Assembly (NCBI GenBank): GCA_013112545.1
Contig: JABFGJ010000008.1
Coordinates: 1-64,000, forward strand
DNA: 64,000 nucleotides
From: Bacteroidota bacterium
GTDB taxonomy: Bacteria > Bacteroidota > Bacteroidia > Flavobacteriales_E > Vicingaceae
Direction: 5' to 3'
Below are positions 1-64,000 of the stretch, in pieces. A program made the position numbers and the translations under genes. How positions within the stretch are numbered: the stretch's first letter is position 1; each line of letters begins with the position of its first letter. The notes under the pieces are model-generated. The model was not told where the DNA came from. It saw only the letters and a program-made list of their open reading frames with translations, and made no database searches.

Positions 1-140
1 CGTATCCTGTTCCTGTTCGTCGGTTCAGATTTTTGTAGTTTCGCTTACTTCACTTCTAAGGTCGCCCTTAACAAGCTTGCGTCTTACTAATACTTCCCCA
101 ACGTTACTCGGGGCGTATAAGGGACTTACACCCTTTGGAT
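1..140 (-). mobile_element. Probable group II intron 5' part (domain I), cut by the window edge
   Basis: Read on the minus strand, this stretch begins with a small hairpin (arms 119-123 and 131-135, around the GTGTAAGTCC-like sequence) and runs into GAACCGACGAACAGGAA at 26-10. Both resemble domain I of bacterial group II introns as I remember them. The stretch has no coding frame and is clearly more GC-rich than its neighbours. The exact 5' splice boundary is not visible; it should lie between about 135 and 162. The reverse transcriptase/maturase and domains II-VI would be outside the window. Another structured repeat is possible. This call rests on motif memory, not on a covariance model. 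Confidence 0.55.
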
Positions 141-162
141 TAAATTCAATATTTAAAAGAAC

Positions 163-480
163 TTATTTATATTTACCATTCAAGGCACACACATTATAGT
201 TCCCAGGATTTAGTTTTCCTAAATGGAAAGTATCAATAGTATTACAAATTGCAGCAGCTATTCCAATACAATAATGAGTACTAGCTACAATTGAATTGCC
301 ATTAACTGAATGAGATTTAGAGTCCAATAAACATGCTGAAGAACTAAATTGTAAATCCGCAATTAACATGACAGAATCAGCAACAGTTGGATTTACAGGT
401 ACGATTCTTAATTGAATTATATTTTGCGCCAAGCCAAGCTGAGCCATAAATGTCAATATTAGAATTATACTATTTCTCAT
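163..480 (-). CDS. Short secreted protein, possibly truncated by the adjacent intron
   Basis: The 105-residue product starts with a clear signal peptide (MRNSIILILTFMAQLGLAQ) followed by a small beta-rich domain with paired cysteines. It resembles the immunoglobulin-like N-terminal unit of short T9SS-exported proteins. The frame ends at a TAA a few bases before the intron-like sequence, where related domains usually have another two strands. The 3' part may therefore have been displaced by the insertion, or be restored after splicing. No T9SS sorting tail is present. Function is not recognised. Confidence 0.6.
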   Translation of the reverse strand: MRNSIILILTFMAQLGLAQNIIQLRIVPVNPTVADSVMLIADLQFSSSACLLDSKSHSVNGNSIVASTHYCIGIAAAICNTIDTFHLGKLNPGNYNVCALNGKYK

Positions 481-644
481 GATTATTGTACGTTATATAT
501 CGTTCTACATAAATATTGACGAGCAAAAATAGAATTATGTTGCCTTTAGAAAAGCTACTACCTTGTTAAACCTAAAGGTTGCCCTGAAATAAAAATTCTC
601 GTTTACTTAACAATTATAAAAACATTTTATCGCATTTTTGAAAA

Positions 645-1568
645 ATGAAAAAATTAATTGTTTTACTAGTTGTTTTAGTTGCCTTTCAGCTGACACAAGC
701 ACAAGAAAAAGTTTGGTTAGGCAAAAGAATTACAAATACAGCCATTTTTCTAGATCCAACAGAAGTTCAGATGTTTGGCAGTATTACCCAATTAACTTAC
801 GATCAATCTACTAAGATTAAAAATTATCGTAAACCAAATCAACCCAATGCGACCAAAAATATAACTCGTGATGTTGATGAGGCTACAAAATCTAGACAAT
901 ACATTCCTTTTAATTTTGGTGGAGCCCTACCTATCGTTTCTAAAATCTTAACCGACAAAAAGGCAAAATCTTGGGAGATTTTTGCAGAAGTTGGTGTTAC
1001 TACTCAATTTGAATGGCGACACATGGATACTGGTGGAATTAAAAGAAACAATCTAAATTCTGATTATAGAATCAATTTGAATTATGTAAGAGCTTTTGAA
1101 AAATCAAGCTATAGAATTCGAATGTTTCACGTTTCTTCTCATTTAGGTGATGATTTTATAAGCCAACAGGGAATTACTTTCGCCTACCCTACTACAATGA
1201 ATTATGAGCAACTCGATTTTACATACTTTAGAGATATAAATCAAAAATACAGCTACTACCTTGGTGCAGGCTCTGTTATTCGCCCTGAAAGCACTAGGCT
1301 TCCTTTCTCTTATATGTTAGGTAGCGAAGCTAATTGGAAAAATAGCGAACGAAAATGGGGATGGACAGCAGGCATTAACATTAAAGGCCACCAAACAACT
1401 GATTTTTATCCCAATGTAAAAATTGCTGCAGGACCAGCTTTTTTTTCGAGTTTCAAGGATGAACCTTTTCGTATTGTTTTTGAATACTATAAGGGACACA
1501 TTCCTTATTCTCAATACGAAGTTGAAAAAGTAAGCTGGTTTGGTGCTGGGATTTATTTCTACATCTAG
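645..1568 (+). CDS. DUF1207 family outer-membrane protein
   Basis: This 307-residue protein has a signal peptide (MKKLIVLLVVLVAFQLTQAQ) and alternating aromatic beta-strands that end in ...GAGIYFYI, as expected for an outer-membrane barrel. The central FHVSSHLGDDFI segment (about residues 160-175) matches what I recall of the DUF1207 family, whose function is unknown. It is a single gene: the upstream gene points the other way and a hairpin terminator follows. The ATG start is well placed in front of the signal peptide. Confidence 0.8.
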   Translation: MKKLIVLLVVLVAFQLTQAQEKVWLGKRITNTAIFLDPTEVQMFGSITQLTYDQSTKIKNYRKPNQPNATKNITRDVDEATKSRQYIPFNFGGALPIVSKILTDKKAKSWEIFAEVGVTTQFEWRHMDTGGIKRNNLNSDYRINLNYVRAFEKSSYRIRMFHVSSHLGDDFISQQGITFAYPTTMNYEQLDFTYFRDINQKYSYYLGAGSVIRPESTRLPFSYMLGSEANWKNSERKWGWTAGINIKGHQTTDFYPNVKIAAGPAFFSSFKDEPFRIVFEYYKGHIPYSQYEVEKVSWFGAGIYFYI

Positions 1569-1591
1569 TTTTATTAAGTTTTATCAAAAAA

Positions 1592-1627
1592 ATAGCCTGA
1601 ACTTTTCAATAAATTCAGGCTATTTTC
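1592..1627. terminator. Bidirectional hairpin terminator
   Basis: The 10-bp arms ATAGCCTGAA (1592-1601) and TTCAGGCTAT (1614-1623) are complementary. The hairpin has a T run on the plus side and an A run before the left arm. It lies between the convergent DUF1207 gene and the secreted hydrolase gene, so it can serve both. Confidence 0.85.
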
Positions 1628-1650
1628 ATTTATATTTTTTAGAAATCCAA

Positions 1651-4600
1651 TCAATTAATTTTACTCAACTTAAAGGATTTAATCTCATTACCGTTGTTTA
1701 TTCTAACAAAATAAATTCCAGCATCGGCATTTCCTAGTTCAATGTCTATTTGTCCTCCAATACTTGACTTTTCTAACATCTTTGATCCAAGGATGTTGAA
1801 TACTTCAATAAAGTATTTGTTTGATTCTAGTTCTGGTAATTCCAATGTAAAGCTTTCCTTAAATGGATTCGGATAAACTGCTATGTTCTCTAATTCATCA
1901 ATTTGTTCTACAAATTGTAATCTATTACTAGATGATTGATCAGGATCTGTATTAAAGCTTTGTATGTTAGACCATTGTGTTCCTGTTCGATCTCTATAAG
2001 AACAAACGGCTTTAATTTGCCAATTATAAGTTGAAGATGCATCTAAGCCAGTAATCCAATATTTTTCTCTTCCCGAAGAAACACGTAATGTTGTTTTTGA
2101 ATTGCTTCCTTGTTTAAAGTATCTCACTTTATAATACAAGGCGTTACTTGCATCAGTCCAAGTAATTCGTGCCATAGAACTTGAAATACCACTCGTATTT
2201 AAATTACTCGGCAAAATACATGGATTTGCTAAAGTCCAAAAATTCTGAACATCGCTAATGTTTGACCAATTTCCTCCACTATCTTTTACACGTATTGCCC
2301 AAAAATATTTGGTATTTGGGTTTAATCCAGAAACCTTTAAAATCCCTTTTTGAACATTCCTGAATTCAACATTTTCCCATTGATTTGCACTACTCCTTCT
2401 ATACATTATTTTATATGAAATAGCTCCTGGTATGGTATCCCAATAGAAGTTAGCGGACACATCACTAATAAATCGAGTATCTAATCCAGATGGTGTGGCT
2501 GAACAAGTATTTATCGTTAAATCTAAATTTACAATAGAATCACAACCATCTTGATCTGCAATGGTATCTGTATATAATCCCGTACTAGTATAGCTCATGC
2601 CATTTACAGGCCAAGTATAAGAATTACATCTTGTAATACTCTTTAAATTAGGAATTACAGGACTTGGAGTTCCTGTAATAGATATATTATCAAAGGTAAC
2701 ACCATCTAACATGCCATTTGATGTATAAAGTATTCCTTTTTGTCTAAACATGAGTTGAGAACCTGAACTTGGTTTCTGTCCATTACTTGTAAGCAAGGCA
2801 TCAATGTCTATATTTTGAGCATGATTGACTGCATTTTGTGCTGTACGTGTATGATACCAATCGTATAAAACTAACCAAGGGTCAGAATCACTTCCTCTCA
2901 CCCAAATATCACAATCATTTCCCCAAACTGAGCCATGCGAAACATAATCAAAAGCTAGATTTAGGTCAGTGGAATTTTCATAGTTAATTAAATCCAAATT
3001 TAAAATAACTTGGTTGGTATAAAATAATTGCACTCCTATAGAATCACGATAAACTAAACCATCTAGACTCATAGATCGATTGCCTGAGATTTTATATGCA
3101 CAATCAGTTCCTGCTTTTATTCTTGCATTCACTCCTATTGGATTGTATGACCAATAATATCCATTGCCATTACTGAAATTATTATTACTGTCTATATCTT
3201 GATATTGTATGTCTTCAAAATCTTCAAAGAATGGCAAAGTTGTCGGAACTTGCATTCCGGAAGTTTTAATATGTAAGGTATTGCTCCATAAACTTTCAGT
3301 TCCTCCATACAAATATCGATTTACGGCTTTTACTCTAATGTAATAGTCCTTGTACTCTTGTAAGTTGCTTATATATACACTCAATTCTTTTGTCACAATT
3401 TGCTGAGCATTATTAAAATTAGGAGCCTTAGCATACTCAATATAGTATTCATCAGCATAATCAACATGATTCCAATCCAATTGAATGTTGGTTGACTGAC
3501 AAGTACTATTGTTTGGAATACTATTAATGACTGGTTTTATAAGTGAATGTGGAATTGGATTAGTATAAGCTGGCCCACTTACAGTTAAGTTTTCAATTTC
3601 TTTATATATAGCAGGTCCATAAGTGTATGCTTGTGTTCCACTTACATTTCCAAGAAGTACTATGCCGTTCTTAGATTCTGGTGAGAAAAAATACAAGGAA
3701 TTTCCACCTACTAAAGCCCCATTATGCGTAATTGCCGTATCACCTTTATAATCTGTACCAACAATAACCCCAAAACCATAATTGCCATTTAAAGAAGGCG
3801 TGTGCACTGTCCACATGGTGTCTAATGTAGAGCGATTATCGAAAAAATTATTATTCATAAAATCGACAGTAAATTGGGCTAAATCTCTGACACTTCCTAC
3901 TAATCCACCTGCTGCTCCTATAAAACCTATATCGGTATTATCTCTACCTCCATCAATGACTCGACTTGCATTCCCTCCAACAATATTATAATGAGAAGCT
4001 TGATTGTATAAATAAAAATCCCCATGATGTTCCATTTGTAGAAATGGATAATTGTGTTGGTCGAATATTCGTGATCGTAATTGACTAACAAAAGGAGCAT
4101 TTCCTGCTCTTGCAATAACTGCTGAGGCTAATTGATATCCATAATTGGAATAATGGTAGCTTGTTCCTGGAGTAAATAATAAACTTTCATTTTTGTAAAT
4201 ATCTAAGGCATCTATTGCATCATAATCATTTGGATGATCCACTGTATATTGTTCTATCGCTGAATTATCTTGATTGCTAGTACTAATACCTGATTGGTGA
4301 GCTAATAAATGATTTACATGTATGGTTCCTTGAGGTTTAACAGGATATTCAGGCACATGAATTCTGACATCATCACTTAAATCTAATAAACCATCTTCCC
4401 ATAATTGTAAGGCAGAAATGGCTGTAAATGTTTTAGATACAGATGCATAACGATAGATAGAATTTGCATTTGCTGCTTGGTTTGTAGCGCTATCTAAAAG
4501 GCCATAACCTTTTAAATAAACAATTTCTCCATTTTTAATTAGCCCTACAGAAAAACCAACTAATTTATGAGTATTTATCTCACCTTGGATTACACTATCA

Positions 4601-4746
4601 ATATAAGTTTCAGATGTGGGTGATAAACGTGAAAAACTTGTGTTTTCTTGATTAAAGGATAAGAATGAATAAAGCAGAGTAAAAGTAAAAAGGAAAGTTT
4701 GCTTAATAAAAAAGAAATTATTCTTTTTAAAAATAGTAGAGTTCAT
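1651..4746 (-). CDS. Secreted serine beta-lactamase-like hydrolase with Fn3 domains and T9SS sorting tail
   Basis: The 1031-residue protein begins with an N-terminal membrane/signal segment (about 10-30). A class C beta-lactamase/D-aminopeptidase-type domain follows, with the SxxK nucleophile motif S102-V-S-K105, Y199-S-N201 and a later HNGALVGG box. After about residue 400 come fibronectin type III-like repeats, a jelly-roll-like region (FFEDFED) and a Cys-containing SYTWPVNG-type repeat. The last ~80 residues (VYPNPFKESFTLEL...) are a typical T9SS sorting domain. The protein is therefore predicted to be exported to the cell surface or medium. The substrate is unknown; peptides, esters or D-amino-acid compounds are all possible for this family. 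Confidence 0.88.
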   Translation of the reverse strand: MNSTIFKKNNFFFIKQTFLFTFTLLYSFLSFNQENTSFSRLSPTSETYIDSVIQGEINTHKLVGFSVGLIKNGEIVYLKGYGLLDSATNQAANANSIYRYASVSKTFTAISALQLWEDGLLDLSDDVRIHVPEYPVKPQGTIHVNHLLAHQSGISTSNQDNSAIEQYTVDHPNDYDAIDALDIYKNESLLFTPGTSYHYSNYGYQLASAVIARAGNAPFVSQLRSRIFDQHNYPFLQMEHHGDFYLYNQASHYNIVGGNASRVIDGGRDNTDIGFIGAAGGLVGSVRDLAQFTVDFMNNNFFDNRSTLDTMWTVHTPSLNGNYGFGVIVGTDYKGDTAITHNGALVGGNSLYFFSPESKNGIVLLGNVSGTQAYTYGPAIYKEIENLTVSGPAYTNPIPHSLIKPVINSIPNNSTCQSTNIQLDWNHVDYADEYYIEYAKAPNFNNAQQIVTKELSVYISNLQEYKDYYIRVKAVNRYLYGGTESLWSNTLHIKTSGMQVPTTLPFFEDFEDIQYQDIDSNNNFSNGNGYYWSYNPIGVNARIKAGTDCAYKISGNRSMSLDGLVYRDSIGVQLFYTNQVILNLDLINYENSTDLNLAFDYVSHGSVWGNDCDIWVRGSDSDPWLVLYDWYHTRTAQNAVNHAQNIDIDALLTSNGQKPSSGSQLMFRQKGILYTSNGMLDGVTFDNISITGTPSPVIPNLKSITRCNSYTWPVNGMSYTSTGLYTDTIADQDGCDSIVNLDLTINTCSATPSGLDTRFISDVSANFYWDTIPGAISYKIMYRRSSANQWENVEFRNVQKGILKVSGLNPNTKYFWAIRVKDSGGNWSNISDVQNFWTLANPCILPSNLNTSGISSSMARITWTDASNALYYKVRYFKQGSNSKTTLRVSSGREKYWITGLDASSTYNWQIKAVCSYRDRTGTQWSNIQSFNTDPDQSSSNRLQFVEQIDELENIAVYPNPFKESFTLELPELESNKYFIEVFNILGSKMLEKSSIGGQIDIELGNADAGIYFVRINNGNEIKSFKLSKIN

Positions 4747-4814
4747 ATTAGTAGTCGTTAAATAATTGATATTAATCTACTAAATAAACTAATTAATCTA
4801 ATAAATAAAATTTT

Positions 4815-6059
4815 TTATCGCTTTTTCTTTTTCCGCTTTTTATTAAAACTCTCTTCTTCAGCTGCTATCAATGATTGCCAATCTGTTTTTAGAGCTTCTT
4901 TTTGCTCTTCAATAGTTAAAGCATAATCTCCTTTACTTAATTCTAAACGCATAATGGGCTTTCCTAAATCTCGATCCAATTCAGCTAATAAAGTAAGTTC
5001 TTCAGTACTGCAAAAAGACAATGCTTGTCCCTTGTTCGTTCCTCTACCAGTCCTTCCTACTCGGTGAATATAATGTTCTGAAGATTCTGGCAAATCGTAA
5101 TTGATTACGTATTCAACATTCGGAATATCAATACCTCTAGCACTAATATCAGTTGCAATTAAGATTAAGTTATCCCCTTGTCTAAAGGCGCGCATGGCTT
5201 CATCTCGTTCCGATTGTAATTTGTCGCCATGTAAGGTTTCAGCTTTTACCTCTTCCCTAGCTAATGCTTTTTTAACCCGCTCTGCCCTAACTTTGGTTCT
5301 TACAAATACCAATATTTTTTGCTGTGGATGATTGGCAATAAAATTGGCTAAGAAAAAACGTTTATCATCCATTTCTATAAACGCTACCGCATGCTCTATG
5401 TTCTTTGCCACAGGATCTTTGGGCGAAATTTGTATCCGTATAGCTGATTTTTTATCAATCATGGCATAAGCCAGTTTTTTTATTTTTTCGTCTATTGTTG
5501 CTGAAAAGAATAAGGTTTGACGGTCTTTTGGGATAAAACGCATTAGCATTTTTATGTCTTCTATAAATCCTAAATCCAACATGTGATCGGCTTCATCTAA
5601 GACTAAAATTTCGATGTTTCTCAAATCCAAGACTTGCCTTTTGGCTAAATCAAACAGCCTGCCTGGGGTTGCAATAACTACATCTACTCCATCTTCTAAT
5701 TTTTCGATTTGTGGATCGCGGTCAACGCCACCGTGAACGCAATAACTGATTACTTTAGTTTGATTGCTTAAGTTTCTAAAAACTGTATCAATCTGCAAGG
5801 CCAATTCATGTGTTGGCGCCATCACCAAGCATTTTACACCATTGCTTTGTTTAATTAGTTTTTTGATGTGAATTTTATGAATAATAGGAATTACAAAGGC
5901 AGCTGTTTTGCCAGTTCCAGTTTGGGCTATAGCTAGTACATCTTCCCCATTTAATATGGCTGGTATGGATTTAAACTGTATGTCCGTTGGTTTTTTGAAG
6001 CCTTGCTTGGCTATACTCTTTTTAATTCCTTCTGCAATGTGGTATTCTTCAAATTTCAT
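4815..6059 (-). CDS. DEAD-box RNA helicase (RhlE-like)
   Basis: The 414 residues carry all helicase motifs in order: the Q motif (GFKKPTDIQ), AQTGTGKT (motif I), TPGR, DEAD (motif II), SAT (motif III), ATDISARGIDIP and HRVGRTGR (motif VI). The C-terminus is a short lysine/arginine tail (KKRKKKKR), probably for RNA binding. ATP-dependent RNA unwinding in ribosome assembly or RNA decay is the usual role of this family, often in cold growth. Its start lies 228 bp from the divergent carH-like gene. Confidence 0.93.
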   Translation of the reverse strand: MKFEEYHIAEGIKKSIAKQGFKKPTDIQFKSIPAILNGEDVLAIAQTGTGKTAAFVIPIIHKIHIKKLIKQSNGVKCLVMAPTHELALQIDTVFRNLSNQTKVISYCVHGGVDRDPQIEKLEDGVDVVIATPGRLFDLAKRQVLDLRNIEILVLDEADHMLDLGFIEDIKMLMRFIPKDRQTLFFSATIDEKIKKLAYAMIDKKSAIRIQISPKDPVAKNIEHAVAFIEMDDKRFFLANFIANHPQQKILVFVRTKVRAERVKKALAREEVKAETLHGDKLQSERDEAMRAFRQGDNLILIATDISARGIDIPNVEYVINYDLPESSEHYIHRVGRTGRGTNKGQALSFCSTEELTLLAELDRDLGKPIMRLELSKGDYALTIEEQKEALKTDWQSLIAAEEESFNKKRKKKKR

Positions 6060-6141
6060 TTTTAGCTATTTTTTTTTAAAAAGCATCTAGAAAAACTCTT
6101 TTAAACACTCTTTTACTTTATTTATGTCTTTGGTAATCTAC

Positions 6142-6163
6142 CACTTAATTGACAATTAAAGTG
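6142..6163. promoter_or_regulatory. Imperfect inverted repeat between divergent helicase and regulator genes
   Basis: CACTTAATTG (6142-6151) and CAATTAAAGTG (6153-6163) are complementary apart from one bulged base. The element lies mid-way in the 228-bp divergent intergenic region 6060-6287, which otherwise holds only A+T-rich promoter-like sequence. It may be an operator or merely a hairpin; nothing ties it to a particular regulator. Confidence 0.3.
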
Positions 6164-6287
6164 TGTTATAATTTCTTCAAAGATATGTTTTCAGACATTA
6201 TCTTGTAGCCTAATTCAATGATACTTCATTTTATTATAAAACAATAACTTTATCCGCTTGTCTATATAGCAAAGTGATAGATAATAT

Positions 6288-7169
6288 ATGACTGTTTATT
6301 CAATAAAAGATTTAGAATTAATAAGTGGTATAAAAGCACATACCATTCGTATTTGGGAACAACGCTACGGTTTGTTTACGCCGCAGCGAACAGAAACCAA
6401 TATACGTTATTACGACAGCGATCAATTGTGTAAGTTGCTAAATATCTCTAATCTAATCGCCAACGGATACAAAGTTTCGCAAATTGCAAAACTGAGTAAA
6501 ACTGAAATGCAAAATAAGGTCAATGAGCTTATTGATTCAAATGAATTAACGGACACTAAAGCCGGTATATTGATTAATCGACTAATCGATTCAGCTATAA
6601 ATTACGACGAAGAACTTTTTCAAGAGTTGTTTTACAAATCGGTGGACACCTATGGACTAATTGGTGCTTTTACTCATGTTATTTACCCTATGCTAATCCG
6701 AATTGGTTTAATGTGGTTTAAACAAGATATTATCCCTGCTCAAGAGCATTTCATTTCGAATTTAATTCGACAAAAGTTATTTGTTGCCATCAATAGTCTT
6801 GAACAAGCTTCTAATAATGCTGAATCTTGGTTGTTGTTTTTGCCTGAAGATGAGGAACATGAAATTGGTTTGTTGCTCAGTTATTTTATATTAAAGTCAA
6901 AAGGTAAACGTGTTTTTTATCTTGGACAGCGTGTTCCAATAAGCAGTTTAGACTCCATTATTCATAAAAAACAACCTGATGCCATTCATTTTTTTCTAGT
7001 AAAAAACAATTGTTGTAAAAAAACTCAAGAATATATCGATCAAATTTCAGAAATTAGCAAGGGAATAAAAGTTCATGTTTCAGGAAATGAGATTCTAAAA
7101 AGTCAAGTTAAAATGCCGAGAATCTTCAACTGGATCAATTCTTTAGAAAAATTTACGAGTAAGATCTAA
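6288..7169 (+). CDS. carH: CarH-like MerR-family regulator with cobalamin-binding domain
   Basis: The 293-residue protein has an N-terminal MerR DNA-binding domain (about 1-70: IKAHTIRIWEQRYGLFTPQRT). A helical bundle follows with W143-x9-E153-H154, the W-x9-EH signature of AdoCbl-dependent CarH photoreceptors. A Rossmann-like B12 domain then carries H191 in a PEDEEHEIG context, the expected lower axial ligand. In the known system the dark AdoCbl-bound tetramer represses carotenoid genes and light disassembles it. The gene sits directly upstream of crtI. The residue after W143 is Phe, where Thermus CarH has the His that ligates cobalt after photolysis. The gene symbol is by analogy. Confidence 0.85.
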   Translation: MTVYSIKDLELISGIKAHTIRIWEQRYGLFTPQRTETNIRYYDSDQLCKLLNISNLIANGYKVSQIAKLSKTEMQNKVNELIDSNELTDTKAGILINRLIDSAINYDEELFQELFYKSVDTYGLIGAFTHVIYPMLIRIGLMWFKQDIIPAQEHFISNLIRQKLFVAINSLEQASNNAESWLLFLPEDEEHEIGLLLSYFILKSKGKRVFYLGQRVPISSLDSIIHKKQPDAIHFFLVKNNCCKKTQEYIDQISEISKGIKVHVSGNEILKSQVKMPRIFNWINSLEKFTSKI

Positions 7170-7181
7170 ACAATTCTTTTG

Positions 7182-7221
7182 TAGTTTTGTTTAACTTTTC
7201 AAACAAAACAATAAACAAAAC
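7182..7221 (+). promoter_or_regulatory. crtI promoter with three copies of a 9-bp motif (candidate CarH operator)
   Basis: TAGTTTTG at 7182-7189 fits the Bacteroidota -7 consensus TAnnTTTG. The motif AAACAAAAC occurs exactly at 7201-7209 and 7213-7221 as direct repeats with a 12-bp period. It occurs again as its exact reverse complement GTTTTGTTT at 7184-7192, overlapping the -7 box. The repeats end at the TTG start codon of crtI. Occupation by the CarH-like protein encoded just upstream would block the promoter. Direct repeats fit how CarH tetramers are known to bind, but binding here is inference. Confidence 0.6.
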
Positions 7222-8709
7222 TTGTCGCAAAAGAAAATAGCAATTATAGGTTCAGGGTTTGCGGGACTTGCAGGAGCATCTGTATTAGCTCAAGCAAAAC
7301 TCGATGTTCATGTATTTGAAAAGAACGAAAGCATTGGGGGTCGTGCTAGACAATTTAAAAATCAAGGCTTTAGCTTTGATATGGGGCCTAGTTGGTATTG
7401 GATGCCCGATGTCTTTGATCGTTTTTTTGAACGATTTGGAAAATCCACTACAGATTACTTCGAACTTAAAAAGTTAGACCCTGGTTTTCAGGTAATATTC
7501 AATGATTCGGAAACTTTAAAAATCCCCGGTGAATATCAGGAATTGCTGCAATTGTTTGAAGACATAGAATCTGGAGCAGCTGATAAACTTGAAAAATTCA
7601 TGTCAGAAGCTAAGTACAAATACGAAGTTGGGGTCAATGATTTAGTTTATCAACCAGGATTATCAATTTTGGAGCTGCTTAGACCAGACCTGATGAAAGG
7701 AGTATTTAGATTACAAGTCTTTTCATCTTTTAGTAATCATGTGAAAAAATATTTCAAAGATCCACGACTCATCTCCTTAATGGAGTTCCCCATCCTCTTT
7801 CTTGGCGCAATGCCAAAAGACACTCCTGCATTATATAGTTTAATGAATTATGCTGGTTTAAAAATCGGCACCTTTTATCCGATGGGAGGTTTTGGTAAAT
7901 TAATAGATGCAATGGAAAGTATCGCTTTAGAACAAGGAGTTCAATTCCATTCAAATGAAGCAGTTAATGGTTTTAATTTTGAAGCAAAAACAATTACTCA
8001 CTTAACAAGCCGTAAAACAAATTATAAGTTTGACGCCATTATGGCTTCTGCCGATTATCATCATGTAGAACAAAAGTTATTACCAAAAGAATTGAGAAAT
8101 TACACTGAATCGTATTGGGAAAAAAGAGTGTTTGCTCCTTCTTCTCTTTTGTTTTACCTTGGAGTGAATAAAAAGATTGCCAAATTATTGCATCATAATT
8201 TATTTTTCGATGAAGATTTAACACCTCATGCTGAAGATATCTATTTAAATAAAAGATGGCCTAAAAAACCATTGTTTTATGTCTGTTGTCCTTCAAAAAC
8301 AGATAATACTGTAGCTCCTGAAGGGTCTGAAAATATATTTATATTAATGCCAGTTGCTCCAGGCATTGAGGATACTGATGAAATTCGAGAAACTTATTTT
8401 AAATCCCTTTTAAAACGATTAGAAAACTATACGAATGAAGCAATAGAAGAGCATATCGTTTTTAAAAAATCTTACTGCATTAAGGATTTTCAGCAAGATT
8501 ATAATGCATACAAAGGAAATGCTTATGGATTAGCAAACACATTAATGCAAACGGCAAACTTAAAACCTAAGATGAGAAACAAAAAAGTCAAGAATTTATT
8601 TTACGCTGGTCAGCTTACAGTTCCTGGTCCTGGAGTCCCTCCTAGCCTTATATCTGGTCAAGTTGCTGCAAAACAAATAATTAATTATTTAAACCAAAAA
8701 ACAATATGA
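7222..8709 (+). CDS. crtI: Phytoene desaturase
   Basis: The 495-residue FAD-dependent enzyme introduces double bonds into phytoene to give lycopene. It has an N-terminal dinucleotide-binding motif (IAIIGSGFAGLAGA... EKNESIGGRARQF, residues 5-45). The C-terminal carotenoid-oxidoreductase signature (LFYAGQLTVPGPGVPPSLISG, about 460-480) is also present. The start is TTG; no ATG precedes the FAD motif in frame, and the length is normal for CrtI. Its stop overlaps the crtB start (ATGA), which suggests translational coupling. The preceding 52 bp contain the candidate CarH operator. Confidence 0.93.
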   Translation: MSQKKIAIIGSGFAGLAGASVLAQAKLDVHVFEKNESIGGRARQFKNQGFSFDMGPSWYWMPDVFDRFFERFGKSTTDYFELKKLDPGFQVIFNDSETLKIPGEYQELLQLFEDIESGAADKLEKFMSEAKYKYEVGVNDLVYQPGLSILELLRPDLMKGVFRLQVFSSFSNHVKKYFKDPRLISLMEFPILFLGAMPKDTPALYSLMNYAGLKIGTFYPMGGFGKLIDAMESIALEQGVQFHSNEAVNGFNFEAKTITHLTSRKTNYKFDAIMASADYHHVEQKLLPKELRNYTESYWEKRVFAPSSLLFYLGVNKKIAKLLHHNLFFDEDLTPHAEDIYLNKRWPKKPLFYVCCPSKTDNTVAPEGSENIFILMPVAPGIEDTDEIRETYFKSLLKRLENYTNEAIEEHIVFKKSYCIKDFQQDYNAYKGNAYGLANTLMQTANLKPKMRNKKVKNLFYAGQLTVPGPGVPPSLISGQVAAKQIINYLNQKTI

Positions 8710-9542
8710 AAGCACTTTTTGATGAAGTTTCAACAAAATGTAGTAAGCTCACAACAAGATCTTACAGCACGAGCTTTTCTTTGGGTATCTATTTATTAGA
8801 TTCATCTATTCGAAAACCAATTTATGGGATTTACGGCTTTGTGAGACTTGCAGACGAAATTGTCGATAGTTTTCACGGCTTCGACAAATCGACTTTGCTA
8901 GATCGATTAAAAATGGAAACATACCGAGCCATTGATGAAAGAATTAGCCTAAATCCTATTCTGAACAGTTTTCAAGAAGCTGTTAACCAATACCAAATTG
9001 AACATGAATTGATAGAAACTTTTTTAAATAGCATGGAAATGGATTTAGATAAAAATTCATACAATCAATTGGGTTATGAAAAATACATACTCGGTTCTGC
9101 AGAAGTTGTTGGTTTAATGTGTTTACGAGTTTTTACTTATGGTAATGATGATTTATTCAAGCAGTTAAAACCGGCTGCTCAAAAACTAGGTTCAGCCTTT
9201 CAAAAAATAAATTTTTTAAGAGATGTTCAAGCTGACTTCAAACAATTGGGTAGAACCTATTTTCCCGATGTTGAAATGGAAGCCTTTTCAAATGAAGATA
9301 AATTCAAAATTGAAAAAGAAATTGAATTAGAATTTCAAGAAGCCCTTGTTGGTATCAAACAATTACCAACATCCTCAAGATTGGGTGTTTATGTGGCTTA
9401 TGTGTATTATTTGCAGTTATTAAAACGCATCAAAAATTTGCCAGCAAACCGAATGATGGAAGAACGAGTAAGCGTTCCTAACTCACATAAATTCGGATTA
9501 ATGGTAAATTCGTTTGTAAAACATCAATTGAATTTACTTTGA
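8706..9542 (+). CDS. crtB: Phytoene synthase
   Basis: This 278-residue squalene/phytoene synthase condenses two geranylgeranyl diphosphates to phytoene. Both aspartate-rich Mg2+-binding motifs are visible: D50-EIV-D54 (in YGFVRLADEIVD) and D173-VQA-D177 (in NFLRDVQAD, followed by LGRTYFP). It overlaps crtI by 4 bp, and its TGA overlaps the TTG start of the next gene. It clearly belongs to the same operon. Confidence 0.93.
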   Translation: MKALFDEVSTKCSKLTTRSYSTSFSLGIYLLDSSIRKPIYGIYGFVRLADEIVDSFHGFDKSTLLDRLKMETYRAIDERISLNPILNSFQEAVNQYQIEHELIETFLNSMEMDLDKNSYNQLGYEKYILGSAEVVGLMCLRVFTYGNDDLFKQLKPAAQKLGSAFQKINFLRDVQADFKQLGRTYFPDVEMEAFSNEDKFKIEKEIELEFQEALVGIKQLPTSSRLGVYVAYVYYLQLLKRIKNLPANRMMEERVSVPNSHKFGLMVNSFVKHQLNLL

Positions 9543-10039
9543 AACAGATTTACACCATTCTGCTTGTAATCTTTCCCTTACTGTTGACAGCCGAGGACAA
9601 TAATCAATTAATAAGCCTCAGAAATCAATTTTACGCAGCATCTGAAGAAAAAATTAACTTAAATCACTTTGCTTCATTTATCGATGAACTAAAAGATTCT
9701 GATAATCCTACCATACAAGCATATCGAGCTATGTTATACATGTTGCAAGCTAAAGAATCGTGGAACCCTATTAAAAAATTCAGCCATTTCAATCAAGGTA
9801 AAAACCTTCTGGATAAACTTATTTCTGAAAATCAAAATAACATTGAGCTTCGATTTTTGAGGTTATGCATACAAATAAATTTACCTTCCTTTTTAAATTA
9901 TGATAACAAAGACATAGATACCATGTATTTACTAAAAAACTTAAGCAAACTTAAAGATCAAGACCTTTTAAATAGAATCAATATCTTTTTGAATGACAAT
10001 CAGCTATTATCAACAAATATTCAAGTTAAAAATGGATGA
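9539..10039 (+). CDS. Exported protein of unknown function within the carotenoid operon
   Basis: The product has 166 residues with a hydrophobic signal peptide (MKQIYTILLVIFPLLLTAED). The mature part is helical and resembles one or two degenerate TPR-like helix pairs (FIDELKDSDNPTIQAYRAMLYMLQAKESWNPIKKF). The start is TTG, overlapping the crtB stop as TTGA, and the 3' end overlaps idi by 8 bp, so it is co-translated with the pathway enzymes. No catalytic motif is seen. It occupies the place where many flavobacterial clusters carry the hydroxylase crtZ, but it is not a hydroxylase: it has no membrane helices or His clusters. Function is unknown. Confidence 0.8.
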   Translation: MKQIYTILLVIFPLLLTAEDNNQLISLRNQFYAASEEKINLNHFASFIDELKDSDNPTIQAYRAMLYMLQAKESWNPIKKFSHFNQGKNLLDKLISENQNNIELRFLRLCIQINLPSFLNYDNKDIDTMYLLKNLSKLKDQDLLNRINIFLNDNQLLSTNIQVKNG

Positions 10040-10562
10040 AAATCAAGTCATATTAGTTGACGAACAGGACAATGAAATTGGTTTTATGGGAAAACTTGAG
10101 GCCCACCAAAAAGGACTTTTACATCGCGCTTTTTCTATATTTATTTTCAATGAAAAAAATGAAATGCTCATACAGCAGAGGGCTTTAAGTAAATATCATT
10201 CACCAGGCTTATGGACAAATACCTGTTGTAGTCATCCCAAACCAAATGAACTATTATTAGATGCGGCTAATAGAAGATTAATGGAGGAAATGCACATGCA
10301 AGCAACTTTAGATCATGTTTATCAGTTCACTTATCGAACTGAGTTTGAAAATGGTTTAGCTGAACATGAAATAGATCACGTTTTTATTGGCTATACAAAT
10401 CAATTACCTACAATAAATCCAGTGGAAGTAGCAGCCTACAAATACTTATCAATAAGTGCTTTAGAACTCGATGTAAAAGCTAACCCCAATCACTATACTT
10501 CTTGGTTTAAAATCTGTTTATCTAATGTCTTAAAAACAATAAAGAAAAGATTGAATGAATAG
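10032..10562 (+). CDS. idi: Isopentenyl-diphosphate delta-isomerase, type I
   Basis: This is a Nudix-fold enzyme of 176 residues that interconverts IPP and DMAPP, the C5 units for carotenoids. The TNTCCSHP motif holds the catalytic Cys (C65/C66) and ENGLAEHEIDHVF holds the catalytic Glu region (about 107-118). The ATG at 10032 is chosen over an upstream in-frame ATG at 9993 because it gives the normal family length and an 8-bp coupled overlap with the previous gene. It overlaps the following cyclase gene by 8 bp. Confidence 0.92.
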   Translation: MDENQVILVDEQDNEIGFMGKLEAHQKGLLHRAFSIFIFNEKNEMLIQQRALSKYHSPGLWTNTCCSHPKPNELLLDAANRRLMEEMHMQATLDHVYQFTYRTEFENGLAEHEIDHVFIGYTNQLPTINPVEVAAYKYLSISALELDVKANPNHYTSWFKICLSNVLKTIKKRLNE

Positions 10563-11241
10563 TTATTTATACCTTTTCGTGAATTTAGGAGCTTTAATTA
10601 TTCCATTCATTTATTCTTTTCATCCTAAATTATTGTTTTATAAAAAATGGAAGTCCTACTTTTTGAGTAATCTCATTACCATTATACCTTTTATTATTTG
10701 GGATATTGCATTTACCGAAAAAGGCATTTGGGGTTTTAATCCAAATTATCTAACAGGTTTATACATTTGGAATCTACCCATAGAAGAAATCTTGTTTTTT
10801 CTATGCATTCCTTACGCATGTGTTTATACTTGGCATTGTTTTAAGGTGTTGCTATGGAGAGAGCGTTTTATTAAACCCAAGAAGTGGCTTAATTATTTCT
10901 TAATTGGGTTCTCATTATTCATGTCTTTTATTTTTGCTCAACAAGATTACACCTTCTTAACTTTTTTAGGATTAGCAGTACTTTTAGTCTATTTAACTCT
11001 AAGTAAAACCAAATGGCTAAGTTCTTTTTACCTCACTTATCTTGTCTTGTTAATCCCCTTTTTAATTGTAAATGGCATTTTAACAGGCACAGGAATAGAA
11101 TCTCCCATTGTTTGGTATAATGATTTAGAAAATATCGGAATTCGAATTCTAACTATACCAATTGAGGATGTGTTTTATGGAATGACTTTAATCTTGTTAA
11201 ACGTTACTCTATTTGAGCATTTTAATAAAAAAATAGCTTAA
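10555..11241 (+). CDS. Lycopene cyclase, fused CrtYc-CrtYd type
   Basis: The 228-residue integral membrane protein has about seven helices. It carries two internally repeated motifs, P75-I-E-E78 and P202-I-E-D205. This is the signature of the heterodimeric CrtYc/CrtYd lycopene cyclases when fused in one chain. It should cyclise lycopene ends to beta-rings. Together with crtI, crtB and idi the operon predicts beta-carotene; no hydroxylase or ketolase gene is present here. It is the last gene before a strong terminator. Confidence 0.85.
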   Translation: MNSYLYLFVNLGALIIPFIYSFHPKLLFYKKWKSYFLSNLITIIPFIIWDIAFTEKGIWGFNPNYLTGLYIWNLPIEEILFFLCIPYACVYTWHCFKVLLWRERFIKPKKWLNYFLIGFSLFMSFIFAQQDYTFLTFLGLAVLLVYLTLSKTKWLSSFYLTYLVLLIPFLIVNGILTGTGIESPIVWYNDLENIGIRILTIPIEDVFYGMTLILLNVTLFEHFNKKIA

Positions 11242-11287
11242 AGCTTCGTGTTATTAAAAGAAGTAGCCGAAGAAAATAAGCAAAAAA

Positions 11288-11316
11288 AAACAGTGGAATT
11301 TCCACTGTTTTTTTGT
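11288..11316 (+). terminator. Rho-independent terminator of the carotenoid operon
   Basis: The 9-bp arms AACAGTGGA (11290-11298) and TCCACTGTT (11301-11309) enclose a very short loop and are followed by a run of T. An A run precedes the stem, so it may also serve the convergent TPR gene that ends at 11336. Confidence 0.9.
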
Positions 11317-11335
11317 TTCTATAATCTTGTAAGTT

Positions 11336-12607
11336 TTATCTTTTACTTTCGATTTTAGCTTTCATTTCATTGTATTTTCCCTCTTCACCTACTCTAGAGT
11401 ATATGCTAATTAATGAAGCCATTGTAGATTGGTCATCGGGGTTAATTTTGTGAGCTTTTTCTAAAGCTGGCATAGCTAGAGCGAAGTATTCTTTAGCCTT
11501 TTTCAATGAAGCTTCGTATTTAGCTGTTTCATCTAAACCATAACTACTTGCTTTGTTATTTGACTCCACACCTAAATTATAATACATAGCTCCTAGGTTA
11601 TAAGCTGCATCGAAGAAAGTTGGATCAACTTCTACCGCTTTATTGTAGTCTTTAGCAGCTTTTTCTATTTCGCCTAATTTTTCATAAGTATAACCTCTAT
11701 TGTAATACAAAGAAGGGTTGTTAGGCATTGCAGCAATTGCTTTATCAAAGTTGGCCATTGCTTTTTCTGATTGTCCAGAACTTAATAAATAACTTAACTC
11801 TTCTACCATTAAATCAGAATTGTCAGGGTATTTTTCTAATCCTGCTTGTATTACTTCAATTCTTTTTAAGGTATCTCCTTTCTTCGCTAAAGTATTAGCC
11901 ATATACATATAGATGTCAGCACCACCATAACCAACTTGAGATAATACTGAATAATAGGTTAAAGCTTCATCGTATTTTTTTAAATTCTCTGAAGCCAATG
12001 CTGCATTGTACATTCCTAATGTATCTAAACGGCCAATCAATCCATTAATTAGAATAGATTTTTCTGAATAGGATTTTGCCATTTCATAGTCTTTGCTTTG
12101 AAATGCTTGAACACCAGTATTGATGTAAGCATTCGCTAGAAAAGGAAATTTGTTTTGCATAATGGCAAACTTATAAGTCAAATCCCCATGTTTTGTGTCC
12201 TTTGCATTTAAAACCTGAGCAAACTTCATCATGTCTTCATCCTTATTTAAATCGAGGTTGCTAACCGAAGGTGACTCAATATTAAGCTGAAGGGCTTTCA
12301 TGTAATACTCATAAGTTTTAGTCAAAGCATCAGGATATCCTTTTTTACAAGCCTCATCATCTGAAATAAGGGAGTTAAAGTAGAGATTTCCCCCATAATA
12401 CCATGTTTTTGCTTCGTTCATGGTTTTAGGATCCTTAGTTGCAGGCTTAATTGATTCCAAACCTTTGATTAATTCACTACAATCTCTATCACGTTCAAAA
12501 GATTTATTGTAATTATACGCACTTACAACTTTTGCTTTTTGAGCAAATGACATTGAAGTAAGCATTCCAAGGCCTAGTGCAAGTGTTAAGTGTTTATTTA
12601 ATTTCAT
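11336..12607 (-). CDS. Exported TPR-repeat protein
   Basis: The 423 residues have a signal peptide (MKLNKHLTLALGLGMLTSMSFAQ) and several tetratricopeptide units. The clearest are NPSLYYNRGYTYEKLGEIEK and TFFDAAYNLGAMYYNLGV (about 295-350). It is a periplasmic or surface scaffold of a type very common in Bacteroidota; no catalytic domain is seen. It lies 18 bp downstream of gyrA on the same strand and may be co-transcribed with it. Confidence 0.82.
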   Translation of the reverse strand: MKLNKHLTLALGLGMLTSMSFAQKAKVVSAYNYNKSFERDRDCSELIKGLESIKPATKDPKTMNEAKTWYYGGNLYFNSLISDDEACKKGYPDALTKTYEYYMKALQLNIESPSVSNLDLNKDEDMMKFAQVLNAKDTKHGDLTYKFAIMQNKFPFLANAYINTGVQAFQSKDYEMAKSYSEKSILINGLIGRLDTLGMYNAALASENLKKYDEALTYYSVLSQVGYGGADIYMYMANTLAKKGDTLKRIEVIQAGLEKYPDNSDLMVEELSYLLSSGQSEKAMANFDKAIAAMPNNPSLYYNRGYTYEKLGEIEKAAKDYNKAVEVDPTFFDAAYNLGAMYYNLGVESNNKASSYGLDETAKYEASLKKAKEYFALAMPALEKAHKINPDDQSTMASLISIYSRVGEEGKYNEMKAKIESKR

Positions 12608-12625
12608 TGTTATTTTTTTTCAAAT

Positions 12626-15190
12626 TTAATTTTCTGTTTCTTCATTACCAAGTTCCTTGCCATTTTCTTCATTGCTTGTATCAGTAGGGTCATCAGAATT
12701 ATCTTCCAAATCAACTAATTCCTCTTCTTCCATGTTTACTTTAGCTACAGCTGCAATAGAATCATTTGCCCTTAAGTTAATTAATCTAACTCCCTGCGTT
12801 GCTCTACCCATAACTCTTAATGAAGAAACAGCAATTCTAATAATTACTCCAGAACGATTAATAATCATTAAATCGTTTTCATCTGTTACATTTTTAATGG
12901 CAATTAAATCTCCTGTTTTTTCAGTAACATTCAGTGTCTTAACACCTTTACCACCTCTATTTGTCACTCTGTAAATTTCAGAATCGTCTTCAGGATCGTT
13001 TAAGAAAGAGCGTTTGCCATATCCTTTTTCAGAAACAACCAATACTGTTTCTTCTTTAGCATCTCTTACGGTTATCATTCCAACCACTTCATCACTTTCG
13101 TTGGCAAATTTAATTCCTCTCACACCTGAAGCGTTTCTTCCCATTGGCCTTACTTTAGACTCGTTAAAACGAATTGCACGTCCACTCTTAATGGCCATCA
13201 TGATTTCATCTGTTCCATTTGTAAGTTTAGCTTCTAGTAATTGATCTCCTTCTCTTACCGTGATGGCGTTAATACCATTGGTTCTTGGTCTAGAGTATGC
13301 TTCAAGACTAGTCTTTTTAATAATACCTTTTTGAGTACACATAACAATAAAGTTATTGTTAATGTATTCTTCATCTTTAATATCATTTACACAGATATAA
13401 GCTTTAACATTATCGTCTGGCTCTATACTTATTAAGTTTTGTATCGCTCTACCTTTAGAGGTTTTAGTTCCTTCTGGAACTTCGAAAACTCTCATCCAGA
13501 AACATTTACCTTTTTCAGTAAAGATTAATAGGTAATTATGTGTGGTCGCTACAAATAAGTGTTCTAAGAAGTCTTCGTCTCGTGTTGCACTACCTTTAGA
13601 ACCAGTCCCTCCTCTATTTTGTCTCCTATATTCAGTTAGTTGAGTTCGTTTAATATATCCTAAATGAGAGATAGTAACTACAACTTCTTCATCTGGAATC
13701 ATGTCCTCTATAGAAAAATCCTCAGCAGAATACTCAATTATGCTTCTTCTTTCGTCACCGTATTTATCTTTGATTTCAATAAGCTCATCCTTAATTATCT
13801 TCATTCTCAATGACTCGTCAGCTAATATAGATTCTAAATACGCTATTAATTTCATCAACTCAGCGTGTTCTTCTTTTAATTTGTCTCTTTCAAGCCCTGT
13901 AAGTTTTTGTAGTCTTAGTTCTAAAATTGCTTTAGCCTGAATATCAGATAGATTAAATCGTTCAATTAAACCAACTTTTGCATCATCAGGGGTTCTACTC
14001 GACCTAATTAAATTGATGACTTCATCTAAATTGTCAATCGCAATAATTAATCCCTCAAGTATATGAGCCTTTTCTTGAGCCTTTTTAAGGTCGTATTTAG
14101 TTCTTCTTATTACAACTTCATGTCTGAATTCCACAAAATGATGAATCATGTCTTTCAGATTCAACATCACAGGTCGTCCATTTACTAAGGCAATATTATT
14201 AACGGAAAAGCTTGTCTGTAAAGCAGTGTATTTAAAAAGATTATTCATCACTACGTTCGTGATTGCATCTCTTTTTAAATCATAAACGATTCGCATTCCA
14301 TTTCGGTCAGATTCATCGTTGATGTCTGAAATTCCATCAATTTTTTTATCGTTTACTAAGTCAGCAGTTTTTTTAATTAAATCCGCTTTATTAACTTGAT
14401 ATGGTATTTCCGTAACAATTATTCGTTCCCTTCCGCTACTGGTTACTTCAATTTCTGTTTTAGCACGCATAACAATCCGGCCTCTCCCAGTCTCAAATGC
14501 ATTCTTTACTCCTTCATATCCATAAATTATACCTCCAGTTGGAAAATCTGGTGCTTTAATGTGTTGCATTAATCCAGGAATATCAATATCTCTATCATCG
14601 ATATATGCTACAATTCCATCAATACATTCAGTTAAATTATGTGGCGCCATGTTAGTAGCCATTCCTACGGCTATACCAGAACCACCATTTACTAACAACT
14701 GAGGGATTCGAGTAGGTAAAACGGTAGGCTCTTGTAGGGAGTCATCAAAATTTAATCTAAAATCAACGGTATCTTTATCGATATCTGCAAGCATCTCCTC
14801 AGAAACTTTTCTAAGCCTAGCTTCAGTATATCGCATTGCAGCTGGACTATCTCCGTCAACAGAACCAAAGTTTCCTTGTCCATCAACTAACATATACCTC
14901 AATGACCAAGGTTGCGCCATTCGAACCATCGAGTCATACACTGCAGTATCACCATGAGGATGATACTTTCCTAGAACCTCTCCAACAATACGTGCTGATT
15001 TTTTATAAGCTCTATTTGAAAGGACACCTAAATCTTGCATCCCAAAAAGGATTCTACGATGTACCGGTTTTAAGCCATCTCTAACATCGGGTAATGCCCT
15101 AGAAACAATCACTGACATCGAGTAATCGATGTAAGCTGATTTCATCTCATCTTCAATATTAATTTTAATTATTCTTTCTCCTTCTGCCAT
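12626..15190 (-). CDS. gyrA: DNA gyrase subunit A
   Basis: This is the 854-residue breakage-reunion subunit, with catalytic Tyr121 ([10 protein letters not shown]). The quinolone-determining region [10 protein letters not shown] has Thr82 and Asp86 at the positions of E. coli Ser83 and Asp87. The C-terminal beta-pinwheel carries a GyrA-box-like [12 protein letters not shown] (about residue 525) and further related blades. An acidic tail ends the protein. Together with GyrB it introduces negative supercoils. Thr at the Ser83 position is natural in several species and does not by itself indicate resistance. Confidence 0.97.
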
Positions 15191-15219
15191 TTTTACAGTT
15201 TTGTGATAATAAACAAATA

Positions 15220-15236
15220 ACCACTCAAAGAGTGGT
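15220..15236 (-). promoter_or_regulatory. Hairpin in the predicted gyrA leader
   Basis: ACCACTC (15220-15226) and GAGTGGT (15230-15236) form a perfect 7-bp stem with a 3-nt loop. On the minus strand a -7-like box TACTTTCG lies at 15257-15250, so the hairpin would lie near the 5' end of the gyrA mRNA. It is not followed by a T run. A stabilising or regulatory leader hairpin is possible. Confidence 0.4.
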
Positions 15237-15301
15237 CGTTTAATTTCTTCGAAAGTACCTTATTATATTAGCTTTTAGACGTTTTTTTTATCAGAATTAC
15301 T

Positions 15302-15315
15302 AACAAAATTTTGTT
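15302..15315. promoter_or_regulatory. Perfect 14-bp palindrome between gyrA and clpC
   Basis: AACAAAATTTTGTT is a perfect palindrome in the 259-bp divergent region 15191-15449. It could be an operator for clpC or gyrA. A+T richness makes chance occurrence less remote than its length suggests. No other strong element was recognised in this intergenic region apart from the gyrA leader hairpin. Confidence 0.3.
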
Positions 15316-15449
15316 GATAAAGGAGCTTTGGATACATATTTGCAAGTTAGTCTTAAATTAATTTTGATTATATAGAAATAATTCTAACTTTCAGCTTAAT
15401 TAGGACAACCAAATCACGAGTTTAAACGTTTATTAGTAAAAGCAATTAT

Positions 15450-18053
15450 ATGGAATCTAATTTTTCACAACGAGTTAAAGATGTAATAACATACAGCCGA
15501 GAAGAAGCTTTGCGCTTGGGCCATGATTACATTGGTGTTGAGCATCTTCTGCTTGGCATGATTAGAGAAGGACAAGGAGTCGGAATTCAGATCTTAAACT
15601 CATTAGGTGCTGATTTAAATGAATTAAGAAGAAAAATTGAAAGTGCTACCAAAATGGGCAGTAGTTCAATTAACCATTTAAGTAACATCCCTTTAGTTAA
15701 ACAAGCAGAGCGAGTACTAAAGATTACTTATTTAGAAGCCAAATTATTTAATCAATCCTTAATTGGGACAGAGCATCTATTGCTTTCTATTCTAAAAGAT
15801 TCAAATAATATTTCTACTCAAGCATTAGAAGATCAAAACATCACTTATGATGGTGTAAAAGATGAATTGGAGGCCATTTTATCCAATAAACCTAGAACTA
15901 CTAAAAGTGAACTTCCAGGCAACACCGCTAATGACGACGATGAATCAAGTTCTTTTATGGGAGGAGGTTCAGGCGCAAGAGGTTCTAATCCCTCCGGAAA
16001 AGCTGACTCTAAGTCTAAAACTCCTGTATTGGATAATTTTGGTAGAGACCTCACAACTATGGCTGAGGAAGATAAATTAGATCCTATTGTTGGAAGAGAA
16101 CGAGAAATAGAACGTGTTTCGCAAATATTGAGTAGAAGAAAAAAGAACAACCCTATATTAATTGGAGAACCTGGTGTTGGTAAGTCAGCAATTGCTGAAG
16201 GCTTAGCTTTAAGAATTATTCAAAAGAAAGTTTCAAGGGTTTTGTTTAATAAACGAATAGTTACTCTAGATTTAGCTTCTTTGGTGGCAGGTACAAAATA
16301 CCGTGGTCAATTCGAAGAAAGAATGAAAGCTGTAATGAATGAATTAGAGAAATCTCCAAACATCATCCTATTCATCGATGAAATCCACACCATCGTTGGA
16401 GCAGGTGGCGCATCTGGTTCACTGGATGCATCTAATATGTTTAAACCAGCACTTGCTAGAGGAGAAATTCAATGTATTGGAGCAACAACTTTAGACGAAC
16501 ATAGACAACACATTGAAAAAGATGGGGCTTTAGAAAGAAGGTTTCAAAAAGTTTTAGTTGAACCAACAACTCCAGAAGAAACGATTCAAATTCTAAACAA
16601 TATAAAAGAACGTTATGAAGAGCATCACAATGTGATTTATACACCTGAAGCCATTGAAGCTTGTGTTAAATTAACCAATAGATATATGAGTGACAGACAT
16701 TTGCCCGACAAAGCAATTGACGCATTGGATGAAGCCGGGTCTAGAGTGCACATCACCAATATAAAAGTTCCTCAAAATATCATTGATATAGAACAAGAGA
16801 TTGAAAAAGTAAAAGAAGAGAAAAACAAAGTAGTCCGCAGTCAAAAATATGAAGAAGCTGCACGGCTTAGAGACTCTGAAAGACTATTAGCTGAATCATT
16901 AGAAACTGCTAAATTGGCTTGGGAAGAAGAAACCAAAAATCACAGAGAGGTAGTTACAGAAGATAATGTAGCTGAAGTTGTTTCTATGATGACTGGAATA
17001 CCTGTACAACGAGTTGCTCAGAAAGAAGGTAAGAAGTTGGTTAAAATGTACGACGATATTCACGACAAAGTTATAGGCCAAGATGAAGCCATTCGAAAAG
17101 TAGTTAAAGCGATACAACGCAATAGAGCAGGATTAAAAGACCCTAACAAACCAATTGGATCATTTATTTTCTTAGGCCCAACAGGAGTAGGTAAAACACA
17201 ATTGGCAAAAGTGTTAGCAAAACATTTATTTGACAATCAAGATGCATTAATCCGTATAGACATGAGTGAATATATGGAGAAGTTTGCAGTGAGTCGATTA
17301 ATTGGAGCGCCTCCAGGATATGTTGGTTATGAAGAAGGTGGTCAATTGACTGAAAAAGTAAGGAAGCGCCCCTACTCTGTTATTTTATTAGATGAAATTG
17401 AAAAGGCACATCCAGATGTTTACAATTTATTACTTCAAATTCTAGATGATGGACAAGTTACCGACAGTTTAGGTAGAAGAATTAGTTTTAAAAATACGAT
17501 CATTATCATGACGTCGAATATTGGGGCAAGACAACTAAAAGACTTTGGAAGAGGTGTTGGATTTAATACTTCGGCTAAGCAAGCAAAGTCTGATGATTAT
17601 GCTAAAGGAGTTATCCAATCGGCCTTAAAAAAAGCATTTGCACCTGAGTTTTTAAATCGTATAGATGATATGATGGTCTTTAATTCTCTTACAAAAGAAG
17701 ATATTCATCAAATTATAGATATAGAATTAGAAGGCTTGTATGCTAGAACAAAGGAAATGGGCTTTACTGTTGAAATTTCTGAGCCTGCAAAAGATTTTAT
17801 AGCCGACAAAGGCTACGATCCTGATTATGGAGCAAGACCGCTTAGTAGAGCAATTCAAAAATACATAGAAGACCCTTTAGCTGAGGAAATTATTCAATCG
17901 AACTTAGTTGATGGAGATTTAATTAGCATCAAATTTGACAAAGAAGCTAAAGAAATAAAAATTGATATTATAAAACCACAAAGTAAAGGTTTGAAAGCCA
18001 AAGGTGACACCAAACAGCTTCCCGAAGCTGGAAAGGATGAAGAAACTAAGTAA
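15450..18053 (+). CDS. clpC: ClpC-type AAA+ protein unfoldase
   Basis: The 867-residue Hsp100 protein has two N-terminal Clp repeats (about 1-145) and a glycine/serine linker. The first AAA+ domain has Walker A GEPGVGKS (239-246). A UVR-like coiled segment (KYEEAARLRDSERLL, about 466-480) marks ClpC rather than ClpB. The second AAA+ domain has GPTGVGKT (576-583). A VGF loop (GVGFNTSAKQ) after the second domain suggests docking to ClpP. It unfolds proteins for degradation. It is a single gene closed by a strong terminator. Confidence 0.94.
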   Translation: MESNFSQRVKDVITYSREEALRLGHDYIGVEHLLLGMIREGQGVGIQILNSLGADLNELRRKIESATKMGSSSINHLSNIPLVKQAERVLKITYLEAKLFNQSLIGTEHLLLSILKDSNNISTQALEDQNITYDGVKDELEAILSNKPRTTKSELPGNTANDDDESSSFMGGGSGARGSNPSGKADSKSKTPVLDNFGRDLTTMAEEDKLDPIVGREREIERVSQILSRRKKNNPILIGEPGVGKSAIAEGLALRIIQKKVSRVLFNKRIVTLDLASLVAGTKYRGQFEERMKAVMNELEKSPNIILFIDEIHTIVGAGGASGSLDASNMFKPALARGEIQCIGATTLDEHRQHIEKDGALERRFQKVLVEPTTPEETIQILNNIKERYEEHHNVIYTPEAIEACVKLTNRYMSDRHLPDKAIDALDEAGSRVHITNIKVPQNIIDIEQEIEKVKEEKNKVVRSQKYEEAARLRDSERLLAESLETAKLAWEEETKNHREVVTEDNVAEVVSMMTGIPVQRVAQKEGKKLVKMYDDIHDKVIGQDEAIRKVVKAIQRNRAGLKDPNKPIGSFIFLGPTGVGKTQLAKVLAKHLFDNQDALIRIDMSEYMEKFAVSRLIGAPPGYVGYEEGGQLTEKVRKRPYSVILLDEIEKAHPDVYNLLLQILDDGQVTDSLGRRISFKNTIIIMTSNIGARQLKDFGRGVGFNTSAKQAKSDDYAKGVIQSALKKAFAPEFLNRIDDMMVFNSLTKEDIHQIIDIELEGLYARTKEMGFTVEISEPAKDFIADKGYDPDYGARPLSRAIQKYIEDPLAEEIIQSNLVDGDLISIKFDKEAKEIKIDIIKPQSKGLKAKGDTKQLPEAGKDEETK

Positions 18054-18055
18054 AT

Positions 18056-18087
18056 AAAAAATCCCGCTTTAAGCGGGATTTTTTTAT
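18056..18087. terminator. Bidirectional terminator between clpC and fabI
   Basis: AATCCCGCTT and AAGCGGGATT form a 10-bp stem centred near 18070, with an A run on the left and a T run on the right. It can therefore end both the plus-strand clpC and the minus-strand fabI transcripts. Confidence 0.93.
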
Positions 18088-18104
18088 ATCAATTTTTTTA
18101 AGAA

Positions 18105-18917
18105 TTACATAAAACGATCCATTACTTTTCGACTAACTCCAGTATTGGAAAATCCGCCATCGTGAAATAGGTTTTGCATGGTTACGTATTTTGTTAAATC
18201 ACTAAACATGGTTATGCAGTAATTAGCACAATCCAATGCGCTTGCATTTCCTAAAGGAGACATATCTTCAGCATAGCTAATAAAAGCATTAAATCCACTT
18301 ACTCCACTTCCTGCTGTTGTTGGTGTTGGAGATTGAGAAATGGTGTTAATTCTAACTTTCTTTTCTACACCATAATGATAACCAAAACTTCTAGTAATGG
18401 ACTCCAATAATGATTTAGCATCTGCCATATCGCTGTAATCAGGAAAAACCCTTTGCGCAGCAATATAGGTTAAAGCGACAACTGAGCCCCATTCGTTAAT
18501 AGCATCCATTTTTTTGGCAACTTGTAAAAGCTTGTGCAAAGAAACTGCTGACACATCCATGGTTTTTTGAAACCAATCGTAATTTAAGTCATCATAAGAT
18601 TTTCCTTTTCTAACATTTGGAGACATTCCAATAGAATGAAGAACAAAATCAATTTTTCCTCCTAAGATTTCCATTGATTTGGCAATTAGGTTTTCCAAAT
18701 CTTCTACAGAAGTTGCATCAGCTGGAATAACTTCCGACTTGCAAAAGTCTGCTAGGTTTTGAAGCTCTCCCATTCTCATAGCAATGGGTGCATTGGTTAA
18801 TGTAAATCTAGCACCTTGAGCATGGGCTTGTTCGGCTACTTTCCAAGCAATTGAGTGCTCATTTAAAGCTCCAAAAATAATTCCTCTCTTACCTTCTAAT
18901 AAGTTTTTAACAGACAT
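18105..18917 (-). CDS. fabI: Enoyl-[acyl-carrier-protein] reductase (NADH)
   Basis: This 270-residue short-chain dehydrogenase performs the last reduction in type II fatty-acid elongation. The catalytic residues match the FabI pattern: Y151 (ALTYIAAQ), Y161 and K168 (Y-x6-K in DYSDMADAKS). The N-terminal GKRGIIFGALNEHSIAW is the FabI-type nucleotide-binding turn. The C-terminal LFHDGGFSNTG segment is also typical. The gene is separated by 37 bp from recN upstream. Confidence 0.95.
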   Translation of the reverse strand: MSVKNLLEGKRGIIFGALNEHSIAWKVAEQAHAQGARFTLTNAPIAMRMGELQNLADFCKSEVIPADATSVEDLENLIAKSMEILGGKIDFVLHSIGMSPNVRKGKSYDDLNYDWFQKTMDVSAVSLHKLLQVAKKMDAINEWGSVVALTYIAAQRVFPDYSDMADAKSLLESITRSFGYHYGVEKKVRINTISQSPTPTTAGSGVSGFNAFISYAEDMSPLGNASALDCANYCITMFSDLTKYVTMQNLFHDGGFSNTGVSRKVMDRFM

Positions 18918-18954
18918 AATAAATGTTTTTTAGTAATGGCAAATATATAATTAT

Positions 18955-20613
18955 TCAACTATTCAAAATTAATTCTTTTGCATTATTGAGTGCGGCTTCT
19001 GTTATCGTTTTGCCACTTAGCATCTTAGCAAGCTCTTCTACCCTTTCAGTATTAGTAAGCTTTTTTAAGTTGCTTATTGTTTTGTTTGCTTTATCTTCTT
19101 TGTAAACATACAAATGATTTTCTCCTTTTGCAGCAATTTGCGGTAGATGTGTGATAGAAATCACTTGCCTGTTTTGTCCCATTTGCTTCAATAAATCCCC
19201 CATTTTATTGGCAATTTCACCTGATACGCCTGTATCAATTTCATCAAATAGAATGGTTGGCAATTTTTTATGATTGGCTATTAAGTTTTTAATAGCTAAT
19301 ACTAGTCTTGAAACTTCTCCTCCTGATGCCGCTTTTGCAATTTTAACTGGTTCCAAACCTTTATTGGCTGAAAATAAAAAATCAAAATGGTCGATTCCGT
19401 ATAAACCTATGTTTTCGTTTTTTTGATGATCGATAATAAATCTAGCATTTGGAATTTCCAAAAACTTCAATGTGTCATCTATATTTTTTTGAATAGAACT
19501 GATGGATTTTTTTCGCTTACTGCTCAATGATTCAGCTAATTGTAATGCACTTTTATGTTTTTCATCTAAGGCTGCCTTTAGTGATTTTAAGTATTCATCA
19601 TTATTGGTTATTTGATTGAGTTTTAATGCTAAATCTCCTTGTATTTTTATTAATTCATTTGCTTCTGATACGAAGTGCTTTTTCTTAATTCGGTGAATTT
19701 CACTTAATCGATTGTCGATATACTGAAGCCTTTCAGGGCTAAATTCAAAGTCACTTGAAAAGCGCTCTAATTCAATGTTAATATCCTCTAAATCAATAAT
19801 ATTACTTTGTAAGCGATCGTGTAATTCTTTAAAAGTTGGATTAATATTGGAAATTTGACTTAAGTTTTGACGAACTTGATTTAAAAGCGAGCGAACATTA
19901 ATCTCTGATTCTGATAATAGATTATTTGCCTCCTGTACTTGTTGAATTAATACTTCTCCGTTGGTCAGCAAATTGTACTCCTCTTCTAACTCTGGTTCTT
20001 CATCTTCTTTAAGTTTTAAGTTTTCTAACTCATCCAACTGAAATTTCAAATAATCTTCTTCTTTTTGATCTTCTTTAAGTTTTATGAGTGTTTGCTCATA
20101 TTCTGAATGTAAGGCTTTGTATAACTCATATTCTTTTTGATAGGCTACCAAATCAGCTAAACTATTGGACATTGAATCTATCAAGTCTAATTGAAAGTCG
20201 AAATCATTTATTTTGAGACTTTGGTTTTGAGAGTGGACATCAAGTAATGAATCTCCCAACTGTTTAATTGATTCTAATGAAGCTGGAGTATCGTTTATAA
20301 ATATTCTACTTTTCCCTTGTGCATTAATCTCCCTTCGAATAACTGTTTCATTTTCGAAATCTAAATCATAATCCTCAAAAAAGGACTCTAATTGATAGCC
20401 ATTAATAGAAAACAAACCCTCAATGATGCATTTCTTTGTCTGATCCTTAAACATGCTTCTATCTGCACGATTACCAAGTATTAATGACAATGCACCTAGC
20501 AATATAGATTTACCAGCTCCTGTTTCTCCTGTTATTACGGTTAGGCCTTTTTGAAAATTGATTTCAATATCTTCAATCAAGGCATAATTTTGAATTTTTA
20601 ACTTTAAAAGCAT
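18955..20613 (-). CDS. recN: DNA repair protein RecN
   Basis: The 552-residue SMC-like ATPase has Walker A GETGAGKS at residues 29-36. A long coiled-coil middle follows, then the ABC signature AASGGEVSRLVLAIKNL and Walker B ILFDEIDTGVSG near residues 430-470. It acts in double-strand-break repair. It follows the porD-like gene on the same strand, an order common in Bacteroidota. Confidence 0.95.
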   Translation of the reverse strand: MLLKLKIQNYALIEDIEINFQKGLTVITGETGAGKSILLGALSLILGNRADRSMFKDQTKKCIIEGLFSINGYQLESFFEDYDLDFENETVIRREINAQGKSRIFINDTPASLESIKQLGDSLLDVHSQNQSLKINDFDFQLDLIDSMSNSLADLVAYQKEYELYKALHSEYEQTLIKLKEDQKEEDYLKFQLDELENLKLKEDEEPELEEEYNLLTNGEVLIQQVQEANNLLSESEINVRSLLNQVRQNLSQISNINPTFKELHDRLQSNIIDLEDINIELERFSSDFEFSPERLQYIDNRLSEIHRIKKKHFVSEANELIKIQGDLALKLNQITNNDEYLKSLKAALDEKHKSALQLAESLSSKRKKSISSIQKNIDDTLKFLEIPNARFIIDHQKNENIGLYGIDHFDFLFSANKGLEPVKIAKAASGGEVSRLVLAIKNLIANHKKLPTILFDEIDTGVSGEIANKMGDLLKQMGQNRQVISITHLPQIAAKGENHLYVYKEDKANKTISNLKKLTNTERVEELAKMLSGKTITEAALNNAKELILNS

Positions 20614-20657
20614 TTATCAAAAATAAGGTTAAGCTGAATGATTGGAATTCAATTCTA

Positions 20658-21557
20658 TTAATTTTTACGAAGCTTTTCGTAATTATTAGAATTCCCAGGG
20701 TCTATGGTAATGAGAAGTTCAGTGAGTTCTTGTTTTTCTTCAGGCGAAGCCTCACCGAATAAGTTAACTACTTCTTGCATTTTTGCATTAAAAAATGCTT
20801 GCAAATTATACGATGAAGGAGCAACATTGTGTATAGGTTTTAAGTCCTTCAAACTTTGAAAAATTGTATTCCTAGCCCGTTCCAAATTAGATTCTAATAA
20901 ATCAAATCCTAAACGATGGTAATTGTAATACGTTTTTCTTAAAGGTTTAAACCTAGCAGTTAAAGCATTTTCAACTAACCAGTATCTATTTTTCTGACTT
21001 TCAAATGCCTTCCACCCCAATTCAGGAGAACTTTGAGCGTTTGAAACAATTCGCTGAGCTTGCTGAAAATAAGGTGTCCCTCCTTCTAAAGCGAATGAAT
21101 CATAATTATATCCTAAAATCATATAAACATAATAACTCAATATGGTAACAAGCTCACCATTGTACGTGCCTTGATTATACTGTAGTGGTTCAAATTGATT
21201 ATAAGTAATTACAAAATCTTCGTCCCTTACATTTAATATAGGGCTTTTATAGCTTGTATTATAAACAGGCCTTGAGGCTTGAATCTGAATATTTCCTTTA
21301 AACTGATTAGTTGATACTCTTTCGGTAAGGTTAATTAAAATGCTACAGTCAATTCTTTCTTGTGACTCATATTCGTCATTAGTCCATTTGCGGCTATTAA
21401 TTAATTGAAAAATAGCTTTTTGCATGTCCTGAAACATTACTTTTTCACTTCCTTCTATTTGCCTCGCATTTACATTAACAACACAGTTAAGTTCCTGTGC
21501 TTGAAGCAAAATCGAACAACAGCTAAGACAAATAATGATTAGTAGTCTTGAAATCAT
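20658..21557 (-). CDS. DUF4835 / PorD-like protein
   Basis: The 299 residues have a signal peptide (about 1-21). The family features include LNCVVNVNARQIEGSEKVMFQDMQ and the AFFNAKMQEVVNLF segment near the C-terminus. I recall this family as DUF4835, also annotated as type IX secretion protein PorD; direct biochemical evidence is limited. Its start overlaps the coaBC stop by 4 bp. The gene order bamD-rpoZ-coaBC-this-recN supports the assignment. Confidence 0.8.
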   Translation of the reverse strand: MISRLLIIICLSCCSILLQAQELNCVVNVNARQIEGSEKVMFQDMQKAIFQLINSRKWTNDEYESQERIDCSILINLTERVSTNQFKGNIQIQASRPVYNTSYKSPILNVRDEDFVITYNQFEPLQYNQGTYNGELVTILSYYVYMILGYNYDSFALEGGTPYFQQAQRIVSNAQSSPELGWKAFESQKNRYWLVENALTARFKPLRKTYYNYHRLGFDLLESNLERARNTIFQSLKDLKPIHNVAPSSYNLQAFFNAKMQEVVNLFGEASPEEKQELTELLITIDPGNSNNYEKLRKN

Positions 21558-22747
21558 GAATTTAAAAATTGATTTTCTACAGTGCTTAAAATATCAAAAG
21601 CTAACTCCTTTTTTGATTTTAACTCAAATGTTATAAGCTTATTGTCTTTGTTGATAATACTTATTTTGTTTGTATCGGTTCCAAAACCCGCTCCTTTGTC
21701 TTTTAAAGAATTTAAAATGATTAAATCAAGGTTTTTTCTAATGAGCTTTTCTTTAGCGTGATTTATTTCATCATTAGTTTCCAAAGCAAATCCCACTAAA
21801 AATTGGTTTTGCTTTTTTAAAGATCCTAATTCTTTTAATATATCTGTTGTGGGCTCAAGTGTAATAGTTAAGTTTCCTTCTTTTTGTTTTATCTTTTGGT
21901 TTGTTGTGTTTTGGGGTGTAAAATCTGCAACAGCTGCCGACATAATGATGATTTCAGCGTCGGAATAATTCAGCAGACATGCCTCGTGCATTTCTTTAGC
22001 TGTTTTAACTGCAATATTATTAGATTTTTGAGGTAAGTCTAAGCTCACAGGGCCATGAACTAAAGTAATATTGGCGCCTTTTTGAAGTGCCGCATTTGCA
22101 ATAGCTATTCCCATTTTACCACTAGAGTGATTTCCGATAAAACGAACAGGGTCTATAGGTTCGTAAGTTGGCCCAGCACTTATCAAAACTTTTTTATTTG
22201 TCCAAAAACTAGGTTTTGGAGTTATTGCATCGAGAATGTTTTCTACCTTTGCCATTCTACCTTCGCCATGCAAACCACTTGCTAACTCTCCATCTTCTGC
22301 TGGTATTAAATAATTTCCATAAGAAATAAGTTTTTGAATGTTGGCTTTATTCGCAGGATGTTGAAACATATCCAAATCCATTGCAGGTGCAAAAAATACT
22401 GGATTTTCCATTGAAAAATACGTTGCTAATAGCAAGTTATCACAAATACCATTTGCCATTTTAGCAATAGTGTTTGCAGTTGCAGGAGCTAAAATAAAAA
22501 AGTCAGCCCATTTGGCTAACTCCACATGATTGCTCCATTCACCTGATTTTGCATCAAAATATTGACTATAAACAGGATTTTTAGAAAGCGTAGATAAAGT
22601 AAGAGGCGTAATAAAATTTACTGAATCAGGGGTCATCAGCACTTTTACATTAGCCCCTTCTTTGACTAATAATCTACATAAAAATGCAGATTTGTAAGCA
22701 GCTATGCTTGCACTAACACCAAGAAGAATATTCTTCCCTTGAAGCAT
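21554..22747 (-). CDS. coaBC: Bifunctional phosphopantothenoylcysteine decarboxylase/synthetase
   Basis: This 397-residue coenzyme A biosynthesis enzyme has an N-terminal flavin decarboxylase half with catalytic His74 (WSNHVELAKWAD). The C-terminal CTP-dependent ligase half contains GNHSSGKMG and SAAVADF. In the decarboxylase, the E. coli PxMNxxMW motif reads PAMDLDMF (Asp124), and the region of the E. coli catalytic Cys reads LASGLHGEGRM with no Cys. I believe at least the Asp variant is common in Bacteroidota, so this is probably a lineage variant rather than a dead enzyme. Confidence 0.93.
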   Translation of the reverse strand: MLQGKNILLGVSASIAAYKSAFLCRLLVKEGANVKVLMTPDSVNFITPLTLSTLSKNPVYSQYFDAKSGEWSNHVELAKWADFFILAPATANTIAKMANGICDNLLLATYFSMENPVFFAPAMDLDMFQHPANKANIQKLISYGNYLIPAEDGELASGLHGEGRMAKVENILDAITPKPSFWTNKKVLISAGPTYEPIDPVRFIGNHSSGKMGIAIANAALQKGANITLVHGPVSLDLPQKSNNIAVKTAKEMHEACLLNYSDAEIIIMSAAVADFTPQNTTNQKIKQKEGNLTITLEPTTDILKELGSLKKQNQFLVGFALETNDEINHAKEKLIRKNLDLIILNSLKDKGAGFGTDTNKISIINKDNKLITFELKSKKELAFDILSTVENQFLNS

Positions 22748-22752
22748 GGCTT

Positions 22753-23082
22753 TTAAACTTGCTCTTCAGCTGGATTTCTGAAGTATATATCACCGTCCAT
22801 AAATTCGCTTAATGCAATTGAATTAGGCTTAGGAAGGCTTTCGTAAAATTTAGAAATTTCGATTTGCTCTCTGTTTTCAAAAACTTCATCAAGGTTATCT
22901 GTTGTCGTAGCAAATTCTGCCAATTTACCATTCAATTCTTCTTTCATAGAAAGACCAATTTGATTTGCTCTTTTAGAAACAACAACAATAGCTTCGTAAA
23001 CATTTCCAGTTACAGCTGTAATCTCATTCATGTTTCTAGTGATTGTTGTATCAGCAGCTTTAATTTCTTTATAATTCTTCAT
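22753..23082 (-). CDS. rpoZ: RNA polymerase omega-like subunit (Rpb6 family)
   Basis: The 109 residues contain the core TRNMNEITAVTGNVYEAIVVVSKRANQI, the omega/Rpb6 helix pair that clamps the beta-prime C-terminus. A divergent tail (SEFMDGDIYFRNPAEE) is typical of Bacteroidota omega. It overlaps the bamD 3' end by 14 bp and sits 5 bp before coaBC, the same neighbourhood seen across the phylum. Confidence 0.88.
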   Translation of the reverse strand: MKNYKEIKAADTTITRNMNEITAVTGNVYEAIVVVSKRANQIGLSMKEELNGKLAEFATTTDNLDEVFENREQIEISKFYESLPKPNSIALSEFMDGDIYFRNPAEEQV

Positions 23083-23893
23083 CTTTTTTAATTCCTAGTT
23101 TTTCGCGTTCTCTAATTATTTTAGCGTAAATCTCTTCAGCTTCATTAATAGATTTGCCTTCGGCAAAATTATCAATAAAATCATAATAAGCTTCTATCCC
23201 TTTGTCAAATCGTTCTCTTTTCTTTTCTTCTACACTATTTAATGCTAAATAGTAGTATGATTTAAGTATCAATAACTTGATTTCTTCAGCATAAATTGTC
23301 CCTGGATACTCTTCTAAAGTGTTGTTTAGGCTATTTACCGCAGAGTTATACTTTCTAATTTTATAATATTGTTTGCTGTTATTAAATGATTTAACCTCTA
23401 ATTTAAATCTGAGTTCATCAACTAGTTGATTGGCAGAATCAACTAAAGGGCTTTTTGGATAAGCATTTACAAACAACTGTAATTCGTCTAATGCTTTGTA
23501 AGTTGGTTTTTGATCTAAAGTTGGCTCGGGTGAATCTAAATAATTGCAATAAGCTGACATAAAAAGTGCATCTTCTGCATATTTACTTGTTGTATAAGTT
23601 TCAGCGTATTTTTTAAAATGATAGGCAGCTGTGATTAAAAAATCTAAATAATAATTAGAATAGCAGTAATAATAATAGATTTCCTGTCCTTTATCAGTTC
23701 CTCGGTATAAAGGAATTAACTCCTCTAATAATGGAAGTGCCTTTAAATATTCACCTTCATTGTAATATTCTACCGTTTTAGTGTATTTATAATCTAAATT
23801 AGGACTCTTCAATACTTTTTGATATTCGCTACACGACATCAAAATGCTTGCAATCAGAAAAACAAAAATGAGAATGTATTTTTTTTGCATCAC
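23069..23893 (-). CDS. bamD: Outer-membrane assembly lipoprotein BamD
   Basis: The 274-residue lipoprotein has a lipobox Cys at position 21 (ASILMSCSEYQKVLKS). The YTKTVEYYNEGEYLKALPLLEELIPLYRGT segment and the following TPR units are the BamD/ComL fold. It works in the BAM complex, inserting beta-barrel proteins into the outer membrane. It leads the bamD-rpoZ-coaBC-porD-recN string. Confidence 0.92.
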   Translation of the reverse strand: MMQKKYILIFVFLIASILMSCSEYQKVLKSPNLDYKYTKTVEYYNEGEYLKALPLLEELIPLYRGTDKGQEIYYYYCYSNYYLDFLITAAYHFKKYAETYTTSKYAEDALFMSAYCNYLDSPEPTLDQKPTYKALDELQLFVNAYPKSPLVDSANQLVDELRFKLEVKSFNNSKQYYKIRKYNSAVNSLNNTLEEYPGTIYAEEIKLLILKSYYYLALNSVEEKKRERFDKGIEAYYDFIDNFAEGKSINEAEEIYAKIIREREKLGIKKDEEL

Positions 23894-24034
23894 GCAAAAG
23901 TACTATTAAACATGAATAAGCAAGCCATCTATTTGTCAATTTTTGTTAAGTTTAATTAAGACTAAGTTGTTGAAAACGAATAATAATTAAAATGAATCGC
24001 TCACATATTATCTTTTGCTTTGAAAAAAATTAAG

Positions 24035-24562
24035 ATGATGAAAACTTTTCTTTTGGCTTTTGCCCTACTCTTTGCGATTATTCTTAAATCACAACACACA
24101 ATTGTATTAACTAATGGTGATAAACTGAATGGTATAGTACTCAGTTTGAAAGATGATCAATGGAAAGTGTTTATTGATGGGAAAGAAAAAGAAATTCACA
24201 TGAAAGAAATTAGTTCTATCTTTTTTAAAGAATACGTACCTTACGATGGAGTTTTTATTCCAGAAAGCGATGAAAAAGTAATAACGGTAGATGGTTTTAC
24301 TGTTAAATATCAGATAAAAGATCGTGAATTAGAAAAAGAGCCCAAAGTTTCAATTGGCACAGAAGATAAAGGAACTGTTGTTGTTAAAATCACCGTGGAT
24401 CGCTATGGGAACATACGCTCAGCAGAACCTGGGGCACCGGGCTCAACAACTTCGAATAAGTATTTATACACTAAAGCTCAAATTGCTGCAAAAACGGCAC
24501 AATTCAAAGAAGATTTAAAAGGGCCATTAATTACTGAAGGAACAATAACTATCGTTTACTGA
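24035..24562 (+). CDS. Exported protein with a TonB C-terminal-like domain
   Basis: The product starts with a signal peptide (MMKTFLLAFALLFAIILKSQ). A small beta domain follows with TNGDKLNGIVLSLKDDQWKV, a unit often seen in Bacteroidota exported proteins. The C-terminal ~70 residues (VVVKITVDRYGNIRSAEPG ... EGTITIVY) closely resemble the energy-transducer TonB C-terminal domain. Unlike true TonB it shows no Pro-rich spacer. An upstream in-frame TTG at 24020 would only lengthen the signal peptide, so the ATG is preferred. The partner is unknown. Confidence 0.75.
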   Translation: MMKTFLLAFALLFAIILKSQHTIVLTNGDKLNGIVLSLKDDQWKVFIDGKEKEIHMKEISSIFFKEYVPYDGVFIPESDEKVITVDGFTVKYQIKDRELEKEPKVSIGTEDKGTVVVKITVDRYGNIRSAEPGAPGSTTSNKYLYTKAQIAAKTAQFKEDLKGPLITEGTITIVY

Positions 24563-24563
24563 T

Positions 24564-24707
24564 ATGAAAAAAACAATTTATCGCTTCCTCTTTCTTTTGG
24601 CAAAAGTTTTTCCAAGTTATATTCACAAAGACTTAAATAAGTTGAGTAAAACGGATAAGCTAATTGTTGGAATTCGTTACTGGCTTAGTAAAAATATATT
24701 ATCATAA
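24564..24707 (+). CDS. Possible small basic protein (47 aa)
   Basis: An ATG one base after the TonB-like stop opens a 47-codon frame. It begins MKKTIYRFLFLLAKVFPSYI, continues HKDLNKLSKTDKLIVGIRYW and ends LSKNILS. The N-terminal half is hydrophobic and the rest basic, and spacing to the upstream gene suggests co-transcription. The 3' end overlaps the convergent DCC gene by 23 bp. No family is recognised with certainty. Confidence 0.5.
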   Translation: MKKTIYRFLFLLAKVFPSYIHKDLNKLSKTDKLIVGIRYWLSKNILS

Positions 24708-25167
24708 GCAAGATTAAAGCAAACCCTGTCAAGTACTTTAACCAGTTGTAGTTTTGTTTTCTTGGATTTTTTCCAAGCATCTTTATACAAAACTTAAACA
24801 CTTGATTTCGATTATCGGCTATCCATTGATACAAGTAATCATTTAATCTCCTAAACCAAGTTATTGACTGATACCATTTGAATAAGAATGGAACACTATT
24901 TCTGATAAAATAGGTATAATAAGCTGCTGCAGGTCCACTATAGATAGTGCCATCAGGTAAAATTAATCGAACTGCTTCTTTAAAATGTTGAATTTCTATA
25001 TCGGGAAATTGCTTTGCAGCTTTTTGAAAAGCAGTGTATTCGATATTGTTTCCGGTCATCATTTTCCACTTAACTATCCAATAGCGACAAAAATCACATT
25101 TTCCATCATAAACCATTAAAGGTTTGTTATCTGGTGGAACACTTGTTTTATCAAGATGTTGGAACAT
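24685..25167 (-). CDS. DCC-family (DUF393) thiol oxidoreductase-like protein
   Basis: The 160 residues contain the defining motif D21-GK-C24-DF-C27 in MVYDGKCDFCRYW. A thioredoxin-like continuation with LILPDGTIYSGPAAAYYTY is followed by a C-terminal membrane helix (TGFALILLMIIYFY). Members are predicted thiol-disulfide oxidoreductases, but substrates are unknown. The true start could be a little downstream, nearer the motif. Confidence 0.82.
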   Translation of the reverse strand: MFQHLDKTSVPPDNKPLMVYDGKCDFCRYWIVKWKMMTGNNIEYTAFQKAAKQFPDIEIQHFKEAVRLILPDGTIYSGPAAAYYTYFIRNSVPFLFKWYQSITWFRRLNDYLYQWIADNRNQVFKFCIKMLGKNPRKQNYNWLKYLTGFALILLMIIYFY

Positions 25168-25176
25168 AAATTAGAT

Positions 25177-26598
25177 TCAATTAATCGATTGTGGAGCAAA
25201 ACTCTCTAAAGAATGGAACGTCTGAAATCTAGTTTTGTTTGATTGTATGTCAACATTAAAAATGGTTGTATCACTTGATTTATTTGCTCCTTTTGTTATT
25301 AACTTAACTTGTTGTTTTCCTACAGGTAAAGTCAACCTTGTGTAATAAATGCTGTTTGGCAATGTTTGCCAGTTTCGTGTATCAGCTTTTTCTGTAGCAG
25401 CATTCAAAATAGAAAGTACTGAACCTAAATCATCATTTTGTTGCCTAACTGCAAGTTCGGCAGCTTGTTTAATGGCCAAGCGACCTATAGACTTAGAAAT
25501 CTCTCGAAACATACGGTCTTGTAAGTTAACGAATGCTATCCGATTCACATCTTCCACCAGTTCAAGTGGCATGGTATAAGCCAAACTATCAACAACAAGT
25601 TTAGCTTGATTATAAACAGTTGGCCTGGTTCTATATTTTGGTACAGCCATTCGAACAAATTTTAAATCGCTAAAATCCGAAGATTGATTTGCACTGTTAT
25701 TGCTAGCCGTATTATAAGGTATGCTAAATCCTTCACTTTCGTTTGCGAATGTAAAAGCCCCATTTCCATTATTAAATGTGGAAAGATTTAAGCTAAATTC
25801 TCCCTTAACTGGTCCTAAGCCATTCATCCAAAAAAACACTAAATCCCCAGTATTCTCATTGCTGGCTTGATAGTTAAAGCCAAATTGTTTTTCAAAAAAT
25901 TGCAGCTCTTGCTTAAACCCCAATTTATAGGCTGTTCTTAAAAGATCAAGTTTTAACTGCTTTGGCGCAGATACTGAAAACTCTTTAATGTACAAACTAT
26001 CATAGGCTTCAAGGGAGTTTCGATACGCAATAAAAGCATTATTAATATCACCCTTAGCTTCGTAGATAATACCCATTAAATTAAGTGCAAATGCATCTTT
26101 TTTGTACCGGTTCTTCTTATCTTGATATCGATCGTTTAATTCATTTAAACGAATATTTATTCTTCGAACTTCTACTAAAGCTTCATCAAGCTGATTCAAT
26201 TGTATGAAATTAATGGCTTTATAGTAATGTATTAAAACCGTTTCAAACTCTTCGGGTTTGTAGGGTTTAAGCATGGGATTAGCAATCATACCTAGTAAAT
26301 CATTGGCAAAATTTTTCCCAAAATCATCTACATAAATATAGGCCTCTTCAAAATACTGATTACTTTCAGCATAATTACCCAGCATTTGTTCAACTACACC
26401 TCGATCTAAGAAGTATAATAAACGATCTTTCTTTTCAGCTGCTTTTTTATTTTTCTCTAAAAAAGCTCTTGCGGCCTCAATATTTCCAGCAGAAAAATCT
26501 TGTCCAAATTCAATGCTTTTTTGATAGTAAGTGGCACAGCCATAGAAAAGAAATATCGTCAGCATAGAACATGCGACGATATTTAACTTTTTAGTCAT
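25177..26598 (-). CDS. COG3014-type TPR lipoprotein
   Basis: The 473-residue lipoprotein has its lipobox at FLFYGC (Cys21). The N-terminal half holds TPR-like repeats (YFLDRGVVEQMLGNYAESNQYFEEAY; AFALNLMGIIYEAKGDINNAFIAY), and a beta-rich C-terminal half follows. It sits 6 bp after an LpoB-like gene, the pairing I recall for COG3014 proteins. A cell-envelope or peptidoglycan-related role is inferred from that pairing only. Confidence 0.75.
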   Translation of the reverse strand: MTKKLNIVACSMLTIFLFYGCATYYQKSIEFGQDFSAGNIEAARAFLEKNKKAAEKKDRLLYFLDRGVVEQMLGNYAESNQYFEEAYIYVDDFGKNFANDLLGMIANPMLKPYKPEEFETVLIHYYKAINFIQLNQLDEALVEVRRINIRLNELNDRYQDKKNRYKKDAFALNLMGIIYEAKGDINNAFIAYRNSLEAYDSLYIKEFSVSAPKQLKLDLLRTAYKLGFKQELQFFEKQFGFNYQASNENTGDLVFFWMNGLGPVKGEFSLNLSTFNNGNGAFTFANESEGFSIPYNTASNNSANQSSDFSDLKFVRMAVPKYRTRPTVYNQAKLVVDSLAYTMPLELVEDVNRIAFVNLQDRMFREISKSIGRLAIKQAAELAVRQQNDDLGSVLSILNAATEKADTRNWQTLPNSIYYTRLTLPVGKQQVKLITKGANKSSDTTIFNVDIQSNKTRFQTFHSLESFAPQSIN

Positions 26599-26604
26599 AA
26601 AAGT

Positions 26605-27198
26605 TTATTCTATCACTTTTTTGATTTTCTTATCACCTATCCAAACTTTTTCGTTGGTTTCTAGGTTTGTTAATTCTAAATCTGTTTGATAAAAAACAAC
26701 CTTTTGTTTGTTGTTAGAATCAACTATAGAATTTACCAAACCTTGTAACATAAAATCAGCTCCAAGTTCTTTTCCCCAAGCTGCAGCAGTAGCTTTTGAA
26801 GAAAACTCATTTTGATCAGCTCTTTCTTTTCTTAACTCTTCCCTAGCCTCTCCAGCTTGTACTAACCTTACTTTTCCTGAATTTAAAATTGCTTTTTCGA
26901 TGTCTTTTATATAGGTGTCAGTTGCAATATGCTCATGGCTTTTATTACTTACTAAGCCTACTATTACAACAGGCCTTCTACCCATCCCTTTTTCAAACTC
27001 ATCCAACCATGGTCTCAGCAACATATCGCTGACCATTTCTTCGGCGACTAACCTTGAGTCGGTTTCGTTCCACCTACCGCTTAAATCAATTACGGCATCT
27101 TCTTCTACTCGAGTTACCTGTTTGGTATTATTACATGATTGAAAAACAACGGTACTACCTAGTAGTACTGTTGAAATAAGGATTGCTTTTAATTTCAT
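26605..27198 (-). CDS. LpoB-like penicillin-binding-protein activator lipoprotein
   Basis: The 197-residue lipoprotein has a lipidation Cys at 22 (STVVFQSC). DLSGRWNETDSRLVAEEMVSD and the following VVIVGLVSNKSHEHI are hallmarks of the PF13036 LpoB/YcfM family. DLELTNLETNEKVWIGDKKIKK near the C-terminus fits as well. In enterobacteria LpoB stimulates PBP1b; the target here is unproven. It is co-oriented with the COG3014 gene. Confidence 0.85.
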   Translation of the reverse strand: MKLKAILISTVLLGSTVVFQSCNNTKQVTRVEEDAVIDLSGRWNETDSRLVAEEMVSDMLLRPWLDEFEKGMGRRPVVIVGLVSNKSHEHIATDTYIKDIEKAILNSGKVRLVQAGEAREELRKERADQNEFSSKATAAAWGKELGADFMLQGLVNSIVDSNNKQKVVFYQTDLELTNLETNEKVWIGDKKIKKVIE

Positions 27199-27246
27199 AT
27201 TAAATATTTTGTTTTTAGGGATTATCCAATTTTTGTGCCAATAAAA

Positions 27247-27282
27247 TTAAAGGCCCACTTTACTAATAAAGTCGGCCTTTAA
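27247..27282 (-). terminator. Long hairpin between the DUF3332 and lpoB-like genes
   Basis: TTAAAGGCC (27247-27255) pairs with GGCCTTTAA (27274-27282). An inner ACTTTA/TAAAGT pair extends the stem after one C/C mismatch, leaving a 4-nt loop. The T run on the minus strand is weak. Its location just after the DUF3332 stop fits a terminator. Confidence 0.7.
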
Positions 27283-27305
27283 TACTTTCATTTAGATTTG
27301 TTAGC

Positions 27306-27869
27306 TTACTTCATTGCAAAAATAGATGCATTTTTTTTAGTATTTAAAGCAATGCAGTCTAAATTTGATAAATCTACTGTTTGAGTGCTTGTACCAATAT
27401 TATAATCAACTGTGTTTGACTCTATATTAACTGTAATTAAATTATGACTTTCGCCATTTTTTACAAAATTCCAAGTTGATTCCTCTTCAGAGAAAACCAT
27501 TTCTCCTTGGTCAATTAATGCTCCATCTTTTAGTTGTTGAAAAACCATTTTGTTTTTTGTAGCAGTAATTTTATAGTTTTCACCATCCATTTTTGCATAT
27601 TGAACTTCAATTTCTCCTTCGGCCATAGCTATTGGGTTGCTTCCACTCCAAAACTCAATTAGGTTGAAAATAACAGTATCTAAAAAGCCAGCTACTCCAT
27701 ATACAGGAATAATGTTCATTACATAAAACATTAACGTTTTTAGAAATTTATTTTCAAAAGTGCTTTCATTGAACTCCCATACTTTTCTGGTTAGTTCAAA
27801 ACTTCCAAAACAGCCTGTCTGAGTAATCATAATTGACGCAGCTACTGCTGTAAACAATATTTTTTTCAT
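27306..27869 (-). CDS. DUF3332 family lipoprotein
   Basis: The 187-residue protein has a lipobox Cys at 20 (MITQTGC). The block GSFELTRKVWEFNEST ... IPVYGVAGFLDTVIFNLIEFWSGSNPIAM is the recognisable DUF3332 core. The function of this family is unknown. It forms its own unit with a terminator-like hairpin behind it. Confidence 0.82.
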   Translation of the reverse strand: MKKILFTAVAASIMITQTGCFGSFELTRKVWEFNESTFENKFLKTLMFYVMNIIPVYGVAGFLDTVIFNLIEFWSGSNPIAMAEGEIEVQYAKMDGENYKITATKNKMVFQQLKDGALIDQGEMVFSEEESTWNFVKNGESHNLITVNIESNTVDYNIGTSTQTVDLSNLDCIALNTKKNASIFAMK

Positions 27870-27986
27870 ATTTATTTAGTTTAAAATGAGCAATAAACAT
27901 AACTATAATATTCTATTGTTTTAAAGTTAAAAACTTTAATTATTAACTTATACAAAACTTACAATAATTTGTACTTTCGCCAGTAA

Positions 27987-30002
27987 ATGAATTTTATCTA
28001 TCCAGAGTTCCTTTATGCACTAGGATTCCTAGTAATTCCGATAATCATTCATCTTTTTAATTTTCGCAGGTATAAAACAGTTCGTTTTTCGCAGGTTCGC
28101 TTTTTAAAAGAACTAAAACAGCAAACCAAATCAACTTCTAGGCTAAAACATTTACTCGTGTTAATTTCTCGATGTTTATTGTTCGCTTCACTTGTTATTG
28201 CATTTGCTCAGCCCTATCTTCTAGATAACGAAATGAAGCCAATGGGTAAAAAAGGAGTTATCATTTACTTAGACAACTCATTTTCCATGGCATCAGAAAG
28301 TGAAAAAGGAATTCTATTTGAGCTAGGAAAAAACAAAGTACTTGAAATTATAGCTGCTTATGGTGCCGATGAAAAATTTAATTTAATTACTAACGACATC
28401 GATCAAAATAGCTATAAATGGTTAAAAAAAGAGCGTATCATTGAGAAGCTGCAAGAAGCCGAACTTAGCCCGATTTTTAGATCTTTAAGTGAAGTAAATC
28501 TGATTCAACAAGAGTTATTTCAAGCAGAAAGTTTAATTCCTGAATTGTATTATATTTCTGATTTTCAAAAAAATAGCTCTGATTTTAAAAACATAAATGA
28601 TACATCAGCACTTAATTTAGTTTATCTAAATTCGATAGAACACAAGAACTTAAGCCTTGATAGTTTGAGTTCTTCTAAACCTTTTCATTTAGAACAAAGC
28701 AATGAAATCATTGAGGCATTTATAACCAACTATTCTGAAGAAAATTTTAATAATGTCCCATTTAATTTATATTTGAATAATTCCCTTAAGTCGCCATCAA
28801 ACACAGACATACAAGCCAAAGAAAAAAAGAGCATCTTTTTTAACTTTATGTCTGATAAAGTAAAAGTTCAGCAAGGTAAAGTGGTGATTAAAGACTATCC
28901 AATAACTTTTGATGATACTTTGTATTACTCATTTGAAATTCAGCAAAAAATTCAAGTGTTTCACATTTTTGACCAAGAAGCTAATAATGGAATCCGCCAT
29001 ATTTATGAATTAGATTCTCTATTTGATTATTCGGCATACAGTCAAACGAAAGTGGATTATGGAATTCTAAAGCAACAAGATTTAATCGTTTTAGATGAAT
29101 TAAAGTCAATTAGTTCAGGATTAGAGCAAGAACTAAAGAAGCATATAGAAAAAGGTGGAAGTCTAGTCATATTCCTTACAAAAGACTTAGACCTCAATAA
29201 TTACAATTTATTTTTCCAAAACATAGGCATTGACAATTTAGTCAAATCGGTTTCGGAGGAAACAAAACTTACATCTATAAATAAAAACGCAGATTTGTAT
29301 AAATCTGTTTTTGAAGAAATTCCAAAAGAAATTGACTTACCCTTCATTAATAATTATTGGACAATAAGCAATTCAAATACTATTATTAGAGAGAAGTTAT
29401 TGGGCTTAACAAATGGATTGCCATATTTATTAAAATACAAATACAAACAAGCCAATGTTTACCTTAATTTATCTTCATTAAACACTGAAACTAGCAATTT
29501 TACTTCTCATGCTATATTTGTTCCCACCATGTATAATATGGCTTTGTACAGTGCTGAAAACAATAAACTTTATCATACCATTGGACAAAAATCAATTCCA
29601 ATCAATATTGGTTATACCAATGAATCTCCTTTAAAAATAAAACGCGGTAATTTTGAATTCATCCCTAAACAACGAAATTCAGGAGGTATAATCTATTTTG
29701 ATTTAGATAATAATAAACTGAGTCCAGGCTATTATAAGCTATTTATTGGTGATAGTCTAAAACAATCTATAGCTGTCAATTACAACAGAAAAGAATCTGA
29801 CATTTCAACGTTTACTCCAAAAGATATAGAGAGAATAGCTGAAGAACAGGGTTTAAAGCCTGTTTTTATAGATGCAACTTCAAGTAATTTGACTTTTAAC
29901 ATAGAAGAACAAACGAAAGGCGTTAAAATTTGGAAGTATTTTATAGTTTTGGCATTAATATTTATTGGGCTTGAAATTCTCTTTTTAAGAATATTGAAAT
30001 AA
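27987..30002 (+). CDS. BatA N-terminal-domain membrane protein
   Basis: The 671 residues start with the BatA-type membrane anchor (MNFIYPEFLYALGFLVIPII, then FNFRRYKTVRFSQVRFLKEL). A second helix follows (about 57-77) and a VWA-like region begins GVIIYLDNSFSM (MIDAS-like D-N-S-F-S). A large extracytoplasmic part and one C-terminal helix (about 650-668) close it. It belongs to a broad Bacteroidota family of unknown function. It lies 5 bp before the dihydroorotase homologue, so the two are probably co-transcribed. TACTTTCG at 27972-27979 is a near-consensus -7 box. Confidence 0.85.
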   Translation: MNFIYPEFLYALGFLVIPIIIHLFNFRRYKTVRFSQVRFLKELKQQTKSTSRLKHLLVLISRCLLFASLVIAFAQPYLLDNEMKPMGKKGVIIYLDNSFSMASESEKGILFELGKNKVLEIIAAYGADEKFNLITNDIDQNSYKWLKKERIIEKLQEAELSPIFRSLSEVNLIQQELFQAESLIPELYYISDFQKNSSDFKNINDTSALNLVYLNSIEHKNLSLDSLSSSKPFHLEQSNEIIEAFITNYSEENFNNVPFNLYLNNSLKSPSNTDIQAKEKKSIFFNFMSDKVKVQQGKVVIKDYPITFDDTLYYSFEIQQKIQVFHIFDQEANNGIRHIYELDSLFDYSAYSQTKVDYGILKQQDLIVLDELKSISSGLEQELKKHIEKGGSLVIFLTKDLDLNNYNLFFQNIGIDNLVKSVSEETKLTSINKNADLYKSVFEEIPKEIDLPFINNYWTISNSNTIIREKLLGLTNGLPYLLKYKYKQANVYLNLSSLNTETSNFTSHAIFVPTMYNMALYSAENNKLYHTIGQKSIPINIGYTNESPLKIKRGNFEFIPKQRNSGGIIYFDLDNNKLSPGYYKLFIGDSLKQSIAVNYNRKESDISTFTPKDIERIAEEQGLKPVFIDATSSNLTFNIEEQTKGVKIWKYFIVLALIFIGLEILFLRILK

Positions 30003-30007
30003 CACCT

Positions 30008-31273
30008 ATGAAGCATTTAATTCAATCTGCAACTATTGTTGACCCTACAAGTAAACACCATTTGAAACAAGTTGACTTAATCATTGAAAATGGCATAATT
30101 ACAACTATTGGAGAAGATTTAAAAGCAGATGATTGTGTCATAATTCAATCGAAAAACCTACACCTATCTAAAGGATGGATTGATTTAAAAGCTAATTATC
30201 AAGACCCTGGCTTTGAATATAAAGAAGATATAGAATCAGGAAGTAAAGCTTCTGCTAGCGGTGGTTTCACGAAGGTTTGTATCTCTCCGTTAAGTCTGCC
30301 AGTTATTGATTCTAAGGCTCAAGTTGATTATGTGAAAAATAAAGCTAAGAATCAACTTGTAGATGTTTTGCCCTATGCTTGTATATCGAAAGATGCGAAA
30401 GGCAAAGAATTAGCTGAAATGTATGACATGCACCAATCTGGTGCTATTGCTTTTACAGATGATAAAAGAGCCATTAGAAACCCAAATTTATTATTAAGGG
30501 CTTTGTTATATACTCAGTCATTTGATGGTTTAATTCTCAGTTTTCCGCATACTCATGAGATTGCAGAACATGGTGTAATGAATGAAGGAAATGTTAGTAC
30601 CCATTTGGGGTTAAATGGAATTCCCGAATTAGCTGAGGACTTAATGTGCATTAGAGATATACACCTGACTGAATATAGCAATGGGAGAATTCATTTCTCA
30701 CAAATATCAAGTAGCAAATCAATTGAACTAATTAAATTAGCTAAAAAACAAGGACTTAATATCACTTGCGACATTGCATCCTATAGCATTGCATTATCTG
30801 ATGAAGAATTGTACGGCTTTGATAGTCGATTGAAAACACTACCTCCATTGCGTTCAAAAGAAACAATTAAAAACCTAATAAAAGGTATTAAAAGTGGTGT
30901 TGTTGATGCAATTTGCTCTGACCATACACCGGAGGATATAGAAAACAAGAAGAAAGAGTTTGATTATGCAGCTTTTGGAATCATCAATGCGCAAACAGCT
31001 TTTTCTAGTGCCTTTGATGCTTTGAATTCGCAATTAGATGTAACCTCAATCATTCAATTGTTTACAGAGGGACCAGCAAAAGTGTTAAAGCTTAATTTAG
31101 AGAGCATTGAACAGGGAAACAAAGCTAATTTAACGCTATTTGATCCAGAATTAAACTTTACTTTCACAAAAGACAAGGTGATTTCTAAATCTAAAAATTC
31201 ACCTTTTTTCAAAAAAGAATTGAAAGGAAAAGTAATTGGCGTTTTTAACAATAAGAAGGTTCACATAAATTAA
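30008..31273 (+). CDS. Dihydroorotase homologue lacking metal ligands
   Basis: The 421 residues follow the dihydroorotase fold, with GFEYKEDIESGSKASASGGFTKV, LPPLRSKETI and CSDHTPED. The metal-binding histidines are replaced: DxHxH reads D59-L-K-A-N63, the HxxH site reads H229-F-S-Q232, and the PHH site reads S258-Y-S260. Only Asp305 of the classical set is clearly kept. It therefore looks non-catalytic, like the PyrC' scaffold partners known for some aspartate transcarbamoylases. Divergent dihydroorotase paralogues are common in Bacteroidota. A true pyrC is not in this window. Confidence 0.85.
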   Translation: MKHLIQSATIVDPTSKHHLKQVDLIIENGIITTIGEDLKADDCVIIQSKNLHLSKGWIDLKANYQDPGFEYKEDIESGSKASASGGFTKVCISPLSLPVIDSKAQVDYVKNKAKNQLVDVLPYACISKDAKGKELAEMYDMHQSGAIAFTDDKRAIRNPNLLLRALLYTQSFDGLILSFPHTHEIAEHGVMNEGNVSTHLGLNGIPELAEDLMCIRDIHLTEYSNGRIHFSQISSSKSIELIKLAKKQGLNITCDIASYSIALSDEELYGFDSRLKTLPPLRSKETIKNLIKGIKSGVVDAICSDHTPEDIENKKKEFDYAAFGIINAQTAFSSAFDALNSQLDVTSIIQLFTEGPAKVLKLNLESIEQGNKANLTLFDPELNFTFTKDKVISKSKNSPFFKKELKGKVIGVFNNKKVHIN

Positions 31274-32250
31274 TCGTGTTCTCTACCTTTAATTTTTTGA
31301 TCTTTTATTTCTTCTTCTAGCTGTTTATCTTCTTCTTGCATTTTATTTAAATCAACTTTCTTTCCCAAATTGTCTAAATTAGGTTGACCTGCATCTACCC
31401 AGGCAGTAAACCACAATGAACCTATCATGGAAATGGCTTTTCTCATTCTCGACTCCACCATATCACCCATTCTAGCATCATAAGCTAATGCAAAAGCTTG
31501 TGAATATTGCTTTACCATAGAATTACCACGTTGTTCAAATGCATACTTTTGATCACTAGACATCTTTTCTGTAATGTCTTTTTCGATAAAAAACACAGAA
31601 TCCAGGTAGGAATGACTCTCCTCTACAGCATCCCAAATACGATGTATAGGATATTTTATATATTCTGCTCTACCTACTAAATAATCAAAATTATCAGCAG
31701 TAATTTCAGGAATTCTTGATTCCCACAATCCGTGAATTCCTTTTTGGTTGGTTAATTGACCATTGTAATTTTTTGTAGTATGAAGAGGAACATGCGCATC
31801 AGCAATATAATGTCCTAAATCTGCCGATAGCCTCAGTATGTTATTGGCGTCATTTTCTTTAAAGGCTTTTGTTAAATAATAAGTCATTTTAGAAACATGC
31901 CAAGGCACAATGCCATAAGCCATTAAAGTGTCTTCTGAGTATTTTTCAACAGCATCATTCCAATATCTTGGCACAGAATCAAATGGATTTTCACCCGATT
32001 TTGCATAATGGTCGATATCTATGTAGTGCCTTGGTGCTTCATTTTTACTTGCATATCTCCTTTTGTCAGGATCTACAGCATGAGCCGTAATGTATTCTAT
32101 GTTTTCTTTATAGAATCCAATCATTTTAGGAGGTAAAGTAAAAACGGCCATACGATTTATTCTTCGGTGACCATAAAAACCCCAAGATTGAAACAAACAG
32201 CCAAACAAAACAAGGCTTAACAATTTGATATATTGGGATTTAAACTTCAA
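31270..32250 (-). CDS. Exported zinc-dependent phospholipase C / S1-P1 nuclease-like protein
   Basis: The 326 residues have an N-terminal signal segment ending near W23-GFY-G-H28. In this fold the mature N-terminal Trp and nearby His bind the zinc cluster. Further ligand motifs are visible: RHYIDIDHY, VPWHV and GHYIADAHVPLHTTKNY. It hydrolyses phosphodiesters in characterised relatives; lipid versus nucleic acid cannot be told here. The C-terminus is highly charged (EEDKQLEEEIKDQK). It overlaps comB by 11 bp. Confidence 0.82.
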   Translation of the reverse strand: MKFKSQYIKLLSLVLFGCLFQSWGFYGHRRINRMAVFTLPPKMIGFYKENIEYITAHAVDPDKRRYASKNEAPRHYIDIDHYAKSGENPFDSVPRYWNDAVEKYSEDTLMAYGIVPWHVSKMTYYLTKAFKENDANNILRLSADLGHYIADAHVPLHTTKNYNGQLTNQKGIHGLWESRIPEITADNFDYLVGRAEYIKYPIHRIWDAVEESHSYLDSVFFIEKDITEKMSSDQKYAFEQRGNSMVKQYSQAFALAYDARMGDMVESRMRKAISMIGSLWFTAWVDAGQPNLDNLGKKVDLNKMQEEDKQLEEEIKDQKIKGREHD

Positions 32251-32980
32251 CTTTTAATGTATTTCCTTTTAAAATAGGCACTAATTCAATGATATTTTCT
32301 TGCAAACAATACTCTATATCTTTTTCCAGATTTAACCTAGCTAATCTATTACGATGCGAAGAGTTTTTCAAGAATTCATTTAAATCACCTTTTGCTTGGT
32401 CGTAAAGACAAGAAGCAGCAATGGATGAATCGGACAAACCAATAAATCGTTCGTTCTTTTTTAAATGATAAACTACAGCTCCTGCAAATAAAGTATCTTC
32501 TAAATTAAAGCGATCTTTCCATCCAGAGCATAGTAATATAACATCTTTGTCTTTTTTTTCAAGGTAGTCACAAATAGCTTTTAAATTTAGAAAAGAGCCA
32601 ATTACTACTTCACTAGCATCTTTTGCATAATTTATCGCTTTTGTTCCATTCGTTGTTGTTAGCACAACCTCTTTTCCTTTCATTTCAGGCTTCATATAAC
32701 TAAAGGGAGAATTCCCAATATCAAAACCTTCTACAATTTCACCTGATCGCTCAGCTGCAGCTAGCATTCCAGTGTCTTGGTACTTTCTTGCCTCTTCTAT
32801 AGTCAAAACCGGAATAATGCCTTTTACACCGTTTTCAAATGCTGTACAAATAGCCGAGGTCGCTCTAAAAATATCAATGACAACAACAATGCAATCTTTG
32901 TTTTTAAAGTAAACAGGAAACAGGTTAGGCGAAACACAAACCTCTATTCTCCTTTGATTTTCGTTAATTATTGTTTCCAT
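32240..32980 (-). CDS. comB: 2-phosphosulfolactate phosphatase
   Basis: The 246-residue ComB-family phosphatase contains VVIDIFRATSAICTAF, AAERSGEIVEGFDIGNSP and VLTTTNGTKAI, all characteristic. ComB makes sulfolactate from phosphosulfolactate. In Bacteroidota this may feed sulfonate or sulfonolipid metabolism, though no other such gene is adjacent. It is coupled to gcvT by a TAATG stop-start overlap. Confidence 0.88.
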   Translation of the reverse strand: METIINENQRRIEVCVSPNLFPVYFKNKDCIVVVIDIFRATSAICTAFENGVKGIIPVLTIEEARKYQDTGMLAAAERSGEIVEGFDIGNSPFSYMKPEMKGKEVVLTTTNGTKAINYAKDASEVVIGSFLNLKAICDYLEKKDKDVILLCSGWKDRFNLEDTLFAGAVVYHLKKNERFIGLSDSSIAASCLYDQAKGDLNEFLKNSSHRNRLARLNLEKDIEYCLQENIIELVPILKGNTLKVEV

Positions 32981-34065
32981 TAAACAAATGGAGGTTTAAC
33001 TATTTGTGCTTTTAATTGTTTTCCTCTAACTGATAAATAGATTTCAGTCCCAACTTTAGCGTGCTCAGTGGCAACATAAGCTAATCCAATTCCATTTTTT
33101 AAGGTTGGTGAACTAGTACCTGAAGTAACTTTTCCGATGATATTTTCATCAACATCACATAAATCGTAATCTTTTCTTGGGATACCGCGATCTAGCATGA
33201 TAAAAGCAACAAGTTTTCTTGCAACGCCTTTTTCTTTTTGCTCTTTAAAAAGCTTAGCATCAACAAAATCTTTCGTGAATTTAGTAACCCAGCCTAAGCC
33301 AGCTTCTATAGGTGAAGTGTTATCATCAATATCATTTCCATATAAACAAAATCCTTTTTCTAATCTTAACGTATCTCTAGCTCCTAAACCAGCAGGCATT
33401 ATTCCAACTCCTCTACCCGCTTCCATGATAGCATTCCAAATTTTTTCAGCGTATTCATTTTCAAAATAAATCTCAAATCCACCAGAACCTGTATAACCAG
33501 TTGCAGAAATCAAGACATTATCAAAACCAGCGAATTTTCCTTTTTCGAAAGTGTAATATTTCATGTCAGCCAAGTTGATATCGGTTAAAGATTGTAGTGC
33601 TTCTACTGCTTTAGGTCCTTGAATTGCCAATAAAGAAGTTCGATCAGAAATATCTTGCATTTCAGCACCAAATGTGTTTTGAGATTGTATCCAATCCCAA
33701 TCTTTTTGGATATTAGAAGCATTGACTACCAACATATAAGTATTTTCTGAAAGCATATAAATTAATAAGTCATCAACAATGCCTCCTCTACCATTGGGCA
33801 TACATGAATACTGAATCTTACCAGGCACTAATACTGAAGCGTCATTGGTGCTAATTTTCTGAATTAAATCTAAGGCTTTACTTCCTTTTATTATAAATTC
33901 ACCCATGTGTGAAACATCAAACATACCTACGCTATTTCTAACAGCATTGTGCTCTTCTGTTAAGCCAGAATACTGGAGTGGCATGTTATAGCCAGCAAAA
34001 GGCACCATTTTAGCACCTAAATCTATGTGTACTTTGTTTAAAGCAGTGTATTTTAAATCTTCCAT
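32980..34065 (-). CDS. gcvT: Glycine cleavage system T protein (aminomethyltransferase)
   Basis: The 361-residue THF-dependent enzyme of the glycine cleavage complex is identified by [24 protein letters not shown] and [10 protein letters not shown] near the N-terminus. [22 protein letters not shown] and [19 protein letters not shown] follow. It releases ammonia and transfers the methylene group to tetrahydrofolate. The partners gcvP and gcvH are not in the window. Confidence 0.96.
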
Positions 34066-34067
34066 AT

Positions 34068-35150
34068 TTATTTTAATAATTCGTTAAAGTAGTTAATATA
34101 GCGCATTTTGTGTGCATTAACTGAATATTTTTCTTCAATTGTTTTACGTGCATTTGAGCCAAGCCTAGCTCTTAGCTCTGCATTATCAATGAGTAAGGAT
34201 AGTTTTTCTATCCACTCTTCATTCGTCTGAACTAAAAACCCATTGTAGTCGTTAATGATTATTTCTTTGTTCACACCTACAGGAGACAATAATGCAACTG
34301 AATTCATTGCCATGTATTGTAGCCCTTTAAATCCACATTTTCCTTGGCTCCATTCATCGTCTAATAAAGGCATAATTCCAATGTCAATTTCTTCTAATTG
34401 CTCAATTTCAGTGTCTTTACACCATTTTTCATTCTTAATTTCTACTCCTTTCAATTCAAATGGTACATCACAAATAACTTTGAAGTATATTTTATTTTTG
34501 TACTTTAAGCTCAGTTCTTTAAAAACATTGTCCAAAAGGTATAGGTATTTAAGAGTCGTTTGTGTTCCTGTCCATCCGATGCAAATTGAATCGGAATTGT
34601 TTTGCTTTTTACGAATGTGGTAATTGGTGTCAATGGTAGTAGGAATAACTTTTACATTTTTACAAAACTGACTAGCATAATCAGCTAAGAATTGGTTTCC
34701 TGCAAATACCATATCAGAGCTAGCCAATATCTCATCAGTTTTTTTGGGGTTTTTAAAAAATTGTAAAGTTTTATTACCCGCTGAAACATTGGGCAGCCAA
34801 ATGGCATCATCAAAATCGAAGATGATTTTCGCTTTAGATTTTGCAAACTTCTTTTCGAAATAGGTACTACCTGTTAAAAGAGCCTCTCTAAAAATAAAGA
34901 TAATGTCATAATTATTTGCATTTGCAAGATTCTTTAAACGGATACCCCATGTTTTTCTGGCAAGATTGGCTTTTTTGAAATATTTCCCTTTTTGATATAA
35001 AAAAACATCATCTTCTTCGCTAATGATGTTAGAAAAATGCACTTCAAAGTTGTTCTCCTCAATAAAATCAAGATATTGCTCAAATCTGAAGCGCTGCCCA
35101 GGAGAGCGCCCTATACGATGATTAGCTATAAAGAGAATTTTCTTTTTCAT
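34068..35150 (-). CDS. Glycosyltransferase, GT4-like
   Basis: The 360 residues have the GT-B layout. The N-terminal domain starts [20 protein letters not shown]. The C-terminal nucleotide-sugar domain contains [14 protein letters not shown] and [26 protein letters not shown], a variant of the GT4 E-x7-E region. It is the last of three surface-polysaccharide-type genes on this strand, 2 bp from the methyltransferase. Donor and acceptor are unknown. Confidence 0.82.
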
Positions 35151-35151
35151 T

Positions 35152-36051
35152 TCATATTTTTTGAGCTAAAACATGCCAATAAGGTTCGTTTTCTGAAAAT
35201 ACAATGTTTTTCATACCAGCTTCTTCTAACATAGCTTGAATTTCCATTTTTGTAAAACGCTGTTCTAAAGGAGTACCAAAGCGGTCTAAAGCATCGTTTC
35301 GAATAATGTTCCAACTTTTGTCTCTGTAATACGCCAATGGAACTTTTAAATACAAGCTCCCCCCTAGTATTACTTTCAATAATTTACTTAAAGCTATAAA
35401 AGGCAAGTAAATAAATACAGCAATTAAATCACAAATAAATTGCTTTAAAAAATGTGGAAGAGAAGAAATTATTTTCCTGAACAATGTACTTATATTAAAA
35501 ATGGCTTTATATAAGAAACCTCTATTGTCAAGCGCATAATACAAATAAATCAATGCAAATCCATTCGGTTTTAATTTCTTAATCAAAGACTTAAGTGCTT
35601 TGCCGGTATCTGGAATATGATGTAAAACCCCTAAAGAAATCACAAAATCAAAAGTATTGTCATCAAAAGGAATGGTATCTACTCCTGCTTGTGTAAAGCG
35701 AACGTTTTCGAGATTTCCATAATGCTTGCATGCGCTAAAAACAGCTTCACTGGGGTCAATGGCTTCAATAAACCCAGCTTTGTCAGCCATGTATTTCGTC
35801 CATCTACCTGACCCGCAACCTAAATCTAAAACATAAGAAGATTTATTAAGCGCATTTTCGCTAACAATATCAAAGTATTGATCTCCAGCATTTTTTATTT
35901 CTTCTTTAGAAAATGCATCAAATTTTAACCACTCCTCTCCAAACGACTCAACAGTAGTTAAATCAATATTTTCAGAACCTGTTCCAAAACAAAACACTTC
36001 TCTCTCGCCTACTTTCCTTTTATTCTCTTCGATTGTGCTGTATGGTTTCAT
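35152..36051 (-). CDS. Class I SAM-dependent methyltransferase
   Basis: The 299 residues contain SAM-binding motif I (VLDLGCGSGRWTKYMADKAG), then IEAIDPSEAV and the post-motif FVISLGVLHHIPDTGKALKS. The second half has hydrophobic stretches (about 170-225). It lies between two glycosyltransferases, suggesting methylation of a glycan or lipid-linked sugar. The acceptor is not identifiable. Confidence 0.86.
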   Translation of the reverse strand: MKPYSTIEENKRKVGEREVFCFGTGSENIDLTTVESFGEEWLKFDAFSKEEIKNAGDQYFDIVSENALNKSSYVLDLGCGSGRWTKYMADKAGFIEAIDPSEAVFSACKHYGNLENVRFTQAGVDTIPFDDNTFDFVISLGVLHHIPDTGKALKSLIKKLKPNGFALIYLYYALDNRGFLYKAIFNISTLFRKIISSLPHFLKQFICDLIAVFIYLPFIALSKLLKVILGGSLYLKVPLAYYRDKSWNIIRNDALDRFGTPLEQRFTKMEIQAMLEEAGMKNIVFSENEPYWHVLAQKI

Positions 36052-36073
36052 CCTCTTATTTTATGCAAAAAAA

Positions 36074-37291
36074 CTAAAGATTTTTATATAATTCATGGTA
36101 TCTATTAATTCCCATTTCACTGGTGAATAATTCTAATGCAGCTGCTCTAATTTCTTTTTTTGGTTTATTAAATTCCAGTAATTGCTTGGCTGATTCTCGG
36201 TAACTTTCTTTGTTGAAATCAGTTAAAACGATTCCGCATTGAGTTGATTTTAAAATGGAATCGGTATCTCCCAAACCACTGTTTGCCACAATCGGCAATC
36301 CTAGGCTCATTACTTCTGCCTGTTTTGTTGGAGAAACTGCTTTGCCAGAAAATGAAGTGACAATAAAGAAAATTGATGCATTGCCGATTGAAATATAGCT
36401 TGGGATTTCGTTGTATTCACAAGAAGTAATTACAATACTTTTAGAGTCTAAGTCAATTTCTTGGCAAATTCCATGAATATCCGATGTATCGCTTTTAGAA
36501 ATAAACAATAAGTTAGAATCTTGCTTTAAAGTTTTAAATTCTTTGTAAAACTCCAACATTTCTCTCAACATATACCGAGCGCCTAATGAGCCTAAATAAG
36601 TTATAACAAAGTTATTCTCAGGAATATTTAATTCATTTTTAAGCTGCTTCACTTTTTCATTTTCGATAGTGTTTGGGTCAAAATGATTGATGTCAACACA
36701 ACAGGGAACCACTAAAAAATTATTCTTGGTTTCGAAAAAAGTTTTGATGTATTCTTTGGCATTTTCAGTTAAGGTGACAATAGCATCGGCCTTAGCAAAT
36801 AAAATCTTTTCTTTTCGCTTAAAGTGGTGATATAAAAAACGGTAGATCGGGTTACTTAAACTCCATATTTTACCATCAACACGCTCGTCTGCCCAAAAAC
36901 CCCGAATATCAAAAATTAGTTTTGCAGCTGAGTTTTTACATAAGTTATACCCAATATTCGCAGGGATAATTGAACGACAATGAACTAAATCGAAGTTAGC
37001 ACTTCGAAATATCATTTGTGCTTTTTTCTTTAATCGATAGGTATTTAAACTAGGAGATATTACTGGAATATTTGCCTTGTAAAATGTATAATGCCATTGA
37101 ATGTTGGCCGCAAGGCATTTAGCTTGAACAAGGTCTCTGTTCTTTTCAAAATTCGCCACTTTTTCGCAACTCAATATGGTGATTTGATGACCAAGTTTAC
37201 TTAAGCCAACATAATAAGGCAAAATCTGAGATTGACCTAAAGGGTCAGTCAAACCATCGTAAGAAATAAAGAGTGATTTTTTAAGACTCAA
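36074..37291 (-). CDS. Glycosyltransferase family 4 protein
   Basis: The 405 residues have a GT-B fold: an N-terminal SYDGLTDPLGQSQILPYYVGL acceptor-domain start and a C-terminal ITYLGSLGARYMLREMLEFY. KQAEVMSLGLPIVANSGLGDTDSI is a GT4-type donor-site loop. It is first in the minus-strand glycosyltransferase-methyltransferase-glycosyltransferase group. The sugar is unknown. Confidence 0.85.
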   Translation of the reverse strand: MSLKKSLFISYDGLTDPLGQSQILPYYVGLSKLGHQITILSCEKVANFEKNRDLVQAKCLAANIQWHYTFYKANIPVISPSLNTYRLKKKAQMIFRSANFDLVHCRSIIPANIGYNLCKNSAAKLIFDIRGFWADERVDGKIWSLSNPIYRFLYHHFKRKEKILFAKADAIVTLTENAKEYIKTFFETKNNFLVVPCCVDINHFDPNTIENEKVKQLKNELNIPENNFVITYLGSLGARYMLREMLEFYKEFKTLKQDSNLLFISKSDTSDIHGICQEIDLDSKSIVITSCEYNEIPSYISIGNASIFFIVTSFSGKAVSPTKQAEVMSLGLPIVANSGLGDTDSILKSTQCGIVLTDFNKESYRESAKQLLEFNKPKKEIRAAALELFTSEMGINRYHELYKNL

Positions 37292-37451
37292 TTTTATCCG
37301 AATTAGTAGCGTTTTGAATTCTGTGCAATTATACCTTTAGTTTTTTAAACTATGCAAAAATTATTCTTTTAGTTGGTTTAGAAGTAACAAAAGAGAATAA
37401 TTAAGTGGACAAATCCATTTTATGTGTTGTCTTGATGTAAAAAAATAAAAA

Positions 37452-38561
37452 ATGAAAAAAATAATTTTAATCTTTCTATTGTTTTGTTTTAAAACATCTT
37501 TTAGTCAGTATGTTACAACCATTTTCAATTCGAATAGCATTCAAATTGACGATGCTATCATTCTAGACAAATATGGAAATATCTATGGATCTCACTATAT
37601 GGGAAGCAATGTTCATAAGATTGATAAAAGCGGACTTGTAAGTATTGTAAAAAGCGGTTTAAATACACCTAATGGCTTAGCATTTGACTCTCATCAGAAT
37701 CTTTATATTGTTGACAATATTGGAAATCGAATTTATAAAATAGACTCTACTGGAAATCAATTGTTATCCATTACTCTAAATAGTCCATCAGGCATAATTA
37801 AAGAAATTGACTCTGATACAATGATAGTAACACAATATTCCGGTCATGCAGTTCGAAAAATAGCTCCAAATGGACAAGTAATTAATACACCTATGCATTA
37901 TGGTTTTCCCTTAAATGGTCCAGTTGGAATGTGCTATAGTCAAGATAGCACACTTTATATCGGAAATTTTGGAGATAGAAAAATATTTAAATATGTAAAT
38001 GACACAGTAGTTTACATCGCCCAAATTCCTGCTTCTGGTAATGTTAATCTAGGTTTTTTAACTTATGCGAATGGATTGTTATATGGTACAAGCTTTCAAT
38101 CAGATAAGATTTATGAAATTAATCCAAATTACATTGACAGCGTTCGAATACTAGCAGGGTCTATTCAAGGAAATATAGACGGTAATTTACAAACAGCTCG
38201 TTTTAATAACCCAAATGGAATATTTGCTTCAAAAGGAGGTGATAGTTTGCTTGTAAGTGATTTTAATTCAGGTAACATAAGGTTAATTAGTGGTTTAAAT
38301 AACCAAATTAATCCATACTATGCTCCTTCTAAATCACTCGAAATATACCCAAACCCATGCAATGGTGAATTTGCTATAAAATCTAAAGATAAGTTTTATC
38401 AGATAGAGATTGTTAGCTTAAATGGTAAAAGCTACTTTAAGAACAATTTTAACCCCTCAGACTTTATAAAAATTAAGGAAAATCTTCCCATTGGATGTTA
38501 TTTTATATTGATTAAACACAAAGATTACTCACTAGTAAAAAAACTATTTGTCGTTAAATAA
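37452..38561 (+). CDS. Secreted NHL-repeat beta-propeller protein with T9SS tail
   Basis: The 369 residues have a signal peptide (MKKIILIFLLFCFKTSFSQ). About six NHL-like blades follow (LNTPNGLAFDSHQNLYIVDNI; NGPVGMCYSQDSTLYIGNFG; RFNNPNGIFASKGGDSLLVSD). A C-terminal T9SS sorting domain begins at LEIYPNPCNGEF. It is predicted to be exported and surface-exposed or released. The 160-bp upstream region (37292-37451) holds a weak inverted repeat at 37359-37367/37394-37402 but no clear promoter. Confidence 0.85.
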   Translation: MKKIILIFLLFCFKTSFSQYVTTIFNSNSIQIDDAIILDKYGNIYGSHYMGSNVHKIDKSGLVSIVKSGLNTPNGLAFDSHQNLYIVDNIGNRIYKIDSTGNQLLSITLNSPSGIIKEIDSDTMIVTQYSGHAVRKIAPNGQVINTPMHYGFPLNGPVGMCYSQDSTLYIGNFGDRKIFKYVNDTVVYIAQIPASGNVNLGFLTYANGLLYGTSFQSDKIYEINPNYIDSVRILAGSIQGNIDGNLQTARFNNPNGIFASKGGDSLLVSDFNSGNIRLISGLNNQINPYYAPSKSLEIYPNPCNGEFAIKSKDKFYQIEIVSLNGKSYFKNNFNPSDFIKIKENLPIGCYFILIKHKDYSLVKKLFVVK

Positions 38562-38582
38562 TTTTTTAAGCAATCTATAACA

Positions 38583-38610
38583 TTTGTTTTAGATTGCATC
38601 TGTATTTTTG
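38583..38610 (+). promoter_or_regulatory. ndk promoter
   Basis: TTTG at 38583-38586 and TATTTTTG at 38603-38610 (TAnnTTTG) are separated by 16 bp, a Bacteroidota-type -33/-7 pair. The ATG of ndk at 38629 lies 18 bp after the -7 box, leaving a short leader. Confidence 0.6.
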
Positions 38611-38628
38611 CGCTCCAAAAAAATAGAT

Positions 38629-39048
38629 ATGGCAACAAATAGAACATTTACAATGATTAAGCCTGATGCAGTTGAAAAGAACTACATTGGAGCAATTTTA
38701 GATAAAATTAACGCTGCTGGTTTTAGAATCGTAGCAATGAAATACACCAAATTGACAAAAGAAGCTGCAGGTGCTTTTTACGAAGTGCATAAAGAAAGAC
38801 CTTTCTACGGTGAATTAGTAGAATACATGTCGTCTGGTCCTATTGTGGCAGCTATATTAGAAAAAGAAAATGCAGTGGCCGATTTCAGAACTTTAATCGG
38901 AGCTACAAACCCTGCAGAAGCTGCTGAAGGTACTATTCGTAAGCTATATGCAGAATCAATTTCTGCTAATGCAGTTCATGGTTCAGATAGCGACGAAAAT
39001 GCTGCTATAGAAGGCAATTTTTACTTTTCTGCTTTAGAAAGACACTAA
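38629..39048 (+). CDS. ndk: Nucleoside-diphosphate kinase
   Basis: This 139-residue enzyme transfers phosphate between nucleoside tri- and diphosphates through a phosphohistidine. [15 protein letters not shown] opens the protein and the catalytic His is in NAVHGSDS near the C-terminus. The ATG at 38629 gives the normal family length. An upstream in-frame extension to 38608 overlaps the promoter region and is rejected. Confidence 0.97.
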
Positions 39049-39069
39049 GAAAAGAAAACAAAAATCTTG

Positions 39070-39111
39070 AAGCCTCAATTTTCTGTTAATCAGTAAAATT
39101 GAGGCTTTTTC
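39070..39111 (+). terminator. ndk terminator
   Basis: A 13-bp stem, AAGCCTCAATTTT (39070-39082) with AAAATTGAGGCTT (39095-39107), is followed by a T run. It is the longest perfect hairpin terminator in the window. Confidence 0.95.
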
Positions 39112-39363
39112 TATTTCAATTGTTTTGAATGAAATTATAGATAATCAAATGCCGTTTCGATTGTTAAACTTCTTGCGCAGAATTTACTCACTAATATAAA
39201 GTTGTTAGCTAGTCGGCATTTAGCACTTGCAGTTTTTATTTGAAAAAAAATACTTTTTTATTGAAATTAAAAAAAGCTAATGAAATAAGTAATTTTTTAT
39301 CATTAAAATTGCTGTAAACAAATCATTTACAAGCAATATAAAAATGATTTTTAAATATGAGCT
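39112..39363. other. Non-coding stretch with distant complementary arms
   Basis: No gene is seen in the ~250 bp between the ndk terminator and the next glycosyltransferase. AAATGCCG (39147-39154) and CGGCATTT (39214-39221) are complementary across 59 nt, and an inner AACTT/AAGTT pair is possible. The rest is A+T rich. It may hold a promoter and leader for the downstream genes; a structured RNA is only a weak possibility. Confidence 0.25.
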
Positions 39364-40497
39364 ATGAGAATTGGATTTGATGCAAAAAGGCTTTATTCAA
39401 ACTATACTGGCTTAGGAAATTATAGTAGAACGATAGTCAAAAATTTGCTGGAATACTACCCCAGTCAACGTTTTCATTTATACACACCTAGAATTAGAAC
39501 TTCTGATGAAATTCAATTCTTTAAAGAACATCCAAATCTAGAAACTTTTGTAGCTCAAACGAAATTTAAACCTTATTGGAGAACCTACTCCATTACAGAG
39601 CAATTAAAAAAAGACAAGATCGACTTGTATCATGGATTGAGCAATGAAATACCTCAAAACTTAAAAAAGGCAAAAATAAAAAGTGTTGTCACAATACATG
39701 ATTTGATTTTCAAAGTATTACCCGAAACGTTTCCATTAGTAGATCGAAAAATTTATGATTTAAAATTTAAAAAAAGTTGTAAGAAAGCAAACAAAATCAT
39801 AGCAATAAGTGAAAATACAAAGAAAGACCTAATACATTATTATGATATTGATGAACAGAAAATTGAGGTAATTTACCAAAGTTGCAACCCTATTTTCTAT
39901 CGAGAAATCGACATATTAAACTCAAAGCAAGTGCTTGAAAAATACTCTTTACCCACTGAATATAATTTGTTTGTTGGTAGCATAGAAAAAAGAAAAAACT
40001 TAAAACTAATCATCGACGCTTATAAATACATTTCAAAGTCTGATCAAATCCCATTGGTAATCGTTGGTGGCAGCAGAACTTTTAATAAAGAACTAAGTAA
40101 GTTAATTGGAGACCTTGAAGCTAAAAATAAACTGATTTGGTTGAAAAACTTAAATGACAACACGGACTTGCAAGCCATTTATACATCCGCTCAAATGCTC
40201 GTCTATCCATCTTTATACGAAGGTTTTGGTTTGCCAATAGTAGAGGCACTTTTAAGTAAAACTCCCGTTATCACAAGCAATACTTCTTCTCTACCTGAAG
40301 CAGCGGGTAAAGATTCAATGTTCATCAACCCACAAAACCCTGAAGAATTAGCTGAGGCAATACTAAAAGTTCAATCAGATTCAGAACTGAGAAACAAGAT
40401 GATAGAAAAAGGATATTTATACGCCACTCAAAAATTTGCGCCAGAAAAACTGACAAATCAATTGTTTGAATGCTATAAAAACACTCTAGCTTCATGA
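39364..40497 (+). CDS. Glycosyltransferase family 4 protein
   Basis: The 377-residue GT-B enzyme has an N-terminal RIGFDAKRLYSNYTGLGNYSRTI. LYHGLSNEIP and VVTIHDLIF follow, and the donor-binding block is YPSLYEGFGLPIVEALLSKT, with the typical E-x7-E. It resembles mannosyl- or rhamnosyltransferases of O-antigen pathways, but the sugar is not determinable. The stop overlaps the TMEM175-like start (ATGA). Confidence 0.9.
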   Translation: MRIGFDAKRLYSNYTGLGNYSRTIVKNLLEYYPSQRFHLYTPRIRTSDEIQFFKEHPNLETFVAQTKFKPYWRTYSITEQLKKDKIDLYHGLSNEIPQNLKKAKIKSVVTIHDLIFKVLPETFPLVDRKIYDLKFKKSCKKANKIIAISENTKKDLIHYYDIDEQKIEVIYQSCNPIFYREIDILNSKQVLEKYSLPTEYNLFVGSIEKRKNLKLIIDAYKYISKSDQIPLVIVGGSRTFNKELSKLIGDLEAKNKLIWLKNLNDNTDLQAIYTSAQMLVYPSLYEGFGLPIVEALLSKTPVITSNTSSLPEAAGKDSMFINPQNPEELAEAILKVQSDSELRNKMIEKGYLYATQKFAPEKLTNQLFECYKNTLAS

Positions 40498-41072
40498 ATT
40501 CCAATAGACTAGAAGCTTTCAGCGATGGTGTTATTGCTATAGTTATTACAATTATGGTATTGGAAATGAAGGTTCCTGAAGGAGCTGATTTTTCTGCTAT
40601 CTCTTCTATTCTCCCGAATTTTCTAACATATGTTTTAAGTTTTATTTATGTAGGCATTTATTGGAACAACCATCATCACTTGCTTCACGCTGTCAACAAA
40701 GTCAATGGTAAAATTTTATGGGCAAACCTCAATTTGCTTTTTTGGTTATCTCTATTCCCCTTTGTTACAGGTTGGATGGGTGAAAATCATTTTGAAAAAA
40801 TTCCAACCTCACTTTATGGAATTATTTTATTAATGGCTGCAATTAGCTTTAAACTACTAGTTTATCTAATTGTAAAAAATGAGGGAAGTAATTCTAAAAT
40901 CGCGAAGGCGTATCGAAATGATCGTAAAACCAACCTCTCTATAGCACTTTATGTGATTGGAGCAGGAATTACGTTTTATCAACCGGTCTTAGGTCTTATC
41001 GTCTATCTAACGGTCGCTCTAATTTGGATTATTCCAGATAGACGTATTGAAAAAGAGCTTGATTCAGAGTAA
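40494..41072 (+). CDS. TMEM175-family (DUF1211) potassium channel-like protein
   Basis: The 192 residues form about six membrane helices. The family signature RLEAFSDGVIAIVITIMVLE is at residues 4-23, where FSDG lines the pore helix in TMEM175. A TYVLSFIYVGIYWNNHHHLLHAV segment follows. Bacterial members form tetrameric K+-permeable channels. The 4-bp overlap with the glycosyltransferase suggests co-transcription without implying a shared function. Confidence 0.9.
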   Translation: MNSNRLEAFSDGVIAIVITIMVLEMKVPEGADFSAISSILPNFLTYVLSFIYVGIYWNNHHHLLHAVNKVNGKILWANLNLLFWLSLFPFVTGWMGENHFEKIPTSLYGIILLMAAISFKLLVYLIVKNEGSNSKIAKAYRNDRKTNLSIALYVIGAGITFYQPVLGLIVYLTVALIWIIPDRRIEKELDSE

Positions 41073-41182
41073 TACACTGAACTTATTTTAAATCGAACAA
41101 TGTGATGTATAAATGCTGAATTTGTACTAATTATTTCCTTGAATCTAATTAAAGGTCTAATTTCGACTTCCTAATTTAATTC

Positions 41183-42400
41183 ATGATGCCAATTAAATTT
41201 TGGATCAAAGTCGCATTCTTTAATTTTACAGTTGCAGCTCTTATGGGGCTTACACTTCGGGCTAATTTCATTTGGGAAATTCCCTGGATGGACTTTCGTT
41301 TTTTATTACACGGACATTCTCACATTGCGATGCTTGGTTGGATATACATGGCCTTGTATGCACTTATTATTAATGCTTTTGTGCCTGAAGAAAAACAGAA
41401 TAGCAGATTCTATAGACGACTATATAGCTTCACACAACTTTCAGTTATCGGAATGATGATCGCCTTTCCCATTCAAGGATATGCAGCCATTTCTATCACT
41501 TTTTCAACTATTAACTTAATTCTATCTTATGTTTTTGCTTTTGGATTGTGGAAAGATATACGGGGCAACCAACAAGCTTCGTATAAAGTTTTAAGGGTCT
41601 CTATTTTAAGTTTAATCATTTCTTCTATTGGTTTATGGGCCATGGCAATGGTGATGGCTTTTAAATTAAATCATACCGAACTATATAATTTAGTAATTCA
41701 ATTTTATTTGCACTTTCAATTCAATGCTTGGTTTATCTTGGCTGTTATCGCATTATTAATTAAATACTTAAGCAAAAAAACTACTTTTCAAGCAAATCCA
41801 AGAACAATTAATATCTTCCTTATTTCATATTCTTTAGCAATACTATTGACCTTTTTTCATGTAATGTTTTGGGCTTATAAGGCTGAATATATGGGGATTT
41901 TAAATTCCTTAGGGGTAGTCCTTCAAATGGCTTCAATAGTATATTTAATTTCTAAATTTTCCAATAAGCCAATTATCCAATTTATCAGTCAAAACAAACT
42001 CAATTCAAAAAGTCTTTTGGTCGTCGGTTTGTTTTCAATATTACTTAAAGTATTAATTCAAGTATTGTTGGTAATTCCTGATGTTGCAGCTATTTCTACT
42101 CAGTTAAGGCATTTTATGATTGCATATATTCACCTAATTAATTTGGGAGTAATCACTTGCATTATCCTTTACATATTTAATCAACTATTTTCATTTTTGA
42201 AATTGGGTTGGGAAACGTATCTGTTTCTGTTTGGTATAGTTTCAACAGAATTATTTTTATTCATTCAAGGCTTATTTTATTGGCAGAATTGGGGTGAAAT
42301 TCCCGCATATTCTTATTTCATGTTCATCTTGTCTATCCCTCTTCCTTTGTCAATTGGATTAATGTTTATGAATTTGTTTAAAAAAGTAAATCCTAGTTAA
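41183..42400 (+). CDS. Uncharacterised polytopic membrane protein with conserved-looking histidines
   Basis: The 405 residues form about twelve hydrophobic helices. Histidines cluster in three membrane-embedded places: FLLHGHSHIAMLGW (about 40-53), FYLHFQFNAWF (about 174-184) and HFMIAYIHLINLG (about 312-324). The HxHxxxLGW pattern resembles heme-copper oxidase subunit I-like proteins, but the full copper/heme ligand set is not evident. The start may be either of two adjacent ATGs. TAATTTCG at 41158-41165 is a near-consensus -7 box. No characterised homologue is recognised. Confidence 0.75.
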   Translation: MMPIKFWIKVAFFNFTVAALMGLTLRANFIWEIPWMDFRFLLHGHSHIAMLGWIYMALYALIINAFVPEEKQNSRFYRRLYSFTQLSVIGMMIAFPIQGYAAISITFSTINLILSYVFAFGLWKDIRGNQQASYKVLRVSILSLIISSIGLWAMAMVMAFKLNHTELYNLVIQFYLHFQFNAWFILAVIALLIKYLSKKTTFQANPRTINIFLISYSLAILLTFFHVMFWAYKAEYMGILNSLGVVLQMASIVYLISKFSNKPIIQFISQNKLNSKSLLVVGLFSILLKVLIQVLLVIPDVAAISTQLRHFMIAYIHLINLGVITCIILYIFNQLFSFLKLGWETYLFLFGIVSTELFLFIQGLFYWQNWGEIPAYSYFMFILSIPLPLSIGLMFMNLFKKVNPS

Positions 42401-42442
42401 TTGATTGTATTGATTAATTTTAAGAAAATAATAAACGTATAA

Positions 42443-42862
42443 ATGAAAAATAAAGTAACTGGAATTGGAGGAATATTTTTTAAAACTCCCAACCCAGAGA
42501 AGATGAAAGCTTGGTATGCTAAAAATTTAGGTTTAATTACAAACGAATATGGTTCTGTGTTTGAATTTAGAAAAGCTGACAAACCCAATGAAAAAGCCTA
42601 TTTAAATTGGTCTCCCATGTCAAAGGACAGCACTTATTTTGATCCATCTGAAAAAGAGTTTATGATTAACTATAGAGTCGAAAACATAGAAGAGTTAGTA
42701 AAAGAACTCAAAAAAGACGGGATAACTGTTTTAGATGAAATCGAAGAATATGAGTATGGAAAATTCGTTCACATTCTAGACCCAGATCACAATAAAATTG
42801 AGCTTTGGGAACCAGTGGATGAAAGTTTCACTGAATTATACGAAGGAAAAACAACTAAATAG
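42443..42862 (+). CDS. VOC superfamily (glyoxalase/bleomycin-resistance-like) protein
   Basis: The 139 residues follow the paired beta-alpha-beta-beta-beta arrangement. The opening is GIGGIFFKTPNPEKMKAWYAKNLGL and the closing FVHILDPDHNKIELWEPVDE has a typical metal-ligand Glu. Substrate is unknown. It is convergent with mvaB and overlaps its 3' end by 8 bp. Confidence 0.87.
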   Translation: MKNKVTGIGGIFFKTPNPEKMKAWYAKNLGLITNEYGSVFEFRKADKPNEKAYLNWSPMSKDSTYFDPSEKEFMINYRVENIEELVKELKKDGITVLDEIEEYEYGKFVHILDPDHNKIELWEPVDESFTELYEGKTTK

Positions 42863-43712
42863 GAAAAGTACTTTTTGCTAATAATTCTGCCGCTTCAAAT
42901 TCAGGTTTGTCTATACTCAATTGAATTTTATTTTCTTCAAAGTAAGAAATGATGTTTTCGGTTGCCATATTACCTGTTAAGTCATCTGCTGCCATAGGAC
43001 AACCCCCAATGCCTGATATGGCTCCATCAAATCGTTTACAACCACTTTGAAAAGCTGCATGTACCTTCTCTTGCCATGTATCTGGTGTAGTATGTAAGTG
43101 AGCTCCAATTTCAAGTTGGTTAAATTCAGGAACTAAAGTTGAAAATAAACGATTAATTATACTCGGTTCAGACACTCCAATGGTGTCACTCAATGCAAAG
43201 ATTGAGATATCCAATTGGCTTAAACGAGCAATCCATTTAGCTACAATATCTTCGTGATAATCATCTCCGTATGGATTTCCAAAGCCCATAGAAATATACA
43301 ATACCATTTTTTTATTTGCTTTCATCGTTAGATTTTGTATAGCCTCTACTCTACTTAACGATTGCTCAATGCTTGAATTCGTATTCCTTTGCTGAAAAGT
43401 TTCTGAAATGGAAAACGGAAAACCCAAGTAGTCAATTTCTTCAAAATTCAACGCATCGCTAGCACCTCGTTCATTGGCAATTATGGCTAATAACTTTGAT
43501 TTGGTAGTGCTTAAATCGAGTTTAGATAAAACTTCAGCAGTGTCTTTTAGCTGAGGAATCGCTTTGGGAGAAACAAAAGATCCAAAATCAATGGTATCGA
43601 AACCAACCTTTAATAATTGATTGATATACTTTGCCTTAACCACTGTTGGAATAAACTCATGTAAGCCCTGCATAGCATCTCTTGGGCACTCTATAATTTT
43701 TATCTCACTCAT
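42855..43712 (-). CDS. mvaB: Hydroxymethylglutaryl-CoA lyase
   Basis: The 285-residue TIM-barrel enzyme cleaves HMG-CoA to acetoacetate and acetyl-CoA in leucine catabolism. ECPRDAMQG carries the Arg-Asp pair of the active site. HLHTTPD provides metal-binding His residues, and [23 protein letters not shown] is the catalytic Cys signature. It overlaps pyrD by 4 bp. Confidence 0.92.
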
Positions 43713-44746
43713 AATTTTCCAATTAATCCTTTATTGATTTTTTTAACCATTGCAGGCCCTTCATATATAAAACCTGTATATACTTGAACTAAATCAGCTC
43801 CTGCTTTTATTTTTTCTAAAGCATCATTTGCATTAAAAATTCCACCGACTGCAACAATCGGAAAGGCTTTATTTGATTTTGATGATAAATATTGAATGAC
43901 TTCAGTGGATCTATTTCTAGCGGGCTTACCACTTAATCCTCCTGCTCCAATTTTAGCAACTACTTTGTTATCGGTCACTAATTTTGAACGATCAATAGTC
44001 GTGTTGGTTGCTATAACTCCATCTAACTTCGTTTCTACAATTATTTCTACAATATCTTCCAATTGTTCATTTGTCAAATCGGGAGCTATTTTTAATAAAA
44101 TTGGTTTTCTTTTAGTTTTCTTACTGTTTTGATTTTGCAAACTAGACAGCAACTGTTTCAAAGGCTCTTTTTCTTGTAATTCTCTTAAGTTAGGTGTGTT
44201 AGGCGAACTTACATTAACTACAAAATAATCTACAAAATCAAATAAGGCTTCGAAACAAGCTATATAATCTAGGTCTGCATCTTCGTTAGGAGTAATTTTG
44301 TTTTTACCAATATTCCCCCCAATTATTATATTAGGATTCCTATTTTTTAATCGCTCAACCATCGAGTCTAAGCCTCCATTATTAAAGCCCATTCGATTGA
44401 TAAGTGCCTCGTCTAGTGGCAATCTAAACAATCGTGGTTTAGGATTTCCTTCTTGTGGCTTAGGCGTAACTGTTCCCACTTCAATAAATCCAAAGCCGAA
44501 GCAACTTAATTCTTCATACAATTTAGCATCTTTATCAAATCCGGCAGCCAAACCTACTGGGTTAGGAAATTTTAATCCAAATACTTCCTTTTCTAAACTT
44601 TTATCATTTACCTGAAAAACCAACCTAGTTAGAGATTTTACAAATGGAATAGATAAAAATGTTTTGGTTAATGCAAATACTCGATGATGAGCAGTTTCTG
44701 CATCAATCTGAAAAAAGATTGGCTTAAGAATATTTTTGTAAATCAT
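43709..44746 (-). CDS. pyrD: Dihydroorotate dehydrogenase (quinone), class 2
   Basis: The enzyme oxidises dihydroorotate with FMN and passes electrons to quinone. The N-terminal helix [21 protein letters not shown] is the class 2 membrane-associating extension. [14 protein letters not shown] holds the catalytic Ser, and [15 protein letters not shown] and [18 protein letters not shown] bind FMN. The ATG at 44746 is preferred over an in-frame TTG at 44758. Confidence 0.95.
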
Positions 44747-44907
44747 AATTGATGGCAAATTTAATTTTTGTAAAGCAATATGTTAGTTTTAAGGAATTAA
44801 AATCATTCGTAACATTTATTTAATAAATCTATAAACTTTAACTATTGAAAATGTGAGTTTTAATTTATTAATTTTTAATTTTATAGACTATTTGTAACAA
44901 AAAATAC

Positions 44908-45348
44908 TTGACTGAAAACAAAGACATAGAAGCAAAAGACATTTTATCAAAATTTAAAATAACTAAGAAACTAGATTATGCTACCATATATCGGCATAAA
45001 AGTAGAAATATAGTTATGGTAAAATACTCTAATTCTAGCATAATTGATATTGCTAATGCAGTTGAAATCTCTAAAAATTCTCAATTTGCTGCTGATCTAA
45101 ATAGACCAGTATTTGCCTTAACTGTACCAGGACAATATTCTGAGATAACTTCTGAAGCAAGAGAGTTTTTCGGAAAAGACCATTTCAATCAAATAGTAAT
45201 ACAAGCTACTGCAATAATTATTAAAGACTTAACTCATCGCATAACTTTTAATTTGTATTTAAAATTCAATAAACCGATATCCCCAATTATTGCTTTCAAG
45301 TCTATACCTGAAGCATATAATTGGCTCATTGACAAAGGAGCGAAATAA
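44908..45348 (+). CDS. SpoIIAA/STAS-like small protein, paralogue 1 of 3
   Basis: The 146-residue soluble protein ends ATAIIIKDLTHRITFNLYLK then FNKP, IAFKSIPEAYNWL. This C-terminal pattern I recall from the DUF7793/STAS-SEC14-like family of Bacteroidota. The start must be TTG, as no in-frame ATG precedes the conserved part. It shares its layout (N-terminal RHKSRNIVMVKYS strand, central helix, C-terminal FNKP motif) with the next two genes. The function of the family is unknown; STAS-like domains often act as phospho-regulated binding modules. Confidence 0.72.
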   Translation: MTENKDIEAKDILSKFKITKKLDYATIYRHKSRNIVMVKYSNSSIIDIANAVEISKNSQFAADLNRPVFALTVPGQYSEITSEAREFFGKDHFNQIVIQATAIIIKDLTHRITFNLYLKFNKPISPIIAFKSIPEAYNWLIDKGAK

Positions 45349-45426
45349 TTTTTTATTTAACAAATGACTATCAATTTGTGTCAGTTCATTTACTAATTTA
45401 GATACTCTAATAAACTTAATTTTAAA

Positions 45427-45870
45427 TTGAGCATTTATCCCAACTTTAAACTTTGTAAAACATTTCCATATGGAAGTATATACAAGCATGATACAAGAAA
45501 TATTGCGATGGTCGTTTATGCTGTAGATGCAACTATAGACCTTGAGGAAGCTCAACAAATTGTACAAGAAGTAAAAAGTATAGTCGATATAAATAAAAAT
45601 TTATTTGGCGTAACAATGACTTTAAAGGGCTCTACAGCTACTGAAAAAGCCAGAAACTTCTTTGCAAATGATAAATTTAGCCAAGAAATTACAAAAGCAA
45701 TGGCCTTGGTAATTCACCAATTACCACAAAGATTAATGCTTAAAATATATTTAAAGTTTAACAAACCCAAATCCCCTATAAAAGCTTTTAAGTCATTATC
45801 TAGCGCCATGAATTGGATAAATACAATAGAACATAGCTTAATCAAGGAGCATGATGAAATCTACTCATAA
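45427..45870 (+). CDS. SpoIIAA/STAS-like small protein, paralogue 2 of 3
   Basis: The 147 residues align with the preceding protein: KHDTRNIAMVVYA, a middle EKARNFFANDKFSQEITKAM and the ending LVIHQLPQRLMLKIYLKFNKP then AFKSLSSAMNWI. The start is TTG; homology with paralogue 1 begins right after it, which supports this choice. It lies 78 bp after paralogue 1 and overlaps paralogue 3 by 20 bp, so the three are probably one transcript. Confidence 0.72.
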   Translation: MSIYPNFKLCKTFPYGSIYKHDTRNIAMVVYAVDATIDLEEAQQIVQEVKSIVDINKNLFGVTMTLKGSTATEKARNFFANDKFSQEITKAMALVIHQLPQRLMLKIYLKFNKPKSPIKAFKSLSSAMNWINTIEHSLIKEHDEIYS

Positions 45871-46267
45871 TGCTTATAATCAAATAAAAGACCTTCCTTT
45901 TGCCGTGGTTTTAACACACAAAACCGAACCCATTATTTTAGTTAAATTTAAAGAAAACTCCTGCTTAGATTACAATGATGTATCTCAATTGGTAGAGTTG
46001 ATTTATATGCTTCTGAAGACTGACTTCCAGTTTATAATTTCAGATTGTAGCAGCAATTTCGAAAGCCTGGATAAAGAAACGTTAGATATTTTTAGCGATA
46101 ATATAAGTCTGCGCCAAGCAAAAGCTCATGGCTTAATTGTCAATGAATTACCTATGCGTTTAAAGACAACCTACTTTATACAACTTCAAGAAAATATAGT
46201 TCCAACAAAACTATTCTCAACAAATATAGAAGCCGAAAACTGGTTTAAAACTGAGTTTTTAAAATAA
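45851..46267 (+). CDS. SpoIIAA/STAS-like small protein, paralogue 3 of 3
   Basis: The 138 residues are more diverged but keep the layout: LTHKTEPIILVKFKENS, a central ETLDIFSDNISLRQAKAHG and the ending LIVNELPMRLKTTYFIQLQE then KLFSTNIEAENWF. The FNKP motif is replaced by QENIVP. It starts inside paralogue 2, at ATG 45851 or 45854; AAGGAG at 45844-45849 could serve the second ATG. It ends 2 bp before the convergent XRE gene. Confidence 0.68.
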   Translation: MMKSTHNAYNQIKDLPFAVVLTHKTEPIILVKFKENSCLDYNDVSQLVELIYMLLKTDFQFIISDCSSNFESLDKETLDIFSDNISLRQAKAHGLIVNELPMRLKTTYFIQLQENIVPTKLFSTNIEAENWFKTEFLK

Positions 46268-46269
46268 AG

Positions 46270-46677
46270 TTATGCATCGGAATTCGGGTTAAACTCCTCA
46301 AAGGTATTATCATCATAGAAAACTAATATTCGTGAAATTTTTCTAACCTTAGCGGATTTAAATTCCGGCTTTTCATCTATTTCTTCAGGTTTGCTTATGG
46401 TTTGATGACTTATACTTTGCACCGAATTGCTTTTTTCTTCAGGCAATTTCATTTTATCTTCAAGCGAAACAATATTAGTTGTACCTTCAATTAACCAAGT
46501 AGTATCAACCTTAGGAAATCTCTTTATTATTTTCTGAACAAACTCTAAACTTGGTTTATTTCTTCCAGATAATACATGAGAAACAGAAGATCTTTGCACA
46601 CCAATTTCATCCGCAAAAACTGAGGCACTCATTTGATTTAGTTTCATTATATACTGAATCCGCTCTACTAATTCCAT
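46270..46677 (-). CDS. XRE-family helix-turn-helix repressor
   Basis: The 135 residues carry an N-terminal HTH_3 domain (about 5-55: SASVFADEIGVQRSSVSHVLSGRNKPSLEFVQKI). A polar linker and a short C-terminal segment, VRKISRILVFYDDNTFEEF, follow. The latter resembles a beta-hairpin or dimerisation tail seen in Bacteroidota XRE proteins. Several TTACAnnTGTAA palindromes lie directly upstream of its start, so negative autoregulation is likely. It is convergent with the STAS-like paralogues. Confidence 0.9.
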   Translation of the reverse strand: MELVERIQYIMKLNQMSASVFADEIGVQRSSVSHVLSGRNKPSLEFVQKIIKRFPKVDTTWLIEGTTNIVSLEDKMKLPEEKSNSVQSISHQTISKPEEIDEKPEFKSAKVRKISRILVFYDDNTFEEFNPNSDA

Positions 46678-46689
46678 TTGATCTATTTC

Positions 46690-46967
46690 TTACATTTGTA
46701 AACAACTGCGTATTTTACAAATGTAATATTAATTGAATAGTTTTGTAAATTACAAATGTAAAAAATATAAACATTCTATATTTAAAAACATTTCAATTAA
46801 AGCACTACTACATTTAATCTTTATTGCGTCTTGATTTATAAGTAGATAACGCATAAACACTATTTACTTTGTAAATCGAGTTTACATTTGTAATATACGA
46901 ACTTCGTTTTTCTAAGTTTAGGTGAATTGACTTGCTGTTTACAATTGTATTTTGATTACAATTGTAA
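46690..46967. promoter_or_regulatory. Array of TTACAnnTGTAA palindromes (candidate XRE operators)
   Basis: Five exact copies of TTACAnnTGTAA lie at 46690-46701, 46715-46726, 46750-46761, 46882-46893 and 46956-46967. A sixth with one mismatch lies at 46939-46950. The three on the left sit within 85 bp of the XRE start codon; the two on the right abut the end of the outer-membrane gene. The central two bases vary (TT, AA, AT) while both half-sites are kept, as expected for binding by an HTH dimer. This array fills the 296-bp gap 46678-46973. That the neighbouring XRE protein binds it is inference. Confidence 0.7.
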
Positions 46968-46973
46968 ACTAGA

Positions 46974-47768
46974 TTAATTATTTAAGCGAAAACTGACTCC
47001 CAAAGAATGATAATTCATAACCTGATTTATACCAAGGCCAAAAGAATAATCCAACTGTAAATTGTCATTTATTAAATAAGTCATCCCTAAATCTACATTC
47101 TGTTCCCAAGTCTTAAAATTTATATATTCTCCAAATGTTTCTATATATACTCCTACCCGATTAGAAATAGCTTGACCATAAACTAAAGTATAAGTTAAAT
47201 CTCCTACATTCTTGCTAAAAACCTCAGAACCGTTTACTATATAGCTAAAATTGTTATAGCCTATATTTGCTCCAACACATTGTTTTTCTGAAAGCTGATG
47301 AGAAATATTTAATCGGCTAACTAATCCATATTGCTGATAATTAGTTTTTTTGTTCTTAATGGGTATATCCAAATGAGTCATAAAACCTAAAATAGTTCTA
47401 GATTGATCTTGACTAAATTGATATTTAAACCCAAACTCAATATTTTCCATACCTGTGTTTTGAATTTTCTTTTCATTAGACTTTTTATCATATACCGTAT
47501 TGCTCATATATTCTGTTACCAGCCTTAATTCTAATCTATTAGCTATACCATACCTAATTAGATTACTAGGATGCGCAATCTGTTCTTCGGATTTAGTTTT
47601 AGATAAGTCTGAGCGTTGAAATTGAAACCCACTTTCTATTTGAATAACACCTATGGCAACTGCATTTGGCGATTCCGTTTGGTCTGGACGATCTGTAATC
47701 AACGAATTCTGCGCTGTAACAATATGGCTTGATAGGGAGATTAATATAAAACAAGATAATATTTTCAT
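46974..47768 (-). CDS. Outer-membrane beta-barrel protein (transporter/MetA-degradation-type)
   Basis: About 264 residues with a signal peptide (MKILSCFILISLSSHIVTAQ). TDRPDQTESPNAVAIGVIQIESGFQF is the common opening of a family often annotated as putative outer-membrane transporter (PF13557-like). Alternating strands run to the end (SLGVSFRLNN). The ATG at 47768 is preferred over an extension to 47789 that would reach into the palindrome region. It diverges from the DtxR-family regulator and may share its metal-dependent operator. Confidence 0.78.
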   Translation of the reverse strand: MKILSCFILISLSSHIVTAQNSLITDRPDQTESPNAVAIGVIQIESGFQFQRSDLSKTKSEEQIAHPSNLIRYGIANRLELRLVTEYMSNTVYDKKSNEKKIQNTGMENIEFGFKYQFSQDQSRTILGFMTHLDIPIKNKKTNYQQYGLVSRLNISHQLSEKQCVGANIGYNNFSYIVNGSEVFSKNVGDLTYTLVYGQAISNRVGVYIETFGEYINFKTWEQNVDLGMTYLINDNLQLDYSFGLGINQVMNYHSLGVSFRLNN

Positions 47769-47791
47769 TTTTTTATGCAAAAAAAACATAA

Positions 47792-47811
47792 TTTTTAGAC
47801 ATACCTAAAAA
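47792..47811. promoter_or_regulatory. DtxR/MntR-type palindrome in divergent promoter
   Basis: TTTTTAGACATACCTAAAAA is a 20-bp near-perfect palindrome with one mismatched pair; its core is TTTAGrnnnnyCTAAA-like. This matches the general form of DtxR/MntR boxes (TTTAGG...CCTAAA). It lies in the 86-bp gap between the outer-membrane gene (start 47768) and the DtxR-family gene. A near-consensus -7 box TAATTTCG for the latter is at 47831-47838. Confidence 0.65.
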
Positions 47812-47854
47812 TTAATTTAGATTTATTTAATAATTTCGCATTTAAAATTATTGC

Positions 47855-48517
47855 ATGTTAAGTTTTACAGAAGAGAATTACTTAAAAGCCATTTTTAGCA
47901 TAAATGAACATCATGACAATGCAGCCTCTACAAATGCAATTGCTGAAAGATTAAATACTAAGGCGGCTTCAGTTTCAGATATGCTCAAAAAGCTAAAGGA
48001 AAAAAAATTGATAAATTATCAAAAATACAAAGCAGTAACACTAACTGAATCAGGTAGTTCAATTGCAATCTCTATCATTAGAAAACATCGTTTATGGGAG
48101 TTTTTCTTAGTTGAAAAATTACATTTTAGTTGGGATGCGGTTCATGATATCGCTGAGCAACTCGAACACATTCAATCTAAAGAACTCACAAATAAGCTTG
48201 ATGAATTTTTAGGTTTTCCAGAATTTGACCCTCATGGAGACCCTATTCCGAATAAGGATGGTGATTTCCCTTTAAAATTAGATAAAACCTTAGTTGGAAT
48301 TAAGACAGACCAAAAAGCAAAGGTTTTAGGTGTAAAAGATCACTCTACGGAGTTTTTGACATATTTAACAGATTTGGGAATAAGCTTAGGAACTTTAATC
48401 CGTGTTCATAAAATTAATGCATACGACAAGTCTTTAGAAATTTATATAAATGACAAACCAGCAAGTATTTCAAATACTGTTGCACAGAATTTATTTGTTA
48501 AACTTATATCGGAATAA
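47855..48517 (+). CDS. DtxR/MntR-family metal-dependent repressor
   Basis: The 220 residues have an N-terminal winged helix (about 1-65: AIAERLNTKAASVSDMLKKLKEKKLI). The metal-binding dimerisation domain contains RKHRLWEFFLVEKLHFSWDAVHDIAEQLEHI and the family motif FDPHGDPIP. A C-terminal FeoA/SH3-like domain follows (about 145-220). It should repress metal uptake when Mn2+ or Fe2+ is plentiful. Its stop overlaps the binding-protein ATG by one base, making it the first gene of the transporter operon. Confidence 0.92.
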   Translation: MLSFTEENYLKAIFSINEHHDNAASTNAIAERLNTKAASVSDMLKKLKEKKLINYQKYKAVTLTESGSSIAISIIRKHRLWEFFLVEKLHFSWDAVHDIAEQLEHIQSKELTNKLDEFLGFPEFDPHGDPIPNKDGDFPLKLDKTLVGIKTDQKAKVLGVKDHSTEFLTYLTDLGISLGTLIRVHKINAYDKSLEIYINDKPASISNTVAQNLFVKLISE

Positions 48518-49425
48518 TGAAAGCGTATTTATTAATTTTTACTTCCTTGTTTTTTTTAGCATGCAATACAGCTATCCATGACAAAACTCAAAAAAAAGTA
48601 ATTGTTTGCACAACAGGTATGCTTGGCGATGCTGTAGAAAACATTGTGAAAGACAATTTTGAGGTAATCACTTTAATGGGTGCAGGAGTTGATCCACATT
48701 TATACAAAGCAACACATGGTGATATTAGTGCCTTAAGTAAAGCAGATATCATCATATACAATGGCCTGCACCTAGAAGGAAAAATGGGTGAAATTTTTCA
48801 AAAATTAGCCAATCGAAAAAAAATTATAGTAGCTTCAGATGCCATATCCCCATCTAAACTTATTAATAATACTGACTTTGCTGGAGCTACCGACCCTCAT
48901 ATCTGGTTTGACGTAGAATTGTGGTCTGAAGTGGTTTTATATCTTGGGAATCAAATTGGAGATTACTACCCAGAATATAAAGAAGAGCTTAACAAAAACA
49001 CCAAAGACTACCATCAATCGTTGCTTGATTTAAATATGCAATTATTGAAAACGATTAACTCATTAGATAGTAGCAAGCGTATTCTAATTACTGCTCATGA
49101 TGCATTTGGCTATTTTGGAAGAGCATATAGTTTTCAAGTAAAAGGTTTACAAGGTATTTCAACAGTTTCTGAATATGGTTTAAAAGACGTAAGTAACCTT
49201 GTTAAATATATTTCAGAACATAAGATTAAAGCCGTATTTGTTGAAAGTTCAGTGTCTGATCGCTCTTTAAAAGCAGTTGTAGAAGGCTGTAAATCAAATG
49301 GACATCAGGTAAAAATAGGTGGAACACTTTATAGTGACGCAATGGGTGAATCAAATACTCCGGAAGGTACATATATAGGCATGCTAAGTTATAATGTAAA
49401 TACCATAGTCAATAATTTAAAATGA
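48517..49425 (+). CDS. Metal ABC transporter substrate-binding lipoprotein (ZnuA/MntA/TroA family)
   Basis: The 302-residue cluster A-I binding protein has a lipobox Cys at 16 (FFLAC). The ligand motifs are GVDPHLYK, DPHIWFD, FVESSVSD and YSDAMG, a His-His-Glu-Asp set. The Glu in FVESS resembles Mn2+-binding PsaA, so Mn2+ is my first guess, with Zn2+ possible. It lacks the His-rich loop of typical ZnuA. It captures metal in the periplasm for the following ATPase and permeases. Confidence 0.92.
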   Translation: MKAYLLIFTSLFFLACNTAIHDKTQKKVIVCTTGMLGDAVENIVKDNFEVITLMGAGVDPHLYKATHGDISALSKADIIIYNGLHLEGKMGEIFQKLANRKKIIVASDAISPSKLINNTDFAGATDPHIWFDVELWSEVVLYLGNQIGDYYPEYKEELNKNTKDYHQSLLDLNMQLLKTINSLDSSKRILITAHDAFGYFGRAYSFQVKGLQGISTVSEYGLKDVSNLVKYISEHKIKAVFVESSVSDRSLKAVVEGCKSNGHQVKIGGTLYSDAMGESNTPEGTYIGMLSYNVNTIVNNLK

Positions 49426-49458
49426 TAAATCCTAAAACAATCATCGAAAAAACTAAAC

Positions 49459-50235
49459 ATGGAAGTAGCACTTGAAACACATAATCTTACTGTAAGTTAC
49501 AATCGAAGACCGGTACTGTGGAACATTGACTTTAAAATACCTGTAGGTCAAATTACTGGTATTATAGGCCCAAATGGATCGGGGAAAACGACTTTACTAA
49601 AAGCCATTATGGGTTTAGTAAAGCCTAGCAGTGGCTATTGTAAACTTTTCGATCAAGATTTAAAACAAGTTCGAGAACGCATTAGTTATGTTCCTCAAAG
49701 AGAATCTGTAGATTGGGATTTTCCTGCTTCTGTGATGGATATCGTTTTAATGGGAAGATATAAAAGCTCCAATCTTTTTAAACGAATAAATCAAAGCGAT
49801 CGAGACATTGCCGTTGAAGCATTAGAGAAAGTGAATATGCTAGAATTTAGCAACCGCCAAATCAGTCAACTTTCTGGAGGCCAACAACAACGTGTTTTTA
49901 TTGCGCGATCATTAGCCCAAGGAGCAGATTTATACATCATGGATGAGCCCTTTGTAGGTGTTGATGCAGCTACAGAAGAAGCCATTTTAAATTTGCTAAC
50001 CGAAATGAAAAATCAAGGAAAAACAGTGATTGTAGTGCATCATGATTTACAAACTGCCAAAGATTATTTCGATTGGATTGTATTATTAAATACTCGACTG
50101 GTTGCCGTTGGACCTAAAGATGACATATTTAGAGAGGATTTATTACAAGAAGCTTATGGTGGAAAGTTAAATGTATTGAGTAAAGTAGGTGACTTAATTA
50201 AAGAAAAAGGTTTTTCAGTTAGAGAAAGGAAATAA
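49459..50235 (+). CDS. Metal ABC transporter ATP-binding protein
   Basis: The 258-residue ABC ATPase has Walker A GPNGSGKT, signature LSGGQQQRVFIARSLAQ, Walker B LYIMDEPFVGVD and switch His in VIVVHHD. It is of the Mn/Zn/Fe type (RRPVLWNIDFKIPVGQ; WDFPASVMDIVLMGRY). It overlaps the fused permease gene by one base. Confidence 0.95.
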   Translation: MEVALETHNLTVSYNRRPVLWNIDFKIPVGQITGIIGPNGSGKTTLLKAIMGLVKPSSGYCKLFDQDLKQVRERISYVPQRESVDWDFPASVMDIVLMGRYKSSNLFKRINQSDRDIAVEALEKVNMLEFSNRQISQLSGGQQQRVFIARSLAQGADLYIMDEPFVGVDAATEEAILNLLTEMKNQGKTVIVVHHDLQTAKDYFDWIVLLNTRLVAVGPKDDIFREDLLQEAYGGKLNVLSKVGDLIKEKGFSVRERK

Positions 50236-51530
50236 TGAACGATTTACTTCAATTTCTTAGCTTTTCTGATCCCAATGTTCGCTTTGTTACAATTGGAACT
50301 ATGATACTTGGAGCAACTGCTGCCATGGTAGGTTCATTCTCATTTTTGAGAAAAAAAGCATTGGTTGGAGATGCAATTGCCCACTCAATTCTGCCAGGCG
50401 TTTGTTTGGCTTTTATGCTGTCGGGTAGCAAAGATCCATTGGTACTAATTGTTGGTGCATTTATTACAGGTTGGCTTTCGCTAATCATTATTGATGGAAT
50501 TAGCAGAACTACTAAATTGAAAAATGATGCAGCTATTGGCATTGTTTTAAGTGTGTTTTTTGGCTTTGGAATTTTACTGCTTACATCTATACAACAATCC
50601 GGAAATGCAGCACAGTCAGGTTTAGATAAATTTCTTTTTGGAAAAGCAGCATCTTTAACTCAATATGACATACTAGTTTTTTCAAGCATAGGCATAGTCT
50701 TAATTTTAGTGCTATTGTTATTCTATAAAGAATTTAAGCTCATTTCATTTAATCCAGATTATGCAAAAGTGATAGGTTTGCCTGTAAAATTTCTGGAATT
50801 TATTCTAGCTACAATTACTGTACTTGCAGTAGCTGTTGGCATTCAAGCGGTGGGTGTTGTTTTAATGGCCGCATTGTTAATTACCCCTGCTTCTGGTGCT
50901 CGTTTTTGGACGCATCGTTTGGGCACTATGATTTTTATAGCCATGGTTTTTGGTGCAATTTCAGGCTTTTTTGGCTCATTCATTAGCTACGTTGCTCCAA
51001 GCATGCCAACAGGGCCTTGGGTTGTAATGTGTTTATCTTTTTTAACCATCGGTTCAATCTGGTTTGCTCCCAAAAGAGGCATGTTGGCCAAATACCGAGT
51101 TCAACATCAAAACCAGCAAAAAATACTTAAGGAAAATGTATTAAAATTATTTTATCACATTGGTGAAAAAGAAAATGATTTTCACGCTGAGCGCAGCATT
51201 GAACAATTATTAAAAACAAGGGATTTGAGGCCCACTGAACTTAAAAAAGGACTTCATTTACTGAAATCTGAAAACACAGTTCGAAATAAAGATGATAAAT
51301 GGCTCATTACCGCTAAAGGACTAAACGAAGCAATTCGGATAATTCGATTGCATCGATTATGGGAAATGTATTTAAATCAACGACTTAAATTAGAGCCTGA
51401 TCATGTTCATAATGATGCCGAAGCAATTGAGCACATCATTACTCCTGAAATTGAAAGACAATTGGAAAAGGAATTAAATTATCCTACAAAAGATCCTCAT
51501 CAAAGTATAATACCATATATAAAAGAATAA
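50235..51530 (+). CDS. Metal ABC permease fused to a DtxR-like domain
   Basis: The 431-residue protein has a normal ABC-3 permease over about 1-290, with eight to nine helices and motifs such as KKALVGDAIAHSILPGVCLAF and GVVLMAALLITPASGARFWT. It continues with a cytoplasmic ~130-residue tail. This tail contains a winged-helix-like segment and RIIRLHRLWEMYLNQRLKLEPDHVHNDAEAIEHI, clearly homologous to the metal-binding domain of the operon's own DtxR-family regulator, and ends DPHQSIIP. The fusion occurs in other Bacteroidota as far as I recall. The tail may sense metal to gate transport or compete with the regulator. Confidence 0.92.
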   Translation: MNDLLQFLSFSDPNVRFVTIGTMILGATAAMVGSFSFLRKKALVGDAIAHSILPGVCLAFMLSGSKDPLVLIVGAFITGWLSLIIIDGISRTTKLKNDAAIGIVLSVFFGFGILLLTSIQQSGNAAQSGLDKFLFGKAASLTQYDILVFSSIGIVLILVLLLFYKEFKLISFNPDYAKVIGLPVKFLEFILATITVLAVAVGIQAVGVVLMAALLITPASGARFWTHRLGTMIFIAMVFGAISGFFGSFISYVAPSMPTGPWVVMCLSFLTIGSIWFAPKRGMLAKYRVQHQNQQKILKENVLKLFYHIGEKENDFHAERSIEQLLKTRDLRPTELKKGLHLLKSENTVRNKDDKWLITAKGLNEAIRIIRLHRLWEMYLNQRLKLEPDHVHNDAEAIEHIITPEIERQLEKELNYPTKDPHQSIIPYIKE

Positions 51531-52408
51531 TGGATGCGTTTTGGATTATATTAAGCAGTTCTTTAATTGCAGTTACTTGTAGCTTATTAGGTTGTTATTT
51601 GGTTTTACGAAAAATGGCCATGATTGGCGATGCTATTTCGCATGCTGTCTTGCCTGGAATTGTAATCGCCTATTTAATTTCAGGATCTAGAGAAGCTTTG
51701 CCCATGCTTATTGGAGCAGCGATTATCGGTGTTTTCACAACGGTGTTAATCGAACTATTCTATAAAAAAGCAAAACTTCAAATAGATGCTTCTATTGGCA
51801 TCACCTTTACTTGGTTATTCGCAATTGGCATTATCTTAATCTCACTTTTTGCAGGCCAAGTAGATTTAGACCAAGACTGTGTTCTGTACGGTGAAATAGC
51901 TTACGTTCCTTTAGATTTATGGATTACAGATGCAGGTGTTAATATGGGGCCAAGAACCGTTTGGATTAGCGCCTCATTGCTTATTTTGATTTTAAGTTTT
52001 ATCATTATTGGCTACAAAGGATTGTTTTTAACCACCTTTAATGAAGAGTTTGCAAAAGCATTAGGTATTGCAGTAGGCTTTTGGCATTATTCCTTAATGA
52101 GCGCAGTATCATTAACAACAGTAATATCATTTGAATCTGTAGGAGCTATATTGGTTGTAGCTTTTTTAATCGTGCCTGCATCTGCAGCATACCTTATAAC
52201 TCACAAGCTAAAAGAAATGCTAATTCTTTCAGCTATATTTAGTGTTTTAAGTTCAATTGGAGGATATTACTTAGCTGCCTATATTAATGGCTCTATTGCA
52301 GGTGCTATAGCAAGTGTTGCTGGCATCCTCTTTTTATTCTGTTGGTTAATTTCTATGTACAGAAAAAGAAACAACACTTCAAGACTTATACTTAATTCTA
52401 CATCTTAA
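51530..52408 (+). CDS. Metal ABC transporter permease
   Basis: The 292-residue ABC-3 family permease has about nine helices, with LRKMAMIGDAISHAVLPGIV and VGAILVVAFLIVPASAAYLI. It is paired with the preceding fused permease, presumably forming a heterodimeric channel. The start codon overlaps the previous stop. It is the last gene of the operon; no terminator hairpin was found behind it. Confidence 0.93.
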   Translation: MDAFWIILSSSLIAVTCSLLGCYLVLRKMAMIGDAISHAVLPGIVIAYLISGSREALPMLIGAAIIGVFTTVLIELFYKKAKLQIDASIGITFTWLFAIGIILISLFAGQVDLDQDCVLYGEIAYVPLDLWITDAGVNMGPRTVWISASLLILILSFIIIGYKGLFLTTFNEEFAKALGIAVGFWHYSLMSAVSLTTVISFESVGAILVVAFLIVPASAAYLITHKLKEMLILSAIFSVLSSIGGYYLAAYINGSIAGAIASVAGILFLFCWLISMYRKRNNTSRLILNSTS

Positions 52409-52593
52409 TATTCCTGAAGCGATAATTTTAAATGTGATTTGTGATTAACTAATTTGCAATTATGATTGGTGGTTTCAAACTCATAACCTCCTAATAATTC
52501 ATGAATTACCTTATCATTTGTCCTATGCGAATGTTTCAATCTATAATGGACAAAATTATTGTTAGCAAGGTTTTCATAGTTTTTGCGGGCTTT
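52405..52593 (-). pseudogene. Possible remnant or non-ATG small ORF
   Basis: The 207-bp gap after the permease holds a minus-strand open frame of 62 codons with protein-like composition. It includes NYENLANNNFVHYRLKHSHR, then TNDKVIHELLGGYEFE and ends KLSLQEY before TAA at 52407-52405. There is no ATG; a TAA precedes it, so it would need a TTG or be the tail of a decayed gene. The frame extends to the permease stop, overlapping by 4 bp. Its family is not recognised. Confidence 0.3.
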
Positions 52594-52615
52594 TTAATTG
52601 TAACCTAACAACTAG

Positions 52616-53797
52616 TTAAAAATTTCGATTGTCTTTCGTGTTTTCAAAAACATAAGTCAGAATAGCTTTATCGATATCAGTAAAAGGAATTCCTCGTCTT
52701 TCCATCATTTTTTCGGCAACTTCAAAAGCTTTATTCGTTCTAAATTCCACCCATTTTTCAGCTCCACCCCAAGCGAATGAGGGGATAAAATTTCTGGGAA
52801 ATCCACCGCCGTAAATATTTGAACTTACGCCTACTACAGTTGCTGTATTAAACATGGTGTTAATTCCACTTTTAGAATGGTCGCCCATCATCATGCCACA
52901 AAATTGCAAGCCAGTGTTTTTAAAACCCATTTTTTCATAATTCCAAATCTTGATTTCAGCATAATTGTTTTTCAAATTAGAAACGTTGGTATCCGCTCCT
53001 AAATTACACCACTCCCCCAATACTGAGTTTCCTAAAAAGCCATCATGGCCTTTGTTGCTATATCCAAAAATCACGGAGTTATTAACCTCTCCTCCAATTT
53101 TTGAATGAGGACCAACCGTTGTTGCTCCATAAACCTTTGTTCCCAGTTTTAAAGCAGCTCCTTCACATAAGGCCAAACCACCCCTTACAACGCTTCCTTC
53201 CATGATTTCTGCATTTTTACCAATATAAATTGGACCACTAGTAGAATTCAATATCGCCCCTTGAACAGTTGCGCCTTCTTCAATAAATATTTGATTGCCA
53301 ATATGTGTATTTGTTGAGTCTAAAGCTTGAGAAGTTCTGCCATGGGTAAGCAATTGAAAATCTTTGCTTAAAGCTTCAGCGTTTTTAGAGAATATATCCC
53401 AAACATTATTGATATCTAAAATATCTTCTTCGAAGTTATGCTGTGTAAAATGATGTAGCTCAATGGAATCAAATTCAACTTTTTGTGCTGTCTTAAACGC
53501 CAATACTTTTTCCTTTTCTTGATGAAAAATTAAATCTCCTTCTTCTAAGCGATTAATCATTTCCAATAAATTGTCATCTGGAAAAATAGTTCCATTGATA
53601 TAAGTATTGTCAGAAGCGTAATGAACTGGGTATTTTGCCTGTAAATATTCTTCAGTTAAAAAAGAAATATCCCCATCCAAATGATGCGCCCATTTCTCAG
53701 TTATTGTTAAAATACCACATCTTATTTCGGACACAGGCCTTGTGAAAGTAAATGGTAATAAATCAACTCTTCTATCGTCAAATAAGATGTAATTCAT
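52616..53797 (-). CDS. GlmU-like putative sugar nucleotidyltransferase
   Basis: About 393 residues. The N-terminal part (YILFDDRRVDLLPFTFTRPVSEIRCGILTI) is the GlmU N-terminal-like domain found in Bacteroidota. A left-handed beta-helix with hexapeptide repeats follows (IYIGKNAEIMEGSVVRGG; VGPHSKIGGEVNNSVIFG). The classical LxxGxGTRM pyrophosphorylase loop is absent, so nucleotidyl transfer is uncertain. The ATG at 53797 is chosen because similarity starts there. An upstream extension to 53836 has no support. Confidence 0.85.
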   Translation of the reverse strand: MNYILFDDRRVDLLPFTFTRPVSEIRCGILTITEKWAHHLDGDISFLTEEYLQAKYPVHYASDNTYINGTIFPDDNLLEMINRLEEGDLIFHQEKEKVLAFKTAQKVEFDSIELHHFTQHNFEEDILDINNVWDIFSKNAEALSKDFQLLTHGRTSQALDSTNTHIGNQIFIEEGATVQGAILNSTSGPIYIGKNAEIMEGSVVRGGLALCEGAALKLGTKVYGATTVGPHSKIGGEVNNSVIFGYSNKGHDGFLGNSVLGEWCNLGADTNVSNLKNNYAEIKIWNYEKMGFKNTGLQFCGMMMGDHSKSGINTMFNTATVVGVSSNIYGGGFPRNFIPSFAWGGAEKWVEFRTNKAFEVAEKMMERRGIPFTDIDKAILTYVFENTKDNRNF

Positions 53798-53925
53798 GGT
53801 GTTTTGATAATTTTTGTAAAGATAATTTAATTTCAAGTTAGTCTAGATTATTTACAATTGATATTAAATATTGGATTTACATTTTAAATATCTACTACAT
53901 AATCTAAGCTAAAGGCTTGTTTCTT

Positions 53926-53933
53926 TACTTTTG
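53926..53933 (+). promoter_or_regulatory. -7 promoter element immediately upstream of a start codon
   Basis: TACTTTTG matches TAnnTTTG and ends 4 bp before the ATG at 53938. The spacing predicts a transcript starting at or next to the start codon, that is, a leaderless mRNA. It also argues against starting the gene at 53917. Confidence 0.55.
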
Positions 53934-53937
53934 CCGC

Positions 53938-54108
53938 ATGTATAGAAAAGACCAAATAAAAGGAATTATTGCGTTGGTGTTATTTGGCTGCATTGCAATT
54001 GCTTATTTCTTTTTTGAAAACGAAGAAATTGCTAAAACAGCAAGCATTATTGGCATTGCTTTGTGGCTCATTTCCATGTATTTCTTAAATAAAAAATTTA
54101 AGAATTAG
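53938..54108 (+). CDS. Small two-helix membrane protein
   Basis: The 56 residues (from MYRKDQIKG) have two hydrophobic segments: IIALVLFGCIAIAYFFF and TASIIGIALWLISMYFL. The C-terminus is basic. The ATG at 53938 follows a -7 box, so the longer frame from 53917 is rejected. It converges on the RND exporter gene, overlapping its 3' end by 11 bp. Function is unknown. Confidence 0.7.
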   Translation: MYRKDQIKGIIALVLFGCIAIAYFFFENEEIAKTASIIGIALWLISMYFLNKKFKN

Positions 54109-56383
54109 TCTTTTTACGCAACAACAATAAAGGCAACAAAGTTAAATCTGTAATTAAGGCAAAAATTAGAGTTATACTAACAAACAAGCCAATATAAAAA
54201 GTACTTAGAAAGTTAGAAAAGATTAAACTTCCAAAACCTGCTAACAAAATAACCGTGGTAATAATTATGGCTTTTCCTGTTGAGATAAAAGTTCTGCGTA
54301 AGCCTATTAAATTTGACCTTCCTAGCTTCACTTCTTGACGATAGCGGCTTAAAAAATGTATAGTGTCGTCAACCGCAATACCAAATGCAATGGTAAACAC
54401 AATGGCAGTAGTCATGTTTAAATCTATTTTGAAAAACCCGATAAAGCCTGCGGTGAAGACAATGGGTATTAAGTTGGGCACTAGAGAAATAAAGGCCATT
54501 TTAACCGACCGAAATAAGAAGCCCATACTTATAGCTATTATAAAAAAGGCAATAAACAAACCCAAAAGTATATTCTTTGAAACATAGCGACCACTTTCAT
54601 CAATGATTACCGTGGTTCCCGTTAAGCGAATATCAATTAGAGAAGAATCTATTTCTTCTTCATAAAACTCTTTTAATTTTTCGTTTTTCTCTAGCATGGT
54701 TTTACTTCCTGGGTCAACTAATCTAGCGCTAATTCTACCTAATTTTTTATCGTTAGACATCAGCAGTTTAAACTCCTCAACATTTTCAAAAGCTTTTAAT
54801 TGCTTCTTTAGGTAGTCGTATCGCTTTTTATTCTCTGGAATTTTATAATAGGCTTCCCTTCCATCGCGCAGGGTTTTATTCATCATTTTATAGGGAATAC
54901 TTGGGCTTGCAACATGACTTAATTGATATTCTCGTATTAAAAATTCTTCGAGCTTTACAATTTCTTGCATCACTTCAAAATCGTTAATATCATAATTACC
55001 TTGCGGAATAATAGCAAGTTCAAAGGGTCTTATTCCACCAAACTCTTCTTGAAAATAAGCCAACTCCTTCATCAAAGGCTCTTCTGGCCCTAAATCTTGC
55101 ATTAGAAAATAATCAAATTGAATTTTACTTGCACCAAACAAAGCGATGCTAATCAATAAGGAATAAAGCACAAACACTTTTTTTCTATTTCTACACAATT
55201 GAATAAAAAATGCACCTAATTTGTTTTCCCAAATTGTTTTAAGTTTTGCAGCATTAGCTATTTTAGGCATTTTAAGCAACATAAATATAGCAGGTATAAA
55301 TAGGATAGAAAGCACAAAAGCAAGCAAGACACCAACAGCGGTAAATATTCCAAAATTTTGAACTGGTTCCATATTGACTGCGATTAGGGTTACAAAACCT
55401 AGTGCCGTAGTCAAAGAAGTAAGTAAAGTAGCTACACCTACCTTTTTCAACATGTTTCGAAGTGCGTCAATTTTGCTGCGTTTTAGTCGTATTTCTTCTA
55501 AGTATTTAGAAACCAAATGAATTACATCTGACATGCCAACAACCAACATGATAATGGGCAATAAAGTTGTCATCATGTTTAGCGGAGTCCCGTTTAGCTC
55601 CATGATACCCAAACTGCCTACAACTGCAAGCATAACAGTTAATAGCGGAATAAAAACACCCCACAATGAGCGGTAAGTGACAATCAGGAAAATAAGCAAT
55701 AAGAGTATCGATATAATCATGAACGTAAAAAACTCTCTTTGCATGATATCGAGATATGCTTTTTGGCCCAAGATTTTACCCATGGTATGTATTTGATCAA
55801 AGTCCTGCTTTGCAAGAATTTTATCAAGCGCCAAAGCTACTTCATCAGATTTAACTTTAGAAGGAAATTGCTCATTCTTTATTAAAATGATTAATGCTTT
55901 TTGATCTTTAGAAATCATTTCTGAAACGGGTTCAGATACTGAATTTATACGAATAGAATCTTGATGATATAACTCGGGCTTATTGATATGAAAATAAGGT
56001 GTTTCCTTAAATCCTAAACCAGCAGGATTTTTCTCTAGATACTTCATTTCTGTTGGAGAAATGACTTCTCGAATTCGAGGCAAGGTCTTTAACTCTTGGC
56101 TTAATTGATCTACTTTTTCAAGAAAATCACGATTAAATATCCCTGCATCATTATGAATGCCCACTAATACAAAATCATTGTCGTTTTCAAATGTTTCTCT
56201 AAATTCTTGATAAAACACAAGTTTGTCGTTAGCCTTTGGAAAAAACTTTTCGAAATCATAATCAAATTTCAATTGAGCTGAACGATAACCTAAGAAACCT
56301 AACAAAACTGTTAAACCAACTAAAATAAAGCGGCTAATCCGGCGGTATTTTTTCTCTTCAAGAATCTCTTTTGAATTGTCCAC
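54098..56383 (-). CDS. RND/MMPL-family exporter
   Basis: The 761-residue protein has two halves, each with one helix, a large extracytoplasmic loop and a bundle of about five helices. Typical segments are LNMMTTLLPIIMLVVGMSDVIHLVSKYLEE and FTIAFGIAVDDTIHFLSRYRQE, where the Asp residues lie in the proton-relay helices. It resembles the HAE3/MMPL subgroup of hydrophobe or lipid exporters. The start is GTG, overlapping the upstream lipoprotein gene's TAG by one base. No membrane-fusion partner or outer-membrane channel is adjacent. Confidence 0.88.
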   Translation of the reverse strand: MDNSKEILEEKKYRRISRFILVGLTVLLGFLGYRSAQLKFDYDFEKFFPKANDKLVFYQEFRETFENDNDFVLVGIHNDAGIFNRDFLEKVDQLSQELKTLPRIREVISPTEMKYLEKNPAGLGFKETPYFHINKPELYHQDSIRINSVSEPVSEMISKDQKALIILIKNEQFPSKVKSDEVALALDKILAKQDFDQIHTMGKILGQKAYLDIMQREFFTFMIISILLLLIFLIVTYRSLWGVFIPLLTVMLAVVGSLGIMELNGTPLNMMTTLLPIIMLVVGMSDVIHLVSKYLEEIRLKRSKIDALRNMLKKVGVATLLTSLTTALGFVTLIAVNMEPVQNFGIFTAVGVLLAFVLSILFIPAIFMLLKMPKIANAAKLKTIWENKLGAFFIQLCRNRKKVFVLYSLLISIALFGASKIQFDYFLMQDLGPEEPLMKELAYFQEEFGGIRPFELAIIPQGNYDINDFEVMQEIVKLEEFLIREYQLSHVASPSIPYKMMNKTLRDGREAYYKIPENKKRYDYLKKQLKAFENVEEFKLLMSNDKKLGRISARLVDPGSKTMLEKNEKLKEFYEEEIDSSLIDIRLTGTTVIIDESGRYVSKNILLGLFIAFFIIAISMGFLFRSVKMAFISLVPNLIPIVFTAGFIGFFKIDLNMTTAIVFTIAFGIAVDDTIHFLSRYRQEVKLGRSNLIGLRRTFISTGKAIIITTVILLAGFGSLIFSNFLSTFYIGLFVSITLIFALITDLTLLPLLLLRKKTNS

Positions 56384-58044
56384 TAGTTTTGTAATTCTTT
56401 AACTGCATGCTTTAATTCCAACAAATTCATAGGGTTCACTCCTATTTCACTTACATAATTTGGTATAAATCGAACCACTTGATCATAAAACAAAGGGACA
56501 ATAGGCGCATCCGCTACTATCATACTATCTAGCTTTAAATAATAGATATTGCGTAGCGAATCGTTTGTTAAAGCCATCGTTTGCGCATAAAGGGCATCGT
56601 ATTTTTCATTGCTATAATGCGTGTAATTTGGTCCTGAAGGAGAAAAGTTGCTGGTTTTAAATAAGGATAAATAATTTTCGGCATCGGGATAATCAGCAAC
56701 CCAAGATTTTCTAAAAAACCGCAACTGAGCATTGGCTACGAGTTCGTTGTTCGTTGCTGGAGGGTTAACATCAATCTGTATTTTTATTCCCAGCTCTCCT
56801 AATTGATGCTGCATGTATTCACAAATATCCAAATATTCAGCTGTTGTGCTAATTACAATGGTTTCTAGATTTTTACCTTCAGGATAACCAGCATCTATTA
56901 AGTATTTTTTGGCCAATTCAGGTTGATAAGAATAACCGACTAGTTTTTCAGCATTAAATGAAGGTAATCCTTTGGGTACAAAACCCGAACTTGCCGCTTC
57001 TCCGATACCATTTCTTAAGTATTTCAGCATCTTAACTCGGTCAAAACCATAATTTATCGCCAATCTTAAATCTTTGTTTAGCAAAGGGTTATTTCTAGAA
57101 ACGCTAGCATTACTATCCAATAAAAAACCCAAATATTCTGTGTTTAGATATGGACTGGTTATTAATTTAATTTGGTTTTGATATTTTTCTCTTAACTCTC
57201 CACGGCTATTTAATAATTCATCTTTATAGCTTCCTTTTAAGCCCGATAAATAATCTAAATCTCCTTTTAAAAACAACAAAAACGCAACTTCTTGATCCTT
57301 GATAAAACTAATGGATAAGGCATCTAAACGAGGTAAGGCAACACCTCTTTCATCTTTTTCAAAATAATGAGGGTTTTTTAATAAAACCAATTTGGTATTT
57401 TCTTTCCAGTATTGAAATTTAAAAGGCCCTGTTCCCACAGGGTTTGAACGAAATTTATCACCGTAATAATCTATGGCTTCTTGGGGAACAACAGCACAAT
57501 ATTGCATGCTTAAAATGCCGAGAAAAGGTGAAAAAGCTTCTTTTAATTTGATTTCTAATATGGTATCATTTATGGCAGTTATAGCTAGTTTTTCTTCTGC
57601 CAAACGCAGCACATTGTTAAACACCCATTTGCCAGGAGCCATTAAATCAGATTGAATAAGTCGATTAAAACTATAGACAAAATCTTGTGCCTTCACCTTT
57701 CGCTTTTTACTTTCACCAAACACTTCATTTTCATGAAAATAAACATCATCTCTTAAATAAAAGCGATAAGTCTTATTACTATCCAATCTTTCCCATGATT
57801 TAGCAATACAGGGCTTTATATTTAGGTTTTCATCCATTTGTACCAAGCCATTAAACAGCTGATTGGTGGCCGATATATTGCCTAAATTACTCGCAAATGC
57901 AGGATCTAAAGAGCTAACACCCTCTGGTATATTAAAACGAAAAATAACTTCATTTTCATAGCGATTGCTTGTGCTGCAAGAAAATAGCATTACACATAAA
58001 AACAAAAAAGAAAGGAGATTTTTCAATTCATTAAATTTAATCAC
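56383..58044 (-). CDS. ABC-type peptide/nickel substrate-binding lipoprotein (SBP_bac_5)
   Basis: The 553-residue OppA/DppA-like protein has a lipobox Cys at 23 (VMLFSC). Family segments include IPEGVSSLDPAFASNLGNIS, NPVGTGPFKFQYWKENTKLVLLKNPHYF and DLRLAINYGFDRVKML. It would bind oligopeptides or similar solutes in the periplasm. No permease or ATPase genes are next to it. Instead it is translationally coupled to the RND exporter, an unusual pairing. Confidence 0.9.
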   Translation of the reverse strand: MIKFNELKNLLSFLFLCVMLFSCSTSNRYENEVIFRFNIPEGVSSLDPAFASNLGNISATNQLFNGLVQMDENLNIKPCIAKSWERLDSNKTYRFYLRDDVYFHENEVFGESKKRKVKAQDFVYSFNRLIQSDLMAPGKWVFNNVLRLAEEKLAITAINDTILEIKLKEAFSPFLGILSMQYCAVVPQEAIDYYGDKFRSNPVGTGPFKFQYWKENTKLVLLKNPHYFEKDERGVALPRLDALSISFIKDQEVAFLLFLKGDLDYLSGLKGSYKDELLNSRGELREKYQNQIKLITSPYLNTEYLGFLLDSNASVSRNNPLLNKDLRLAINYGFDRVKMLKYLRNGIGEAASSGFVPKGLPSFNAEKLVGYSYQPELAKKYLIDAGYPEGKNLETIVISTTAEYLDICEYMQHQLGELGIKIQIDVNPPATNNELVANAQLRFFRKSWVADYPDAENYLSLFKTSNFSPSGPNYTHYSNEKYDALYAQTMALTNDSLRNIYYLKLDSMIVADAPIVPLFYDQVVRFIPNYVSEIGVNPMNLLELKHAVKELQN

Positions 58045-58185
58045 AAGTTTAGTTATAAAATCAGTTTTTATATCGAATAAGGAGTGTTTTAAAAACGAAG
58101 TTATTTACATCAAACTATTAATTCCTACGTTCTGCGAGTTCATGAATATTTTAATAGTATGGCTAAGGAGCTTGGTTTTCATTCG

Positions 58186-58193
58186 TAATTTTG
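58186..58193 (+). promoter_or_regulatory. smpB -7 promoter element, probable leaderless start
   Basis: TAATTTTG matches TAnnTTTG and ends 4 bp before the smpB ATG at 58198. This is the same spacing as at the 53938 gene. The 153-bp region 58045-58197 shows no other clear element. Confidence 0.55.
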
Positions 58194-58197
58194 AATT

Positions 58198-58659
58198 ATG
58201 GCAAGTAAATTTTCCAATACAGTTAGTATAAAGAACAAAAAAGCAAGTTTTAATTACGAGTTTATTGATAAATATGAGGCTGGAATACAATTAAAAGGAA
58301 CTGAAATCAAATCAATTAGAGAAAGCAAGGCATCTATAAAAGAAGGCTATTGTGCTTTTAAAAAAGGAGAATTATTCGTTTACAATATAGACATAACCCC
58401 CTATTCTGATGCAAGTTTTGTAAATCACGAACCTAAAAGGCCAAGAAAATTACTGTTACATAAAAACGAATTAGAAAAGCTAGAAAAGAAAATTAAAGAT
58501 GTGGGTTTGACTATAGTTCCCACGCTGCTTTTCATAAATGATTCAGGTAAAGCAAAACTCATGATAGCATTAGTAAAAGGAAAGAAAACTCACGATAAAC
58601 GTGAAAGCTTGAAACTAAAAGATGCTAAGCGTCAAATTGACCGAGCAATGAAAAAGTAA
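58198..58659 (+). CDS. smpB: SsrA-binding protein SmpB
   Basis: The 153-residue partner of tmRNA in ribosome rescue is recognised by IKNKKASFNYEFIDKYEAGIQLKGTEIKSIR and LFINDSGKAKLMIALVKGKKTHDKRESLK. The basic C-terminal tail (KDAKRQIDRAMKK) mimics mRNA in the decoding site. The tmRNA gene itself is not in the window. Confidence 0.97.
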   Translation: MASKFSNTVSIKNKKASFNYEFIDKYEAGIQLKGTEIKSIRESKASIKEGYCAFKKGELFVYNIDITPYSDASFVNHEPKRPRKLLLHKNELEKLEKKIKDVGLTIVPTLLFINDSGKAKLMIALVKGKKTHDKRESLKLKDAKRQIDRAMKK

Positions 58660-58715
58660 ATCACTTTCTCCATCGCAATGCAAATCAATTAAATAAATTC
58701 TCTTCTATACATAAA

Positions 58716-58898
58716 ATGAGTAATTCCAACAAAGACCTTTTTGACCGATGGCGAGATGCAACTTCAATTAAAGATGAGGATGATTTACCTAAAAGAGCAA
58801 AAAAAATACTTTATCGGGTTTTAGGAATATTGCTCATTATTATTTTTAGCCCTTTAATATTGCTTATTTTATTATTCGCGATGCTTGCAACTGTATGA
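58716..58898 (+). CDS. Small single-helix membrane protein
   Basis: The 60 residues have a charged N-terminal half (NKDLFDRWRDATSIKDEDDL) and one C-terminal membrane helix (ILLIIIFSPLILLILLFAML). The stop overlaps the next ATG by 4 bp, so the two small membrane proteins are probably made together. Function is unknown. Confidence 0.65.
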   Translation: MSNSNKDLFDRWRDATSIKDEDDLPKRAKKILYRVLGILLIIIFSPLILLILLFAMLATV

Positions 58899-59263
58899 TT
58901 CATCAATTGAAGTCTATAAGTTTTGGATTGCCTTTAGTTCTTCTTGTACTACATCAACTAAGTCAAAAGGCATTTCAAATTGAAATTCCTTTGGCTGACA
59001 ATTACTTAGATCCTTTTTGTTTAGGTGCTTTAGCTCCGCATTTACTTTGTGTAGAACAACTTTTTTTCTATAGAAAAAAGAAACTAAACATCCTTGAATT
59101 AGTATTTCTTACACTTTTTTTAAGCATAGTCAGTGAAATAGTATTTCCACGATTTTCTGACCGATTTACTGCAGATATATTAGATGGTTTCGCTATTGCA
59201 CTTGGAATATTGTGGTTTGTAATTACTTCTAAGAAAGTTGAATTTAGCTTATTTAAGCTTTAG
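58895..59263 (+). CDS. Small membrane protein of a family sometimes annotated as magnesium citrate transporter
   Basis: The 122 residues form three to four helices. IPLADNYLDPFCLGALAPHLL and VSEIVFPRFSDRFTADILDGFAIALGI resemble a short Bacteroidota family that carries the automatic name magnesium citrate secondary transporter. The basis of that name is doubtful for so short a protein. It overlaps the preceding 60-residue gene by 4 bp. Confidence 0.65.
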   Translation: MIHQLKSISFGLPLVLLVLHQLSQKAFQIEIPLADNYLDPFCLGALAPHLLCVEQLFFYRKKKLNILELVFLTLFLSIVSEIVFPRFSDRFTADILDGFAIALGILWFVITSKKVEFSLFKL

Positions 59264-59276
59264 ACAATTTAAGTAC

Positions 59277-59324
59277 CTAGTACATTTCTTTTTTGCGAGT
59301 TTAACTTAGGTGTACTAGTTAAAC
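59277..59324. repeat. Two overlapping inverted repeats between convergent genes
   Basis: CTAGTACA (59277-59284) pairs with TGTACTAG (59311-59318), and GTTTAACT (59299-59306) pairs with AGTTAAAC (59317-59324). The right arms overlap, so only one hairpin can form at a time. No T run follows either. The 156-bp gap 59264-59419 has no other recognisable content. Confidence 0.4.
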
Positions 59325-59419
59325 ATAAAAGCACAACCAGACATAAAGTAACCTTTTTAAGGCTTAGTATTTAATATTACTTATCCTTAACTAACTTTAA
59401 TCTTTACAAAACAAAGACA

Positions 59420-59860
59420 CTACTTGTTTTTAAATACCATTTTAAAATGTTCAATATCACACTCTAAAAACTGCTCACCTACTTTTTTAAACCCCCTTCT
59501 TTCGTAAAAAGAAAGTGCTTTTACTTGAGCGTGCATAAATAAATCTTTACCCGTTTCTAAAGCGTCTTTCATCACCTGATTTAATAAATTTAATCCATAA
59601 CCTTGGTTTCTATGTGATAAATAAACTGCGAAACGTTCCAATTTAACTTGGTCGCCAATGTGTCTCCACCTTGCAGTTCCAACTGGTTCGCCATCAACTT
59701 CTAAAAGGTAATGAATACTCTCATCTTCATAGTCGTCAAACTCTTCATCCCGATCAACATTTTGTTCAACTATAAATACTTTCTCACGAATGTGTCTAGC
59801 CTTTTCAAAACTAGCTATATCATTGGTTCTAAAGGAATAAACATTACTATTTAACTTCAT
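59420..59860 (-). CDS. GNAT family N-acetyltransferase
   Basis: About 146 residues (from MKLNSNVYSF). YLLEVDGEPVGTARWRHIGDQVKLERFAVYLSHRNQGYGLNLLN is the GNAT core, with the acetyl-CoA pyrophosphate loop near R-N-Q-G-Y-G. The overall pattern (RHIREKVFIVEQNVDRDEEFDDYE) resembles the ElaA/YjcF-like subgroup. The ATG at 59860 is preferred over an in-frame TTG at 59887. Substrate is unknown. Confidence 0.88.
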   Translation of the reverse strand: MKLNSNVYSFRTNDIASFEKARHIREKVFIVEQNVDRDEEFDDYEDESIHYLLEVDGEPVGTARWRHIGDQVKLERFAVYLSHRNQGYGLNLLNQVMKDALETGKDLFMHAQVKALSFYERRGFKKVGEQFLECDIEHFKMVFKNK

Positions 59861-59956
59861 AAACTTCTTCTTAATAGGGGTTAACAATATTTAACAGCAA
59901 AATCATGATAGCGCTCAGCTACATGAATAATTTAGCACTTCAAAAATAGATAAAGT

Positions 59957-61003
59957 ATGGAAGAACAAAATAGCTCATCAACAATTGTTGAAAAAACAAA
60001 TACAAGCGCTGCAAGTGTTGATATTAAAGCTTTGAACGAAAAAATTAGAATAGAAAGTTCATTTGTTGATTTATTAACTATGGAAATGGACAAGGTAATT
60101 GTCGGCCAAAACCACATGGTCGAACGATTATTGGTTGGTTTACTTTCTGATGGACATATCCTATTGGAAGGAGTTCCTGGTTTGGCAAAAACGCTTGCCA
60201 TTAACACTCTAGCAACAACAGTTGATGCTGATTTTAGTCGAATTCAGTTTACTCCTGATTTATTACCAGCCGATTTAGTTGGTACCATGATTTATAGCCA
60301 AAAGAAGGAAGAGTTTACCATTAAGAAAGGACCTATTTTTGCCAACTTTATTTTGGCCGATGAAATAAATAGAGCTCCTGCAAAGGTGCAAAGTGCCTTA
60401 CTAGAAGCCATGCAAGAAAAACAGGTTACGATAGGTGATACCTCATTCCCTCTTCCTAAGCCTTTTTTGGTTTTAGCAACTCAAAATCCTATTGAACAAG
60501 AAGGTACATACCCTTTACCTGAAGCTCAAGTTGACCGTTTTATGCTAAAAGTTGTGTTGACATATCCTAAAAAGGAAGAAGAAAAATTGATTATTAGAAG
60601 TAATATTTCAAAATCAGGAATGCCAACTGCAAACAAAATTCTCAAACCTGAGGACATCATCAAAGCTAGAAGCGTAGTTCGTGAAGTTTATATGGATGAA
60701 AAAATTGAGCAATACATTATTGACATCGTGTTTGCTACAAGAAGTCCTGAGGAATACGGATTATCAAAGTTAAAGGATTTAATCACCTTTGGTGGTTCAC
60801 CTAGAGCAAGCATTAGCTTAGCCTTAGCATCTAAAGCTTATGCCTTTATCAAGCGTAGAGGTTATGTTATTCCTGAAGATGTTAGAGCAATTGCAAAAGA
60901 TGTGTTGAGGCATCGTATAGGATTGAGTTATGAAGCGGAAGCAGAAAATGTAACAACAGAAGATATTATTAACGAAATTTTAAATGCGGTAGAAGTTCCT
61001 TAA
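59957..61003 (+). CDS. MoxR-family AAA+ ATPase
   Basis: The 348-residue protein has Walker A GVPGLAKT and Walker B ILADEINRAPAKVQSALLEAMQE. Sensor-region LATQNPIEQEGTYPLPEAQVDRFM and the C-terminal lid FGGSPRASISLALASKA are also present. It heads the MoxR-DUF58-BatA-BatB operon, where MoxR ATPases are thought to act as chaperones with VWA partners. Its stop overlaps the DUF58 start. Confidence 0.94.
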   Translation: MEEQNSSSTIVEKTNTSAASVDIKALNEKIRIESSFVDLLTMEMDKVIVGQNHMVERLLVGLLSDGHILLEGVPGLAKTLAINTLATTVDADFSRIQFTPDLLPADLVGTMIYSQKKEEFTIKKGPIFANFILADEINRAPAKVQSALLEAMQEKQVTIGDTSFPLPKPFLVLATQNPIEQEGTYPLPEAQVDRFMLKVVLTYPKKEEEKLIIRSNISKSGMPTANKILKPEDIIKARSVVREVYMDEKIEQYIIDIVFATRSPEEYGLSKLKDLITFGGSPRASISLALASKAYAFIKRRGYVIPEDVRAIAKDVLRHRIGLSYEAEAENVTTEDIINEILNAVEVP

Positions 61004-61893
61004 TGAGCACTAGAAGTCGAAATACACAAGATTTACTTAAGAAAGTTCGAAAGATAGAAATCAAATCGAAAGGTTTGTCTAATCAAATCTTTTCCGGTGA
61101 ATATCATTCGGCTTTTAAGGGGCGTGGAATGGCCTTTAGTGAAGTTCGCGAATACCAAATTGGCGACGAAATTCGTTCCATCGATTGGAATGTAACAGCT
61201 AGATTTGGGGCGCCTTACATCAAAGTATTTGAAGAGGAACGCGAAATGACTGTGATGTTATTGGTGGATGTAAGTGCTTCAAAAAATTTCGGATCTAAGA
61301 AACAATTAAAACAAGATTTAACGACTGAATTATGCGCTGTACTCGCCTTTTCAGCCATACAAAACAACGATAAGGTTGGGGTATTATTTTTTAGCGATCA
61401 AGTAGAAAAGTTTATTCCACCTAAAAAAGGGAAAAGCCATATTCTAATGATTATTAGAGAATTGATAGATTTTAAACCTGAAAGCAAAGGGACAAATATC
61501 CAAGAAGCTTTAAGGTATTTCAATTCGGCCATTAAAAAACGATGCACAGCATTCTTAATCTCTGATTTTTTGAGTGATGGCTACGAAGATTTATTAAAAA
61601 TATCAAATAGAAAACACGATTTAGTGGCTTTGCAAATATTTGACGAACGAGAGACAGAAATTCCAAATGTGGGTTTAATACAACTAAAAGATGCAGAAAC
61701 CGGCAAAAACATTTGGTTTAACTCCTGGTCTAAAAAGAACAGAACTAACTTTAAGGCAAATGCTTTGGCACAACAAGGAAAAATTAAAGACATCATGAGA
61801 AGAAGCGGTGTAGATCACACTCGTCTTGCAACGCATGAAAGTTATATACAACCATTAATGACTTTATTTAAACGTAGAGGGAGTAAACGATGA
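61003..61893 (+). CDS. DUF58 domain protein
   Basis: The 296-residue protein has YQIGDEIRSIDWNVTARFGAPYIKVFEEEREM, the DUF58 signature. A degenerate VWA fold follows (MLLVDVSASKNFGSKK; FLISDFLSDGYEDL). It is a cytosolic partner of MoxR in the Bat/stress-tolerance operon. It overlaps its neighbours by 1 and 4 bp. Confidence 0.92.
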   Translation: MSTRSRNTQDLLKKVRKIEIKSKGLSNQIFSGEYHSAFKGRGMAFSEVREYQIGDEIRSIDWNVTARFGAPYIKVFEEEREMTVMLLVDVSASKNFGSKKQLKQDLTTELCAVLAFSAIQNNDKVGVLFFSDQVEKFIPPKKGKSHILMIIRELIDFKPESKGTNIQEALRYFNSAIKKRCTAFLISDFLSDGYEDLLKISNRKHDLVALQIFDERETEIPNVGLIQLKDAETGKNIWFNSWSKKNRTNFKANALAQQGKIKDIMRRSGVDHTRLATHESYIQPLMTLFKRRGSKR

Positions 61894-62843
61894 TGAAGAG
61901 ATTTTTTTATCTGTTGCTTTTCTTAATAAGCAGCCCTTTGATTGCTCAAAATGAAGTTAGTGCAACCATAGGAACTCAAGAAATTAAAATTGGAGAACAA
62001 ACTACTATAGAGCTGGAAGTAAGTTATTCAGCAGCCATAGAAAGCTTGATTTTCCCTGCTTTACAGGATACCATATCCAAATTTATTGACATTGTTGAGA
62101 TTTCTAAAATTGATACCATTTTTGATCCTGAAGATGTTACTAAAAAATACCTTAATCAAACCATTACAATTACTTCATGGGACAGTGGTTACTATGTCAT
62201 TCCACCTTTTACATTTGTGGTAGGAAGTGATACTTTGAAAACGAATCCACTAGTGCTCAATGTAAAAAACGTTAGTGTAGAGGCACAACAAGACATTAAA
62301 GACATCAAAACCATAATAGAAGTTCCTTTTTCTTTAATCGATTGGTTATTAAGCAATAAAATTCCGATTTCTATCGGTCTATTGATTGTGATACTACTAA
62401 TTCTTGCCATAGTATTTTATAGAAGGTATAAAAACAGACCAGTTGTCGAAAAAGAGGTTGTTGTTCCCAAAGAAGCTGCTGACCTTGTTGCCACTAGGAA
62501 GCTTCAAGAGCTTTTCGATAAAAAGTTATGGCAAGCTGGTCATGTAAAAATGTATTACTCTGAATTGTCTTTTATCCTGAGAGAATACCTAGAAAACCGC
62601 TATTTGGTGAATGCTTTGGAATTAACTACTGACGAAACAATAACTTTAATTAACTCGAATTTAATTGCTGAAAAAGAAACTGTTAAAAAACTTCATAACA
62701 TTTTAATTTTAGCTGACATGGCTAAATTCGCCAAGCAACAACCAATTGGAGCTGAAAACGAAGAAGCTTATAAAAATGCTTTATTGTTTGTCAGTTTAAC
62801 AAAGTATGTAAACGAACCTAAAGAAGAAAAAACCAATGACTAA
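61890..62843 (+). CDS. Exported Bat-operon membrane protein (DUF4381-like)
   Basis: The 317 residues start with a signal peptide (MKRFFYLLLFLISSPLIAQ). An extracytoplasmic beta domain covers about 20-140. A single helix follows (IPISIGLLIVILLILAIVFY, about 156-175), then a cytoplasmic helical part with LWQAGHVKMYYSELSFILREYLENRY. The layout and position between DUF58 and BatA fit the usual Bat operon component. It overlaps batA by 8 bp. Confidence 0.8.
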   Translation: MMKRFFYLLLFLISSPLIAQNEVSATIGTQEIKIGEQTTIELEVSYSAAIESLIFPALQDTISKFIDIVEISKIDTIFDPEDVTKKYLNQTITITSWDSGYYVIPPFTFVVGSDTLKTNPLVLNVKNVSVEAQQDIKDIKTIIEVPFSLIDWLLSNKIPISIGLLIVILLILAIVFYRRYKNRPVVEKEVVVPKEAADLVATRKLQELFDKKLWQAGHVKMYYSELSFILREYLENRYLVNALELTTDETITLINSNLIAEKETVKKLHNILILADMAKFAKQQPIGAENEEAYKNALLFVSLTKYVNEPKEEKTND

Positions 62844-63843
62844 GTGGTGGAACGACATACAATTTGCTAACCCGGAGCTGTTTGTGCTATTTGCAATCAT
62901 TCCTATTTTAATAGTAGCTTATGTCTTGAAAATTAAAGATAATAAGGCTTCCATTCGTTTATCTAGCTTAAGCGCAATAGGCACCAAGGAAGATCCTTTT
63001 ATTCACATACTCAGACATAGCCCATTCGCATTAAGCATGTTAGCTTTTAGTTTTATCATTATTGCCCTAGCTAGACCACAATCTTCTTTGAGTTGGCAAG
63101 ATGTAACCACCGAGGGAATCGACATCGTTTTATCCATGGATATCTCTGGCAGTATGCTAGCTGAAGATTTAAAACCAAATCGGCTTGAAGCATCTAAAGC
63201 AGTGGCTTTAGACTTTATTAAAGGCCGGCCAAGCGATCGTATTGGCTTGGTTACTTTTAGTGGAGAAAGTTTTACTCAATCACCCTTAACTACTGATCAT
63301 GCAGTATTAAAGAATCTATTTAAAGACGTAAAAAACGGAATGATTGAAGATGGAACTGCAATTGGTATGGGCTTGGCTACATCAGTAAATAGACTTAGAG
63401 ACAGCGATGCAAAAAGCAAAGTAGTCATCTTATTAACAGACGGTTCTAACAATAGCGGAAGTATTCCACCAATAACTGCTGCAGAAATTGCCCGTGAATT
63501 TGGAGTTCGGGTTTATACAATAGGTGTTGGCACAAATGGAAAAGCACCTTTCCCCTATCAAAATGCTTTTGGACAAACCAGTTATCAAAGCGTAGAAGTT
63601 AAAATCGATGAAAAAACCATGCAAGAAATTGCTGATTTAACAGGAGGAAAATACTTTAGAGCTACTAATAATAGAAGTTTAGCTGCCATATACAAAGAAA
63701 TTGATGAATTAGAAAAATCGAAAATCGAAGTAACAGAATACCGCAAAAAGAAAGAAGAGTTTTTCCCTTTTGCATTAATTGCTGCTTGTCTATTGTTACT
63801 TGATTTTGGATTAAAAAATACAGTTTTAAGAACGATAAATTAA
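62836..63843 (+). CDS. batA: BatA, VWA-domain membrane protein
   Basis: The 335 residues have N-terminal helices at about 15-30 and 57-75. A VWA domain follows with an intact MIDAS: DISGS (in VLSMDISGSML), a Thr in SPLTTDH and LLTDGSNNSG. One C-terminal helix is near 310-328. Bat proteins were linked to aerotolerance in Bacteroides; the molecular function remains unclear. It is followed by batB one base later. Confidence 0.93.
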   Translation: MTKWWNDIQFANPELFVLFAIIPILIVAYVLKIKDNKASIRLSSLSAIGTKEDPFIHILRHSPFALSMLAFSFIIIALARPQSSLSWQDVTTEGIDIVLSMDISGSMLAEDLKPNRLEASKAVALDFIKGRPSDRIGLVTFSGESFTQSPLTTDHAVLKNLFKDVKNGMIEDGTAIGMGLATSVNRLRDSDAKSKVVILLTDGSNNSGSIPPITAAEIAREFGVRVYTIGVGTNGKAPFPYQNAFGQTSYQSVEVKIDEKTMQEIADLTGGKYFRATNNRSLAAIYKEIDELEKSKIEVTEYRKKKEEFFPFALIAACLLLLDFGLKNTVLRTIN

Positions 63844-63844
63844 G

Positions 63845-64000
63845 ATGTTTAGATTCGAACATACAGGGGTACTTTGGGGTTTGGTTTTAATACCAATCAT
63901 GATGTTGTTGTTTTTCTTTGTTAAAAAATGGAGAGCTAAAGCGCGTCAACGTTTTGCAGATCCCGAGCTCTTAAATCATATTATGCCTCGGTATTCCAAT
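63845..64000 (+). CDS. batB: BatB, N-terminal part cut by window edge
   Basis: The first 52 codons are present. They open MFRFEHTGVLWGLVLIPIMM, with one membrane helix, and then a basic KKWRAKARQRFADPELL segment typical of Bat VWA proteins. The ATG lies one base after the batA stop. The VWA domain would be beyond the right edge. Confidence 0.8.
   Translation, partial: MFRFEHTGVLWGLVLIPIMMLLFFFVKKWRAKARQRFADPELLNHIMPRYSN

Follow-up and report, generated by a model that had tools for sequence, protein, structure and literature searches.

A conserved inverted repeat beside a CarH-like MerR gene, the probable operator of carotenoid and photolyase genes in a member of the Bacteroidota

The carotenoid locus and its CarH-like regulator

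The window (the whole 64-kb stretch of DNA that was analysed) carries on its plus strand a gene for a CarH-like MerR regulator of 293 amino acids (6288-7169), followed by a carotenoid gene cluster. The first gene of this cluster encodes a crtI-like phytoene desaturase with a TTG start (7222-8709; Pfam Amino_oxidase) and is followed by a crtB-like phytoene synthase (8706-9542; SQS_PSY), a NUDIX protein that its context marks as a probable isopentenyl-diphosphate isomerase (9993-10562; NUDIX) and a lycopene cyclase (10555-11241; Lycopene_cyc). Between crtB and the NUDIX gene lies an open reading frame of 166 codons (9539-10039), which has no Pfam match and overlaps the next frame by 47 bases. 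A search of 46 genomes of the window's family found relatives of the regulator in 32, in one case only as a fragment, and relatives of crtI in 28.

The regulator resembles CarH over 226 residues, and both CarH and TnrA are among its relatives in the PDB. It has the MerR DNA-binding head and the B12-binding domain that mark the CarH/LitR family; in Pfam, MerR_1 and B12-binding_2 score above the cut-off and B12-binding (PF02310) below it. Its AlphaFold model (pLDDT 89) matches domains of CarH and of the light-responsive CtMerR with Z of 18-19. The Wx9EH motif is present (W143, E153, H154) and invariant in 23/23 aligned sequences, as is the lower-ligand His of the D/ExHxxG motif (E189-x-H191-xx-G194; His in 23/23). 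The rest of the B12 motif (SxT/V, GG) is degenerate, with Phe236 in place of Ser and SG in place of GG in the window protein. The His that follows Trp and serves as upper ligand in the light state is Phe144 here and occurs in 0/22 Bacteroidota sequences; this His is present in many CarH proteins, not all. With this ligand missing and the remaining B12 residues eroded, B12 binding and light sensing by the regulator are uncertain. A cobalamin adenosyltransferase gene is present in 42/46 family genomes, including that of the window, so AdoCbl could be available.

An inverted repeat at the crtI promoter

The original prediction placed three copies of AAACAAAAC over the crtI promoter, and they lie as described, at 7184-7192 on the minus strand and at 7201-7209 and 7213-7221 on the plus strand. 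The two plus-strand copies are 12 bp apart, the last ending at 7221 directly before the TTG start at 7222, and the inverted copy overlaps the box TAGTTTTG (7182-7189, plus strand), all of this downstream of the regulator gene, which ends at 7169. Such a trio within 40 bp appeared in 0/200 simulated 64-kb sequences and a close pair in 4/200; the clustering of three copies is not due to chance. Across the whole window there are 11 occurrences of the 9-mer compared with 2.7 expected from shuffles, so that it is over-represented in general.

Comparison of regulator flanks and crtI starts bore out part of that prediction, namely a conserved regulatory element at the crt promoter that is tied to the adjacent CarH-like gene. 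The tandem 12-bp repeat found no support as its unit; conservation falls instead on two inverted six-base arms whose spacer is constant at 16 bp. This palindrome, TGTTTAA-N16-ATAAACA (7188-7217, no strand; arms GTTTAA at 7189-7194 and ATAAAC at 7211-7216), has identical arms and spacer in relatives, and its 30 bases have the general form TGTTTAA-N16-wTAAACA. A weight matrix trained on regulator loci across the phylum (the named loci, below) gave its best score in the window at 7189 (29.2, with a runner-up of 5.2). The arms coincide mostly with the inverted and the last direct AAACAAAAC copies, and the middle copy (7201-7209, plus strand) falls in the spacer. Among 111 related sites with a matrix score of at least 20, this middle copy is present in one, the window's own, and AACAAA or TTTGTT occurs in the spacer of 10; it is probably no conserved part of the element. 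No recurrent 12-bp direct repeat was found in the 160 flanks of the named loci.

TAGTTTTG abuts the left arm and is a candidate -7 promoter box of the consensus form TAnnTTTG. This form is found near 62/111 of the same sites, a count on which we do not lean because the palindrome arm itself supplies part of the box. A simple sigma-70 promoter scan gave counts at or below those of shuffles and is uninformative for Bacteroidota promoters; a terminator scan found none.

Conservation beside the regulator gene

In the family, 30 regulator loci (from 34 matches) were compared over flanks of 220-320 bp. The core GTTTA-N18-TAAAC occurs 36 times in these 60 flanks, any other spacing at most three times, and 500 shuffles yielded on average 0.10 pairs at this spacer and never more than 2. 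The exact core is present at 23/30 loci and a matrix score of at least 20 at 26/30, a test that is not fully independent since some of the named loci used for training may be conspecific with family genomes; the low scores of two loci (L019, L021) are partly due to the short stretch.

A high-scoring site also lies at most 1500 bp upstream of 25/27 crtI starts in the family (29 rows, less two whose starts are missing). At one of the two exceptions, in genome G028, the sites next to its regulator gene are located at a greater distance upstream. At the other, in G030, what lies upstream are stop-containing remnants of the regulator and ECF genes, and the palindrome has disappeared, a natural loss of the palindrome together with both genes that is suggestive only, coming from one draft genome. 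G028 also has three regulator paralogues (at L093 and on contigs C23 and C115) and the most stringent sites, ten. A stringent site was found in 26/32 genomes with the regulator versus 5/14 without it (p 0.005, phylogenetically uncorrected, with crtI and the regulator occurring together). At a completeness of at least 90%, the figures are 21/25 versus 2/7 (p 0.01, likewise uncorrected), and both sites among these seven regulator-less genomes scored inside an open reading frame. A comparison at the level of the order brings no new lineages, because the available genomes of the order all belong to the window's family (32 genomes at this completeness).

Across the phylum, we examined the best 80 of 589 regulator matches, one genome per species, with flanks of 400 bp; these named loci include Dyadobacter, Pedobacter, Algoriphagus, Spirosoma and Marinifilum. 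When every 5-mer inverted repeat at the 80 loci was counted without bias, the palindrome core came out first. It is present in the flanks of 50/80, with 68 sites in 64 kb of flank versus 12 in the remaining 617 kb. With longer flanks, a score of at least 15 is reached at 55/80 named loci versus 2/452 background windows, and 25/80 have no clear site even in these extended flanks. In seven named loci, the spacer is one base longer. Beside the CarH-like regulator, two inverted TTAAACA half-sites at a constant spacing form a palindrome that is conserved across Bacteroidota. In the titles and opening abstracts searched, which cover few subscription papers, no description of this operator or of a CarH regulon in Bacteroidota was found.

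Sites at other genes

The lone exact stringent site in the window's genome lies outside the window, 9 bp before a gene for an ECF sigma factor that is followed by a photolyase gene, the sole PF03441 match in this genome; palindrome, ECF gene and photolyase gene stand in succession on contig C1 (L110:2529-4380). In the ECF promoter, TATTTTTG stands at the offset that TAGTTTTG has in the crt promoter, and at both palindromes the TAnnTTTG box ends in the left arm. An ECF relative was found in 18/46 family genomes, and at the loci inspected in relatives the matching ECF gene is located between merR and crtI, except in genera without ECF. The ECF gene thus has a different place in the window's genome, and both pieces keep the palindrome. 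Relaxed motifs are at background in this genome (core, 10 versus 25 for the control; sites with at most two mismatches, 102 versus 99), for which reason we give weight to a site only if it scores highly and in its context. A third possible palindrome (C8:114902-114931; score 20.6) lies just before a DEAD-box helicase gene.

In the 46 family genomes, TGTTTAA-N16-TTAAACA occurs 68 times, compared with five for the reversed control. The regions inspected cover 44 of these 68 stringent sites. Of the 44, 42 do not lie near a regulator gene; 36/44 are intergenic and 8/44 lie inside an open reading frame. Two of these eight (L072, L073) are at the very start of the frame, and the same gene in L075 begins just past the site; the neighbour in L075 matches a polyketide-cyclase-like family below the cut-off. 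Pfam was run on selected neighbours, and several other flanking genes look unrelated to light. Genes identified beside sites encode photolyase (L084, L086, L091), bacteriorhodopsin-like proteins (L094, L098), PTPS (L096, L105), GTP cyclohydrolase I (L080, L088), glutathione peroxidase (L085, L090, L099), fasciclin (L076, L097, L100), secreted DUF4397 proteins (L079, L093, L095, L101, L102), NmrA-like DUF2867 proteins (L081, L083), TetR-like proteins (L089, L106) and a DUF2805 protein (L087). Altogether, the genes downstream of tested sites include those for photolyase, rhodopsin, pterin synthesis, glutathione peroxidase and fasciclin and that of the regulator itself. At L002, a gene for a SOUL haem protein faces the regulator gene.

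Comparison with known regulators

TnrA binds a site of 17 bp with inverted TGT...ACA polarity. The palindrome shares this polarity with TnrA/GlnR-type MerR palindromes and, at 30 bp overall, is about one helical turn longer than the TnrA site. The literature drawn on for the B12-type regulators comprises PMC8156234, PMC9304148, PMC11796333, PMC12705666 and PMC5241685. CarH operators described so far consist of 11-bp direct repeats arranged in tandem and sharing the core TnnACA, whereas here two inverted half-sites stand 22 bp apart. As a control, the crtB-carH region of Thermus gave three repeats at period 11 and no palindrome. In the flanks of the 80 Bacteroidota loci, tandem pairs at period 11 numbered three, like other periods and without excess, and inverted TGTnnA/TnnACA pairs at spacer 18 numbered 81. 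Since the half-site TTAAACA contains TnnACA, the DNA-reading head appears to be shared with CarH and the arrangement to be different; for this reason we do not file this set of operator and regulator as a CarH member.

The CarH proteins of Thermus thermophilus, Bacillus megaterium and myxobacteria have in common with the present regulator the MerR-type head and B12-type domain, the Wx9EH motif, the lower-ligand His, a crt target and the TnnACA half-site core. In contrast to these proteins, the regulator here has neither the light-state His known from Thermus CarH nor Ser and GG in its B12 motif. CarA of Myxococcus xanthus is a CarH paralogue that also acts at a crt promoter. Inverted repeats were reportedly once proposed as the CarA site; CarA lacks the Trp of Wx9EH, which is kept here, and its operator also has direct repeats. 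In Streptomyces, a B12-type MerR regulator controls an ECF sigma factor and carotenoid genes (LitR/LitS; PMC12705666). In contrast to that system, the ECF gene here is succeeded by photolyase, and a separate palindrome belongs to the crt operon, an arrangement known from sequence. The best structural match of the regulator model is CtMerR of Chloracidobacterium thermophilum (Z 19.2, with about 20% identity in the alignment), which likewise lacks the light-state His, with Arg at the position of Phe in the window protein.

Proposed mechanism and alternatives

With the conservation, fixed spacer, closeness to gene starts, gene content of the neighbourhoods and second site in the same genome that we observed, the 30 bases at 7188-7217 are probably (at roughly 70%) an operator for the CarH-like MerR protein encoded next to them. 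In darkness, this protein would be bound to both half-sites, covering the -7 box and the start region, and would thereby repress the crt operon, hence carotenoid synthesis, as well as the sigma-photolyase pair. Light would release it, probably via bound cobalamin, and the ECF factor may then pass the signal on to further genes.

The signal is the part of this scheme most open to another reading. The same regulator on the same operator might answer to oxidative stress or cobalamin status, for example, instead of light, as the light-state His missing from all 22 Bacteroidota sequences, the eroded Ser and GG of the B12 motif, and the peroxidase and SOUL genes in the regulon (which fit oxidative stress) would allow. 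We consider this rather unlikely, given that Wx9EH and the lower-ligand His are invariant, that photolyase and rhodopsin genes fit light, that the adenosyltransferase gene is present and that CtMerR, also without the light-state His, has been studied as a photoreceptor through its light-exposed structure. Less probable still is that a different regulator of a photoprotection regulon binds the palindrome, such as a TetR-like protein, as sites ahead of two TetR-like genes could suggest, or the ECF sigma factor, whose gene shares the neighbourhood in many relatives. The palindrome directly accompanies the gene of the regulator, and its core agrees with recognition by MerR/CarH; in addition, ECF relatives occur in fewer than half of the family genomes (the 18/46 above) and genera without one keep palindrome sites, which speaks against the ECF factor as binder. 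That the repeats are a mere A-rich leader or an RNA hairpin with no bound protein is highly improbable, despite the window-wide excess of the 9-mer and a possible hairpin of -7.9 kcal/mol, as this hairpin is ordinary (z -1.4; 14/200 shuffles fold equally well), the arms are conserved in sequence at a single spacing, and a TAnnTTTG-like box or TTTG stretch, read by eye, follows the palindrome in L029 and L026, where the palindrome would thus be untranscribed.

Significance

The palindrome is very probably a little-described light-protection switch. Whether it extends to a phylum-wide light regulon is evenly balanced in our estimation; in such a regulon, CarH-like MerR proteins would recognise a pair of inverted TnnACA half-sites, spaced by 22 bp, in place of tandem repeats and would sense light at a cobalamin site that has no bis-His ligand. 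Carotenoids, photolyase, pterin synthesis, rhodopsin and an ECF sigma relay would all come under their joint control. If true, this would give a major pigmented phylum of water and soil a defined light-response regulon and would mean that the DNA-reading head of CarH serves in both a tandem and an inverted geometry. The motif is specific enough to predict light-controlled genes, rhodopsins included, in uncultured Bacteroidota.

Follow-up and report, generated by a model that had tools for sequence, protein, structure and literature searches.

The CI repressor of phage lambda combines an HTH_3 domain with a linker and a C-terminal part. It binds clustered operators at OL and OR, regulates its own gene, and closes a loop between the two clusters that spans kilobases and has no required bend site. 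The controller proteins of restriction-modification systems, which are also small and of the HTH_3 type, regulate their own genes through paired operators at the promoter. In the gal repressosome of Escherichia coli, which is made of GalR and HU, two operators lie about 11 helical turns apart with the HU site at the apex of the loop, and repression depends on the helical phase (PMC4693257). Here, we analysed a stretch of 64,000 nucleotides (the window) from a Bacteroidota bacterium of the Vicingaceae, which encodes an XRE repressor next to an array of short palindromes. Across flavobacteria, the spacing of these palindromes changes in whole helix turns, suggesting that the repressor limits its own production by looping the DNA. 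In the open-access papers searched, we came across no account of DNA looping by a repressor at this gene, nor of the two commonest forms of the motif or of the gene arrangement.

The XRE gene (46270-46677, minus strand) encodes a protein of 135 amino acids, which we characterised using Pfam, AlphaFold and Foldseek. The protein matches the HTH_3 profile (PF01381) with an E-value of 3.8e-9 and 36.9 bits, for a gathering score of 23. Its AlphaFold model has a five-helix domain, a disordered linker and a C-terminal beta hairpin, with pLDDT above 90 over the HTH. The best Foldseek matches were 434 Cro, DdrO, SinR, the 434 repressor and P22 c2, all with a probability of 1.00 but with E-values above 0.01 and sequence identities of 18-26 percent. 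The DNA-binding domains of these proteins have a fold like that of XRE, whereas their operators differ. The protein scored below the cut-offs of the NCBIfam models for the RstR phage repressor (NF041951, 27.2 bits for a cut-off of 80) and for the HigA antitoxin (TIGR02607, 19.8 bits for a cut-off of 47.7). Among its orthologues, the recognition helix region hardly varies in its residues, and neither does the motif.

XRE is thus similar to lambda CI in its HTH_3 domain followed by a linker and a C-terminal part, in its clustered operators, and in the autoregulation and looping that we propose below. Unlike CI, it is encoded in the chromosome, we saw no phage genes around it, and its C-terminal part is only a short hairpin. 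Its likeness to the controller proteins is that of a small, putative HTH_3 autoregulator with operators at its own promoter, but no restriction-modification genes adjoin it and its operators form two distant clusters. The neighbours of XRE are DUF7793 genes, of which three are consecutive on the plus strand and convergent with it (44908-46267), and a gene encoding an outer-membrane protein (Pfam Phenol_MetA_deg, 46974-47789, minus strand). Beyond the latter, a gene for an MntR-type regulator is followed by apparent metal ABC-transporter genes (47855-52408), including a permease (50235-51530) that, by eye, seems to carry a second MntR-like domain at its end.

The intergenic stretch between the XRE gene and the stop codon of the outer-membrane gene is 296 bp long and holds six TTACAnnTGTAA sites. 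A six-site array had been proposed by the sequence-only reading of this DNA, and we confirmed it: the 278 bp between 46690 and 46967 contain five exact palindromes and one with a single mismatch. The proximal cluster consists of three exact operators, at -24 (46690-46701, downstream of the predicted transcription start), -49 (46715-46726, minus strand, hereafter the promoter site) and -84 (46750-46761) from the start codon. The distal cluster comprises an exact inner operator at -216 (46882-46893), 167 bp from the promoter site, one with a mismatch at -273 (46939-46950), and an exact outer operator at -290 (46956-46967), a few bases from the stop codon of the outer-membrane gene. A site-like palindrome that is one base shorter than the operators, TTACTTTGTAA, is found at 46864-46874, between the distal cluster and the gap element described below. 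A search with Rfam for non-coding RNA in the array gave only a weak match to snoZ101, below the gathering score and outside the array.

Allowing for up to one mismatch, TTACAnnTGTAA has 16 matches in the window (5.7 expected), a number reached in none of 100 shuffles. The 3.27-Mb genome has 10 exact sites (5 for the reversed-pattern control). Half of them are inside the array; the other five are all single, four in coding sequences and one intergenic. The motif is therefore not equally frequent elsewhere, an outcome that had been named beforehand as speaking against the array. Since the number of genomic matches with one mismatch (264) is near that of the control (237), the signal lies in the clustering of the sites, not in single sites.

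The array accompanies the XRE gene. In the 328 bp upstream of 93 orthologous XRE genes we found 210 exact sites (2.26 per locus), against 10 in the 587 kb of flanking sequence (0.0056 per 328 bp) and a single match of the reversed pattern upstream of all 93 genes. At least one exact site is present at 81 of these loci, and the positions of the arrays are nearly constant, although some members have weak or rearranged arrays. Orthologues are present in most members of the source family, in 89 of the 395 genomes sampled from the class, and, within one flavobacterial family that is presumably the Flavobacteriaceae, in 30 of the 31 sampled genera. What lies on the far side of the array varies: the gene there encodes an M14 carboxypeptidase in most Flavobacteriaceae, and elsewhere TypA, an MntR-type or Lrp-type regulator, or a TonB-dependent receptor. 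Because the array is kept upstream of XRE orthologues while the next gene differs, we conclude that it belongs to XRE. Its assignment as the operator array of this gene, already made from the sequence of the window, is thus supported by its travelling with XRE across the order. Three genomes of the same family lacking a detected orthologue had no motif excess and no pairs of sites. Five relatives among the Bacteroidales also have arrays, several of them with longer distances between the clusters.

The three sites on the right had also been said to reach the outer-membrane gene. They do adjoin its 3' end in the window, and that of an outer-membrane gene in five relatives, but they do not serve it: we rejected the array as an operator of this gene because of its position at the 3' end and because the sites remain with XRE where the gene is absent.

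The sigma-A promoters of flavobacteria have a -7 box, TAnnTTTG, located between -12 and -5 from the transcription start (PMC9723704). The operator at -49 reads TACATTTG on the XRE strand (46718-46725, minus strand), which is a predicted box of this kind. This leads to a predicted transcription start near 46713. The centre of the promoter site is CATTTG in 56 of 61 loci (23 of 25 of the Vicingaceae type and 33 of 36 others), while most other sites vary. Hence, the variable centres noted earlier hold for most of the array, with the exception of this one site, whose TT centre on the XRE strand is fixed across relatives. Outside the Vicingaceae, 23 of 39 loci have a TTG 19-20 bp upstream; within this family we found no clear -33 TTG. 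As in autoregulators, an operator thus overlaps the predicted promoter of the gene itself, and it is the one with the fixed centre. In many Flavobacteriaceae loci, a near-operator, TTACAATGGTAA, overlaps the start codon of XRE (at -5 from the ATG), which may explain the conserved MVN start of the protein. We also considered whether the distal cluster has a -33 box of a divergent antisense promoter; this was unsupported, as we found no TTG at 19-20 bp.

The distribution of sites across loci is bimodal, with one cluster at about -5 to -95 and another at about -160 to -300 from the start codon, and only isolated matches in the gap between -170 and -95. Within clusters, spacings of 24/25 and 34/35 bp recur across loci, from which it is likely that adjacent sites are bound cooperatively. 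The distances between the promoter site and the inner distal site group near 158, 168, 179, 189 and 200 bp, with ranges of 156-160, 167-170, 176-180, 188-190 and 198-201 bp. In a scan of periods from 7 to 15 bp, the best was 10.5 bp (R 0.78; p<5e-5 on 21 distinct lengths, each used once). When each protein clade contributes a single value (16 clades), the phasing holds with p 0.0005. Phasing is also seen for the second distal site (on distinct lengths, p 0.0002), where the period is less exact, at 10.0 over all loci, whereas the outer distal site shows no clean 10.5 bp periodicity (best period 13.3).

We had noticed the phasing before testing it on this first set, and the loci share ancestry. 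A hold-out set, drawn from other genera of the flavobacterial family sampled above and tested with the period and phase already fixed on the first set, answers the prior noticing in part. The start codon could be placed for 23 of its 29 loci, seven of which had no promoter site at the threshold used. The inner distal site was phased in this set (p 0.003), which is small for this site (7 loci) and in which a few recurring lengths dominate, and so was the second (p 0.0005 on distinct lengths). As a control we used the distance from the promoter site to the ATG. When ancestry is ignored this distance is uneven (first set, p 0.008; hold-out, p 0.0005), which shows how far shared ancestry alone can mislead; it had no phasing per clade (p 0.17) or on distinct hold-out values (p 0.37). 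The two operator sets are thus in helical phase, as in gal-type looping.

Motif discovery in the gap gave a single element, WWTCARTnnnTTA followed by TTAnnTAAAGT (log-likelihood of 445, against about 115 in shuffles). The consensus of IHF is WATCARnnnnTTR. Exact matches to it are present in the gap of 30 of 97 loci (1.4 expected), mainly on the sense strand, with 3 on the opposite strand. The copy in the window (46801-46836, minus strand) is degenerate, has two mismatches to this consensus (AATCAAGACGCAA), and was placed by family alignment. Its distances to the promoter site (108 bp) and to the inner distal site (59 bp) are both common in relatives. Two full-length DNABII proteins are encoded in the genome; one resembles HU and the other is nearest to IHF-beta, and both score below the NCBIfam cut-offs for IHF and HU; we thus found no equivalogs of IHF alpha or beta in it. 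The density of sites had been read as a sign of cooperative binding or looping. Of the two, looping is now backed by the phasing and by a conserved bend-like element, while for cooperativity the recurring spacings make it likely only.

Taken together, the array, its linkage to XRE, the overlap with the -7 box, the gap element of the family and the phasing, all of which were computed, make it probable in our view that a repressor with the 434/SinR fold represses its own gene by looping two operator clusters around a bend. Within this model we infer the binding and repression by XRE, the loop, and the identity of the bending protein. The XRE protein would bind the TTACAnnTGTAA sites and repress its own gene. 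As the -7 box is one of the operators, XRE bound at -49 would exclude the RNA polymerase. Repressor dimers bound at -24, -49 and -84 in the proximal cluster would touch those bound at -216, -273 and -290 in the distal one. This would close a loop of about 170 bp, with a DNABII protein (IHF/HU-like) bending the DNA at the gap element. Such a loop would raise the local occupancy of the repressor and make autorepression steep and robust.

Three other readings of the locus have to be weighed against autorepression by looping. The clusters could be two separate operators that form no loop, the proximal one repressing XRE and the distal one a divergent promoter, that of the M14 peptidase in Flavobacteriaceae, the distal part of the array being a leftover in the window. 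The M14 carboxypeptidase gene does start divergently just past the distal cluster in most Flavobacteriaceae, and the centre of many distal sites would read as a -7 box on the opposite strand. Yet, we found no -33 TTG at 19-20 bp for this strand, and the peaks of CAA, at 16 and 26 bp, coincide with the neighbouring operators. Moreover, the distal sites are kept in the window and in the five other loci where the cluster adjoins the 3' end of an outer-membrane gene, and helical phasing is not expected without interaction. We regard this arrangement as unlikely.

It is rather improbable that the gap element is an activator site, or part of another promoter, with the XRE sites acting as a switch around it and the phasing reflecting the alignment of activator and polymerase. 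The element is longer than the core of an IHF site, since TTAnnTAAAGT follows, and about 90-110 bp separate it from the promoter site downstream, with which it is roughly in phase. However, its core agrees with the IHF consensus on one strand much more often than chance would predict, and the distal sites are also in phase with it. That the sites are owned by another regulator, XRE being merely the regulated gene, seems very improbable: they accompany XRE and not its neighbours, the near-invariance of its recognition helix region goes along with that of the motif, and the motif is not in excess in the genomes of the family where XRE was not detected.

The loop that we propose is similar to the gal repressosome in its paired operator sets and in their helical phase. 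Between these sets lies a putative bend site, whose consensus is enriched in the family and degenerate in the window. The proposed loop differs in the several-site clusters and in the IHF-type gap element. GalR belongs to the LacI family and controls a catabolic operon, whereas XRE is an HTH_3 protein, for which Pfam gives no LacI/GalR membership, and its target is its own gene. We do not claim that this is a gal system, because the family of the repressor, the target and probably the bend protein differ, but it would work like one.

We found no wider regulon in the genome of the window, where pairs of near-complete sites 8-38 bp apart occur at the XRE locus only. In relatives, paired sites are almost exclusively at XRE loci. 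Exact sites are above the control in Polaribacter glomeratus and Flavobacterium hungaricum (28 against 7 and 12), where the single sites examined are mixed between coding and intergenic sequences and have no recurring target. In three Polaribacter/Flavobacterium genomes exact sites were two to four times as numerous as the control, some of them intergenic. These genomes may have a wider regulon. It is conceivable, if somewhat doubtful, that a chromosomal repressor occurring in nearly every sampled genus (30 of 31) of one flavobacterial family, as well as in most genomes of the Vicingaceae type, keeps a phased looping apparatus mainly for self-control, without a recognisable wider regulon, and that evolution has changed the length of its loop by whole helical turns.

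The analysis provides a DNA motif, together with a presumed target, for a repressor found in nearly all sampled genera of one flavobacterial family. If the proposed loop is true, these loci would be a natural series of loops spread over many genera, with several of the allowed lengths explored by evolution. Comparisons between culturable strains, such as those of Flavobacterium and Polaribacter, would then allow tests of phase dependence, of bend assistance and of autoregulation through a loop.
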